Shown here in pieces: positions 1 through 47,184 of a stretch of 47,184 nucleotides of DNA. The translations under genes were made by a program, and so were the position numbers. The stretch comes from Sphaerochaeta halotolerans (GTDB lineage: Bacteria > Spirochaetota > Spirochaetia > Sphaerochaetales > Sphaerochaetaceae). The first letter of the stretch is position 1. Each line of letters opens with the position of its first letter. The notes under the pieces were generated by a model. It saw only the letters and a program-made list of their open reading frames with translations. It was not told the DNA's origin and did no database searches. Location: NCBI RefSeq assembly GCF_003429665.1, contig NZ_QUWK01000016.1:1-47184 (forward strand), in the 5' to 3' direction.

Positions 1-63
1 TTGTTTTTCTTGGTCATTTGCTGCTCCTTCTTTTAGCATAGCAGATTTCCATTTACACAAACT

Positions 64-1362
64 ATGTTACACCCTCGAGTTATGATGATTTTATTGCTTA
101 TCTTCCTATATGGAATAATCCCTGGAATTCAGTTCACACTTTTCATGGTAGATCTCCCTTTCTTTGGAGTCATGGATTCTGTGAATTATTTCTTATCGAT
201 TTTCAGTTATTACTTTATCCTCAATCATATTCTCATCACCATCAAGCTACCGTTTTTACAGAGACACTTTCCCTATGATCGCATGGTCAAGTTCCATGCA
301 GTGAGTGGTACCCTCATCATCATAAGCATATATTGGCATGCGTTCTATAAGCTGATCATTGGGAAAGAGATAGTATTTCTTTCTTGGTTGATATTTGTAT
401 TGTTCACATTGTTGTACCTTTCTGCCATTCTATGGATAGATGCTCCAGGCGTCAGGCATGTTCGCCGGAGGATCTTGAAGTGGATAGGACGAGACTCTCT
501 TGCTCGGTATGATCAGTTGAAGTCAGTTCACGGGTATGCATTCCTGCTCCTTGGTTTCCTGGGATACCTACACATACGTGATGCCGGGCTGACAGATAGT
601 AGCTATGCATTTGCATCCATATATCCTCTGATTCATCTTTTGCTGGTTGGCTTTTTGGTTTTGTACTCCCGATTGAGAAAAATTTGGCTTCCTCGTTTGG
701 AGTTGCAGAATAACCAGCGGATTCATGATGTCAGTATTCTGACATTTGTTCCAAAGGGAGCTAAACGTATTACGTATAGGGCAGGACAATTCGGCTATAT
801 CAGATGGAAAACCCCGGGATTACCTTCTGAGGAACATCCTTTCTCATTTCTTTCGTGTCCCAGTGACCCTGAAATTTCCTTGGGGATCAAGGTGTTGGGC
901 GACTTTACCGAGACTACAGCAAACGTGCAGGTAGGAAGCATAGCACAGATAAATGGCGGGTTTGGGAATTTCATCCCAGATTACTCTAAAGGAAAGATTT
1001 GTCTCATTGGTTCTGGGATTGGTATTGTTCCAATTCTCAGTTTGTTGAGGGATATGAAAACCCACCAACCAGAGAATAGTGTACAATGTTTCCTGGCAGT
1101 GAATACCAGGGAAGATTTGCTCATTGGAGATGAAATAGAGAAGATTGTCGCGATGACACCAAATCTGAATATACGGACTCTTGTATATCAAGAGGATGGA
1201 ATTCTCTATTCCACAGATTTCTTCAAGGAAGCCATCGTTTCTCCAAAGGACTATACCTATTATTTGTGTTCCTCCATGCCAGTGAGGGCAATTGTGCTGA
1301 ATGCATTGAATGAGCTTGGTGTTCCTCATCACCATTTTCACTTTGAGGCATTTTCTTACTGA
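64..1362 (+). CDS. Ferric reductase-like transmembrane flavoprotein
   Basis: Membrane oxidoreductase that would move electrons from NAD(P)H through FAD and two haems across the membrane; the acceptor is unknown. Hydrophobic segments lie near residues 7-28, 41-60, 78-95, 103-124, 155-171 and 181-201. Candidate haem-ligand histidines are H78 and H92 in one pair of helices and H156 and H170 in another. The cytoplasmic half has an FAD-type motif HPFSFLS at 258-264 and a nucleotide-binding GSGIGIVP at 316-323, and ends with an aromatic tail as in ferredoxin-NADP reductase-type domains. An in-frame TAG at 34-36 fixes the start downstream, and the ATG at 64 is the first available. The 33 codable bases before that stop could be the tail of a gene lying outside the window. 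Function as ferric reductase versus another flavocytochrome cannot be decided from sequence. Confidence 0.82.
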   Translation: MLHPRVMMILLLIFLYGIIPGIQFTLFMVDLPFFGVMDSVNYFLSIFSYYFILNHILITIKLPFLQRHFPYDRMVKFHAVSGTLIIISIYWHAFYKLIIGKEIVFLSWLIFVLFTLLYLSAILWIDAPGVRHVRRRILKWIGRDSLARYDQLKSVHGYAFLLLGFLGYLHIRDAGLTDSSYAFASIYPLIHLLLVGFLVLYSRLRKIWLPRLELQNNQRIHDVSILTFVPKGAKRITYRAGQFGYIRWKTPGLPSEEHPFSFLSCPSDPEISLGIKVLGDFTETTANVQVGSIAQINGGFGNFIPDYSKGKICLIGSGIGIVPILSLLRDMKTHQPENSVQCFLAVNTREDLLIGDEIEKIVAMTPNLNIRTLVYQEDGILYSTDFFKEAIVSPKDYTYYLCSSMPVRAIVLNALNELGVPHHHFHFEAFSY

Positions 1363-1660
1363 TCCGAAAGGTGTTTGTCAGGTAGTTATTTGGATTTCCT
1401 TCTTGGAACCATCAGGAGAGAGTACATCCAAGAACTGTATTCTGAAATCCTTGTAAGGGAATCATATCAACTACTTTTACGATGGCATCAGACATGAAAA
1501 GATATGACTTCCCTATTCATGGTACCAACGTAGATATGCTTCTATACATCTGGAAAGGAACCGGAACGAATATCACGCCTTCTATAAAAATGCAATGTTA
1601 GACGGCTGAAAGCAAGATTCTTGCCTCTTGGAATAGTTTGAAGCATGCAAAAGGTGGTAT
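1363..1660. other. Intergenic stretch, no gene seen
   Basis: About 300 bases between the stop of the reductase gene and the stop of the minus-strand ATPase gene. Every frame is broken by stops within roughly 40 codons and I see no convincing hairpin with a T-run. Both flanking genes end here, so it is a convergent 3' region. Confidence 0.6.
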
Positions 1661-2884
1661 TCATTCAGAGGTAAGCCATTGCAGGAGATATTGCTGCTGA
1701 ATTCCTTCATGGCTTCTCCCTGATCCGATTTCATCCATTGAGAGGAGAATCTTTGGGTAGTTATCGTGTATTGCTTGCAGTGGTGCTAGTTCTCTTTTCA
1801 AAGTATTTTCATCAAGAACTGTTGCCGATACTTGGTAGTACATAATTCCTTTGTCTGTTGTTGCCACAAAGTCAACCTCTTTCTCAGCTAACTTACCGAT
1901 GGAAACCTTGTAACCACGCCTGATAAGCTCAAGATATACTATGTTTTCTAGTTGGTGTCCAATATCTGATTCTCCATTAGCTAGGAGATTGTTTCGCAAT
2001 CCTAGGTCAACAATATAATATTTACCCAAGGTCTTGAGAAAACTTCTCCCTCTGATGTCGTAGCGATCAGCCTTATAGAAGATGTAGCTTTCTGTTAATG
2101 CTTGAAGATAGATATCTACAGTATTGACAGATATTTTCCTTCCATTGGACTGAATGGTATCACAGATTTTTTTTGTGGAAATAGGACTACCTATGCAACT
2201 TCCTAATACCTTGATGATTTGTTCCAGAAGTGAAATATCGGTAATGTCTTTTCGCTTTGCCACATCTTTTACAAGTATTGTGTTGTAGATTCCCTGAATA
2301 TACGTCCTGACAACTGTATTGTTTCTCTCCAGCATTGGGATGTAGGGAAAAGACCCATATTTCATATAATGGGAGAAGGCTGTCATACGCGTTTCTTCTT
2401 CTGCAGAGGGGGAATCAAGATATTCACTGAAGGATAAAGGAAGCATTTGTATTTCAATATATCTACCGGAAAGCAGTGTCGCCAATTCCCCAGATAGAAG
2501 ATTAGCATTGGATCCTGTGATATACAGGTCGATGTTCTTTCTGATGTATAGGCTGTCCACGACTTTCTCAAAACCTGGACATTGTTGAATTTCATCAATG
2601 AACACATACGTAAACATGTCATTTTGCAACAAATCCTTGATATAGTTGTATAATGCATGATACTCAAGAAGTTGTTCGTGCTCTATATCCTCAAGGTTGA
2701 TTGATATGATTTGGTTATTTGTTATACCCTCTTGTTTAAGATAGTTGATATATAACTCAAAAAGCGTTGACTTCCCACAGCGCCTCACCCCGGTAATGAC
2801 CTTGATCAATTGCTTGTTGCGCCATGAGATCAACTCCTGTAAGTATCTCTTTCTTGGTATTAATATTCTTTCTTGGATTTTCAT
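1661..2884 (-). CDS. DUF4143-type AAA ATPase (copy 1)
   Basis: Predicted cytoplasmic ATPase of the AAA_14/DUF4143 group, common in accessory regions; its cellular role is unknown. The 407-residue protein has Walker A GVRRCGKST at 32-40, Walker B VFIDEIQ at 94-100 and a sensor-like YITGSNANLL at 121-130. The second half is DUF4143-like and includes EVDFVATTDKG followed by YYQVS, the arrangement these proteins share with PD-(D/E)XK folds. Length matches the family. The start ATG at 2884 faces a divergent region with an array of palindromes (2926-3059). It is the first of four such ATPases here; the others are at 24435, 26596 and 44982. Confidence 0.85.
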   Translation of the reverse strand: MKIQERILIPRKRYLQELISWRNKQLIKVITGVRRCGKSTLFELYINYLKQEGITNNQIISINLEDIEHEQLLEYHALYNYIKDLLQNDMFTYVFIDEIQQCPGFEKVVDSLYIRKNIDLYITGSNANLLSGELATLLSGRYIEIQMLPLSFSEYLDSPSAEEETRMTAFSHYMKYGSFPYIPMLERNNTVVRTYIQGIYNTILVKDVAKRKDITDISLLEQIIKVLGSCIGSPISTKKICDTIQSNGRKISVNTVDIYLQALTESYIFYKADRYDIRGRSFLKTLGKYYIVDLGLRNNLLANGESDIGHQLENIVYLELIRRGYKVSIGKLAEKEVDFVATTDKGIMYYQVSATVLDENTLKRELAPLQAIHDNYPKILLSMDEIGSGRSHEGIQQQYLLQWLTSE

Positions 2885-2925
2885 GAATTCAGTATACTAC
2901 ATAGCAAATAATATAACAATAATTA

Positions 2926-3059
2926 TTTCTGAAATGAGAAAAAAGTATTATAAAATGTAAAGTTATTTCTCTACAGAGAAAAAACTCTTCCTTCTCATTA
3001 GTTTCTCTTATGTGAGAATAATATACCAATATTTGCAAATATTTCTCATATATAAGAAA
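2926..3059. promoter_or_regulatory. Array of four regularly spaced palindromes
   Basis: Four inverted repeats built on TTTCTC/GAGAAA lie between the divergent ATPase and Fic genes. They are TTTCTGAAATGAGAAA (2926-2941), TTTCTCTACAGAGAAA (2966-2981), TTTCTCTTATGTGAGAAT (3002-3019) and TTTCTCATATATAAGAAA (3042-3059). Centre-to-centre distances are 40, 37 and 40 bp, close to four helical turns. I read this as cooperative operator sites for an unidentified dimeric repressor. The region between the array and the Fic start (3060-3312) holds no clear gene. A minus-strand open frame runs through 3155-2889 but crosses the palindromes. Confidence 0.6.
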
Positions 3060-3312
3060 CTTTTCTATCTGATATACCCAATACTCCACATGGTTCTGAT
3101 TGAACACAAGAAGCCGTTCAATGGGTATATATAGTTCTTCTGCTTTTCGGGACATGGGAACCTTTCGTATACTTGGAAATACTCTATCAGAAATGAGGAA
3201 GTAACGATCTACTCCCTCAAAAGTGAAAAGAATAGCAGGAAAATCCGTTTACCCCATCAAAAATGATGGACTATTTATGGTTCATGTGCGAACATTGAGT
3301 AGGAGTAGAACA

Positions 3313-4425
3313 ATGGCATATATCTGGAAAAATCTTGATTGGCCGTCATTTACCTATGATGAAGAACAGGTTACACGGCAATACGAAGCGTATATGTTGC
3401 AGAAAAAAGCAACTGATATTGTGTTTGCAATGATCGATCCAGATATGAGAGACAGGATGCATGCGCAATCCCTTACCGATGAGATACGAGCCAGCCTGGA
3501 AATTGAAGGAGAATCCATCTCCTACGATTCCGTATATTCTTCAATATGCAAGCATCTTGATATTTATCTTGAGAAAAAGGCGAAAAGTGACCGATACGCT
3601 GAAAGTATCTCAATGCTTGTCCTGGATGCAACAGGCAATCTGGATTTGCTCTCTACTGATAGAATACACAAGTGGCACTCCCTTCTCTTCTCCCAGATGG
3701 CTGGGATCAAGCCAAGGCATATTGGTGAATACCGAAGCGGTCCCGTATACATCAGCAAAGGAAATGGGAGGAAGGAAGAACTTGTGTACGAGGGACTTCC
3801 CTTTGAGAAGATTCCAAGAGAGATGGAACAGCTCATTGCATTCATTAATGAGGAGAATGAGAAAAAGCCACTCATAAAAAGTGCCATTGCATCCTTGTGG
3901 TTTCTTTGTATTCACCCCTTTGAGGATGGAAATGGAAGAATCTCCAGGGCGATTGCAGAGTATGTACTCTCAAAAGGTTTTCATGAGACCCACAGGGTAT
4001 ACAGTATGTCATCCTTAATCCTGAAGAATCGAGATGACTATTACCGCCTCTTGCGGGAGTTCAGCTCACAGGCAGAATCGCTGGATTGTACCAAGTGGCT
4101 CCTCTGGAATATCGAAATTGCAATCAAGGCAAAACTGGAAGCACTGAATACCTATGAGAGGAGTGTAAAGCTTACACGGTTTATGAAAAACCTGGACCCA
4201 TCCATCTATAACTCACGACAGTTGTCGATGTTGTTCAAGCTTGCCGATGGATCGTTTGAGGGTAAGCTTTCAACCGATAAATGGGCAAAAATGAACAAAT
4301 GTTCTCCAGCTGCAGCCTCAAGAGATATTCAGCAACTTCTCATTGAAAGATTGTTGGTACCCTCTGGAGAGACCGGCCCGAAAACAGGATACTTCCTCAA
4401 TCCAAACCTTTTGGATAACCTTTAG
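3313..4425 (+). CDS. Fic family protein with DUF4172-like N terminus
   Basis: Predicted AMP- or nucleotide-transferring Fic enzyme; the target is unknown. Residues 1-20 (YIWKNLDWPSFTYDEE) match the DUF4172-type N terminus that often precedes Fic. The catalytic motif HPFEDGNGR is at 201-209. An N-terminal self-inhibition motif of the (S/T)xxxE(G/N) form is visible as S61-LEI-E65-G66, so the enzyme is probably held inactive until released. The C terminus (about 290-370) looks like a winged-helix segment. I chose the ATG at 3313 over one at 3223 because TAGGAG precedes it at normal spacing and the family signature begins there. The gene is divergent from the DUF4143 ATPase across the palindrome array. 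Confidence 0.85.
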   Translation: MAYIWKNLDWPSFTYDEEQVTRQYEAYMLQKKATDIVFAMIDPDMRDRMHAQSLTDEIRASLEIEGESISYDSVYSSICKHLDIYLEKKAKSDRYAESISMLVLDATGNLDLLSTDRIHKWHSLLFSQMAGIKPRHIGEYRSGPVYISKGNGRKEELVYEGLPFEKIPREMEQLIAFINEENEKKPLIKSAIASLWFLCIHPFEDGNGRISRAIAEYVLSKGFHETHRVYSMSSLILKNRDDYYRLLREFSSQAESLDCTKWLLWNIEIAIKAKLEALNTYERSVKLTRFMKNLDPSIYNSRQLSMLFKLADGSFEGKLSTDKWAKMNKCSPAAASRDIQQLLIERLLVPSGETGPKTGYFLNPNLLDNL

Positions 4426-4473
4426 CTCTTTCGTCTCTTATCATTACCACACTCCGGTGGTATGCTTGTATAT

Positions 4474-5043
4474 ATGGATGAGAAGCTACAACAGTTCTTT
4501 TCCTCTCTGGACCGCTCCCGCTTTGTGGACGAACCCTACAAAGCCCTCTCTTCCCTTGACCATCCACTTCCCATTGGCTATGGACAGACCATCAGCCAAC
4601 CAAGCTTGGTTGCCTATATGACTGAACAGCTTGAACTCAATAAAAAGCATACAGTACTGGAGATTGGAACGGGAAGTGGCTACCAGAGTGCCTTCCTTGC
4701 TGAGTTCTCTGGAGAGGTGTATACCGTTGAACGAATCAATGAACTGAGCAAGAAGGCAAAGAAGCGACTGGACTCCTTGGGGTATAAGAACATCCACTAT
4801 CGAGTGGGGGATGGCACCCTCGGCTGGCCTGAGCATGCCCCTTTTGACCGGATCATGGTAACCGCTGCACCCAGCAAAATACCAGAGGCTCTGCTTGATC
4901 AACTAGCTCCTGAGGGCATCATGATCATTCCGGTAGGCCCCGAGGGGTGGCAGGAACTGCTCAAGGTAATCAAGGATAGGCATGGCAGTGTATCTGAGAG
5001 AAAACTTCTGGATGTCACCTTCGTTACATTAGTGGATAAATAG
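4474..5043 (+). CDS. pcm: Protein-L-isoaspartate O-methyltransferase
   Basis: Cytoplasmic repair enzyme that methylates abnormal L-isoaspartyl residues using S-adenosylmethionine. The fold is a class I methyltransferase with the PIGYGQTISQPSLVAYM substrate-loop signature near residues 30-46 and SAM-binding VLEIGTGSGYQSA near 60-72, followed by VYTVERI (the acidic residue contacts the ribose) and later DRIMVTAAP. Length, about 190 residues, is normal for the bacterial short form. Two starts are possible, 4462 and 4474. The upstream GGTGG at 4456-4460 is too close to the first, so I prefer 4474. Confidence 0.9.
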   Translation: MDEKLQQFFSSLDRSRFVDEPYKALSSLDHPLPIGYGQTISQPSLVAYMTEQLELNKKHTVLEIGTGSGYQSAFLAEFSGEVYTVERINELSKKAKKRLDSLGYKNIHYRVGDGTLGWPEHAPFDRIMVTAAPSKIPEALLDQLAPEGIMIIPVGPEGWQELLKVIKDRHGSVSERKLLDVTFVTLVDK

Positions 5044-5076
5044 TATTCCAACATATACACATTAAAATCGATACTA

Positions 5077-5085
5077 CCCCCCCCC
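5077..5085. repeat. Homopolymeric run of nine C
   Basis: Nine consecutive C bases sit 27 bases upstream of the preferred ATG of the DUF2089 gene. Runs of this length are prone to slipped-strand changes in some bacteria and could alter promoter spacing or translation if variable. Whether this one varies cannot be seen from one sequence. Confidence 0.9.
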
Positions 5086-5112
5086 TTGATTGAATGCATA
5101 AGAGAAGTCCTT

Positions 5113-5478
5113 ATGGAACACAATTGGCAGAAACTGCTCTCGATGACCGGGGGAAAGAAGTTCGTAATCACCCAGGTACGGATACCTGAGGACAACGTGA
5201 CCATAGAAGGTGATTTCCAGCTGCATCTCTTTACAGAGCTCAGTATGGAAGACCAGATTTTCATTGCAGCGTTTATCAAGACCAATGGATTGATCAAGCA
5301 GATGGAGTCAATCTTCAACATCAGCTACCCAACGGTTAAGAACCGCTTGAATCGCATTGCTAACCAACTTGACATCGTAGATGTCACTGTGAAGGTTTCC
5401 AACCCGGTTTCGAGCATCCTGGACCGGATTGAGCGAGGGGAGATTAGCGCCAGCGACGCACTGAAGGAGATGGAATAA
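5113..5478 (+). CDS. DUF2089 family protein, probable DNA-binding regulator
   Basis: Small cytoplasmic protein matching the DUF2089 pattern: an acidic N-terminal half, a segment FIAAFIKTNGLIKQMESIFN and then SYPTVKNRLNRIANQL, which reads as a helix-turn-helix. The C terminus IERGEISASDALKEM is the usual amphipathic tail. A TTG at 5086 would extend the frame by nine codons into the poly-C tract. I prefer the ATG at 5113. In related genomes DUF2089 genes commonly precede a small membrane protein and a SHOCT-like protein. Both are recognisable here downstream but are broken. The stop codon overlaps the start of the next (broken) gene. Confidence 0.72.
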   Translation: MEHNWQKLLSMTGGKKFVITQVRIPEDNVTIEGDFQLHLFTELSMEDQIFIAAFIKTNGLIKQMESIFNISYPTVKNRLNRIANQLDIVDVTVKVSNPVSSILDRIERGEISASDALKEME

Positions 5479-5719
5479 TGCTACCAATGCTTCTACATTT
5501 CAGGGTGCAAGGGGAGACAAAGCCCCATCGGTTCTGGTTTTCCTTGGGACTAATATACTTACTGTTTGTCCCATTTCTTCTGCTTGGTGCGGTTGCCTTC
5601 TTGGTACTACTTATAATACCTCCAGGCAAACTTGGTCTTACCTTCCTTTTATCAAGGCGCTTCCATCACTGCTGAGTGCCACAATTGGAACGGAACTTGT
5701 ATTTCGATCGAAAGACTAA
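5478..5719 (+). pseudogene. Small membrane protein of the DUF2089 operon, frameshifted
   Basis: The first frame from ATG 5478 encodes LHFRVQGETKPHRFWFSLG, one long hydrophobic segment and LIIPPGKLGLT, then runs into an early stop at 5673-5675. From about 5642 the +2 frame continues as LPFIKALPSLLSATIGTEL and VFRSKD, ending with TAA at 5717-5719. This is the continuation expected for such a protein. One indel near 5635-5645, next to a short T run, would explain the shift. It overlaps the DUF2089 stop codon by one base, as operon partners do. Confidence 0.62.
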
Positions 5720-5989
5720 GAATATTGCACCTGCTTAGCGAGGGAAAGCTTACTCCCGATGAAGCAGAGAAACTCTTACAGGCGATGGAGAAGGAATCTG
5801 GACAGCTGGAAAGCATCAGGGAAACCCTCAGAGCGGGTTTCGGTCAAGGTTCCTCTTGCTCAGGACAAGATCCAGGAATCCATGCATGAAAGCGGTATTC
5901 CTTTTGACTTCGGGTCAATTGACGCACAGAACATGCAGGAGATCATGGAAGCCCTTGAACTGATGAGTCAACTGTATAGGTGTTTTGCC
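5701..5989 (+). pseudogene. SHOCT-like domain protein remnant, frameshifted
   Basis: The frame beginning at 5701 reads ISIERLRILHLLSEGKLTPD and EAEKLLQAME, a clear SHOCT-like motif of the type that follows DUF2089 genes. Near 5830 the frame must shift to continue as ERVSVKVPLAQDKIQE and a C-terminal EIMEALELMSQ segment. There is no ATG at the expected start (ATT TCG ATC is found) and at least one indel, so I call it a pseudogene. The end is approximate. Confidence 0.58.
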
Positions 5990-6007
5990 GATAACAAGAG
6001 GGAAATA

Positions 6008-6029
6008 GGGTGCCTTTCTCTGGGCACCC
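6008..6029. terminator. Hairpin, weak candidate terminator
   Basis: GGGTGCC (6008-6014) can pair with GGCACCC (6023-6029) across a short loop. It lies between the decayed SHOCT-like gene and the 3' end of the minus-strand Fic gene. No T-run follows on either strand, so termination is doubtful. Confidence 0.35.
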
Positions 6030-6042
6030 AACCTTCTATTCA

Positions 6043-6942
6043 TCAGGATTTCCTATCATAGGGAATCCTGAAGTACTCCAAGTAGTGCCTGAACGTATCC
6101 TGCGCAGCGAGGCATGTATCACGAAGGAATCCTCTTTCTCTCTTCCATTCACTGAGCCCCCTGTAATAATAGATCTTCATATCATCGGGTATGATAAAGG
6201 GAGTGATGTTTGAACGGAGGCACTCCTTGAACATAATCAATCTTCCGCCCCGCCCATTACCATCTTGGAATGGATGGATAAGCTCGAAGTGAACATGGAA
6301 GTCAAGGATATCTTCAAGTGTCTTCTCCTCTATTGAGTGATAGGAGGCAAGCAACGCTTGCATCTGTTCTGCAACCTGCTCAGGAGGCACTGTTTCAAGA
6401 CCTCCAACCTCATTGGGGAGTTTTTTGTAGTTTCCCATGCCAAACCAATCCTTTCGGCTATCACTGGTACCTGTCTTCAAGGTGGCATGCAGTTGTTTGA
6501 TAAACGCCTCACTAAGCGTGAATGTTGCTCGATCAATCATCAGGTCAATGCAACGAAAATGATTCACTGTCTCCACAATGTCGTCAACTTGCAAGATAGT
6601 ATTCTCAAGACTGATGGTATTGGTTTCATAGATATACCGAGTTTGTTCATGGGTGAGCTGGCTTCCTTCCATGTGGTTTGAGTTGAAGGTCATGTCTATC
6701 TGGAGTTTCTGGTAGATACCTCCCTTCCTCCTGGAGTGTTTCTCTTCCTTCAGGCGAGCCAACAGAGAGGAGGCAGTTCTTTGCGATGTCATCCTCACAG
6801 GCTTACTAGCTCCTTCAGGAATCTTCCAGGTTTTCCCTTCCAGGAATGCTCCCTCAATTTTACCTTGAGCGCAATAATTCCTCACCCCTCGTTCGCTCAT
6901 GGACCATTTATGGGCAATTTCTGTGACTGAGTAATACCGCAT
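6043..6942 (-). CDS. Fic family protein with N-terminal helix-turn-helix
   Basis: Second Fic enzyme of the window, 299 residues. Residues 1-42 (YYSVTEIAHKWSMSERGVRN through KTWKIP) resemble a MerR/excisionase-type helix-turn-helix, which suggests DNA binding or autoregulation. The Fic motif HPFQDGNGRGGR lies at 223-234. An inhibitory-type motif S88-NHM-E92-G93 is present, so activity is probably self-restrained. The start at 6942 is supported by GGGAGG upstream on the minus strand, which a start at 6981 lacks. No antitoxin-like partner is adjacent. Confidence 0.85.
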   Translation of the reverse strand: MRYYSVTEIAHKWSMSERGVRNYCAQGKIEGAFLEGKTWKIPEGASKPVRMTSQRTASSLLARLKEEKHSRRKGGIYQKLQIDMTFNSNHMEGSQLTHEQTRYIYETNTISLENTILQVDDIVETVNHFRCIDLMIDRATFTLSEAFIKQLHATLKTGTSDSRKDWFGMGNYKKLPNEVGGLETVPPEQVAEQMQALLASYHSIEEKTLEDILDFHVHFELIHPFQDGNGRGGRLIMFKECLRSNITPFIIPDDMKIYYYRGLSEWKRERGFLRDTCLAAQDTFRHYLEYFRIPYDRKS

Positions 6943-7052
6943 AAGATCCTCCCTTGTAATAGTATAGCATGGTATCGGCATGAAAATTGAAAAATTTAGA
7001 AAAATTATAGTTATTTGCCGGAATATACCATGTACTCCTTTATGAGGGTAAC

Positions 7053-7133
7053 ATGCAAGGAAAGCGTTTCTCAGTCAAAGATAAGAAACATGCATTGGAA
7101 GCAAGACTCTATGTGGAAGGAGAGGAAAGATGA
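7053..7133 (+). pseudogene. Possible transposase N-terminal remnant
   Basis: A 26-codon frame with a good ribosome-binding site (GAGGGT before ATG 7053) reads MQGKRFSVKDKKHALEARLY and stops. The style resembles the first helix of an IS3-type OrfA, but it is too short to be sure. Further open stretches to about 7230 are broken by stops. Confidence 0.3.
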
Positions 7134-7230
7134 TGATGTTTGTGGGTGTATGAATACGAGTATGGGTACTTGCGATATCTCTCATTAGAGGATTTTAGTC
7201 GAAGGTAAAGGTTCTGTTCTTATTGCACAG

Positions 7231-7619
7231 CCAAATAAAGTGGAACGATCTTCCCAAGATCAACTACATGTGTTGTCGGTTGTAGCCCAAGAGGAGTCCC
7301 GCTCGATATCGGAGAATATGAAGTGGTCCCTTCGCAAGCATGCCGAGCAGGGCATCAGGCACCTGGGAAGCAGCCGCATTCTCGGATACAATGAGGTAGG
7401 CGGTGTGCTCGTGCCGAACCAGGACTCCTGGATTGTCAGGGTAATCTTCGAGGACTATGCAGCGGGTTTATACCCCATAGAGATCCATCGTCATTTACGG
7501 GACCTCGGAGTTGCAAATTCCTCAACCAAGCGGATTACTGGAGCAGGGAACATGAGGAAGGTCCTGGACAACGAGGTGTATATGGGGGACCGGATAATCC
7601 AGAATGGACCGGACAGGGA
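7231..7619 (+). pseudogene. Serine recombinase remnant, left part
   Basis: The frame encodes LSVVAQEESRSISENMKWSL, the end of a large serine-recombinase catalytic domain, followed by the Recombinase domain. The catalytic serine portion, about the first hundred residues, is missing upstream, so the gene was already 5'-truncated. At 7620 the sequence jumps abruptly to an NhaC-like fragment. The last 121 bases (7499-7619) recur at 8980-9100, where the recombinase reading frame resumes. Confidence 0.8.
7499..7619 (+). repeat. 121-bp direct repeat, left copy
   Basis: Identical to 8980-9100 except for one base (G in AACGAGGTG here, A in the right copy). With one further mismatch the match extends left to 7492 and 8973, making 128 bp. 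It is recombinase coding sequence and brackets the inserted segment 7620-8979. Confidence 0.95.
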
Positions 7620-8026
7620 TGCTACACAGCATTGACCTGAAACTTTCTCGGTTTGTTGGCACAATTGGTAATCTGACAGTGACCGTCCTCTTTACCTCAA
7701 TCTTAATAACTATATTCAGTGCAAACCAATACCTTGAGGTCATACTTCCAGGCCAAATGTATGAGGAAAACTATTGTGATCAGAAACTCAAACTGAAAAA
7801 CCTCACCTGCACCTTGGAAGCCGGAGGTACCCTCACATCTCCCTTGATCCCATGGAACAGCAGTGCTGTCTTTGTATATTCAGCTCTGGGTGTATCAGCG
7901 GGAGCCTATGCTCCCTATGCAATATTCTGCTGGTTGACTCCCATTGTGGTAGCAATATTCGCCTATGCAAATCTATCTATGGAACGTGTAGCCCCAAGAG
8001 AGACAGAGCCAAAGGATCAGCAATAG
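7620..8026 (+). pseudogene. NhaC-type Na+/H+ antiporter, C-terminal fragment
   Basis: The frame open through 7620-8026 encodes transmembrane segments and the family-like blocks SANQYLEVILPGQMYEE, LEAGGTLTSPLIPWNSSAVF and APYAIFCWLTPIVVAIFAYA, matching the C-terminal third of NhaC-family antiporters. The N-terminal two thirds are absent because the sequence joins recombinase DNA at 7620. The remnant has no start signal of its own. Confidence 0.75.
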
Positions 8027-8114
8027 TCAGCAAGATTGAAGATTCCTTGGTCTTCATATGCCACATGCTTCTGACAAGAGGACTTGTCAATATGGGACGC
8101 CCATGGTACATTGA

Positions 8115-8134
8115 AAGTAGGGAATTCCCTACTT
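8115..8134. promoter_or_regulatory. Perfect 20-bp palindrome, probable TA operator
   Basis: AAGTAGGGAATTCCCTACTT is a perfect inverted repeat ending two bases before the GGAGG ribosome-binding site of the antitoxin gene. AbrB/MazE-type antitoxins normally bind palindromes at this position to repress their own operon, so I infer an autoregulatory operator. Confidence 0.7.
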
Positions 8135-8145
8135 TGGAGGATAAA

Positions 8146-8415
8146 ATGGCACAACAATTTATTGACAATGCAAAAGTGATGGCCAAAGGTCAGGTGACCA
8201 TCCCCAAGGACGTTAGGACAGCTTTGGGCATCGGAGCCGGGGACCGTGTGACTTTTTTAGTGGATGGAGGCAATGTGAGGATTATTAACTCAGCCCTCTA
8301 TGCCATGGAGATTCTACAAAATAAGATGGCAGGTGAAGCACAAAAGGCAGGTTTAGAAGATGATGAGGATGTGATGGCTCTTGTGAGAAGCCTCCGCTCT
8401 GAGAATATTGAATGA
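8146..8415 (+). CDS. AbrB/MazE-type antitoxin
   Basis: An 89-residue DNA-binding antitoxin. The swapped-hairpin AbrB domain is clear: NAKVMAKGQVTIPKDVRTAL, then IGAGDRVTFLVDGGNVRI. The C-terminal acidic tail (AGLEDDEDVMALVRSLRSEN) would contact the toxin. ATG 8146 has GGAGG at 8136-8140. Its stop overlaps the toxin start by four bases, so the two are translationally coupled. A perfect palindrome lies just upstream. Confidence 0.88.
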   Translation: MAQQFIDNAKVMAKGQVTIPKDVRTALGIGAGDRVTFLVDGGNVRIINSALYAMEILQNKMAGEAQKAGLEDDEDVMALVRSLRSENIE

Positions 8416-8939
8416 AAGTTCTTATTGACACGAACGTTTTGATTTCAGCAGCACTATTTCCCCACAGCACGCCAGCACAGGCTTTCTGGAAAGCCAATAC
8501 GTATCCATTCAAAGCTGTTATCTGCGAGCAAAACCTTGACGAGATGAAGCGTATTTTCACGAGGAAATTTCCTGATAAGCTTCCAGCCCTAGAGTCATTC
8601 ATCTATAACTCTCTACTTTCAATTGAAATAGTTGATACCCCCGAAAGACCTGTAAAAGAGGAAAAGTTGATGCGCGATATGATGGACAGACCTATATTGC
8701 GTAGTGCGGTAGTCTCTGACGTGGATATCATTTTGACAGGAGATAAAGACTTCCTTGAGTCTGGGATCGATCATCCTCGGATGATGACTCCATCGGATTT
8801 TATCCTATGTTCATTCGTCATTCCCCAACGGAGCGAGAGGAAAGGAATCATCATGATGGTTCCTCTCGGGAGCGAGTGCAGGGAAAGCAAGATGAGATAC
8901 CCCGCCCCTTGGGGCGGAAAAGGAGGCAACGCCTCCTGA
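8412..8939 (+). CDS. PIN-domain toxin with repeat-derived C-terminal extension
   Basis: Predicted Mg-dependent ribonuclease of the PIN family. Acidic residues are visible in LIDTNVLISAALF near the start, CEQNLDEMKR near 40, and VDIILTGDKDFLE near 103-115. The normal protein should end near PSDFIL, about residue 135. Here the native stop is lost and translation runs about 40 residues into the 157-bp structured repeat before stopping at 8939. The tail rich in R, E and G is therefore repeat-encoded. The gene overlaps the antitoxin gene by four bases. Whether the extended toxin still works is unknown. Confidence 0.85.
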   Translation: MKVLIDTNVLISAALFPHSTPAQAFWKANTYPFKAVICEQNLDEMKRIFTRKFPDKLPALESFIYNSLLSIEIVDTPERPVKEEKLMRDMMDRPILRSAVVSDVDIILTGDKDFLESGIDHPRMMTPSDFILCSFVIPQRSERKGIIMMVPLGSECRESKMRYPAPWGGKGGNAS

Positions 8940-8976
8940 GTTCAGGGCTTGCCCTGAGGTATTGATACCTTTCATT
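8820..8976 (+). repeat. 157-bp structured repeat, copy A
   Basis: Begins ATTCCCCAACGGAGCGAGAG and ends GGTATTGATACCTTTCATT. It folds into consecutive hairpins: GAGAGGAA/TTCCTCTC, CCGCCCC-TT-GGGGCGG, GGAGGC-AAC-GCCTCC, CAGGGC-TT-GCCCTG and AGGTAT-TG-ATACCT. A same-length copy lies at 46447-46603 with about thirteen differences by eye, and a 29-bp tail copy at 15415-15443. Here it forms the right end of the inserted TA segment. Confidence 0.92.
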
Positions 8977-8979
8977 TAA

Positions 8980-9100
8980 GGGACCTCGGAGTTGCAAATT
9001 CCTCAACCAAGCGGATTACTGGAGCAGGGAACATGAGGAAGGTCCTGGACAACAAGGTGTATATGGGGGACCGGATAATCCAGAATGGACCGGACAGGGA
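8980..9100 (+). repeat. 121-bp direct repeat, right copy
   Basis: Second copy of 7499-7619 with a single mismatch. It starts four bases after the last CATT of the 157-bp repeat and restores the recombinase reading frame. Confidence 0.95.
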
Positions 9101-9584
9101 GCTGATCACCAAGCAGCCTGATTATGCCAAGCCCTATACCAGCTGCTATCTCACCGACGACCATGAGACGATCGTGGACCGGCGGTTGTTCGAGCAAGTG
9201 AAGGCACGGCTTGCATGGGTTGATCAAGAGCGCAAGGCCGGCATCTACCGGAACTCGCAACCGCATTACTTGTATGGATTGGTATACTGCAGCGAGTGTG
9301 GTCTACCGTTCAAGAAAGGTGATGGCCCCGAGTACAAGGGTACCGAGTATGATTATCTGGTGTGCATCTGCAGAAAGCGCAGGGATAGGAAACAGCGCAG
9401 CTGCACCAATCGTTCGATCAGGGTCGATTAGCTTCTGAAGACCCTCTTGGATACTCTCGGATTGCTATGGTACTCTGTTGAGGAATTTGATTCCGATTCC
9501 TTGGTAAACGCGGTCGAAAGGGTTGTCATCAAGCCGGATGGCATTGATGTGGTGATGAAGCATCGCCAGGCGGCGAATAGTTGA
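8980..9584 (+). pseudogene. Serine recombinase remnant, right part
   Basis: Continues the recombinase from the duplicated segment: Recombinase domain, then the zinc-ribbon (YGLVYCSECGLPFKKGDGPE and VCICRKRRDRK) and a C-terminal stretch. An in-frame TAG at 9429-9431 interrupts it. The same frame then continues for about 50 codons (LLKTLLDTLGLLWYSVEEFD onward) to TGA at 9582-9584. The gene is broken by 5' truncation, the insertion and this stop. Confidence 0.8.
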
Positions 9585-9859
9585 CCGTTATGGTTGTAAT
9601 CAAGAATATTATGCACAGAATTCACTTTGAGGGGAAGGTTTTGACACTGTTGAACCAATCGCTTTTCGTGTATAATGCGGTATGTTCTTATGTAATGGAC
9701 CCCGATGTCAATGTCCATCACAGTAGATTCACGGTAAAACGCGATGATTGCTTCAATACGGCTGGTTGTTGAACAGATCTAAGATATTTTGATAGTAATT
9801 TATTGTCTGTTGTACTAGATGAATAATGGAATTATTGCTCTCAAGTGAGGGAGAAACAT
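9585..9859. other. Upstream region of the ATPase/nuclease-like pair
   Basis: About 275 bases without a convincing gene. A TTGAAC box followed 15 bases later by TATAAT near 9653-9679 could be a promoter, with suboptimal spacing. The DNA is AT-rich near the ATPase start. Confidence 0.4.
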
Positions 9860-11104
9860 ATGAAACTGAGTATAAAGAACTTCGGACCGATAACTAGCGG
9901 GTTCGTTGAAGAAGAATTCATGGAAATAGCGGATTTCACAATGATAATTGGTCCGCAAGGTTCGGGTAAAAGCACAATAGCAAAAGTATTATCAACAATG
10001 ATGTGGATTGAGAAGGCTCTCGTAAGGGATGATTTTACAGAAAAAGAATTAAAACTTCCCGGTCGCTTTAGGGCTCGCTTCGACTATCATAATATCAAAT
10101 CCTATTTTTCTGATGACTCTACGATGGAATATATCGGTTCCATGTATCACATCACATATGGCGGGGAATCAAAGCTTCATGTAGAGAGAGTGACAAGCTC
10201 TGAACGTACTTCCATCCCAAAAATAATGTATGTCCCTTCAGAGCGGAATTTTATCAGCGTGCTTCCTAAACCGAGTCTGATAAGTGAGCTCCCAGAGTCA
10301 TTTGCATCGTTTTTAGATGAATATGATCAAGCAAGAAAGGATTTGAAGGGAGATCTTGAATTGCCCATCGACGACGTATTTTTCTCTTATGATAGACTGA
10401 ATGATATATCGTGGGTGAAGAGGCACAATAATAGAACAAGACTTTCCCAAGCCGCCAGCGGATTTCAGTCACTGATCCCATTATTCCTAGTAAGCACTAA
10501 TCTGGCAAAACAGTTTACATCAAAGAAGGAATCTTTAGAAAAGGATATTACAGCTAGTATAGTAGCTAACGGAGGCTTGTCGAATGAGGATCTGACGAGA
10601 ATCCGTAATGAGATACAGGAACTTCTTGCGAAAAAGCCAAATGACACCAGACTGATTAATATGGTCAATAGTCTCTTAGCTTCACGGATCCCTTCGTATT
10701 TCATCAACATCGTGGAAGAGCCGGAGCAAAATCTCTTTCCTGACACGCAGATCAGGATGTTGTTCTCTTTGCTGTCCTATAGGAATCTCAATGAGAAGAA
10801 TAAGCTTATCGTCACAACGCATAGCCCGTATCTGCTGAATGCAGTTTCCCTCGCAGTTGCTTCGAAAAATGTGTATGGCAAGCAGAACCTATCCTTGAAT
10901 TCACGAAGAGAATTAGAGAGCATTGTTCCTAAAGAAGCTGCTATAGCCTCTGAACAATTGCGTATATATAAAACTGACGATAAGGGCAAAATCTCGTTAT
11001 TGGAGAATATTGATGGGATTCCATCGGATGAGAACTATCTAAATGATATCCTTGGGAATTTCAACGATGATTTCGGACGTATCCTGGAAATGGGTGACGA
11101 ATAG
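9860..11104 (+). CDS. ABC-type AAA ATPase (AAA_21/OLD-like), candidate defence gene
   Basis: Cytoplasmic ATPase of the SMC/OLD-like class found in many phage-defence operons. The 414-residue protein has Walker A GPQGSGKST at 31-39, an ABC signature-like QAASGFQSL, a Walker B region FINIVEEPEQNLFP and an H-loop-like IVTTHSPYLLNAV. There is no Toprim domain at the C terminus, unlike OLD nucleases. ATG 9860 follows GAGGGA at good spacing, better than 9845. It abuts the next gene (TAG then ATG), so the two are surely co-transcribed. By analogy with ATPase/nuclease pairs it could sense phage and gate the partner; this is inference. Confidence 0.78.
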   Translation: MKLSIKNFGPITSGFVEEEFMEIADFTMIIGPQGSGKSTIAKVLSTMMWIEKALVRDDFTEKELKLPGRFRARFDYHNIKSYFSDDSTMEYIGSMYHITYGGESKLHVERVTSSERTSIPKIMYVPSERNFISVLPKPSLISELPESFASFLDEYDQARKDLKGDLELPIDDVFFSYDRLNDISWVKRHNNRTRLSQAASGFQSLIPLFLVSTNLAKQFTSKKESLEKDITASIVANGGLSNEDLTRIRNEIQELLAKKPNDTRLINMVNSLLASRIPSYFINIVEEPEQNLFPDTQIRMLFSLLSYRNLNEKNKLIVTTHSPYLLNAVSLAVASKNVYGKQNLSLNSRRELESIVPKEAAIASEQLRIYKTDDKGKISLLENIDGIPSDENYLNDILGNFNDDFGRILEMGDE

Positions 11105-11638
11105 ATGCCAGGGATTAATTTTTTTGAATACGCTCGAGATGAGGATATTGTAGAAGGGATTTCTTCTTTTGGCATATGTGATGACCCCGGTGAACTCCCT
11201 GCTTTCATTTCGCATAATAGAGACAACCATACTTGGGTCGCTACGGTATCAAACCCTGGGCGGAAGCGGATACAATTCTTGCCTGTCGATAAACACATTC
11301 CTTTGAAACGTCAAGATGGAAGAACAGATTCAAAGCGGTGCGACGCGATGCTTTTGACATATCCAGTACATACTAGGGAAACAATCGTATTCATCGAATT
11401 GAAAGATGTTAAACAGTCGGCTTGGGAAGCGGCAAGGAGACATGCAATCGACCAATTAAAAGAAACGATAGAATTTTTTTTAGAGTACCACCAACTGGTT
11501 TCCTATAAGAAGCGTCTTGCATATGTTGCGAACAGGAGGCATCCACATGCAAACAGGGCGTATACAAGTGACATACAAAAATTCCGGAGTGATTACCGGA
11601 TCACGCTAAAATTTTCTGCAGAAATAGTCTTCGAATAA
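11105..11638 (+). CDS. Small PD-(D/E)XK-like protein, probable ATPase partner
   Basis: A 177-residue protein I cannot assign to a named family. The segment C79-D80-AMLLTYPVHTRETIVFIE98-L-K100 has the spacing of a PD-(D/E)XK nuclease core (D, then ExK on the next strand). It is followed by a helix with Q117 (AIDQLKETIEFFLE), like the glutamine helix of RecB-type nucleases. No membrane segment is seen. The start codon lies directly after the ATPase stop, so the two form an operon. Role as the effector nuclease of a two-gene defence system is inferred. Confidence 0.62.
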   Translation: MPGINFFEYARDEDIVEGISSFGICDDPGELPAFISHNRDNHTWVATVSNPGRKRIQFLPVDKHIPLKRQDGRTDSKRCDAMLLTYPVHTRETIVFIELKDVKQSAWEAARRHAIDQLKETIEFFLEYHQLVSYKKRLAYVANRRHPHANRAYTSDIQKFRSDYRITLKFSAEIVFE

Positions 11639-11641
11639 CAT

Positions 11642-11755
11642 ATGAGCGTCAAGGATTTATTAAGAATAGACATGTCTCCTAATTTTACCGTCGTAAAAGG
11701 AGGAACCCCTCATTCAGCAATACATAGTGTGTATGGTCTTCCCGCGTTCCATTGA
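11642..11755 (+). CDS. Possible small ORF downstream of the nuclease-like gene
   Basis: A 37-codon frame starts four bases after the stop of the preceding gene and reads MSVKDLLRIDMSPNFTVVKG, then GTPHSAIHSVYGLPAFH. Position fits a third operon gene, but it is very short and has no clear ribosome-binding site. It may be the truncated start of a larger protein. Confidence 0.35.
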   Translation: MSVKDLLRIDMSPNFTVVKGGTPHSAIHSVYGLPAFH

Positions 11756-11860
11756 TGCTCAAATTTTATCTTTTTTATAGGTAGGAGAGAGGAAGTTGGG
11801 TTATAGCCTATTCTGTAATGAGAGAATCTGGAATATGTTCTGAAGGAAAAAATCATCTTC

Positions 11861-14158
11861 TTACATTCCATCCTCATCAAATTCCACTTCTGCTTCAGCT
11901 TTCTCATGAATTTCAATCCTGGCATGGATGTCAACTTCATTGACAAACCAGTTGTTTGCACGACAAAGCTGCATGAATTCAGCAATTCGGTTCACTCCCG
12001 TGATTTCATGTAGCGTAATCACAACACCAAAATGTAATCCTTTACCTGACTTGGTTTCCAAACGTTCCTTGGTCTTGATGTTGATACCCCAATTGGGTGA
12101 CGATTCACTAAGCCGTATTCTGGGACGGTTTCGGGTCTTTTTCTCTTCGTAAATATGTTTCACAGTATCCCATTTCCGGTAATCGCGCCGTACCTCCTTT
12201 TCAAATAATCTATGGGCTTCGTCGTCTCCCTGAGCATTATCGTTAATTGCCTTGATCTTACCCTTTTTGTTCATTCTTCCCAGATGAATGTCCATTTCGG
12301 TATCGGTATAGTCAACTCCCTGAGAACGAGAACATTTTGGGAAATAACAGAGAGTGGCTTTCGCAATATAGGGAAACTGGCCTTTGCAAAGGGGAACTGG
12401 AATGGTATATGCATAGGTATCATATGCTTCCACCACCCCGTGTACTACAAAGCGTATTTCTTCATTTGGAGATGTCAAAATATCCTGTATCTTGGTTGGG
12501 ACAACTCCGAAACCTATCAGATTCCTTTTGTTGGAATCGACCTTCCAGCCTGCGGCAGAATCAAGTAGTAATGCTTTGGCAATCTCTCTAGGAAATCCCA
12601 TTACATATATAAGATATGCCAGTTTTCGGGTGATCCAAGGAGCTGCAAACGAAGTACCCAATTCCTTTACCCTTCCTCGGTTGGAGTATACGATCATGCC
12701 ATCTTGGTTGTCTCCACCAAATACGGCGACATCTGGTTTGTTGAAAAAATGTAATGCAGGTCCCTTGCGTGCATATTCCACAGGATCCCCTGCCAGGGTT
12801 ACTGCATTAACAACGACAGAGTTGACGGAATCGGCAGGAGAACCGATTCTTGGACGATCTATATGACGATTTCTATTATTTGTGCCGGCTACTACGAAAA
12901 TGATGTCATACAAGAATTGGAGCTCATCAAGGAGTGCTGCTTCAGGAGAGATGAAATTCTGGTCGGTTTCCAAAGGTGATCCGAGGGATATGTTCCACAC
13001 CTTAATATCTCTGTTCGTTTCTACGATAGAACGTATTGCATTCATCAGATATGCAGAACTGTTTCGTGCATGCTTGGCAACGCCAAAATGACGGACACGA
13101 AAACGTCCACATCCATCATCAAGATGCTCATTGAGAGTAGGTCCATCGACAAGAATGGATGAGACAGCAGTTCCGTGCGCGTAATCCTCGTCTTCAATAA
13201 GGTCAGGGGATATCATGCAGTGATACTCCACCCATGAAGAGAAATATGAGGATTGGTCGAAGAGCGTGTCGATGACGCCAATTACTGGTTCATTTGTAGG
13301 TTCAGGGATAGAAAATTCTGATGAAAGAGGTCTTGTCCCATCAAGAGAACGTGCATCAATTCTTCCAAAATCAGAGACTGTCATGGCAACAAGGTACGGG
13401 GCTTTGCCAATAATCTTATGATACTGTTCGGGAGTTACCATCCAGGTAAGATCATCCAGGATTCTGATGGTTTCTTGTTGTAATCCGAGATTCTTAAGGA
13501 TTTCTTCTCGCTTTAAACCGGTATCGTAAAGCGTAATGATCTGACTCCCTGAAATGGGAATATTTCGTTCTTCAACGTTAAAGAAATCAATGTACCAAGC
13601 ATCTTTCATAATCTGACAAAATGCAGACTTACTCAATCCATGTGCAGTTATTGCACGTTCTTTCTGGGTTTTCCAGGAAATCTCTTCCCTTGAAAGTTTT
13701 CTCTTGAGCTTTTGTTTGTTATTGTTCAGGATATCCATCTCTTCAGCAGTGATTGTGTTGTTGAATTCCTCTGCTAGTAATTGGGAAACTTCCAGAAGTT
13801 TTTCCAAACCTTGCTCGATGGCGTGAATATTCACACAATGTGTAATGATGTGTTTGGGGGGAGTGGTGTCGGTAAATTTAGCACCTACAATAGTCCTAAT
13901 GGGTGATTCCGACCCATTGGAAAGAATTTTGCCCATCCTATTGCTTTTTGCTACGATATCTTTGTAATAGATAGAGACGAGCGGTTTGAATGGACTGTGG
14001 CTTTCTCTCCAATAGCGGTGCACCGCTTCAAGAGACTGAGTCAGTCTCCTAATATCTGAGACGGTGACGCTACTTCTTGCAGGGAGCGTAGCAGGTCCTG
14101 GACGGCTCGGGTTGGGAGCGTGATTGAATGTTCCTTTTAGTTCCAGGATTTTGTTCAT
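11861..14158 (-). CDS. ietS: S8 subtilase, IetS-type antiphage protease
   Basis: A 765-residue cytoplasmic serine protease without a signal peptide. The subtilisin triad is clear: D297 in VIGVIDTLFD, H328 in DYAHGTAVSS and S503 in GTSFAAP, with an oxyanion-type asparagine near 427 (VVAGTNN). A long N-terminal region (1-285) precedes the protease, and about 200 residues follow it. The start overlaps the stop of the AAA ATPase gene by four bases (ATGA), indicating a coupled operon. An AAA ATPase plus subtilase pair is the composition of the known IetAS antiphage system. Assignment rests on domains and order, not on alignment. Confidence 0.83.
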   Translation of the reverse strand: MNKILELKGTFNHAPNPSRPGPATLPARSSVTVSDIRRLTQSLEAVHRYWRESHSPFKPLVSIYYKDIVAKSNRMGKILSNGSESPIRTIVGAKFTDTTPPKHIITHCVNIHAIEQGLEKLLEVSQLLAEEFNNTITAEEMDILNNNKQKLKRKLSREEISWKTQKERAITAHGLSKSAFCQIMKDAWYIDFFNVEERNIPISGSQIITLYDTGLKREEILKNLGLQQETIRILDDLTWMVTPEQYHKIIGKAPYLVAMTVSDFGRIDARSLDGTRPLSSEFSIPEPTNEPVIGVIDTLFDQSSYFSSWVEYHCMISPDLIEDEDYAHGTAVSSILVDGPTLNEHLDDGCGRFRVRHFGVAKHARNSSAYLMNAIRSIVETNRDIKVWNISLGSPLETDQNFISPEAALLDELQFLYDIIFVVAGTNNRNRHIDRPRIGSPADSVNSVVVNAVTLAGDPVEYARKGPALHFFNKPDVAVFGGDNQDGMIVYSNRGRVKELGTSFAAPWITRKLAYLIYVMGFPREIAKALLLDSAAGWKVDSNKRNLIGFGVVPTKIQDILTSPNEEIRFVVHGVVEAYDTYAYTIPVPLCKGQFPYIAKATLCYFPKCSRSQGVDYTDTEMDIHLGRMNKKGKIKAINDNAQGDDEAHRLFEKEVRRDYRKWDTVKHIYEEKKTRNRPRIRLSESSPNWGINIKTKERLETKSGKGLHFGVVITLHEITGVNRIAEFMQLCRANNWFVNEVDIHARIEIHEKAEAEVEFDEDGM

Positions 14159-15198
14159 TGTGTAACTCCCAGCAGTTCTCGTGATACTTGGCTCTTCGAA
14201 ACTTTTGTAAGGATTTCGATATCACGTACAGAAAATCCCATCATTTTGAGCTCTTTATAATCTCCTGCAAATCCTGGTTTTACCTGTTTAAATAATCGTG
14301 CAAGATAGTCGAAATCCTCATGGGGGTTGCTAAATGCTATGGCAGTTTTAATGAGATTCTTCAATTCACCGGGATAGGGAAGAGGGTCCATCAGTGCAAT
14401 GATTTTCCTGAACAGCCGAACATTTCTTCCTTTAAACCTGAATTGCTGTAAGAGATCCTCAAGAATAGTTTCTGCGATTTCCCTCAGGTCCTTATCTGTG
14501 TAACGAGCAAAATCAATTACTTTGTCAAATCGACGGATGAGAGCCTTGTCAAATGATTCATACAAATTTGTCGTTGCTAGTAATACGATTCGACTGCTAA
14601 GATTATCAAGTCCTTTCAACACAGCGGATGTAGCCCTGCCCATCTCTCGCAAATCACGTACACTCGTTCTATCAAGAGCAATTGAATCCAGTTCATCGAA
14701 GAGGATAATGATTTGTTCCGGATAGGGAACATTATTTATTTCAGCAAACAGCTCTGCAATATTTTTCGAAGTTTGTCCCATCTTGCTGTCTACAAGCAAA
14801 TCAAAATCTACTACAAAGAGTTGTCGGTTTAGAATTCGGGCAAGCTGCTTTGCACTTTCAGTTTTCCCGGTGCCGGGAGCCCCTTGAAATAAAAACTTAT
14901 TAACCCCTGCGCCATAGCTGACAGCATTGACAATGCCCATCAGTTCATCCTTTATGCATTCTGGGAGTGGTAGCGTAGTAGGTGGACATTCGATTTTTCT
15001 AAGATAGTCCAATTTCCCATTCAGTACTTGTGGTACAAATGTATTCTTGTCAGATAATAATGCCATGATATAGTCACCAAGTTCACTATCGTTGTTCCTA
15101 TTGAAATCAACTGCTATCGCATATGCTTCATCACGGAAAGCTCCGTCATTTCTTTCGATATAATACTTTATTAGGTTTATTACATTTTTCTTTTTCAT
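14155..15198 (-). CDS. ietA: AAA+ ATPase, IetA-type antiphage protein
   Basis: A 347-residue AAA+ ATPase with Walker A GAPGTGKT (106-113), Walker B IIILFDELD (163-171), sensor 1 ATTN (208-211) and an arginine-finger region LIRRFD (220-225). The C-terminal segment FSVRDIEILTKVSKSQVSRE resembles a helix-turn-helix. It is the first gene of the two-gene operon with the subtilase and presumably recognises infection and activates or feeds the protease. The start is supported by AGGAA upstream. The region 15199-15414 before it is AT-rich and holds no gene; the promoter must lie there. Confidence 0.83.
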   Translation of the reverse strand: MKKKNVINLIKYYIERNDGAFRDEAYAIAVDFNRNNDSELGDYIMALLSDKNTFVPQVLNGKLDYLRKIECPPTTLPLPECIKDELMGIVNAVSYGAGVNKFLFQGAPGTGKTESAKQLARILNRQLFVVDFDLLVDSKMGQTSKNIAELFAEINNVPYPEQIIILFDELDSIALDRTSVRDLREMGRATSAVLKGLDNLSSRIVLLATTNLYESFDKALIRRFDKVIDFARYTDKDLREIAETILEDLLQQFRFKGRNVRLFRKIIALMDPLPYPGELKNLIKTAIAFSNPHEDFDYLARLFKQVKPGFAGDYKELKMMGFSVRDIEILTKVSKSQVSRELLGVTQ

Positions 15199-15414
15199 TG
15201 TATCTATTCCTGCTTATATGAACTCTTTATCTATGGACAGATGCACATGTTTTTGGGACACATATATAAAACAACAACTACTACTATACACATAATTATA
15301 TGTTCGTGCAAGTTGAAACTTGGAGCAACGGAAGAAGCCTCTAACATGTATTGTAGAGAAATTCAAGAAGCTTCACATGTTGCTACGCGGTAAAGGAAGC
15401 CTTTTTCACGTCGT

Positions 15415-15443
15415 AATGGAAGGTATCAATACCTCAGGGCAAG
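15415..15443 (-). repeat. 157-bp repeat, 29-bp tail copy (C)
   Basis: On the minus strand this matches the last 29 bases of the structured repeat (CTTGCCCTGAGGTATTGATA onwards to CATT) with one difference. It includes the AGGTAT-TG-ATACCT hairpin. It provides the stop codon of the truncated GNAT gene. Confidence 0.85.
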
Positions 15444-15719
15444 AGTTCGTGTGAGATGGAGACTTAGTTGTTTCTCTTGGGAGTCGAGGAGAATCTCCTG
15501 CTCGATTCTCTGGAGGATTGCTTCTTCGCTGTAGTATGCGTCATCACGTAGCGGCTCCCACGGAGAAAGAAACGTTCTATTCTTCAGGAGGAATGCTTGG
15601 AGTCCTTTCAATTCAGAGATGGCAACGGTTTTCAGATACAATCGTTCTGTTGAGAAGTACTTCATGAATTTCTTATAGGCTGGATTCAGGACCATGGTAA
15701 CCCAAGGTGCTACGCCCAT
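15426..15719 (-). pseudogene. GNAT acetyltransferase, truncated by repeat tail
   Basis: The frame encodes a RimJ/GNAT-type N terminus (YFSTERLYLKTVAISELKGL, then NRTFLSPWEPLRDDAYYSEE) and then stops inside the repeat tail with LALRY. The acetyl-CoA-binding half is missing. The start could be the ATG at 15719, which overlaps the hydE stop by ten bases, or the ATG at 15665 just before the family-like segment. It follows hydE in the same direction. Confidence 0.65.
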
Positions 15720-16750
15720 CCAGGGAGCAGAGAGTCACATCTTCCATAATCAATGGAGAGACCTACACGCCTTGCCAGCTGTTCCAAGCTCTTCTTATTC
15801 TCTGTTTTGGACTGTTTATTGGGATAAATGACATACTGGTTCTTGTAGCATTGAGGGGTGAAATTGGGCATGATCACATTTGCACCAGCCTGAAGGCCCT
15901 CCTTACGGTAATCTCGCTGTAAGCTTCCAAGGGCCGTTGTTGCCGGCATCCATGGATACTTGGTAACTATACGGGTCAAGGCAATGGTATTGAGGGTAAG
16001 GTTCAAATCCCCTCTCTTTGCTTTTGCCAACGGTGTTTGCGGGTGGGGAATGAACGGACCGATCCCAATCATGGCAAACTGTTTTTCAGCGAAGAACTGG
16101 ATATCGCGGGCGATTGTGGAGATCGACTGTCCTGGCAATCCTACCATTATGCCACTGCCTACCTGATAACCCAACGTTTCGAGCTGCTCAAGACACTCCA
16201 TTCTCGATGAGAGGGCACGATCTGTATGGAGGGAACGATAGAGTTCATCATCGGTGCTTTCAATACGGAGCAGGTATCGGTCGGCACCGGCTTGTTTCCA
16301 TGCTAGGTAGTCCTCCCAGGGGCGCTCTCCAAGCGAGAGCGTTACGGCAACAGGGAACTCCTGCTTTATCTGGCTGATCAACTGAGCAATTGCCTGGGAA
16401 GAACATCCATTCTCTCCCGACTGCAATACTACCGTCCTGAACCCTTGTTTGGCGGCCAATCGTACGCTTTGCATCACTTCATCATCACGCATGGTATAGC
16501 GGGAAGCTTCTCTGTTGTATCGGTTGAGACCGCAATAGCGACATGAGTTCTTGCAGACACTGGAGATCTCAACAAGTGCCCGTAAGGCAATGCGTTCCTG
16601 GCAATAGGTGTTTCTCACTATACATGCTGTTGCATGCAGGTAGCCCATTTCATCGGGATCACAAAGAGAGAGGAGGATTTTCAGGTCCTCTCTCGCAGGG
16701 AAATCCTCTCGAATGCGATCTAGTGCATCACGAATACCTGCTCGTATCAT
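15710..16750 (-). CDS. hydE: [FeFe]-hydrogenase maturase HydE (radical SAM)
   Basis: Radical SAM enzyme that helps build the diiron part of the H-cluster. The cluster motif is C66-KNS-C70-RY-C73 (CxxxCxxC). The remainder shows the expected GENG, SLGE and GLPGQ segments of the TIM barrel. At 346 residues the length is normal. Its start overlaps the hydF stop by four bases. The last gene of the regulator-hydG-hydF-hydE operon, it is followed by a truncated GNAT gene. Confidence 0.93.
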   Translation of the reverse strand: MIRAGIRDALDRIREDFPAREDLKILLSLCDPDEMGYLHATACIVRNTYCQERIALRALVEISSVCKNSCRYCGLNRYNREASRYTMRDDEVMQSVRLAAKQGFRTVVLQSGENGCSSQAIAQLISQIKQEFPVAVTLSLGERPWEDYLAWKQAGADRYLLRIESTDDELYRSLHTDRALSSRMECLEQLETLGYQVGSGIMVGLPGQSISTIARDIQFFAEKQFAMIGIGPFIPHPQTPLAKAKRGDLNLTLNTIALTRIVTKYPWMPATTALGSLQRDYRKEGLQAGANVIMPNFTPQCYKNQYVIYPNKQSKTENKKSLEQLARRVGLSIDYGRCDSLLPGWA

Positions 16751-17994
16751 GAAATTGCCTGCCTATAGGCATCTAATGCTTGTGGGAACGGTGAGAGTGT
16801 ACGCTCAGCCACCCCATGCAAAACGGAGATAGCCATCCCGTAGTTGGTGATGGGTACGTTTACCTGTCTCGCTTGTTCCATCCTCCATAACATCTCACGT
16901 CGGTTCAGGGTACATCCTCCACAGTGGATGATGAGCCGGTAGAGGGACAATGCTTCAGGGTAGTCACTTCCCGCACAGTGGATTATCTCAATGGCAGGAT
17001 CACAGTAGGTTGCGATCCATCGGGGGATTTTTACCCTGCCGATATCATCGACGGAGGGATGGTGTGAGCATGCCTCCGCAATCAAGACTGCATCCTTGGC
17101 CTTGAGAGAGGCCAGGATGCCTGCACCCTTTGCAAGCTGCACAATGTCTCCCTTGAAGCGGGAGAAGAGGATGGAGAACGTAGTACATGGAACCTCTGGC
17201 GGGGTATTCTGAACCATGAAAGCGACAATTTGGGAGTCACAGATCACCAAATCGGGTGGACATTTGAGATTTGAAAGCATATGCACATAGTTGTCCTCCT
17301 TTAGCACTATGAGTGAGGCATTGTTGTCCAGCCCATCACGGATTGCTTGCACCTGGGGGAGTATCAAGCGACCTTTTGGAGCGCCCAGATCGATGGGTAC
17401 GAGACAGACAATCAGTGGGTGTTCTTTGTCAGAGGGGAGCAGATCACCCAAAAGTGGCGGACTGTGAAGGAATTCATCAGGGCAGAGCGCAATGAGTATG
17501 CGCTTGAACCCACTCATAAACCCTTCACGATCTCCTTCCTCTGTAGAACAACAGAGAAGGTGAGGGGAAACCTCCTTGCATTGTGCAAGGAATGAGGAGG
17601 AGGGGCTTGATAGGTCGCACTTGTTGACCACCAAAAGCATGGGTATTTCATACCGCTTGCAGTGGGCAACCAGTGCATCCTCAAATTCAGTCCACACATC
17701 ACCCTCGAGTACGATTAGGGCGATATCGATGGATCCAAGCCTCTTCATAGTCCGCTTTACCCGCTCCTTTCCCAGCTGGGATAGATCATCAATACCGGCA
17801 GTATCAAGAAAAACCACAGGTCCGAGGGGGGAAAGTTCCATCCTCTTGGCAACAACATCGGTGGTTGTCCCCGGTATTGCAGAGGTGATGGCGGTATTCT
17901 GCCCTGTAATCATGTTCAGTAAACTGGACTTGCCGGTATTGGTTCTCCCACAAATACCAATACGCAACAGGAGAGAGGAAGGTGTATGTTGCAT
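16747..17994 (-). CDS. hydF: [FeFe]-hydrogenase maturase HydF (GTPase scaffold)
   Basis: GTPase and scaffold that carries the diiron precursor to the hydrogenase. G1 motif GRTNTGKSS lies near residues 16-24, G3 DTAG in VVFLDTAGIDDLS and G4 NKCD. The C-terminal iron-sulfur ligands follow the HydF pattern: CSH in EACSHHPSVDD and HCGGC in LIIHCGGCTLNRRE. All ligands appear intact. Ribosome-binding GGGAAC precedes the start; only 11 bases separate it from hydG. Confidence 0.94.
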   Translation of the reverse strand: MQHTPSSLLLRIGICGRTNTGKSSLLNMITGQNTAITSAIPGTTTDVVAKRMELSPLGPVVFLDTAGIDDLSQLGKERVKRTMKRLGSIDIALIVLEGDVWTEFEDALVAHCKRYEIPMLLVVNKCDLSSPSSSFLAQCKEVSPHLLCCSTEEGDREGFMSGFKRILIALCPDEFLHSPPLLGDLLPSDKEHPLIVCLVPIDLGAPKGRLILPQVQAIRDGLDNNASLIVLKEDNYVHMLSNLKCPPDLVICDSQIVAFMVQNTPPEVPCTTFSILFSRFKGDIVQLAKGAGILASLKAKDAVLIAEACSHHPSVDDIGRVKIPRWIATYCDPAIEIIHCAGSDYPEALSLYRLIIHCGGCTLNRREMLWRMEQARQVNVPITNYGMAISVLHGVAERTLSPFPQALDAYRQAIS

Positions 17995-18005
17995 TGCTGT
18001 TCCCT

Positions 18006-19517
18006 TTAAAAGTAGAGGTCTCGTTCCCCGTGCTGTATCTTCTTGTAGTCAGCTAGGAACTTGGTAAAGGATGCCTGGGAGAAATCCTTTGGTACCCTCT
18101 CACGGATTTCAGCAATCTCTTGCTGGATGAGCTTCTCTCCAATCTCCTTTGTCTCTTCTGAGGCAAAGTCCTCAAGCCACTCTTGGAACGTCAGTACAGC
18201 ATTCAACTTACAGAAACATCCTTCTTTGCCACTTTTAAGCAGTCCCATGATCTTGTCCCCGGTACGGCCACAGCGGTATCCGGCAGTACAGAAGCTGGTG
18301 ATATGCCCGCTCTTGGCCAGCTTTTGGATTACTTGGTCCAGGCTGCTGGTATCATTGAGCATAAACTGCTCCCGTTCAGCTATCTGTTCCTTTCGGTAGG
18401 TGTCGGCGTAATCGCCAATACCAATTTTGCTCTCTGCATCACGCTGGGTGCACATGTCAATGACAGACTCCATGATCTGGGGCGTCTCCCGATTGGTGAT
18501 GATCATACCTGCATAAGGGATGGCAAGACGGAGTACTGCGATGAGATGGGTAAAATCTTCATCACTGACTTGGTGTTTGCTATGGTCAAAATTGGTGCCC
18601 ACCGCAGGGGTCAAGCGTGGAAAGGAGATGGTATGAGGCCCGATATTGTACAGACGCTCCAGGTCCCTTGCATGGGCTACCATGCCCATGACCTCGAATT
18701 TCCAGTCATAGAGTCCAAAGAGTGCCCCGATTGCAACATCGTCAATGCCTGCGTCCATCGCCCGGTGCAATGCATAGAGTCTCCAACGATAGTTTCCTTT
18801 CAAGGTATCGGAAGGGTGTACCTTGCTGTAGGTTTCATGGTGATAGGTCTCCTGGAACACCTGGAAGGTGCCGATACCAGCTTTCTGGAGCTTTTTCAAG
18901 TCTTGAATGGGTAGTGGTGCAGCATTGACATTCACCCTCCTGATCTCTCCCATTCCGTTTCTCACCGGGACCTTCACCTCATAGATTGTATTCATTGTCT
19001 CGGCAATGTAGTCTGCGTCGGTCTCAGGATGCTCCCCAAAGACAATAATGAGCCGCTTATGCCCAATGGTCCCGGCCAGGACGCGGGTCTCTTCCCGTAT
19101 CTCATCCATCGTCAGGACTTTCCTGATCACTGATTTGTTGTCACTTCTGAATCCGCAATAGGCACAGCGATTGACGCATTTGCTGCCACAATAGAGGGGA
19201 GCGAAGGTAACTACCCGATTGTCGTATACCTGTTTCTTGATTTCCTTTGCAGCTTCTGCTATTTCGTTTCTCAAGTCGGGGTCTGTTACCTGGAGCAGTG
19301 CAGCTACATCCTCACTGGACATAAGCTCAATGGAGAATGCCTTGGCAATAATCTCCCTGATACGGGAAGGGTCGCTGTGCCTATTCTTCTCAAGTGCTGC
19401 ATTGATTTGCTCTTCATCAATGAAGTCTTTTCCATCCACGAGGTATCGGTCGATCTCATCCTGGTGTATGAGCTGTTCTTTCCATGCTCGAATGCTTTGG
19501 GGGGTATGTGCAGACAT
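18006..19517 (-). CDS. hydG: [FeFe]-hydrogenase maturase HydG (tyrosine lyase) with unusual C-terminal cysteines
   Basis: Radical SAM enzyme that splits tyrosine to give CO and cyanide for the H-cluster. The SAM cluster motif C114-VNR-C118-AY-C121 is normal, and the protein is 503 residues, slightly long. The auxiliary cluster motif, usually CX2C followed by a distant Cys, reads C410-TAG-YR-C416 here. The second canonical cysteine is replaced by G413 and a new cysteine appears three residues later. The distal Cys at the expected position (C436) is kept and C434 lies beside it. The start follows AAAAGGAA on the minus strand. Confidence 0.93.
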   Translation of the reverse strand: MSAHTPQSIRAWKEQLIHQDEIDRYLVDGKDFIDEEQINAALEKNRHSDPSRIREIIAKAFSIELMSSEDVAALLQVTDPDLRNEIAEAAKEIKKQVYDNRVVTFAPLYCGSKCVNRCAYCGFRSDNKSVIRKVLTMDEIREETRVLAGTIGHKRLIIVFGEHPETDADYIAETMNTIYEVKVPVRNGMGEIRRVNVNAAPLPIQDLKKLQKAGIGTFQVFQETYHHETYSKVHPSDTLKGNYRWRLYALHRAMDAGIDDVAIGALFGLYDWKFEVMGMVAHARDLERLYNIGPHTISFPRLTPAVGTNFDHSKHQVSDEDFTHLIAVLRLAIPYAGMIITNRETPQIMESVIDMCTQRDAESKIGIGDYADTYRKEQIAEREQFMLNDTSSLDQVIQKLAKSGHITSFCTAGYRCGRTGDKIMGLLKSGKEGCFCKLNAVLTFQEWLEDFASEETKEIGEKLIQQEIAEIRERVPKDFSQASFTKFLADYKKIQHGERDLYF

Positions 19518-19529
19518 AGGTATTTCCTT

Positions 19530-19781
19530 TTAGAGTTTTGCAAGAGTCGATTTCACCGTAACATTCTCGATACGGCCAAGCTTTCCGGTGAGTGCCCCGA
19601 TTTGATCGGTGGAAGCATCAACGATGAGGGTGATGATGTTGAGATTTCTTTCTCGGTAGGGGAGGCCCAATCTCCCCAGTATGATGGATCCATACTGGCT
19701 GAGTACTTCATTGACTTCTTGGGCGGCTGTGTTGCGTTCTTTTACGATGATCGCAATAACACCAACTGATCGACTTTCCAT
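19530..19781 (-). CDS. TM1266-type iron-only hydrogenase system regulator
   Basis: An 83-residue ACT/ferredoxin-like fold protein with SVGVIAIIVKERNTAAQEVN, EVLSQYGSIILGRLGLPYRE and TIIVDA-like strands. Small proteins of this family sit with hydEFG in many anaerobes and are presumed to sense a ligand and regulate the system. First gene of the operon, with a strong AAGGAAGG site before its start. Separated from hydG by 12 bases. Confidence 0.88.
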   Translation of the reverse strand: MESRSVGVIAIIVKERNTAAQEVNEVLSQYGSIILGRLGLPYRERNLNIITLIVDASTDQIGALTGKLGRIENVTVKSTLAKL

Positions 19782-19809
19782 GGTTTACCTTCCTTGCAAC
19801 ATGTGTAGC

Positions 19810-19980
19810 GATGCTCAGCGAGCATCAATAAACCTGCAGAAAGGTCGCACACACAATACTAACACCTGCCAAAAGGGACAGGTATCGCGTACATGGTGTT
19901 GTCTTTTTGACCTTGGCTTCAGAACACCCAAGTGAACCTGACCGCAGGCAATAGGGAGTGATGAAGCTTCATCTTCTCCC
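19810..19980 (-). ncRNA. Candidate structured 5' leader of the hyd operon
   Basis: On the minus strand the region before the regulator start can form several hairpins. GGGAG pairs with CTCCC around an inner GATGAAGCTTCATC (19954-19980). CCTG-CGGT-CAGG and CTTGG/CCAAG follow. AACACC/GGTGTT (19861-19900) encloses another short stem. Last is a perfect GATGCTC-GCT-GAGCATC (19810-19826). It does not match a riboswitch consensus I recall. The density of stems directly before a first gene suggests a regulatory leader; the segment to 20160 otherwise holds no gene. Confidence 0.4.
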
Positions 19981-20178
19981 ATACAGGCGAAGCGTATCAC
20001 TTCTTTTACATTAATTCAATAAGTATTTATCTATAGTTCCCTGTCCCTTATTATGATGTGACCCCTGGAATTTGCAAAATCGTGGATTCGGCATTACAGT
20101 GGTCATAATTAAAGGCTATGTTCGACAATTTGTATTGAAAAGCCACTATTCACTTGTTACGTGTCATATAATTGGAGC

Positions 20179-20583
20179 ATGAAGAAGCAACAATTCAGCA
20201 AAGAAGCCCTTGAAGCCTACAATGCGTTGATGAACCTTCCAGAAGAAGAGCAAAAGCTCGTTTTTCGCGAGGTTTCCCAGTCTGTAACACCAGAGCCTGA
20301 TAAGAAATCCCAAAAGGAGAAGCCATGTTGCCCACATTGTGGGAGTTCCCATGTGAGCAGGTATGGGAAGACCCCGAAAGGCTATCTCCCATTTGTCGAG
20401 GTAGGTGCCTAATACAAAGCCAAGAGATGCAATTTCAACATGAATTGTCAAATAGAGTTTTTTTATACTCCCTCCAAACAAAGGCTTGGGGAGCTTCGCC
20501 GCTCCGAGCTTGCTGCCATCCTGGAAGGATGAGAGAATCTGGACAGGGAAGCCTTCTATACCTGGCTTTCTGCATTCTGTCGC
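20179..20583 (+). pseudogene. IS1595-like transposase remnant
   Basis: ATG 20179, preceded by GGAG, begins a frame with the helical N terminus (FSKEALEAYNALMNLPEEEQ) and zinc-ribbon CPHCGSSHVSRYGKTPKG of ISXO2/IS1595-type transposases. The frame stops at 20412. The continuation (YKAKRCNFNMNCQIEFFYTP, then LGELRRSELAAILEG) is in frame but interrupted by another stop, and the second cysteine pair of the ribbon is degraded. No catalytic domain is left. The boundary with the next remnant is approximate. Confidence 0.6.
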
Positions 20584-21050
20584 TTGAATACCTATGAGAT
20601 TTCCGTTCCTGTGCTCAATGACCGTAGTACAGCACCAGAGGGAAAGAGTGGACTCATTGTCAGTTTCCTCTTTGACTATGAACTCACACGAAGGATTGAA
20701 GAAGGCCGGTGGTATGAGGAGTTCGAGAGCCATATCAAGGAGATGATGATTGCCTCGCTTTCTGAGTCGGTCTATCCAGAGCTGAAAGAACACATCCTAT
20801 TCTCGTTCACAGCGAGCCCCCTGGGTATTGAGCGGAATATCCACAGCAGTGAAGGCGCCATTGTCGGCTTGGTCATTTGAACAGGATATTCCCATAGATG
20901 CTGGGATGCTCAATATGAAGAAGGCTGTACTTACCCCCCATTCCTGATGTCTATCGTGCAGGGCAGTGGACGGTCAGCCCGGCTGGCCTTCCTACCTGCA
21001 TCATGACCGCAAGGATGGCTGCAGACTTGGTGCATACGGGATTAGCATGA
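20540..21050 (+). pseudogene. Carotenoid-desaturase-like FAD oxidoreductase, C-terminal remnant
   Basis: The frame YEISVPVLNDRSTAPEGKSG through ERNIHSSEGAIVG matches the C-terminal part of CrtI/phytoene-desaturase-like NAD(P)/FAD proteins. After GAIVG the frame shifts to WSFEQDIPIDAGMLNMKKAV, and after another shift near 20935 to IPDVYRAGQWTVSPAGLPTC, ending MAADLVHTGLA with TGA near 21048. At least two indels and loss of the N-terminal FAD domain make it a pseudogene. It is joined directly to the transposase remnant. Confidence 0.65.
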
Positions 21051-21306
21051 TCTGATTGTTCATATCCTCAGCAGGGTAAGCCTGTATGCTTGCTATGATG
21101 AATAATTGGAAATTAGTTTCTATCCCAACATGAGACTAAGAAGATTCACTCTACGAAAGTAGTGCTGTATGAGTATGGTACTATAGAACTGTATGTAAGT
21201 TTTTAATCTTTATTCTCATCAAGAAATAAGGTTGACAGATTACCATACATGCAAGAAGCTAAAATCATTCCTACAATGAACATTCTACGTAAAGGAGTAA
21301 TTACCC

Positions 21307-22434
21307 ATGGACGAAAAGGCTACGCTTGACTATATGATTCTCTGTCTTGTTGATGAAATTCAGTCATTTCATTACTCGATAAGTGCTCTTGATCACATCT
21401 GGGAGATACCGTTTCCTGACCAGAATGGTTCTTGGCATCTGATCAGAGTTGTTTCCTATCGTAAGCACATTGCTCTCTTTGATATGAGTGGCAAGCAGGG
21501 TGGCTACGAGTTCGAAGCCTGTGATGATATCAAGCCTCTGGAGATACTGCGTGAGTATCCGGATACCAAAGTTTGGATCACCTATCTGAAGGCTGCCTGT
21601 GCTTGGTTGAAGCTGGTCAAAAAGGATTGGGTTGCAGCCAATAAGCGTATTCAGAGAGAGTATCCTCTGGAATTACGGCAGGGGATTGCTCCTCATGCGG
21701 TCATTCGATCGGCCTTTCCTGATGCTTATCGTCTAGATGAAGCAATTGGTTTGGACAAGGCGAAGAAAATAGTGGACCTTGTTGAATCTCTCTATTTCCA
21801 TAAGCAGGCAGATGCAGAAGTGAAAACATTCACCGCCAACGAGTACTTTGCTTACTGCAAAATTGCATATCTTGCAGCCAAGGGGGACGATGAAGTAATA
21901 GATGCCTCCCTATCAGGTAGGGAACTATATCGTCAATTTGCTGATGGCCGTGACGAGGGCCTGCTCAAGATTGATGGAGACTCACCGGAGGAATTTGCCG
22001 ATTGGATTGACAATAAACACCCCTTGCGGTCCATGGGAGGACACCCATGGGAGATTAAACGAGGAGGAAATACCACACACATTTCTCTCGCTGTGTACCG
22101 CCCAATGTACAGGGAAGAGGGGTATGTCATCCAATTGAGTGGAGAATCGCTGGGGAGAATGGAAGAGACGTTGCGTATGTTGCTTGCTATCCATGAGGCA
22201 GGTCTTCCTATTACGATTACAAATCCTGAGGCTGTCAGAAAAAGACTCCTTGCCCAGGATAATATTGGAATCATACCTGAATATGTTTGGTTCCATCGTG
22301 CAAACCAACGATTCAGGAAGGATGAGGATGTATTTGAGGTAATGCATTACAAGGAACTTGGCCGGTACAAGCGAAGGGTCACTCCCTTTATCACTTGGCA
22401 GCCGATTCCTGTGCTACGTCCGATTGGTGGTTGA
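21307..22434 (+). CDS. Uncharacterised 375-residue protein
   Basis: I do not recognise the family. The protein is soluble, with no signal or membrane segment. Notable blocks are GGHPWEIKRGGNTTHISLAV (about 238-257), EEGYVIQLSGESLGRMEETL and the basic C terminus YKELGRYKRRVTPFITWQ. The middle (about 115-220) is helical and acidic. ATG 21307 has AAAGGAG upstream. It stands alone: decayed genes lie before it and a separate XRE-led operon after it. Codon use looks normal, so it is probably a functional accessory gene. Confidence 0.75.
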   Translation: MDEKATLDYMILCLVDEIQSFHYSISALDHIWEIPFPDQNGSWHLIRVVSYRKHIALFDMSGKQGGYEFEACDDIKPLEILREYPDTKVWITYLKAACAWLKLVKKDWVAANKRIQREYPLELRQGIAPHAVIRSAFPDAYRLDEAIGLDKAKKIVDLVESLYFHKQADAEVKTFTANEYFAYCKIAYLAAKGDDEVIDASLSGRELYRQFADGRDEGLLKIDGDSPEEFADWIDNKHPLRSMGGHPWEIKRGGNTTHISLAVYRPMYREEGYVIQLSGESLGRMEETLRMLLAIHEAGLPITITNPEAVRKRLLAQDNIGIIPEYVWFHRANQRFRKDEDVFEVMHYKELGRYKRRVTPFITWQPIPVLRPIGG

Positions 22435-22660
22435 GGGTTTTTGCAGGTCTCAACTAAGAGCATTAGGCTGTTTTGTCAGGCAAGAGCTAGGCAGGTGAAG
22501 TCCATGTTGGGTCTGGATAACCCAAGTGCTTTCTGGTGCAGATCCCAAAACTAGATTGCCTCGGATTACCATCAAAAGTCTTGTAATCATGTCCTATAAC
22601 TGATGGAATAATCACTGTTGACAGTTTGTTTTGTACATAACATATGCTATAATATGCAAT

Positions 22661-22888
22661 ATGAGTAGAAATGTTATGGATTTTGCAAAAGCAATCCTGA
22701 ATATTCGAACGGCTTTACGAATTTCTCAACAAGATCTTGCGGCAGAACTAGATGTCAGCTATGCAACAGTGAACCGGTGGGAGAATGGAAGAACAATGCC
22801 CAACAAGATGACACTAAGTGTTATCAAAAATTATTGTACCCGTCACCATTTGGAATTTGACTATAAGCCGGAAACCAATGCGCAATAG
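22661..22888 (+). CDS. XRE-family helix-turn-helix regulator
   Basis: A 75-residue DNA-binding protein: AILNIRTALRISQQDLAAEL, then DVSYATVNRWENGRTMPNK, a textbook HTH_3 domain. TATAAT (22648-22653) lies so near ATG 22661 that the transcript would have almost no leader. A TTGACA at 22618 is 24 bases from that box, too far to pair well. It is followed after 30 bases by the AlbA/HATPase gene and probably controls this pair. Confidence 0.85.
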   Translation: MSRNVMDFAKAILNIRTALRISQQDLAAELDVSYATVNRWENGRTMPNKMTLSVIKNYCTRHHLEFDYKPETNAQ

Positions 22889-22918
22889 GTGTATTCGACA
22901 CTGGCAAAGGATATGATT

Positions 22919-24367
22919 ATGGTTTTACCAGATACCTTACTTTCTTTGATTAAACAGGGTGAAAGTCTTACTGTGGAGTTCAAAAAATCCACAACAGAAA
23001 TAACTTCAGATGTCTATGAGACTGTCTGTTCTTTTTCAAACAGAGAGGGAGGTCATATCTTTCTGGGTGTAAAGGACAGCGGTGATATTATTGGCGTAAA
23101 TAAAGACTGTGTTGATCAGATGAAAAAGAATTTTGTGACTGTAATCAACAACAGGAACAAGTTAAACCCTCCTCTCTATATCAATCCAATAGATTATGAA
23201 TTTAAAGGGAAGACAGTTATATATATACAAGTGCCTCGTTCACAAAGTGTTTGTCGTTGTCGTGGAAGAATCTTTGATAGGAATTATGATTCCGACCTAG
23301 ATATCACTGATAATGAAGGTCTTGTTTATCAGTTATATGCAAGGAAACAAGATACATATTATGTAAATAAGGTGTTTCCAATATTCTCTGTCACAGATCT
23401 ACGTCATGACTTGATAGACCGAGCACGCAATATGTCCGGTATGCGTACGCCAAAGCATCCTTGGCAATATATGACTGATCTGGAAATGCTTCGGAGTGCT
23501 GGACTTATTCTTACGGATACCTCAACAGGGAACGAAGGGATCACCCTTGCTGCAATCCTCTTATTTGGACCAGATGCCTTGATCGTGTCAGCTCTAGCCC
23601 ATCATAAGACTGATGCCATATTTCGAGTTTTCAACACAGATCGCTATGATGATAGAGATGTAATAATCACAAACCTATTTGAAAGTTATGATCGATTGAT
23701 TGCCTTTGGGCAAAAGCATTTAAATGATCTATTTGTTACCGAAGGTATGCAAAGCATTAGTGCAAGAGATAAGATACTTCGAGAGATTGTTTCCAACTCT
23801 TTAGCTCATAGGAATTATGCTAATGCCTATGTGGCAAAGTTGGTGATTGAGAAAGACCGTATTTATACCGAAAACAGCAATCGTTCACATGGATTCGGGA
23901 ATTTGGATCCTTCATCATTCGAACCTTTCCCTAAGAATCCTCCAATTTCAAAAGTATTTCGCGAAGTTGGTTTAGCTGATGAGTTGGGTTCTGGGATGCG
24001 AAATACATATAAGTATACAAAGTTATATAGTGGAGCAGAACCGATTTTTACTGAAGGAGATGTGTTCAGGATTATCGTGCCTTTACATGAGGCCGCTACC
24101 GTTGTGGTTGGTCCTACTAAAGTTCCAAAGTCTCATGATGACACTTTGGATGACACTTTGGATGACACTTTGGATGACACTTTGGAGCTAAAAATACTTT
24201 CGCTGATACAAAAGAACCCCCGAATCAATCAACGTGAGCTTTCTGATCAGCTTGCAACCTCTCTGTCTACAATTAAGCGCGTTATGACCGGCATGATACA
24301 GGCCAATGTGCTTACACGTAAAGGCGGTAAGCGCTATGGCTACTGGGAAATAGAAGCAAAAGAATAG
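22919..24367 (+). CDS. AlbA_2/HATPase-type ATP-binding regulator
   Basis: Putative DNA-binding, ATP-binding regulator. The N-terminal AlbA_2 (Schlafen-like) domain shows ESLTVEFKKSTTEIT and CSFSNREGGHIFLGVKDSGD. A HATPase_c_4-type segment reads IVSNSLAHRNYANAYVAKLV and later GLADELGSGMRN. The C terminus is a winged helix (QKNPRINQRELSDQLATSLS). A linker before it contains four DDTL repeats encoded by a 12-bp tandem repeat. Of the nearby start codons, ATG 22919 has AAAGG at proper distance. It is the second gene of the XRE-led operon. Confidence 0.82.
   Translation: MVLPDTLLSLIKQGESLTVEFKKSTTEITSDVYETVCSFSNREGGHIFLGVKDSGDIIGVNKDCVDQMKKNFVTVINNRNKLNPPLYINPIDYEFKGKTVIYIQVPRSQSVCRCRGRIFDRNYDSDLDITDNEGLVYQLYARKQDTYYVNKVFPIFSVTDLRHDLIDRARNMSGMRTPKHPWQYMTDLEMLRSAGLILTDTSTGNEGITLAAILLFGPDALIVSALAHHKTDAIFRVFNTDRYDDRDVIITNLFESYDRLIAFGQKHLNDLFVTEGMQSISARDKILREIVSNSLAHRNYANAYVAKLVIEKDRIYTENSNRSHGFGNLDPSSFEPFPKNPPISKVFREVGLADELGSGMRNTYKYTKLYSGAEPIFTEGDVFRIIVPLHEAATVVVGPTKVPKSHDDTLDDTLDDTLDDTLELKILSLIQKNPRINQRELSDQLATSLSTIKRVMTGMIQANVLTRKGGKRYGYWEIEAKE
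24137..24184 (+). repeat. Four tandem 12-bp repeats in coding sequence
   Basis: GATGACACTTTG repeated four times without a mismatch, coding DDTL each time. It links the HATPase part to the winged helix. Because the unit is a multiple of three, copy-number change would alter linker length without a frameshift. Confidence 0.97.
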
Positions 24368-24434
24368 AGGGTGGTATAAGCACGTAAGTATGTGCTTTCA
24401 GGAAGCTACTCTTCTGCTGGAAGCGACTTCAGTA

Positions 24435-25706
24435 TCAAGGCTTCAAACATCCAATCGGTACAACATACACGCCATCTTCTCTACGGTGAGCAAATCCTGT
24501 TCCTGTCAGAACCATGAGAAAATCTGGAATCTTCTGATTTGAAGCTGCTATTTTCTTTGCCAGCCTTAGAATATTTGTAGCCCCTTCTTCAACACGATTC
24601 TGCCCAAGTTTGATTTCAATCAATCCATATTTTCCGTTTCTGCCATGGAATACTGCATCACATTCAAGGCCCGCCGCATCGCGATAATGGAGAACATCCG
24701 CATCAAGTACCTGTGCATACACTTTGAGGTCTCTTACACAAAGGGTCTCAAAAATCAAACCAAAAGTCTGTAAGTCGTTCAATAAATCTTCCGGTCCCAT
24801 CTTCAGGGCAGCCGTTGTAATTGAAGGATCTGCCAAATATCTGGTATTCGACTGTCTAATTGCTGTAGCGGATCTGAAATTTGGATTCCAAGCCTCTGTT
24901 TCATTGGTAATGAAAAGATCCTCAAGAACTTTAAGATAGTCAGCAAGGGTGTTTTTTGAAATATCAAATACATCATTTTCTATTGCTGTATTTGGGGCAT
25001 CTGAGGTGGAAAATCTTGAATATGACTGCAAGACCTTTCTCATCTTCTGTGCAGATCTCCTATGTCCATCAACATTTCTAATGTCACTTTCACATATTTC
25101 ATCAATATACAGGTATGCCTGCTTCAAGGATAAATCCTTGCGCATTCTCAATGCTTCCGGCCAACCTCCCCGAGAGCAAAGAAAAGCGATGTCAGCTACA
25201 GTATGCTTACTTTCTCCATACACTTTTTTCACTCCCTTCCATAAAGTGTCAATCGACACTTCCCCGGTTGAATCTCCAGACTCCCATAAACTCATCGTAT
25301 GCATATGGATCCTTCCAATTCGACCAGTCCCGGAGTGTGCACGAAGCGTTTCTGCAGCCTTTGTCTGTGATGTTGAACCTGTAAGAATAAATTGTCCAAA
25401 GCCAGTACGCTTATCTACTTGATTTCTTATCGTGTCCCAAAGCAAAGGAACCTTTTGCCATTCATCTATAAGAATTGGGGTGTCTTCAGAAAAGAGTCGG
25501 TCAGGATTCTCTCGTACCAAAAACTCCGCCCTTTCTTTCTCAGAATTAACTGACAAATCAATCAGGCTTTTGGCATGCCTTTTAGCGGATGTTGTCTTCC
25601 CAGACCACTTGATACCTTCAATGAGAACGGCCCCTCTCATGTGAAGAACATCGTGCATATACAGGTCAATCAACCTAGGCAAGTACTCTTTATTGGCTAT
25701 TATCAT
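24435..25706 (-). CDS. DUF4143-type AAA ATPase (copy 2)
   Basis: A 423-residue ATPase. Walker A is GIKWSGKTTSAKRHAKS near 30-46, Walker B ILIDEWQKVP, sensor-like FILTGSTSQT. The C-terminal DUF4143 part includes LECDAVFHGRNGKYGLIEIK, a PD-(D/E)XK-like arrangement. It belongs to the subgroup with GIKWxGKT P-loops, distinct from copies 1 and 4 (GVRR/GIRR). The start ATG at 25706 has no strong ribosome-binding site. Its upstream region contains three 46-bp tandem repeats. Confidence 0.85.
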   Translation of the reverse strand: MIIANKEYLPRLIDLYMHDVLHMRGAVLIEGIKWSGKTTSAKRHAKSLIDLSVNSEKERAEFLVRENPDRLFSEDTPILIDEWQKVPLLWDTIRNQVDKRTGFGQFILTGSTSQTKAAETLRAHSGTGRIGRIHMHTMSLWESGDSTGEVSIDTLWKGVKKVYGESKHTVADIAFLCSRGGWPEALRMRKDLSLKQAYLYIDEICESDIRNVDGHRRSAQKMRKVLQSYSRFSTSDAPNTAIENDVFDISKNTLADYLKVLEDLFITNETEAWNPNFRSATAIRQSNTRYLADPSITTAALKMGPEDLLNDLQTFGLIFETLCVRDLKVYAQVLDADVLHYRDAAGLECDAVFHGRNGKYGLIEIKLGQNRVEEGATNILRLAKKIAASNQKIPDFLMVLTGTGFAHRREDGVYVVPIGCLKP

Positions 25707-25744
25707 ATAGGTATTCTAAACCATTAAATCGTATCAAACAACTA

Positions 25745-25877
25745 AAACTGACCCAAAAAGTAGAAAAAAATTGGGAGGATTAGTAAATATAAACTGACCC
25801 AAAAAGTAGAAAAAAATTGGGAGGATTAGTAAATATAAACTGACCCAAAAAGTAGAAAAAAATTGGGAGGATTAGTA
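25745..25877. repeat. Three tandem 46-bp repeats
   Basis: A 46-bp unit starts at 25745, 25791 and 25837 (the last is shortened). Each has CTGACCCAAAAAGTAG, an A-run, and TTGGGAGGATTAGTA. Within each unit CCCAA and TTGGG can pair. Copies appear identical over the shared length. The array sits just upstream of the minus-strand ATPase. It resembles the internal end repeats of some IS21-type elements, but no istA or istB remnant is visible, so origin is uncertain. Confidence 0.93.
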
Positions 25878-26557
25878 TCTTCATTCTATAATCAGCAACA
25901 ATTCATGCTTGTTTCATACCTCTTTCATACTTTCTTCATGTCTTCGGAGTTTAATCAAAGCAACAGACCATAGAGCGGATGGAACGCTTCCTCTGAGAGG
26001 CCTCTTCCTTCCAAGTGTTTGTTTGGGAATGGTTCTGAAAGACAGGATCTTTGTACCGGATCTGGGAAACAGGAACAGACTTTGTCGTTTCTCCCTCATC
26101 TTTGGGTATAGGGCTTCCATCCAGAACACATACCTGGGAATGAGGGCACTTGCCCGATTTCATTCAAGGCCGACTTTCTTGGAAGTCTTCTATATATATT
26201 GCCTCCTTAGGGAGGTTTATTTGTCTTGGGCGGTAAGCAAACTGCAAACATCAGCTGTCCTGCCCACATGGCATTAGGATCTGGTGAACAGGAGGGTATC
26301 TGTAGTATTTCCATCCATGTAAGAGAATTGATAAATCCACCATTCGGATCTTGCGTTGTCGCTCTGTAGGATACTCCCATTTTTCCCGACAAGGTCGTTA
26401 GGTAACCCCATACCCCCGTCTCAGCAATCCTTGTCTACCATATATGGATGTACCCAAAGAATGGTTGACGCCATACTTCGAAATCTCTTGTGATACCAAC
26501 CCTCTACTCTCCGATATGGATACGGAAAGTTTCTATTTGACGCAAACACTAATAGCG
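25878..26557. other. Long non-coding stretch, possible decayed DNA
   Basis: About 680 bases between the 46-bp repeats and the promoter of the next ATPase. Open frames of up to 120 codons exist on both strands, but none has a ribosome-binding site or a recognisable domain, and they overlap each other. I read it as decayed or regulatory DNA and cannot name its source. Confidence 0.5.
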
Positions 26558-26571
26558 TATATCATGATATA
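26537..26571 (+). promoter_or_regulatory. Promoter with overlapping palindrome
   Basis: A sigma70-type promoter: TTGACG (26537-26542), a 17-base spacer and TATCAT (26560-26565). The perfect palindrome TATATCATGATATA (26558-26571) covers the -10 box, as expected of an operator. It would drive the ATPase gene starting at 26596. Confidence 0.65.
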
Positions 26572-26595
26572 TGTTAATTAGGAGTGGCAATTTCA

Positions 26596-27768
26596 ATGAA
26601 AAGAGATGCATATATCAAACGTACCCTGAGGTTGAATGAAAGACTCGCTACCAAGTCGCAATTCCTTTTAGGCCCTCGTATGACAGGAAAGACCACCTAC
26701 ATTCGCAATGAATTGCAAGACAGGGTGAGCCTTAGCTGGAACTTGCTTGACGGTAGGCTTCGGATGAGAGTACTCTCCGATCCAGGCATACTCAAGGAAG
26801 AAATTGAAGCTCGCGACTTGCATGATTGCCTCGTGGTGATCGATGAGATCCAGAAAGCGCCACTGCTGCTGGAGGAAGTGCAATTTCTCATTGAAGAGAG
26901 GAATATCCGGTTCCTGCTCATCGGTTCAAGCGCAAGGAAACTTCGTTCAGGCGGGGTCAATCTCTTGGGAGGAAGAGCCGGTCATATCACCATGCATCCT
27001 TTGGTATTCCCAGAGATACAAGACACCAACTATACTTTGGAAAGGATTTTCCAGTCAGGCTTATTGCCCTCAGCCTTCTGCTCTGAACATCCTGATGAGG
27101 AACTTAACGACTATGTTGCTTTGTACCTCAACGAGGAGATACAGGCAGAGGGAGTAACAAGGAAACTTCCCCAATTCTCACGATTCCTAGAGGTAGCCGC
27201 CCTATCAAACACACAGATGCTCAACTTTACCAATATTGCCAGCGATGTTGGTGTCTCCAGACAAGCTGTTACCGGTTGGTATCAGGTCCTTGTTGACACC
27301 CTGATCGGGTATGAACTCCCTTCCTTCACCAATGGAAAGAAAAGAAAGACCTATGGGATGCCTAAGTTCTATTTCTTTGACCTTGGAGTAGCCAGAGCGC
27401 TGCAGAATGTTCCTGTCCCCACCTCAATCCAGACAGAATATGGTGCATTTTTCGAGCATTATGTGTTCATGGAGCTACGTTCCTACCTCGATTACATCCA
27501 GAGCAAAGAAGTCCTTAGCTATTGGAGGACCACAAGCAACTTTGAGGTTGACTTTGTGCTAGGAGAGAATGTAGCAATTGAGACCAAAACCACCAAAAAG
27601 GCAGATTCCAAGGATTACCGAGGACTGAAGGCTTTCATGGAGGAAGGGATATGCGATCGATACATTCTGGTATGCTGCGAAGAGCGGCCAAGGAAGTTGG
27701 AAAATGGTATTGAAGTCATGCCTTGGAAATATTTCCTACAGCTTCTTTGGGATGGGAAGATCGTGTAG
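26596..27768 (+). CDS. DUF4143-type AAA ATPase (copy 3)
   Basis: A 390-residue ATPase. The P-loop reads LLGPRMTGKTTYI near residues 23-35, Walker B LVVIDEIQKAP, sensor-like FLLIGSSARKL. A helix-turn-helix-like segment (NIASDVGVSRQAVTGWYQVL) precedes DUF4143, followed by FEVDFVLGENVAIETKT with PD-(D/E)XK-like residues. I prefer ATG 26596 (GGAG at 26581-26584) to the GTG at 26584. It is convergent with no partner and transcribed from the palindrome-covered promoter. Confidence 0.85.
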   Translation: MKRDAYIKRTLRLNERLATKSQFLLGPRMTGKTTYIRNELQDRVSLSWNLLDGRLRMRVLSDPGILKEEIEARDLHDCLVVIDEIQKAPLLLEEVQFLIEERNIRFLLIGSSARKLRSGGVNLLGGRAGHITMHPLVFPEIQDTNYTLERIFQSGLLPSAFCSEHPDEELNDYVALYLNEEIQAEGVTRKLPQFSRFLEVAALSNTQMLNFTNIASDVGVSRQAVTGWYQVLVDTLIGYELPSFTNGKKRKTYGMPKFYFFDLGVARALQNVPVPTSIQTEYGAFFEHYVFMELRSYLDYIQSKEVLSYWRTTSNFEVDFVLGENVAIETKTTKKADSKDYRGLKAFMEEGICDRYILVCCEERPRKLENGIEVMPWKYFLQLLWDGKIV

Positions 27769-27909
27769 CCAATTCACGAAAAAGTCTGGAGTATGGGAAA
27801 GAGGAAGGTTTATCCCGTTTCGTATTGTTTCTGAGCAACAGATCATTTTAGGGGCCTTGCTTATGTTGATAGAGTGCTGAAAGTAAAGAGAATCTTTAAA
27901 GTAATCTAT

Positions 27910-28239
27910 ATGACAATCCTCTATAGACTGTTCCAGATTGAAGAAGCTTCTTCCTATTCTGATCTCATTATCAGGTTTCGACAGGACTATTTCGACAGCT
28001 ATGGACATGATTTAAAAAGATATTTCGAACCAAATTCCTTGAGAGCAGAATTTCCAGATTCGGTTGCAGAAGAGGACCCTCATGGGCTTGATTTCAGCGA
28101 CCTTATGGAGGAGCGTTTCGCTCGCTTTTTGCGAGAGGCTTATGAGAGGGAGATTATATCGATGAGCCGGGCTGGTGAAATGCTCAATCAATCTATCATG
28201 GAAATGCGAGCTCTTGTTCGCACATGGAAGGAGTTATGA
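27910..28239 (+). CDS. Probable C-terminal fragment of an antitoxin-like regulator
   Basis: About 110 residues, helical, with no recognised full domain. The segment ERFARFLREAYEREIISMSR, followed by AGEMLNQSIMEMRAL, resembles the tail of XRE/ImmA-type antitoxins, in which a final helix-turn-helix-like unit follows the peptidase. The N-terminal domains expected of such a protein are absent, so it is likely truncated. The start is uncertain (GTG 27874 or ATG 27910). Its stop overlaps the ATG of a 28-codon frame by four bases (ATGA), as in toxin-antitoxin operons. Confidence 0.45.
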   Translation: MTILYRLFQIEEASSYSDLIIRFRQDYFDSYGHDLKRYFEPNSLRAEFPDSVAEEDPHGLDFSDLMEERFARFLREAYEREIISMSRAGEMLNQSIMEMRALVRTWKEL

Positions 28240-28322
28240 GCAGAACCGGAAGCAACCGTCTGTATTTAGGAAGTTTTAGCATATACTACCATTGCACATC
28301 ACCTCTACCCATTCAGAAATGA
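28236..28322 (+). pseudogene. Possible remnant of the toxin partner
   Basis: A 28-codon frame coupled by ATGA to the preceding gene: MSRTGSNRLYLGSFSIYYHC and a few more residues. The beginning recalls toxins that follow ImmA-like antitoxins, but it stops at once. Identity is speculative. Confidence 0.25.
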
Positions 28323-28408
28323 TGAGGTATCCTAATTCTACGTCTTTTCTCTTTTAATAGAGCTTTCCTGCTTTGCATACCATGCCACTTCTGTATACGC
28401 TGTATGCC

Positions 28409-29047
28409 ATGGAACTCCCTTACTTCACTGGTATGGCAACTGGAGCCAGCCTCATTATCGCAATTGGTGCGCAAAATGCGTTCGTTCTTACCCAAGGTAT
28501 CAAGAAGCAACATCGTTTTCTTGTTGCACTTATCTGTTCTCTCATGGATGCAGTGCTTATTACCTTGGGAGTTGCAGGGGTGGGGAGTCTTATCAGCCAA
28601 TCACCCCATCTGCTTTCCGTTGCTGCCGGCGGGGGCGCTCTCTTTCTTTTTGTGTATGGCCTGAAAAACTTGTTGACCGCACTCAAACCTGTTGAGGGTT
28701 TAGCGGAGACTGAACATAGTGAAACAAGTAGAGCCCAGATAGTGCTCACTACCTTGGCAATTACCCTCTTGAACCCCCATGTCTATCTTGATACGGTGGT
28801 GCTCCTGGGAAGTATCAGCAGTACCTATGTTGGGCAGAGTAGGTATCTTTTTGCAGGGGGAGCTGTTTCGGCGTCTTTTCTCTGGTTCTTCCTCTTGTCC
28901 TATGGGGCTGCAGTTCTTGCTCCTCTTTTCAATCGGACAATTACTTGGAGAATTCTCTACAGTCTGATCTTCCTCATCATGTGGCGTATTGCCTATTCCT
29001 TGTTGGAGTTTGCAGGAATTCTGGATGCAATGAAGAGCCTTTTCTAA
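28409..29047 (+). CDS. LysE/ArgO-type amino acid exporter
   Basis: Inner-membrane exporter of basic amino acids or similar compounds. About 210 residues with six hydrophobic segments. The family signature TGASLIIAIGAQNAFVLTQG starts near residue 9, and TLLNPHVYLDTVVLLGSIS marks the conserved second half. ATG 28409 matches the usual family start, while ATGs at 28373 and 28382 would add a short extension. Which substrate it exports cannot be told. Confidence 0.87.
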   Translation: MELPYFTGMATGASLIIAIGAQNAFVLTQGIKKQHRFLVALICSLMDAVLITLGVAGVGSLISQSPHLLSVAAGGGALFLFVYGLKNLLTALKPVEGLAETEHSETSRAQIVLTTLAITLLNPHVYLDTVVLLGSISSTYVGQSRYLFAGGAVSASFLWFFLLSYGAAVLAPLFNRTITWRILYSLIFLIMWRIAYSLLEFAGILDAMKSLF

Positions 29048-29319
29048 GATAAATGTAGGTTGATTCTTCACATCACAAAGACACGTGATTGATACTTTAC
29101 AACAAGTTGTTGTTGGATAGCGAAGTCAAGGACATTCTTCAAAGATTTCCTAAAGAGAATCTATGGGTTGGGAAGTCTATCATCCAGTTACATATGCATA
29201 ATAAAATAATTACATGATTTTTCTTGAAAATCTTATGGTAAAAACTTTTATTCAAGGACCTGTATTCGATTACCTTGGTACATATAGTTTGCATCTTTCT
29301 TTCGTCCGTGGTATTATGA
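29048..29319. other. Intergenic region before the HigB gene
   Basis: AT-rich and without a convincing gene on either strand. No clear terminator for the exporter gene was found. Confidence 0.5.
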
Positions 29320-29343
29320 TTAACATATCATGTTAACTATACT
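29320..29343 (+). promoter_or_regulatory. Palindromic operator and -10 box of the HigB/HigA operon
   Basis: TTAACATATCATGTTAA (29320-29336) has perfect seven-base arms around ATC. TATACT (29338-29343) directly follows as a possible -10 box. HigA-type antitoxins repress their operon by binding such sites. Confidence 0.62.
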
Positions 29344-29361
29344 ATTGACTTGGTGAGGTGA

Positions 29362-29721
29362 ATGACTCTATATTTCAAGACGAAGAAGTTGCAGAGACAA
29401 TGTTCTGAAGAAAAAATGATGAAAAAAACATTTGGGAAAGAGTTATGCATGAAACTGAAGCAACGTCTTATGGAATTGCAAGCAGCTGACACACTCAAGG
29501 ATATTTCCCATCTCCCTCCTCCTAGATGTCATGAGCTCGTCAATCAAGGCGGAGTATTTTCAGTCGATCTTGTTTATCCATTCCGTCTGCTATTTGTTCC
29601 TACACAAGATCCGCTTCCAATAAAGCCTGATGGGAGCATAGATCAGGAATTGGTAACTGAGATAGAAATTCGAGCTATTCTTGATACCCATGATAAGAAA
29701 AACCAAAGAAGGAGCATGTAA
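29362..29721 (+). CDS. HigB/RelE-type toxin
   Basis: A 119-residue protein of the ribosome-dependent mRNase type. Family features: KMMKKTFGKELCMKLKQRLM, then ELQAADTLKDISHLPPPRCH and VFSVDLVYPFRLLFVPT. The typical length for the core is about 100, so the first 18 residues may be extra and a later ATG (29416) is possible. A GAGGTG sequence lies too near ATG 29362 to decide. The stop TAATG overlaps the antitoxin start by one base. Toxin-first order is usual for HigBA. Confidence 0.8.
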   Translation: MTLYFKTKKLQRQCSEEKMMKKTFGKELCMKLKQRLMELQAADTLKDISHLPPPRCHELVNQGGVFSVDLVYPFRLLFVPTQDPLPIKPDGSIDQELVTEIEIRAILDTHDKKNQRRSM

Positions 29722-30815
29722 TGAACAATGAGAAAAAAGTAAAGCATACATATCAGTTTACCCCAGACTATGCAGTTGCTCCTGGAGAAACCTTGGCTGA
29801 AGTTCTTGAAACCCTTTCAATGACACTGAAGGAGTGTGCAACACGGTGTGGTCTGACAGAGCAGTCCATGATTCGAATCATCAAAGGACTACAACCCATC
29901 ACCTATGAAACAGCAGATAGGTTGGAAATGGTCACCGGTGTTCCCGCCCGGATGTGGAATACTTTGGAACTTCAATACCAGGAGCAACGAAGGAAGATCA
30001 AGCAGAAGAAAAGTTATGAGCAAAGCATAGATTGGTTGCATGGTATTCCTACGAAGGAATTGATTGTCCGAGGTATGATAGACGCATCTGCCTCAAAGGC
30101 AGATATGGTAGGGGAGTCGTTACGATTCTATGGGGTAGCCAGTGTTGATGCATGGAAGGATGTCTGGATGGATCCAAAAGTTGCTGCCAGGCGTTCTGAT
30201 TGTTTTGAGACAAACATAGGAGCAGCTTCTGCTTGGATTAGGATAGGAGAGCTACAGGCACAGGATATTGTATGTGCCCCCTATAATACGGATAGTTTTA
30301 AAGCAGTATTGAAAGAGATACGGGAGCTCACTACCAGTGAACCTGTACAGTTTTTGCCTAAGATGAAAGAGTTATGTGCTTCTTGTGGTGTTGCTCTTGT
30401 CCTGGTTAAAGAGATGAAAAAGGTCCCTTGGAATGGAGCATCAAAGTGGTTGTCTCCTTCCAAAGCGATGATATTGGTTAGCCTTCGAGGAAAAGCAGAA
30501 GATCTTTTTTGGTTCTCCTTCTTTCATGAAGCCTACCACATACTGCATGGCGAGAAGAAACGACTGTATATTGCTGAGGAGAGAAGTACTGATCGGCAAG
30601 AACAGGAAGCAGACAGGTTCGCAGCGAATATCTTGATCCCTGAAGTCTACAATAAAACCATCAGCCAAATTGTCTCAAGGGAAGAGGTGCTTGCCATGGC
30701 AAAGCAACTGGGGGTCAGTCCCGGGATCGTGGCAGGGCGCTATCATCATCTCACAGGGAATTGGTCATATTTCAAGGACCTGACAAGGTCCTTTGACTGG
30801 GATACCATCATGTAG
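29721..30815 (+). CDS. HigA-type antitoxin fused to an ImmA/IrrE-like metallopeptidase
   Basis: A 364-residue protein. Residues 10-80 form a HigA-like XRE domain (APGETLAEVLETLSMTLKEC, then TRCGLTEQSMIRIIKGLQPI). The C-terminal half is an M78/ImmA-IrrE domain with zinc motif HEAYH near 268-272 and a downstream ERSTDRQEQEADRFAANILI supplying the third ligand. The fusion gives an antitoxin that might be cleaved or might cleave a repressor when signalled. It is translationally coupled to the toxin gene. Confidence 0.85.
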   Translation: MNNEKKVKHTYQFTPDYAVAPGETLAEVLETLSMTLKECATRCGLTEQSMIRIIKGLQPITYETADRLEMVTGVPARMWNTLELQYQEQRRKIKQKKSYEQSIDWLHGIPTKELIVRGMIDASASKADMVGESLRFYGVASVDAWKDVWMDPKVAARRSDCFETNIGAASAWIRIGELQAQDIVCAPYNTDSFKAVLKEIRELTTSEPVQFLPKMKELCASCGVALVLVKEMKKVPWNGASKWLSPSKAMILVSLRGKAEDLFWFSFFHEAYHILHGEKKRLYIAEERSTDRQEQEADRFAANILIPEVYNKTISQIVSREEVLAMAKQLGVSPGIVAGRYHHLTGNWSYFKDLTRSFDWDTIM

Positions 30816-30866
30816 TATCCTTGTCTCGCATGGTATCAATTACACATTGCATTTAGGAGTTTTACT

Positions 30867-31121
30867 ATGGCATTTCCAGAACAAGAGTGGAAGAAAGCAA
30901 AGAAACTGTGCAGGCTGAATGAGGAAGATATCCGCATTGCAAAGCAGATGGGGCTTAATCCCAAGAGCCTGGTCAAGAATATCCCGTCCAAAGACCAACA
31001 ATGGAAACTACCGGTAAAGGACTGGCTTTGGGAAATGTGGGAAGAGAGACAAGAGAAAGCCAGGAAAAAGCAAGCAAAGAAACAGGCTGCTGCAGATACA
31101 GAAGATGATTCAAGGAAATAA
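30867..31121 (+). CDS. Conserved small protein, unknown function
   Basis: An 84-residue, charged protein. The core QEWKKAKKLCRLNEEDIRIA, then QMGLNPKSLVKNIPSKDQQW and LPVKDWLWEMWEERQEK, recalls small uncharacterised proteins of Firmicutes and spirochaetes. It ends in a lysine/alanine-rich tail. TTAGGAG precedes the start. The next gene follows after 18 bases and is probably in the same operon. Confidence 0.7.
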   Translation: MAFPEQEWKKAKKLCRLNEEDIRIAKQMGLNPKSLVKNIPSKDQQWKLPVKDWLWEMWEERQEKARKKQAKKQAAADTEDDSRK

Positions 31122-31139
31122 CAAAGAAGGTGAGAGAGC

Positions 31140-31652
31140 ATGGAAACAATAGCTGATTTCGATCGTGCAAGGGATGCACTGATGAAGCTGGATCGAAGCA
31201 TCTTGGTAGATGCATTGCTGAAGTTGGCTATTGAGTCTTCTTCTGCATCAATGATGGTAGAGGGATTAATATCTTCTCTTGATGAGCGCATCGCTCTCTT
31301 TCGAGAAAATATCCATAGGATAACCCACCAGGGTCACAGGAGTACACTATCTGGCGAACAGATTCTAGATATACTTACACGCTCCCTGGAGCTCTTGGAC
31401 CCAGACCAGATAGATCCGGCTCTAGGACTGGAGCTTATGGAGTTGTTCTACAGCACAGACGAGTGGGCTCTGAACTCCACAAATGAACTCGATTTTGAGT
31501 TTGAGCTTCTCTATACGGATGACGGATACTCCAAGTTTACAGAGTTCGCTGAACGCTGTGATGATCCGATTCTTGTACAGCAGGTGGTGAATCGTCTTCT
31601 TGCTTCTGATGACTATGGTATGCGAGAGAATCTGAGTGAGGTAGTTTCCTAG
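31140..31652 (+). CDS. Uncharacterised 170-residue helical protein
   Basis: I do not recognise it. Rich in leucine and acidic residues, predicted all-helical, no membrane segment. Repeated LDRSILVDALLKLAIESSSA, GEQILDILTRSLELLDPDQI and DPILVQQVVNRLLASD look like HEAT-like or TPR-like helical hairpins. GGTGAGAGAG precedes ATG 31140. It is a probable operon partner of the 84-residue gene. Confidence 0.7.
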   Translation: METIADFDRARDALMKLDRSILVDALLKLAIESSSASMMVEGLISSLDERIALFRENIHRITHQGHRSTLSGEQILDILTRSLELLDPDQIDPALGLELMELFYSTDEWALNSTNELDFEFELLYTDDGYSKFTEFAERCDDPILVQQVVNRLLASDDYGMRENLSEVVS

Positions 31653-31701
31653 GTCTAGGCAAGATTAGTATAGAGATTTGATGTTCTGTGGTGTTTTTAT
31701 C

Positions 31702-32551
31702 TTAATATAACCTATCCACTTGCTGAAGGAAAACCTTTTCATTCCAATAATCAAGAGAGGGTTGTTCTAAGAAAGGAACGAATCGTCTCACATCGTTTGC
31801 TGCTTCCTGCCAATCGACCTGATTGATCTTCTGAGAGAGGGAATCTCTCAGCCAGTCCTGATCAATATGGATATCCATCCCTTTCCATGGCCCAGATTGG
31901 TGCAATGCCCGTCCTAAATAATTATAATTGACCGGAGTTTTGCGTGCCGTGTACCAAAGAAAATCATACCAATCTCTTCCTTTTATATAATTTCTGCAGA
32001 GTAAAGCATGGATTTTACCGGCAAAGTGGGATGAGGGATCTTGTATAGCAATCGGAGAAAGATAGGGGAATCCTATATAGGTGATTTCATGCCTACTTCC
32101 CGGGGGTGGATTGATATCAATCTCTAGTTTAATACGAATCTTCTTCACTATGGAGGTCTTCCCGACATAGTTCAGTTGGAGGACTTTGCCTACTTGCATC
32201 ATCTTTGAGAAAAGCAAGTCTTACATTACTATCAGTGCTGTACTTGTCGGTTACTTTCATGTCATAGCAAAAAGAAGCCACATCTGCAATTACTTTTTTG
32301 AGATATGATTGCCATGCAAAATTAGGGTTTGGCTCCATGAGAGAAAAATCCATATCCTCACTAAACCTATTGAGCCCATGAAAGATACGAAGACAGGTGC
32401 CTCCTTGAAATAATGCTTCTTGAAAAAAGCCAGCTCTTCCCAATGAAGCAAGAACTACTTCCTGGGTGATCTCTCTCAAAGCTTGCATTTCTTCAATCTC
32501 CGAAGAGATTGAATAGGTAGCCATTCTCTGTTCAATCATTCGAATGCTCAT
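31702..32551 (-). pseudogene. AbiEii-type nucleotidyltransferase toxin, frameshifted
   Basis: The first frame (32551 downwards) has the nucleotidyltransferase signature ALFQGGTCLRIFHGLNRFSE and DMDFSLME. It runs to about 32200, where it leaves the family pattern after NVRLAFLKDD. The second frame from about 32215 continues with the expected LQLNYVGKTSIVKKIRIKLE, IDINPPPG and HFAGKIHALLCRNYIKGRDW. One indel near 32200-32215 explains both. The toxin is probably inactive unless the sequence has an error or the site is recoded. Its start overlaps the antitoxin stop by four bases. Confidence 0.75.
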
Positions 32552-33186
32552 GAATACAGTTCCTTTTTTAGTCCATCTAGAAATCTATTGACCTTGCGAC
32601 TGGAATAATTTCCTTCCAATTCTTGAAAATCTTCCACCGATATTCCATGCAAGCTGTCTTCATCAACACGTAAGGATTCAGTGAGTGGAAGCGTTGAGCT
32701 CCAGTCTACTTTGTGGAGATAAACATAATCGGCAAGTGCTTTCAATGGAGTTGCTTGAAACCATACGTTTCCCTGTTCATCCTGGAGTCTTTCAACACCA
32801 GCAAATAGTGTTCTTTGGGGAACCCTTTCGTAGGTAAAATGTCCGACAGGGGTTAAAAATTCAGTGGTAGAACGAGATGTAACAGCGGTAATAGATCTGA
32901 CAGCTTCCGGAATCCATCCATAGTTGCTGAGTACCGTTTCAAGACTCACATAGGATTGGGTAATAATCATTTGGGACACAGTAAATGGATTAACATTAGT
33001 TTTTCTATATAATGGAGACAGCGTATACAGTCCCCGTTTGATTCTAATAAGATCGCCATCAGCAATTGCACGCTTTACCAATGCATATCGTGCCTCTGGA
33101 GATTCTGAGGTTAATGAAGAAATTTCTAATGTGGTAAATACGGGTGTCTGAATATTCTCAAGGATTGCTTTCACCAGCCTGTTCAT
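32548..33186 (-). CDS. AbiEi-type antitoxin (type IV toxin-antitoxin)
   Basis: A 212-residue antitoxin and autorepressor. An N-terminal winged helix (EISSLTSESPEARYALVKRA, IADGDLIRIKRGLYTLSP) is followed by the AbiEi C-terminal domain with SYVSLETVLSNYGWIPEAVR and TPLKALADYVYLHK. Length is normal and it is intact, in contrast to its toxin. It is the first gene of the operon. The region 33187-33461 upstream is AT-rich and has no gene. Confidence 0.83.
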   Translation of the reverse strand: MNRLVKAILENIQTPVFTTLEISSLTSESPEARYALVKRAIADGDLIRIKRGLYTLSPLYRKTNVNPFTVSQMIITQSYVSLETVLSNYGWIPEAVRSITAVTSRSTTEFLTPVGHFTYERVPQRTLFAGVERLQDEQGNVWFQATPLKALADYVYLHKVDWSSTLPLTESLRVDEDSLHGISVEDFQELEGNYSSRKVNRFLDGLKKELYS

Positions 33187-33461
33187 TCATAGAACTCCAT
33201 CGATTGAATTTTTGATAGAAACTGTCATATTGTGACAGCTTTACTATAAAATATCACTTACAAGATTACAAGATGTTGATGTTGTACAACTCTGTTAAGC
33301 ATATATTAATTAAGGAATTAGGATAATCGGTCCATAGAATTGTGTTGTCACAATCCAATTTTACACCTAGAGATTTGATTATCCCACCTCTCTTGACCTT
33401 CTCCCTTGAACCCTCAATACTTGATATTGAGAACAATATCAATGTTTGAAGGAAAGCGTGT

Positions 33462-33695
33462 ATGCAAGATATAAATGCCTTATTGGAAACAGCCCTCAAA
33501 GAAGCAAAGAACCTGAAGCCAGGGGAGAGCTTCCTGGTGAAGGATCTGTTCAAGGGGTACCTCTGGAACAGAATTCCCCGGGGTGACCGTCTCCTGCTCG
33601 GTTCCCTGTTCTTAAGCCACGTCAGTATGCATGACTGCCAGATCACTGTCAGCAATAAAGGTGCATCAGGACAGCAGCGGTATCAGAAGGATTAA
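33462..33695 (+). CDS. DUF1413 family small protein
   Basis: A 77-residue protein with the DUF1413 pattern LKPGESFLVKDLFKGYLWNR, then IPRGDRLLLGSLFLSHV. These small proteins are predicted to be winged-helix-like with unknown role. AAGGAAAG precedes ATG 33462. The 215 bases after it contain only weak open frames. Confidence 0.75.
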   Translation: MQDINALLETALKEAKNLKPGESFLVKDLFKGYLWNRIPRGDRLLLGSLFLSHVSMHDCQITVSNKGASGQQRYQKD

Positions 33696-33910
33696 ATACG
33701 AAGTATTCCTCTCTGAAATCTCAGAGTATGTACCTGTTATCTATGGTTGCAGACTTCAAAGGGTGCTGCATGGCTCTTGTTGATCCAGCACAAGAGAAAG
33801 AGATAAAGGAACAAGTTACCAGAGAATATGTAGAACAGTTACCTAATCCCAAATCAGGTATCCTGAACGCCCGTTTGCTTCTTGGAATCCTCTTGCCGTC
33901 ATGCTGTTTC

Positions 33911-35215
33911 TTACTCATAGGGCTGATTCCCCTCAGCAGCAGCGAAATCCGGAAAGATTATCTGGATGGTATTCAACGAAGGAATGGCACCATATTTCCC
34001 GAGGAGATAATTCTTTTCATAATGCTCATCTTTACGAATCTTGGTACCCGCTTCTGGTTTGAAGTCCGCGAGAGAGTAGAGGGTGCTTTCTCCCACTGTG
34101 CTTTTTGCAGTAAACCAGATCTCATCGCGACGCAGGCTCTTGTTTGAAAGATGCCACGTATCATGTGTTGTGAAGATTAACTGAGCATGATTTGGATTGG
34201 TGCCTTGATCTGAAAATAATCTGATGAGATTACGGACAAGCAATGGATGTAATCTGGAATTTAATTCATCGACAAATAGAACCGTCCCATGTTCCAAAAC
34301 ATTCATGAGAACAGGGTAGAGAGAAAACATTTTAATGGTACCCGCGCTCTCCTGTTGTAGCCCGATTCCGATTAAATCATCACTATCAACTGCTTTGTGC
34401 AATGATTCAATATGGATCTGCTTGGGTGTGTCTTCTTCCTCCGAGGGGAGTTCTTCAATGTTAAACCCTTTAATTGACTCATCAAATGAAGCAAAGAATT
34501 GCAGTACTTTATCCTGGATTTCTTTCTCCCTGAAGTTGATAGGAAGTCTGTGGCAGAGGAAGAAGTTTTCACCAAGGTCTCCATAGTCAGTGGTTTCGCA
34601 TTGGTAAAACCATTGTGCGATTGCCTGGCATTTCTTCACCTTTAGTTTATTACCCAAGGAGATTACCAACACCTCTGGTTCCAATGCGGTTATGATATTA
34701 TTTGAGTCTGTCTTGGTAAGTCCGGAGAAATCATTTTCTTTCTCATTACGGCTTCTGTAGAAGACAATCTTGCTTTTTCTTGCCGTCTTTGCCTTCTCAT
34801 TCAGCCACTCTTCAACAACCCCTTTTTCATCAACTGAAAAGCCATAGTTGAAAGTTCTACAGGTACTAGGATTGATGCAATACACTTCAAAAGATACAGG
34901 TTCCGTATTTGTTTTAGTCCAGGCAAATCGAGGAGGCCGTGGGAAAATAGAGGACTCATCAGATGCTTTCGCTGTATCAGAGGATCCTCCATACTGAAAG
35001 GAGCGAACCACTAGATGCCTCATATAGGAAAAGGCTTTGTAGACATTGGACTTTCCACTTGCATTTGCACCAAAGATGGCGCTGACAGGCAGTACTTTTT
35101 CATTTGCTAGTTGTACCACATGGTGCGAGAGTTCAGAAATTCCTGTAGCTGAAAGGTCGAGGGAGGCTTGTTCATGGAAAGATTTATAATTAGAGAAATT
35201 GAATTGTAATAACAT
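33911..35215 (-). CDS. AAA ATPase of the COG1106/AAA_21 type
   Basis: A 434-residue ABC-like ATPase found in abortive-infection contexts. Features: LLQFNFSNYKSFHEQASLDL at the start, Walker A FGANASGKSN (48-57), an Asn/Ser-rich QQESAGTIKMFSLYPVL signature, Walker B VLFVDELNSRLHPLLV and H-loop IFTTHDTWHLS. Relatives often have an RloB nuclease downstream, but here nothing follows before a small DUF1413 gene in the opposite direction. GAGGAG lies before the start. It is a lone gene that may have lost its partner. Confidence 0.83.
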   Translation of the reverse strand: MLLQFNFSNYKSFHEQASLDLSATGISELSHHVVQLANEKVLPVSAIFGANASGKSNVYKAFSYMRHLVVRSFQYGGSSDTAKASDESSIFPRPPRFAWTKTNTEPVSFEVYCINPSTCRTFNYGFSVDEKGVVEEWLNEKAKTARKSKIVFYRSRNEKENDFSGLTKTDSNNIITALEPEVLVISLGNKLKVKKCQAIAQWFYQCETTDYGDLGENFFLCHRLPINFREKEIQDKVLQFFASFDESIKGFNIEELPSEEEDTPKQIHIESLHKAVDSDDLIGIGLQQESAGTIKMFSLYPVLMNVLEHGTVLFVDELNSRLHPLLVRNLIRLFSDQGTNPNHAQLIFTTHDTWHLSNKSLRRDEIWFTAKSTVGESTLYSLADFKPEAGTKIRKDEHYEKNYLLGKYGAIPSLNTIQIIFPDFAAAEGNQPYE

Positions 35216-35370
35216 TGTGGTAGCTCCTCTTGTATGTGTACTATGAACCTGTTTTATTCATAAAGTAATATAAAAATGAGAAAATATCTCAAATTTATGT
35301 GTATTATGTTTGAAGTGAGGTAAAACAGCTGATGCTTTCCATCTTCCTGAACAGTATTCCTTCTTGATGA

Positions 35371-35402
35371 AAAAAGCAGGTACGCGCGTGGAACGTACCT
35401 GC
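35371..35402 (-). terminator. Rho-independent terminator of the radical SAM gene
   Basis: Minus strand: GCAGGTACG, a nine-base loop, CGTACCTGC, then six T. A perfect nine-base stem with a T-run directly after the radical SAM stop codon at 35428. Confidence 0.85.
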
Positions 35403-35427
35403 CATAAAGAAGAGAAAGTTGTTAGGG

Positions 35428-36768
35428 TTATTGCTTTTGGTATTCCTTCCAGAGCTCATCAGCAACTGGTTTCCACTTGTCAGCGATCGGCTTACACTTT
35501 GCATAGAGCTGTTCTACTGATTCTGAGTCGATCGGTTGGGTGCTTTGTGCACCCGATTGGTTTACCATCTCCACCAGCATTTCAGGATTGTCAAACATAG
35601 GGCACGGGCGGAACATGTTTGCATTGCACGGCTGATGATCCTGATATGCCTTGAATAATGGATTCTTAAGGGCTTCCAAAAGGGGTTTGTCATGAATGGT
35701 TTCACAGGCATAGTGGATGAACGCACACGGCTCCATGTCACCATGGGCATTGATGTGTAGGTATCGTCTTCCGCCTGCGATGCATCCATTTACGTAGTTG
35801 CCGTCATTCCAGAAGTCCAGGACGAAGAGTGGATTATGGGCACGTATTTCCCTTACGCGCTTGTGCATATAGGCTCGTTGGGAGGGGGATGCAACCAAGT
35901 CAAGAGATGCTCCTTGTCCTACTGGGATATAGGTAAAGTACCAACCAAAGAGCGCTCCTTTTTCTTCCATGAATTCAATGAACTCATCAGACCCCACATA
36001 CTCTGTATTGTGTGCATGGTAGCAGGTAGAAAATCCAAAGGGCAAGCCCCGTTCACGTAAGAGGTCCATTGCCTGGATACACTTCTCCCATACTCCGCTT
36101 CCCCTTCTGGCATCGGTCATCTCTTGTGTTCCCTCGATACTGATGAGGGGGATGAAGTTTTTCACCTTCAACAGCTCTTCCACAAATTCAGCATCGATCA
36201 ATGTTGCATTGGTAAACGCAGCAAAGATGGCATCGTTGTGCTTGTGGGCAAGCTTTAATAGGTCATGTTTACGAATCAACGGCTCACCACCAGAGAAAAG
36301 ATATGCATAGGTGCCCAGTTCCTTTCCTTCAGTAATAATGCGATCCAATGTTTGGAAGGAGAGAGTCTCTGTCTTCTTGTACTCGGCGGCCCAGCATCCT
36401 GTACAAGAGAGGTTGCAGGCAGAAGTCGGATCCATTAGGATTGCCCAAGGGATATTCATATCCATCTCAGAGCGGTTTTTTCCCAACTTTTCAGCTCCAA
36501 ACCAAGCAGCATTGAATACAAGGTTCATGAATATTTTCTCAAGCACATCACGGTCTGTCTGGTGGAAGATCCTCATAATAAGGCCGTATCCCCCTGAGGA
36601 ATGGTCTTGTGTGACGCTTTTGATCATATTCCATTGGTTTTCTTGTAATCTCCCTGTTGCTGTTGCAATGGGATGCGCCCAATTGAGCAGTTTGGGGAAA
36701 TTTTTCTCTGGGTCTGCATACACAAGCCGCAAACTTGTTCTTAGTACATTTTCGGGAATTGATTTCAT
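35428..36768 (-). CDS. Radical SAM protein, unknown substrate
   Basis: A 446-residue radical SAM enzyme. The cluster motif is C118-NLS-C122-TG-C125, with the GGEP motif in LFSGGEPLIRK. The C-terminal part has further cysteines (CIAGGRRYLHINAHGDMEPC, then FIHYAC, HQPCNANMFRPCPMF) that suggest a SPASM-like auxiliary cluster. The first 100 residues are an extra helical domain. The start follows GAGGATATACC. It lies downstream of the SPW gene but behind a terminator hairpin, and a strong terminator ends it. A peptide or lipid modification is possible; I cannot name the reaction. Confidence 0.83.
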   Translation of the reverse strand: MKSIPENVLRTSLRLVYADPEKNFPKLLNWAHPIATATGRLQENQWNMIKSVTQDHSSGGYGLIMRIFHQTDRDVLEKIFMNLVFNAAWFGAEKLGKNRSEMDMNIPWAILMDPTSACNLSCTGCWAAEYKKTETLSFQTLDRIITEGKELGTYAYLFSGGEPLIRKHDLLKLAHKHNDAIFAAFTNATLIDAEFVEELLKVKNFIPLISIEGTQEMTDARRGSGVWEKCIQAMDLLRERGLPFGFSTCYHAHNTEYVGSDEFIEFMEEKGALFGWYFTYIPVGQGASLDLVASPSQRAYMHKRVREIRAHNPLFVLDFWNDGNYVNGCIAGGRRYLHINAHGDMEPCAFIHYACETIHDKPLLEALKNPLFKAYQDHQPCNANMFRPCPMFDNPEMLVEMVNQSGAQSTQPIDSESVEQLYAKCKPIADKWKPVADELWKEYQKQ

Positions 36769-36786
36769 GGTATATCCTCAGATGGG

Positions 36787-36809
36787 AAAAAGCCGAGCTG
36801 GTCGGCTTT
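36787..36809 (-). terminator. Terminator hairpin between SPW and radical SAM genes
   Basis: On the minus strand AAAGCCGA, loop CCAGC, TCGGCTTT followed by two more T. It lies 20 bases after the SPW stop. It may partly stop transcription before the radical SAM gene, giving reduced expression of the latter. Confidence 0.65.
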
Positions 36810-36829
36810 CCCCCAATTTTATAACGAGG

Positions 36830-37147
36830 CTATTCGATAGCTTTCAAGGAAGTTGCAGCAAGGATAATCATGACGATAGACACAATACGAAGGTTCCAAG
36901 CTGCCCATCCTGCAATGGCAGAAATCCAAGGGACGATGAACAACAGTACGCTCGCCACAATGAGAATCCATTGCACTGGCTTTGACTCAGGCATTGAGAG
37001 CGCAATTATAGCACATACAATAATTACAATTGCAACCACGACACTGAAACCAGAGCCTCCTGAATAGGCATAGAAGAGCGGTGAAAGTGCTGCATACAAT
37101 CCCAGAACTGCAATTACCCAATCTTGGACTCGTTTGAATTTTTCCAT
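36830..37147 (-). CDS. SPW repeat membrane protein
   Basis: A 105-residue inner-membrane protein with four hydrophobic segments. The SPW-type motifs read VQDWVIAVLGLYAALSPLFY and later VLLFIVPWISAIAGWAAWN. Function of the family is unknown. GGGAGG lies before the start. It is divergent from the MalT/LuxR-type regulator across a region with a clear operator. Confidence 0.82.
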   Translation of the reverse strand: MEKFKRVQDWVIAVLGLYAALSPLFYAYSGGSGFSVVVAIVIIVCAIIALSMPESKPVQWILIVASVLLFIVPWISAIAGWAAWNLRIVSIVMIILAATSLKAIE

Positions 37148-37214
37148 GTGTACCTCCCAGTACGTTTGGTCTTTCTTTGTACTTGAAACGTATCATTGGG
37201 TATCCTTGAGAGGT

Positions 37215-37243
37215 ACTGTACGAAGGTACAGTCGTGGTACAGT
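37215..37243. promoter_or_regulatory. Inverted repeat plus third half-site, probable LuxR-type operator
   Basis: ACTGTAC (37215-37221), four bases, GTACAGT (37226-37232) form a perfect inverted repeat. The same half-site GTACAGT recurs at 37237-37243, exactly 11 bases after the previous one. It lies between the divergent regulator and SPW genes. Confidence 0.65.
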
Positions 37244-37291
37244 AACTGATTGTTGCTATGCTATAGGTTTTAAACTATACTTACAGGCAAT

Positions 37292-39727
37292 ATGAACGGG
37301 TATGAAGCGGGAAAAGCAACACTGTCTTCTGTCTCACGAAGTGCTTTGGTAAAAAGACCTCGGATGGATGAGAAGCTTGCACTCTCTCTGCATTACCAGA
37401 CTACTCTGGTTCATGCGCCCCATGGTTATGGAAAAACAACAGCAGTTGCTCAGTTCCTTGCTTCTCAAAAGTATAGGTATGCATTCATGCAATGCACTCC
37501 TGATGATAATCATCCTAAAGCATTTGCCTCCCGCCTGAGCCAAATGCTCACCTCCCTGCTTCCACATGTAGCAGAGACTGATGAACCAGCTGATATTCAG
37601 ATTAGCCGAATGGTTGAGCTTTTGGGAAAAAGCAGTGCTCCACGGCTTCTTGTATTTGATGATGTTGAGTTTTTGAACCATAGACACATCGCTTTCTGGT
37701 TTTCCTTTCTCACTGCATATCTGCCCGAAACGGTTCATCTCCTACTTATCGGAACAGATGTCAGCGTCTTCCCAAAAGCTTCCATGCATTTTAGTGTAGT
37801 GTTGCAAATCACCCGAGATGATCTTGCATTCACACAGGAGGAAGTAAGACGTTTAGCTGCATATTTTGCCGATGATATCGATGACGATGTATTGGCGCTC
37901 ATGCTTGAAAACACGTGGGGCTCCCCGTTGTTACTCAATGCCTGTTTTGCCAAAGGGGCGATTCAGCACCGTGAACAGGTGGGAGGGAGAATTCGGGGGC
38001 TTGATTCGTATTTCCTACCCATATGGGATGAGGTTCCCAAGAAAGCGGAAACAGCACTTGCGTATATTGCACTGCTTGGAACGGTTTCCCTCGAGAAGGA
38101 GCAAACGAAGCTCAAGGAAGGGATAATGCTCCTGGTGGAGAAATCTCTGTTTGTTGAAATGTCTGGTGATGGTTTAGTTCTCATTCACCCGCTTTTTCGC
38201 TCCTTTGTGCTCAATCGTTTAAAAACAGGAAAGAATAGAAGAACAGCGCATGCAGTGGAACAGGCAGTTGCAGATCTCCTTGCAGCAACCTTATATCGGG
38301 AAGCGATTTTGATGGCCTTTGGAATTGAAGACTATGATTTGGTTGCCAGCCTTCTCGATGATCACTGTGAAACATTGTTGTCAGATGGATATCTGGATTT
38401 CATCACCGGTGTGATCGAGCAACTACCCCAAACATCAATAGAGCGGTATGCATCCTTGTTGTTACTGGAGATTCTCAGCGGAATCCGCAAGGGATGGACT
38501 GCAAAGCATGTGCTGGACAGGATTGCACGGATACAGTCGTCCAGACTGAGGAAGAAAATGCAGGATGTTGACCTTTTATCCATCCTTGATGGGATTGATC
38601 TCTTGTTCCAACGGGATTTCTATCATGCAGAGAAACTATTGAGCAAGCTTCTTGATGAGCTGACTTACCTGCGTCCACTTATCAGCATATTCATCGCTTC
38701 CTTGCCTCTTGGAACGGAGGAAGATCTTGAACAGGTCTATGGCCATCTGCAGGAGTCAATACGAACCATTGGGATCAAGCAACACGATGCACTTTCCCTT
38801 GTGCTGCTTGGGCAGATAGGTTCCATCCAACTTGATCTCTTGTTGTTTGAACAAGCAGGGCAATCCTTTGATGAGGCTCTGAGATTGGGATATGATAATG
38901 AGAAGACTGGGTATACCACTACTTGTAGCATAGCCTGGATAGGCAAGGGCTTGCTCTGTCTCTATTCAGGGAAGAGAGATGATGCAGAGAGGTATTTGTT
39001 GCAGGGGCTTGCCTCTGCTAAGGGATACTCGTTCTATCTCTCTCTTCATGCACAATTGGCACTTATTGAGTTCTATATTGTGACCAATCGTCATGAGGAA
39101 GCAGTACAGTTGCTTCGCGATGCAGGCAAGCAAGCCTATGAGTATGATGTCACTTCCATAGATGACCGCTTCATTGAGGCGATGTATGCCATGGCATACA
39201 GACGCGTTGGGGATATTCCCGCATTGGAGGTGTGGGTGCATAAACACCACGAGAAGGAAGCACAACAGTACACCCTTTTTGACCTCTTTGTGCTGGAAGA
39301 ACGACAAGTCCTTGGATACTACCAGATGACTGGACAACATGAGAAAGCTGTGTCTCTCTATGATTCTTTGCAGGCAGAGCTCAAGCTGAAACATCGGTTG
39401 TTGCTTTCGATTATCCTTTCCTTGGAGTATGGTGTCTATGAACCTGAACAAATAGATTTCTCAAGGAGTCAGATCAGCAAGAAGCATATCTCTGTCTTGC
39501 AGGAATTGTACGGAGTTCAACAAGAAACAGAGGTACATCTCCTGACTGATCGTGAGCAAGAGGTCCTGCATTTGGTTGGAAAGGGATATACGAACAAGGA
39601 GATTGCAAATATGATGCATATCACCGAACGAACAGTGAAGTGGCATGCGTCCAGGGTCTATGAAAAGTTGCAGGTAAGTACTCGAACAGAGGCTGTTGCC
39701 GAGGCCCAAAATCTAGGTATTTTATAG
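37292..39727 (+). CDS. MalT/LuxR-type large ATP-binding transcription regulator
   Basis: An 811-residue STAND-type activator. N-terminal P-loop LVHAPHGYGKTTAVAQF near residues 39-55, then LLVFDDVEFLNHRHIAFW as Walker B. The middle (about 330-740) is helical TPR-like sensor region. The C terminus is a LuxR helix-turn-helix (LTDREQEVLHLVGKGYTNKE and IANMMHITERTVKWHASRVY). Effector ligand unknown. It probably controls the divergent SPW and radical SAM genes and itself through the operator at 37215-37243. Confidence 0.87.
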   Translation: MNGYEAGKATLSSVSRSALVKRPRMDEKLALSLHYQTTLVHAPHGYGKTTAVAQFLASQKYRYAFMQCTPDDNHPKAFASRLSQMLTSLLPHVAETDEPADIQISRMVELLGKSSAPRLLVFDDVEFLNHRHIAFWFSFLTAYLPETVHLLLIGTDVSVFPKASMHFSVVLQITRDDLAFTQEEVRRLAAYFADDIDDDVLALMLENTWGSPLLLNACFAKGAIQHREQVGGRIRGLDSYFLPIWDEVPKKAETALAYIALLGTVSLEKEQTKLKEGIMLLVEKSLFVEMSGDGLVLIHPLFRSFVLNRLKTGKNRRTAHAVEQAVADLLAATLYREAILMAFGIEDYDLVASLLDDHCETLLSDGYLDFITGVIEQLPQTSIERYASLLLLEILSGIRKGWTAKHVLDRIARIQSSRLRKKMQDVDLLSILDGIDLLFQRDFYHAEKLLSKLLDELTYLRPLISIFIASLPLGTEEDLEQVYGHLQESIRTIGIKQHDALSLVLLGQIGSIQLDLLLFEQAGQSFDEALRLGYDNEKTGYTTTCSIAWIGKGLLCLYSGKRDDAERYLLQGLASAKGYSFYLSLHAQLALIEFYIVTNRHEEAVQLLRDAGKQAYEYDVTSIDDRFIEAMYAMAYRRVGDIPALEVWVHKHHEKEAQQYTLFDLFVLEERQVLGYYQMTGQHEKAVSLYDSLQAELKLKHRLLLSIILSLEYGVYEPEQIDFSRSQISKKHISVLQELYGVQQETEVHLLTDREQEVLHLVGKGYTNKEIANMMHITERTVKWHASRVYEKLQVSTRTEAVAEAQNLGIL

Positions 39728-39774
39728 TAGCTGTGATTGTTAAGGTAGCAAATGTCTTATGAGGTGGAATCTCT

Positions 39775-39802
39775 TTGACTTTCTTTTCTTTCTGTTTATA
39801 AT
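39775..39802 (+). promoter_or_regulatory. Promoter of the AlbA-type gene
   Basis: TTGACT (39775-39780), a 16-base pyrimidine-rich spacer and TATAAT (39797-39802). The spacer CTTTCTTTTCTTTC is partly complementary to the purine-rich GAAAGTAAGAAAGAAAG just after the -10 box, so a hairpin or operator is possible. Confidence 0.75.
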
Positions 39803-39835
39803 GGAAAGTAAGAAAGAAAGAAAGGAAGTGCAAGC

Positions 39836-41185
39836 ATGACTACCATTGAAAATATAGATATTGAATTCAAAGAACTTGATAGGGGACCCCAGAGAATCCC
39901 TCCCTCAGTTGTTAAAACATTGGTTGCCTTTCTTAATACTGAGGGCGGTGATCTCTTTATTGGGATACAAGACAATGGAAATGTCTGCGGTGTTCATGAT
40001 GCGGATGACACGTCCAATCGGCTATCCAGCTTGATTCATGATGCTATTCTTCCCGATGCATCCCCATTTATATCCCTCAGGATAGTCACGTTGGAAGAGA
40101 GAAGGGTTGTCAGGGTGTCCGTAATGGTAGGAACTGAACGCCCTTACTATCTTGCTAGAATTGGACTCAAGCCAGGTGGTGTCTACACTAGAGTCGGTAC
40201 TGCATGTGTTCCTATGAATGAAAGTGGTATTCGTAGCTTACTTCTGGAGACATCAGGAACTTCGTTTGAAGCATGCAGAAGTCTGGAACAAGAACTAACG
40301 TTCATGACCCTGAAAGATGAAATGGATAAGCGACAAATTACCTTTGGTCCAGTCCAGATGGAAACCCTGAAAATGATAGGCTCGGATAAACTTTTTACCA
40401 ATCTTGCCATGTTGCTTTCCGACCAATGTTCGTATACCTGTAAGGTGGCTGTATTTCAGGGTCGGGATACTGCAGTCTTTCGTGATAGGAAAGAATTTTC
40501 TGGATCTGTACTGAAACAGCTTTCAGATGTGTATAGATTTCTTGCAACTTACAATAAAACAAGAGCACGATTCAACGGGCTGTTGCGAGAAGATACTTTA
40601 GATTATCCACAAGAAGCTATCCGTGAAGCACTATTGAATAGCATTATTCACCGTGACTATCTTTTTTCAGGAAGTACGATTATAAACGTATTTGATGATC
40701 GTATCGAATTTATCTCTCTTGGAGGTTTGGTGAGAGGCCTTTCCATGGAGGCAATAACAATGGGAGTTTCTCAGTCGAGAAATCCAAATTTGGCTTCAGT
40801 GTTTTATCGTCTACAGCTAGTGGAAAGTTATGGGACTGGGATTCGAAAGATTATGCATCTCTATAAGAAATATCTAAGAAAACCCGAATTTAAAGCTGCG
40901 GAAGGTGCATTCTCCTGTGTCCTCCCAAATAGCAATGAAGAAGGCACGTATACCCAGAAACATGATCATCGTGAGGATAGCGTTGGGGAGTCTCTGAATA
41001 CGGAGAAGGCATCCATTCTATACCATGCTAAAGCAAGAGGTTCCATTTCCAGGAAAGAAGTGGAAGACCTTGTCGGGCTGAAGACAACAAAAGCATTTAG
41101 GCTGCTCAAGGAGCTATGTGCTGAAGGACAACTCACGCAACAGACTTGTGGGAAATTTACTCGATATATTCCCCTTGGGGGGTAA
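39836..41185 (+). CDS. AlbA_2/HATPase-type ATP-binding regulator (second)
   Basis: A 449-residue protein of the same architecture as the one at 22919. AlbA_2 part: IDIEFKELDRGPQRIPPSVV, VAFLNTEGGDLFIGIQDNGN. HATPase part: IREALLNSIIHRDYLFSGST, then YGTGIRKIMHLY. A winged helix (ISRKEVEDLVGLKTTKAFRL) closes it. It lacks the DDTL repeat linker. AGGAAG precedes the ATG at 39836. No XRE partner is adjacent; the gene stands alone behind its own promoter. Confidence 0.83.
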   Translation: MTTIENIDIEFKELDRGPQRIPPSVVKTLVAFLNTEGGDLFIGIQDNGNVCGVHDADDTSNRLSSLIHDAILPDASPFISLRIVTLEERRVVRVSVMVGTERPYYLARIGLKPGGVYTRVGTACVPMNESGIRSLLLETSGTSFEACRSLEQELTFMTLKDEMDKRQITFGPVQMETLKMIGSDKLFTNLAMLLSDQCSYTCKVAVFQGRDTAVFRDRKEFSGSVLKQLSDVYRFLATYNKTRARFNGLLREDTLDYPQEAIREALLNSIIHRDYLFSGSTIINVFDDRIEFISLGGLVRGLSMEAITMGVSQSRNPNLASVFYRLQLVESYGTGIRKIMHLYKKYLRKPEFKAAEGAFSCVLPNSNEEGTYTQKHDHREDSVGESLNTEKASILYHAKARGSISRKEVEDLVGLKTTKAFRLLKELCAEGQLTQQTCGKFTRYIPLGG

Positions 41186-41289
41186 GGATCAACATTATTC
41201 TTCAAGCATTCCCTCGTAATAAGATGACCTAATCGTAGTTGCATTCACTGTATTGCTCCGGCATACTAGCAGGAGGGAAGGAGTTACTT

Positions 41290-41634
41290 ATGAGTTCAAC
41301 ACAAGCAGGGTATGAGGTAGTGGCTGAGGGTGTGAAGCGGAAGATTCTCTCCTACAATGAAACAATCATGGCAGTGGAAGTCCACTTCGAGACAGGTGGA
41401 GTTGGTTCCGTTCACTCGCATCCCCATACCCAGTTGACCTATGTTCTTGAGGGATCTTTTACTTTTACCATCGATGGGAAGCCTGTAGAGGTTTCTAAGG
41501 GAGATACCCTAGTTTTTGAACCAGAAGTAAAGCACGGGACCATCTGCCTGGAGAAGGGAGTGGTCCTGGATGTATTCACTCCATACAGGGAAGATTTTGT
41601 AGGGGTGAGATACCATACAAATTTTGAAATATAG
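41290..41634 (+). CDS. Cupin-domain protein
   Basis: A 114-residue beta-barrel protein with the metal-binding cupin motif HSHPHTQLTYVLEGSFTF and second motif GDTLVFEPEVKHGTICLEKG. The ending DVFTPYREDFVG resembles KdgF-like cupins. Function may be sugar-acid isomerisation or regulation; not resolved. AAGGAG sits before ATG 41290, so I reject the earlier start at 41239. Confidence 0.82.
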   Translation: MSSTQAGYEVVAEGVKRKILSYNETIMAVEVHFETGGVGSVHSHPHTQLTYVLEGSFTFTIDGKPVEVSKGDTLVFEPEVKHGTICLEKGVVLDVFTPYREDFVGVRYHTNFEI

Positions 41635-41681
41635 CATTAATCTATTGCTTATAGGGTTGTTAAACTCAAGTAGGAGTCATG

Positions 41682-44471
41682 ATGGAGCGTGACGTAAAAG
41701 ACCAGATGATTAGAAAACTCCAACTGGAGAATAAATCGTTACGCTCAGAAAATGAACGATTACGATCTCTGTTGCAAGCATCGCAGGCTATCTATGACAC
41801 CGAGGTTGTTGAAAGTACAGTAAAAGAAAGACAGTTAAAAAGGCTTGAACTTTATCGTGCTTACTTCCGAGGGCGTACTGATGTATATGCACAACGATGG
41901 TTCAATAAACAGGGAAAGAAACAATATAGTCCAGTAAGCCAACGTAGGTATATGAAGTGGAATGATGCTAAGCATCGATATATTGTATCAGCTCCTACAG
42001 GGATTTCTCCCTATGAGCCCCTTACTGATGAGGTGCTTGTGCGTCACTTATTCACAAAAGAAGATAACAATGGAGAAGATAATTCTTTTGGTCTGTATAT
42101 CATTGTAAACGATGATGAATGTTATTTTGCTGTGATTGATTTTGATGGTGATTCTTGGCAGAAGGATGTGATGCAATCTATTCAGGTTATTGACTTATAT
42201 GGTTTTCCGTATCTGATTGAGCGTTCACAATCTGGAAAGGGTGCTCATATCTGGTTTTTCTTTTGCAATGCTATTAAAGCAAAGAAGGCCAGACAATTCT
42301 GTAGCAGCTTGATTACGCTTTCCATGGAAAAGCAAGCTTTCCTCCCTATGCGAACATATGATCGTATTTTCCCTTCCCAAGATTGTATTACCAAGAATGG
42401 TCTTGGTAGCTTGATTGCACTACCTCTTGAAGGGGAATCACGCAAGCAAGGTAATACTATTTTTCTTGATAAGGACTTGAATCCAATTCTAAATCCATGG
42501 ATCGCCATACAGAAGACCCGAAAAATTGATGAAGAACAGATTACTTCCTTCTTGAATAACATTGGTCCAGCTTTCAACACTGGGCAGGTAGGTTTCAATG
42601 GTCCAGGAGAACTGCCGAGTCTAGAATCCCTTCCTCGATTACAAGAAAATGCATTATCTGGAACGGTAACCCTTTTATTGGAGAGTGGCATAAAAATCGA
42701 TACATTTGGATTACCTTCACCACTTGTGAATACTTTGAAGCGGATTGCGTCCTTCCATAATCCTGAGTTTTATAAAGCAGAGCGGATGCGTCTTAGCACG
42801 TGGGATAAGCCTCGTATTATCTGTTGTGCTGAACTGATAGAGAACCGATACATAAATCTCCCACGAGGATGTTTGGATGCTGTACAGCAGGCTCTCCTGC
42901 AAGCAGGGTTACGAATAGAAATTGAAGATAGAAGAGAACACGGGACCCCGATTTTATTCAATTTTTCTGCTACACTGCAAAATCCTCAACGAGAGGCATT
43001 GCAAGCAATGCTTAGGGAAGAGAGGGGTATACTTTCTGCTCCTCCAGGCTTTGGTAAAACTGTGGTTGCTTCTAATCTTATTGCAAAACACGGGTGTAAT
43101 GTGTTAGTTATCGTGCATACAAAACCATTACTCAATCAGTGGAAGGATCGTCTTTCACAGTTTCTCTCGGTTAGGCCCGGCTTGTTAGGAGGAGGCAAGA
43201 ATACCTTGACTGGGGTAGTTGATATTGCACTCGTTAATTCCCTCTCCCAAGAACAGAATATGAAGATATTAAATTCATACGGGATGGTTATTGTTGATGA
43301 GTGTCATCATGTAGCGGCAGTTACATATGAAAAAGTGCTCAAGTCTGTCAGAGCTACCTATGTTTACGGGTTAACTGCAACACCAATTAGAAATGATGGC
43401 CATCACGATATTATTTTCATGCAATGTGGTCCAATTCTTTATCAAGTAGACCAAGCGAGTTGGGCTAAGCAGAATAAGCTATCTGGTATTATTAGTGCGC
43501 GATTCTCTCCATTTAGGTGTGATTTCCAGCATCTGGAAATCCAGGAATTATATGAGCGTCTTGCACAGGATAAAGATCGTAACAGGCTTATTGCCTCAGA
43601 TATATTAACTCAATTGGGTCAAGGACGGTCCATTCTTGTTCTGTCCAACCGTTTGGAACAGCTCAAGCTATTAGGATCTTTGCTTGAAAACCAAGGGAAT
43701 TCAGTATTGGTGATGACGGGTAGTCAATCAGCAAAAACCAAGAAGCAAGTACAGTCGTATTTAGAATTAATGACAAGAAAGAAGAAGCAAGCTTTGATTC
43801 TTTCAACGGGAAAATACATCGGGGAAGGTTTTGATCTTCCTCAACTTGATACACTCGTACTTGCCTCGCCCATCGCATGGAAGGGAAATGTAATCCAATA
43901 TGTAGGTAGGTTGTGTCGTTTTTATGAAGGGAAAGTAGAAGTTGTTGTCCTTGATTATATTGATTTTAGAATTCCTGTTCTTGCCAGAATGTTTAACAAG
44001 CGAGTGAATGCTTATAAACAGTTGGGATTCTCAATTACACAATGCGGACAGAAACCTAAGACTCAATTGATATATACCGTGGACACGTATTGGGAGATGC
44101 TGCTAAAGGATATAGAGACTGCAAATGGAGAGATATTTTTCTCTATCCCTTTCCTATCAGATGAGAAGTTGCAGGCGATGATTCCACTTCTGATAAGAGT
44201 AGCTCAAAGAATCAGAATTTGTATGAGAATCATGAAATCGAGTAATGAAAAAACTATTCATCGCCTTAAGCAAATAGGAATCACTGTTCAACTGAGTGAA
44301 GTGGAAGTAGTAAATTACCTGCTGATAGATGAACGTATTCTCTGGTATGGAAGCATCCATCTATTTGGCAAGATTTATCAAGGGAATACAATGCTTCGTC
44401 TTGAAGACCCTACCTATGCAGCCGATTTCAGAGTGTATGATGAGGCTACCAAGAATCCCTCGTTGTTTTAA
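41682..44471 (+). CDS. TOTE-type primase, helicase and PLD-like fusion protein
   Basis: A 929-residue multidomain protein of the TOTE conflict-system class. After a coiled coil (residues 1-45) comes an archaeo-eukaryotic primase domain with VIDFDGDSW near 150 and IERSQSGKGAHIWFFF near 175. A superfamily 2 helicase follows, with SAPPGFGKTVVASN near 452, VIVDECHHVA near 538, LTATPIRNDG and the C-terminal lobe ending QYVGRLCRFY. The last 140 residues resemble a degenerate PLD nuclease (NYLLIDERILWYGSIHLFG) without the usual HKD histidine. AGGAG at 41672 favours ATG 41682 over 41679. A role in anti-element immunity is inferred from the family. Confidence 0.82.
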   Translation: MERDVKDQMIRKLQLENKSLRSENERLRSLLQASQAIYDTEVVESTVKERQLKRLELYRAYFRGRTDVYAQRWFNKQGKKQYSPVSQRRYMKWNDAKHRYIVSAPTGISPYEPLTDEVLVRHLFTKEDNNGEDNSFGLYIIVNDDECYFAVIDFDGDSWQKDVMQSIQVIDLYGFPYLIERSQSGKGAHIWFFFCNAIKAKKARQFCSSLITLSMEKQAFLPMRTYDRIFPSQDCITKNGLGSLIALPLEGESRKQGNTIFLDKDLNPILNPWIAIQKTRKIDEEQITSFLNNIGPAFNTGQVGFNGPGELPSLESLPRLQENALSGTVTLLLESGIKIDTFGLPSPLVNTLKRIASFHNPEFYKAERMRLSTWDKPRIICCAELIENRYINLPRGCLDAVQQALLQAGLRIEIEDRREHGTPILFNFSATLQNPQREALQAMLREERGILSAPPGFGKTVVASNLIAKHGCNVLVIVHTKPLLNQWKDRLSQFLSVRPGLLGGGKNTLTGVVDIALVNSLSQEQNMKILNSYGMVIVDECHHVAAVTYEKVLKSVRATYVYGLTATPIRNDGHHDIIFMQCGPILYQVDQASWAKQNKLSGIISARFSPFRCDFQHLEIQELYERLAQDKDRNRLIASDILTQLGQGRSILVLSNRLEQLKLLGSLLENQGNSVLVMTGSQSAKTKKQVQSYLELMTRKKKQALILSTGKYIGEGFDLPQLDTLVLASPIAWKGNVIQYVGRLCRFYEGKVEVVVLDYIDFRIPVLARMFNKRVNAYKQLGFSITQCGQKPKTQLIYTVDTYWEMLLKDIETANGEIFFSIPFLSDEKLQAMIPLLIRVAQRIRICMRIMKSSNEKTIHRLKQIGITVQLSEVEVVNYLLIDERILWYGSIHLFGKIYQGNTMLRLEDPTYAADFRVYDEATKNPSLF

Positions 44472-44981
44472 CGGTAGTGTGCATGGATGATCAAAGATAC
44501 CTCACAGAAGCGGTGTCATATACAGAAGTGAGAAATGATTACATCTCAATATTTCTACTTGGAATTTCTTTGGATAAGGACTTGGCTGTATTTAAGAAAT
44601 AGTGACTTCAAGCTGTTACCCCCTCTCCCCATCTCAGTTCTGGCGGGTTGAACAGCTTTTCGTGCTTTAGCCTTTCGATTGTCACGAAGTTGTTGCCCTG
44701 ATTCCTCTCAGTCCCGTGTTCATCGGTGATTGACAGATTGGAGAAAGGTGCTAGAATGTCAGCAGGTGCTGACGAGACAAGACTGTTACCCGGAAAGGGA
44801 GCAGAGGACAATTCTAGTGTCACCACGACCTGGTGCGCTTGGTCTTGAAAGTGTCACCTTCTATGGGTGCATATCATACCACAAGAGCCTAAAAACTGCT
44901 TACCGAAAATATGGTAAAGTCCTTACCGTGGGAAGGTAAAAACACCTTACCGTTTCCAATACCTTTTATTCGAGATTGCTG
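44472..44981. other. Intergenic stretch without a convincing gene
   Basis: About 500 bases. A minus-strand frame of 72 codons (44826-44608) contains SITDEHGTERNQGNNFVTIE and LKHEKLFNPPELRWGEG, which has a protein-like look but no family I know and no start signal; it could be a gene remnant. The right end carries the TTACC/GGTAA array. Confidence 0.5.
44900..44952. promoter_or_regulatory. Array of alternating TTACC and GGTAA half-sites
   Basis: TTACCG at 44900, 44923 and 44947 alternates with GGTAA at 44913 and 44935. Spacing between successive half-sites is 10 to 13 bases, about one helical turn. Such phasing suggests binding of a multimeric DNA-binding protein. The only intact neighbour is the 3' end of the ATPase gene, so the site may be left from a lost operon. 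Confidence 0.5.
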
Positions 44982-46271
44982 TTATGCTTCCAAGCTGTTG
45001 GGATCCAAAAGGAATTCTGTCAATCCCATCGTCACATATCCCTTTTCAGTCCGCTTGGGTTTTTGATATCGATCCACAATTACAAGCTTTTTAAATGAAT
45101 CGTGTGTCTTGTCGAATGAGTTGGTTTCCTGTCTCCATTTGGTTTCATCAGGTATGGCATAGGCAGACTGAATGTAGTATCGTTTACTTCCTTGATTAGC
45201 AACGAAGTCAATTTCGAGTCGCTTTCTTCTGTCCTTACCTTCGTTATCCTTTTCACGGTATTCTACCACTCCAACATCGACACGATATCCACGATATCGT
45301 AACTCGTTGAATATGATGTTTTCCATCAGATGAGTTGGTTCAACCTGTCTAAAATTAAGAAGCGCATTTCTCAGCCCGACATCCTCAAAGTAGATCTTGA
45401 ATGGAGTGGCTATGTATCTCTTACCTTTGATGTCATATTGCTGGGCTTTGTTGATGATGAAAGCATCCTGAAGATAGGAAATATACTTTGCTATGGTTGC
45501 AACACTCAATGAAGATTTTCTTGCTGACTTGAACGTGTTGGATAGTTTTGTTGGATTTGTGAGACAAGAAATACCTGAAGCAAGGACCTCCACCAACTCA
45601 CTGATTTCAGAATCAGGATCAAGGTTGTATCGCGCAATTATATCCTTCAAATATACTCGTTTCATCTGGGCTTCCAGATAAGAAGCTTTCTGCTCTTCTG
45701 TTTTCATTAAAACGATAGCCGGAAGACCCCCATATGTCATGTAGTCATCAAAGGCCTCTTCAGGGGAGGAATCTCCTGCGCTAAAGAATTCAGAGAATAC
45801 AAGGGGAAACACGTGGATCTCATCTCCCCGCCCTTCAAACTCAGTCAATATATCTGATGAAAGGAACTTGGAATTGCTTCCAGTAACGTAGATGTCTATA
45901 TTAGATTTTCTCAGATATCCATTAAGCACTGCTTCAAAGCTCTCCAGTCGCTGTACTTCGTCAAGCAGAAGATAATACATTCCATCGTCCGTCATGGTTT
46001 TTTTTATGTGATCCATGAATTTCATAGGATTGACTTTCCTGATGGAAAAGGCCTCAATATTTTCTCCTATGGATGCCAGGTCGTCTGCAGAATCGAAAGC
46101 GAAGCGTATTATGTGTTTTGAGTCTATACCATCTGATATCAGATATCGGTAGAAGAGGGTATTCATGAGATAGGATTTCCCTGCTCTTCTGATTCCTGTA
46201 ATGACCTTTACAAATCCGTTGTGCCTCCTTGCTATGAGGGCTGAAAGATATTTGGACCTCTGGATTTCCAT
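44982..46271 (-). CDS. DUF4143-type AAA ATPase (copy 4)
   Basis: A 429-residue ATPase with P-loop VITGIRRAGKSYLMNTL near residues 22-38, Walker B YYLLLDEVQRLESF and sensor-like IYVTGSNSKFLSSDIL. The DUF4143 part ends with KRLEIDFVANQGSKRYYIQS, again PD-(D/E)XK-like. It is closest in style to copy 1 at 1661. GGAG six bases before the ATG at 46271 supports that start rather than 46307. Confidence 0.85.
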   Translation of the reverse strand: MEIQRSKYLSALIARRHNGFVKVITGIRRAGKSYLMNTLFYRYLISDGIDSKHIIRFAFDSADDLASIGENIEAFSIRKVNPMKFMDHIKKTMTDDGMYYLLLDEVQRLESFEAVLNGYLRKSNIDIYVTGSNSKFLSSDILTEFEGRGDEIHVFPLVFSEFFSAGDSSPEEAFDDYMTYGGLPAIVLMKTEEQKASYLEAQMKRVYLKDIIARYNLDPDSEISELVEVLASGISCLTNPTKLSNTFKSARKSSLSVATIAKYISYLQDAFIINKAQQYDIKGKRYIATPFKIYFEDVGLRNALLNFRQVEPTHLMENIIFNELRYRGYRVDVGVVEYREKDNEGKDRRKRLEIDFVANQGSKRYYIQSAYAIPDETKWRQETNSFDKTHDSFKKLVIVDRYQKPKRTEKGYVTMGLTEFLLDPNSLEA

Positions 46272-46446
46272 ATATTCTCCATTTAATATAAGTGGCAATA
46301 TTGCCATATTTATTACATAATACTAGCATTAAATTGTATTAAATACAATATGAAAAATTTTATATTACAAAAAAGTGGCACTATTGCCGTATTTATGAAA
46401 CGTAAAATAAATTCGATGGACGATTGTACACAGATATAAAATATTG
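46272..46446. other. AT-rich upstream region of the ATPase
   Basis: No gene seen. It contains two direct copies of AGTGGCA(A/C)TATTGCC (near 46290 and 46373), 83 bases apart, which may be regulatory sites for the ATPase gene. Confidence 0.45.
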
Positions 46447-46603
46447 ATTCCCCAACGGAGCGAGAGGAAAGGAATCAGTATAAGGGTTCCTCTGCCGAGC
46501 GAGTGCAGGGAAAGCAAGGTGAGATACCCCGTCCCTTGGGGCGGAAAAGGAGGCAACGCCTCCTGAATTCAGCTCTTGCCTTGAGGTATTGATACCTTTC
46601 ATT
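46447..46603 (+). repeat. 157-bp structured repeat, copy B
   Basis: Same length and order of hairpins as copy A at 8820. Stem bases of GAGAGGAA/TTCCTCT, GGAGGC-AAC-GCCTCC and AGGTAT-TG-ATACCT are kept. The loop between the first pair differs completely, and one change in the GC-rich stem (CCGTCCC/GGGGCGG) still allows G-U pairing in RNA. The fourth hairpin is weakened. It lies between genes and ends ACCTTTCATT. Confidence 0.92.
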
Positions 46604-46826
46604 GACGAAGATGTGACCTACTGAAAACTTTGTACATGTATGCTAATAAACAGCATTGTATAGAGCATGGAAGTACAAAGTGAAACAAAAGAGATCGCTG
46701 GGAAAGATGGTAGGTATTTCAATAAAATATTACTAAAGAATATTATTTATATACTTGACATTGAATTTTATATATGCGTTAATAATCTTATAGATTGCTG
46801 AAATCACTCTATAAGGAGAATCGTCT
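46604..46826. other. Upstream region of the XRE gene
   Basis: No gene. CTTTGTAC (near 46627) and GTACAAAG (near 46672) form a distant inverted repeat. TTGACA near 46755 with an AT-rich segment 17-19 bases later is a plausible promoter for the regulator at 46827. Confidence 0.5.
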
Positions 46827-47184
46827 ATGCAGGAAACTGGTAATGCTCAAGTTCCCAACTATGAAGAAGTAGGTAAAAGGATCAAGGAATTGAGGGTCTC
46901 GCATGACCTCAGTCAGAAAGATTTCGCCCATAGGCTGAATATGTCTCAGGGGCATCTCTCCAGGGTGGAGAAAGGTGCAATCATATCCGCTGCTCTCTGC
47001 GATCTGATCGCTGAGAAGTTCAATACCACCAAGGAGTATCTTTTCCATGGTGTGAAAGCAAAGCCCCTAGGTGTGACCTCTTCGGCGGTTCCTGTTCCAA
47101 AGAGTCATTCTAACGAATTCTCCAGTTTTTCACTGGAGCAGACTGATTCCATCGCTGGCGCAAACAAGCAGATAAAGAAACTCC
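46827..47184 (+). CDS. XRE-family regulator, cut by the window end
   Basis: The helix-turn-helix is clear: VGKRIKELRVSHDLSQKDFA, then HRLNMSQGHLSRVEKGAIIS. After residue 75 a serine-rich linker begins, and the frame is still open at the last base, so the C-terminal domain is unseen. AAGGAG at 46813-46818 supports ATG 46827. A longer CI-like repressor with a peptidase or oligomerisation domain is possible. Confidence 0.87.
   Translation, partial: MQETGNAQVPNYEEVGKRIKELRVSHDLSQKDFAHRLNMSQGHLSRVEKGAIISAALCDLIAEKFNTTKEYLFHGVKAKPLGVTSSAVPVPKSHSNEFSSFSLEQTDSIAGANKQIKKL

Follow-up and report, generated by a model that had tools for sequence, protein, structure and literature searches.

A branch of HydG proteins with a displaced auxiliary-cluster cysteine and an aspartate in the predicted tyrosine pocket

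HydG produces the CO and cyanide that [FeFe]-hydrogenase carries. In the window, the whole stretch of 47,184 nucleotides of Sphaerochaeta halotolerans DNA that was analysed, HydG is encoded at 18006..19517 on the minus strand, and in this protein the second cysteine of the auxiliary cluster has moved by three residues, from position 413 to position 416. Alignment of homologues indicates that the protein belongs to a clade, here called the D360 clade, whose marker is the pocket residues and not the cluster motif. The first-pass annotation had pointed to the cysteines; the change that by sequence marks the clade, that of the tyrosine pocket at N342, M349 and D360, was absent from it. The branch is widespread, extends over many phyla and is apparently uncharacterised. 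It is reasonably probable, judging from sequence comparison, that the window protein is a working HydG, holds its auxiliary cluster on C410, C416 and C436, and retains tyrosine in a pocket rebuilt with an aspartate, all together.

The hyd gene row and the retained HydG features

The hydG frame is translated into 503 aa without internal stops. Its assignment to HydG in the first-pass annotation holds, as the NCBIfam HydG model TIGR03955 scores the protein at 435.8 bits against a curated cut-off of 312.15 and the fold match agrees. The gene stands in a row, all on the minus strand, in the order TM1266-type regulator, hydG, hydF and hydE; the first two junctions are spaced by 12 and 11 bases, and at the last the genes overlap by 4. 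The putative regulator of the TM1266 family (19530..19781, 83 aa), upstream of hydG, was recognised by family match, while hydF (16747..17994, 415 aa, with CxH(45 residues)HCxxC) and hydE (15710..16750, 346 aa, with CX3CX2C intact) were recognised by family match and codons. The genome, 99.99% complete, contains one HydG and one HydF above cut-off and 5 matches to PF02906 ([FeFe]-hydrogenase). The nearest named homologues of the window HydG, at 88-89% identity, belong to Sphaerochaeta and other spirochaete MAGs.

Several other genes of the window were observed. A short frame at 15426-15719 (minus strand) overlaps the end of hydE and is similar to the first part of a ribosomal-protein N-acetyltransferase, at 26.6 bits far below the cut-off of 190; it is perhaps a remnant. 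Downstream of the hyd genes and on the same strand, 11861-15198 holds an IetAS-like anti-phage pair, in which a subtilase (best PADLOC match IetS, 211.9 bits) overlaps an AAA ATPase (IetA, 121 bits); the IetA-like ATPase scores 106.4 bits, far below the NCBI model cut-off of 510. Furthermore, the window encodes a protein of 930 aa that has primase and helicase domains of the TOTE conflict-system type (41679-44471, plus strand), a Schlafen/AlbA_2 domain protein that also has a winged helix and carries a series of DDTL repeats in its C-terminal part (22889-24367, plus strand), and two like DUF4143 / AAA_14 ATPases, close by on opposite strands (24435-25706, minus, and 26584-27768, plus).

The radical-SAM motif CX3CX2C of the window HydG is intact, the codons at 19155..19178 (minus strand) giving C114-VNR-C118-AY-C121. 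Together with C410, C436, R343 and E344, the residues H295, F105 and F221 are present in 37/37 clade rows of the first tree described below. H295 aligns with the His of GPHTIS, a column that holds His in 37/37 clade rows, 24/24 canonical rows and 0/8 ThiH rows and that presumably corresponds to the dangler-iron His, His265 of Thermoanaerobacter italicus HydG. At the positions of F105 and F221, Phe is found in 37/37 clade and 24/24 canonical rows, and Tyr in 7/8 ThiH rows each. PMC9046217 describes F81/F192 of T. italicus HydG as the Phe pair at the gate of the dehydroglycine channel, and by alignment F105 and F221 probably represent this pair.

An AF2 model of the window HydG, for which an alignment of 46 sequences including 45 of the 80 loci introduced below was used, has a mean pLDDT of 91.3. 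Its residues 25..503 match 4wcx with Z 53.5 and rmsd 1.3 over 452 residues, indicating the HydG fold including the C-terminal domain. The HydGs of T. italicus (4wcx) and Carboxydothermus hydrogenoformans (4rtb) thus share this fold, with Z 53.5 and 42.6, and they also share the radical-SAM motif, the aligned putative dangler-iron His and the equivalents of C410 and C436; however, they have Cys413, no Cys416, and Thr, Arg and Ser in the places of 342, 349 and 360, where the window protein has Gly413, Cys416, Asn, Met and Asp. ThiH of Thermosinus carboxydivorans (7pd1) shares the barrel fold with Z 41.8; it has one [4Fe-4S] cluster, according to PMC9046217. The barrel fold is also shared, with Z 37.1 to 37.6, by the tryptophan lyase NosL (6htk, 4r33), which cleaves the Calpha-C bond of tryptophan (PMC9046217). 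With the NosL-type family model TIGR04158 the window protein scores 83.1 bits, far below the cut-off of 400.

Substrate pocket and phylogeny of the D360 clade

In tyrosine-bound ThiH, T299, S318, S321 and the main-chain N of T299 hold the phenolate with R306 beneath it, R300 contacts the substrate amino group, and T299, S318, S321 and R306 are termed strictly conserved in HydG (PMC9046217). Alignment sets TcThiH T299, S318, S321, R306 and R300 against N342, D360, S363, M349 and R343 of the window protein, which therefore keeps one of the four phenolate residues, S363 (= S321), and departs from the canonical pocket at the other three. D360 (codon GAT, 18438..18440, minus strand) stands at S318, a part of the phenolate crown, and N342 (codon AAT, 18492..18494, minus strand) stands at T299, adjoining R343, the equivalent of the substrate-amino Arg R300. 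In the AF2 model the pLDDT after D360 is fair, 74 and 69 for residues 361-380.

These positions divide a set of 209 distinct HydGs completely: 96 rows have T342, S360 and C413, and 113 have D360 and never T342, residue 342 being A, N, C or V. Rows with identical cores were left out of the set, as were the repeat loci L165-L189 and alignments ending before residue 480 (L029, L114, L163 and L164 among them); most of the canonical rows belong to the phylum of the window or to those of Caldanaerobacter and Odoribacter. All 110 rows without C413 carry D360, and C413 is present in 3 of the 113 D360 rows.

Trees were thinned to 61 and 63 HydG rows, each with 8 ThiH rows. In the first tree, from which the motif columns had been removed, the rows without C413 all fell in one clade of 37 rows with support 100/99, nested inside the canonical HydGs. 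Asp360 is found in 37/37 clade rows, as against Ser360 in 24/24 canonical and 8/8 ThiH rows, and residue 342 is Ala, Asn or Cys in 37/37 clade rows, as against Thr in 24/24 canonical and 8/8 ThiH rows. Nearby, Thr341 occurs in 37/37 clade rows and Ser341 in 22/24 canonical ones, and residue 365 is Ile, Val or Leu in 37/37 clade rows and Thr in 23/24 canonical ones. In the second tree (71 rows, columns 339-366 and 408-418 removed), D360 required one change, defining a clade again supported 100/99, with 3 changes for C413 and 7 for the state of the third cysteine. Taken together, the trees and the 209 rows place the loss of C413, in these rows, only in a D360 background. The pocket change would be older than the loss of C413 provided that this cysteine was retained, not regained, in the three D360 rows that have it, two histories that the tree change counts cannot separate. 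The Glu equivalent to TcThiH position 128, a compensating residue according to PMC9046217, was also considered as a clade marker; it proved weak because position 159 holds Glu in only 11/24 canonical rows.

Retention of tyrosine as the substrate is likely on the sequence evidence. L-tyrosine would still be cleaved to dehydroglycine and p-cresol, and D360 would provide an aspartate-phenol hydrogen bond that replaces the phenolate in its anion crown. With D360 taking the phenol hydrogen bond, tyrosine would most likely bind neutral and lose its proton to the Asp during cleavage. An aspartate beside the phenolate site is electrostatically awkward, and the clade could use another substrate, such as L-tryptophan, whose indole NH would sit on D360. 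Calpha-Cbeta cleavage would then yield dehydroglycine and another aromatic by-product, with CO and cyanide made as usual. Such a change of substrate is an unlikely alternative. It is favoured by the pairing of Thr and Ser in the T299 and S318 columns, found in 96/96 canonical HydGs and 8/8 ThiH rows, while T342 with S360 is found in 0/113 clade rows; NosL, too, has Thr in the T299 column (TTRE).

Arg at R306 and a one-residue insertion are the likely primary markers of tyrosine versus tryptophan according to PMC9046217, and the window protein has M349 in place of this Arg. The distance between the equivalents of R300 and S318 is 18 in 96/96 canonical rows; it is 17, 18 and 19 in 30, 78 and 5 clade rows, respectively, and 17 in the window protein. 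Arg or Lys at 349 is absent from 27 of the 30 spacing-17 clade rows, all 27 of which have Arg359, adjoining D360. NosL resembles the window protein in having no Arg at the R306 position and a polar residue 17 past its Arg, Ser in NosL and Asp in the window, and differs from it in having Thr where the window has Asn. However, in the HMMER alignment the Ser of NosL falls one column past D360, and for this reason it was no longer taken to prove a common S318 position; sequence alone does not fix where the residue is missing. From the pocket alignment, neither the T299 nor the S318 position of the clade matches ThiH or canonical HydG, and at least the first of the two also differs from NosL.

Other observations argue against a new substrate. 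Position 349, Arg in 96/96 canonical rows, keeps Arg in 76 and has Lys in 8 more of the 113 clade rows, with other residues in 29, and a spacing of 18 is the most frequent in the clade. R343 and the putative channel Phe pair are retained. Moreover, a neutral phenol can just as well donate a hydrogen bond to Asp, as happens in tyrosyl-tRNA synthetase.

The auxiliary-cluster motif

The first part of the motif reads C410-T-A-G413-Y-R-C416 (18270..18290, minus strand), with CX5C replacing CX2C. The minus-strand codons bear out exactly the reading given in the first-pass annotation: C410 is TGT (18288-18290), G413 is GGA (18279-18281) and C416 is TGT (18270-18272), followed by C434 (TGT, 18216-18218) and the distal cysteine C436 (TGT, 18210..18212). 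The whole motif is CX5CX19C, differing from the canonical HydG auxiliary-cluster motif CX2CX22C, whose pattern is visible in the 4wcx alignment. The corresponding stretches of the two structure-solved HydGs are CTACYRMGRTG (4wcx) and CTACYRKRRTG (4rtb), with Cys at 413 and Met or Lys at 416, and their distal Cys aligns with C436. As to whether the variant is common among characterised HydGs, which the first-pass annotation had raised, the alignment covered, of the enzymes studied so far (those of Shewanella and Clostridium acetobutylicum are further examples), the two with solved structures, and both are canonical.

Homologues were compared in 81 rows, namely the window protein and the best 80 of 473 relatives. 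C410, C416 and C436 are present in 81/81 of these rows, in line with the conservation of C436 proposed in the first-pass annotation, and Gly413 is likewise found in 81/81, 3 of which read CTSG. This agreement at the three cysteines and Gly413 shows that the variant motif is not a product of chance or error. C434, to which the first-pass annotation had also drawn attention, is indeed present in the window protein, but Cys occurs at this position in just 25/81 rows; it is thus unlikely to be a cluster ligand and was rejected as the replacement.

In long open frames, further states of positions 413/416 were observed: D/C, D/L, G/A and G/I. The 110 rows without C413 among the 209 distinct HydGs comprise 96 G/C, 6 D/C, 5 G/A, 1 G/I and 2 D/L. 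C416 is present in 102/110 rows without C413 and in 0/96 canonical rows, which points to its being a replacement. In the window protein a shift of the ligand to C416 is quite likely on this comparative evidence. C410, C416 and C436 would then bind the auxiliary [4Fe-4S] cluster, C416 lying roughly one helical turn past the lost C413. A changed ligand set may, as the first-pass annotation proposed, matter for H-cluster assembly. In fact, AF2 predicts a helix at 412-417 that holds both positions, and with the motif at the start of this predicted helix C416 would lie about one turn after G413; the block 411-420 has a mean pLDDT of 64, the lowest apart from residues 1-10.

Neither cysteine is found in 8/110 rows, and a search for a replacement Cys common to these eight rows found none. 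The HydGs that lack C413 as well as C416 include the loci L235-L239 and L252-L254, L239 being the one in genome G314. Since these 8 of the 113 clade rows share no other Cys, C416 may not be an essential ligand, and two cysteines, C410 and C436, could suffice for the auxiliary cluster, its third ligand being exogenous or a residue other than Cys and C416 being frequent but dispensable. In the genomes G427, G460, G332 and G472, such a HydG is the sole HydG above cut-off and is accompanied by 3 to 6 PF02906 matches and a HydF, which would fit a two-cysteine cluster. A general two-cysteine cluster is nevertheless rather improbable, given the near-constant presence of C416 in rows without C413 and its presence in all 81 nearest rows (window and best 80 of 473).

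Distribution, function and meaning of the clade

The first-pass annotation had asked, with an alignment across spirochaetes and Firmicutes in view, whether CX5C is a clade feature. It belongs to a clade of many phyla, and restriction to either group was rejected, as the 80 loci (best of 473) span many phyla; their record titles include Omnitrophota, Phycisphaerae, Bacteroidota, Fibrobacter, Thermotogae, a Thermodesulfobacterium and an Archaeoglobaceae MAG. In the phylum of the window, 247 genomes were surveyed, of which 82 were above the HydG cut-off and 81 had a readable motif; C413 is absent in 17/81, own genome counted. C413 is also absent in 16/127 genomes with a motif match in the phylum of Caldanaerobacter (249 searched), in 2/16 in that of Odoribacter (247 searched) and in 3/15 in that of a deltaproteobacterial MAG (148 searched). 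In these last three surveys the motif states were read by eye from codons, and in the Caldanaerobacter phylum 8 genomes had an extra match plainly in another protein, which was not counted. Each phylum count includes its centre genome, picked for carrying the variant, and the genome samples, one per species, are uneven and contain several drafts. A 35-base motif pattern, checked in the 25 genomes of 25 of the 80 named loci, gave exactly one match per genome, always the variant.

The window HydG, a member of this second clade and the only HydG found in its genome, would provide [FeFe]-hydrogenase with its Fe(CO)(CN)-bearing unit. A single HydG above cut-off was found in 24/25 clade genomes, several of them drafts. 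The exception, G314, has two HydGs, one a clade copy (L239) and the other a canonical copy adjoining hydF. A canonical second HydG that does the work was therefore not found in the window's own genome or in 24/25 clade genomes, drafts included. [FeFe]-hydrogenase matches occur in 26/26 clade genomes and a HydF above cut-off in 28/28. HydE, HydF or a TM1266 relative lies near 86 of the 102 clade genes that have at least 3.5 kb of DNA, and none near the other 16. Caldanaerobacter subterraneus DSM 13054 (L023, G248), the strain of this species whose hydG was compared here, has the variant HydG only. For C. subterraneus subsp. tengcongensis, PMC4694547 reports production of an [FeFe]-hydrogenase active with NADH; in the same study an attempt to express its maturase homologues in E. 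coli failed, so that they activated nothing there. In the literature searched, mostly without subscription papers, no experiment on any D360-clade member was found, nor any report of a HydG with an altered motif or pocket. These genomic associations suggest that clade HydGs mature hydrogenase in vivo.

That the protein no longer forms CO and cyanide, being either a neofunctionalised lyase or the product of a degenerate gene, is very improbable. Both the substrate pocket and the cluster motif are altered, and in G314 the clade copy is an extra one beside a canonical copy; on the other hand, the window gene lies beside hydF and hydE with no other HydG above cut-off in its genome, C410, C436, H295 and the putative channel Phe pair are constant in the 37 clade rows of the first tree, and every one of the 26 clade genomes has hydrogenase matches. 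A sequencing or assembly error as the source of the variant motif is refuted by the agreement of all 81 rows (best 80 of 473 and the window) at C410, C416 and C436.

The favoured reading is thus of a HydG that works with tyrosine and a relocated cysteine. A more speculative and unlikely reading makes the D360 clade a second type of HydG without phenolate binding and maybe without L-tyrosine; it would then make CO and cyanide from another amino acid, on a cluster whose third cysteine has moved and in some members is absent. The HydGs with solved structures are both canonical, and a sizeable branch of many phyla breaks the assumption of CX2C as well as that of strictly conserved tyrosine-binding residues (PMC9046217). 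With the cluster cysteine and the residues that grip tyrosine both replaced, textbook assumptions on HydG may not hold for this branch. In conclusion, the clade members offer natural experiments that bear on two questions: which ligands the cluster requires, and whether HydG needs tyrosine as the phenolate, or tyrosine at all.
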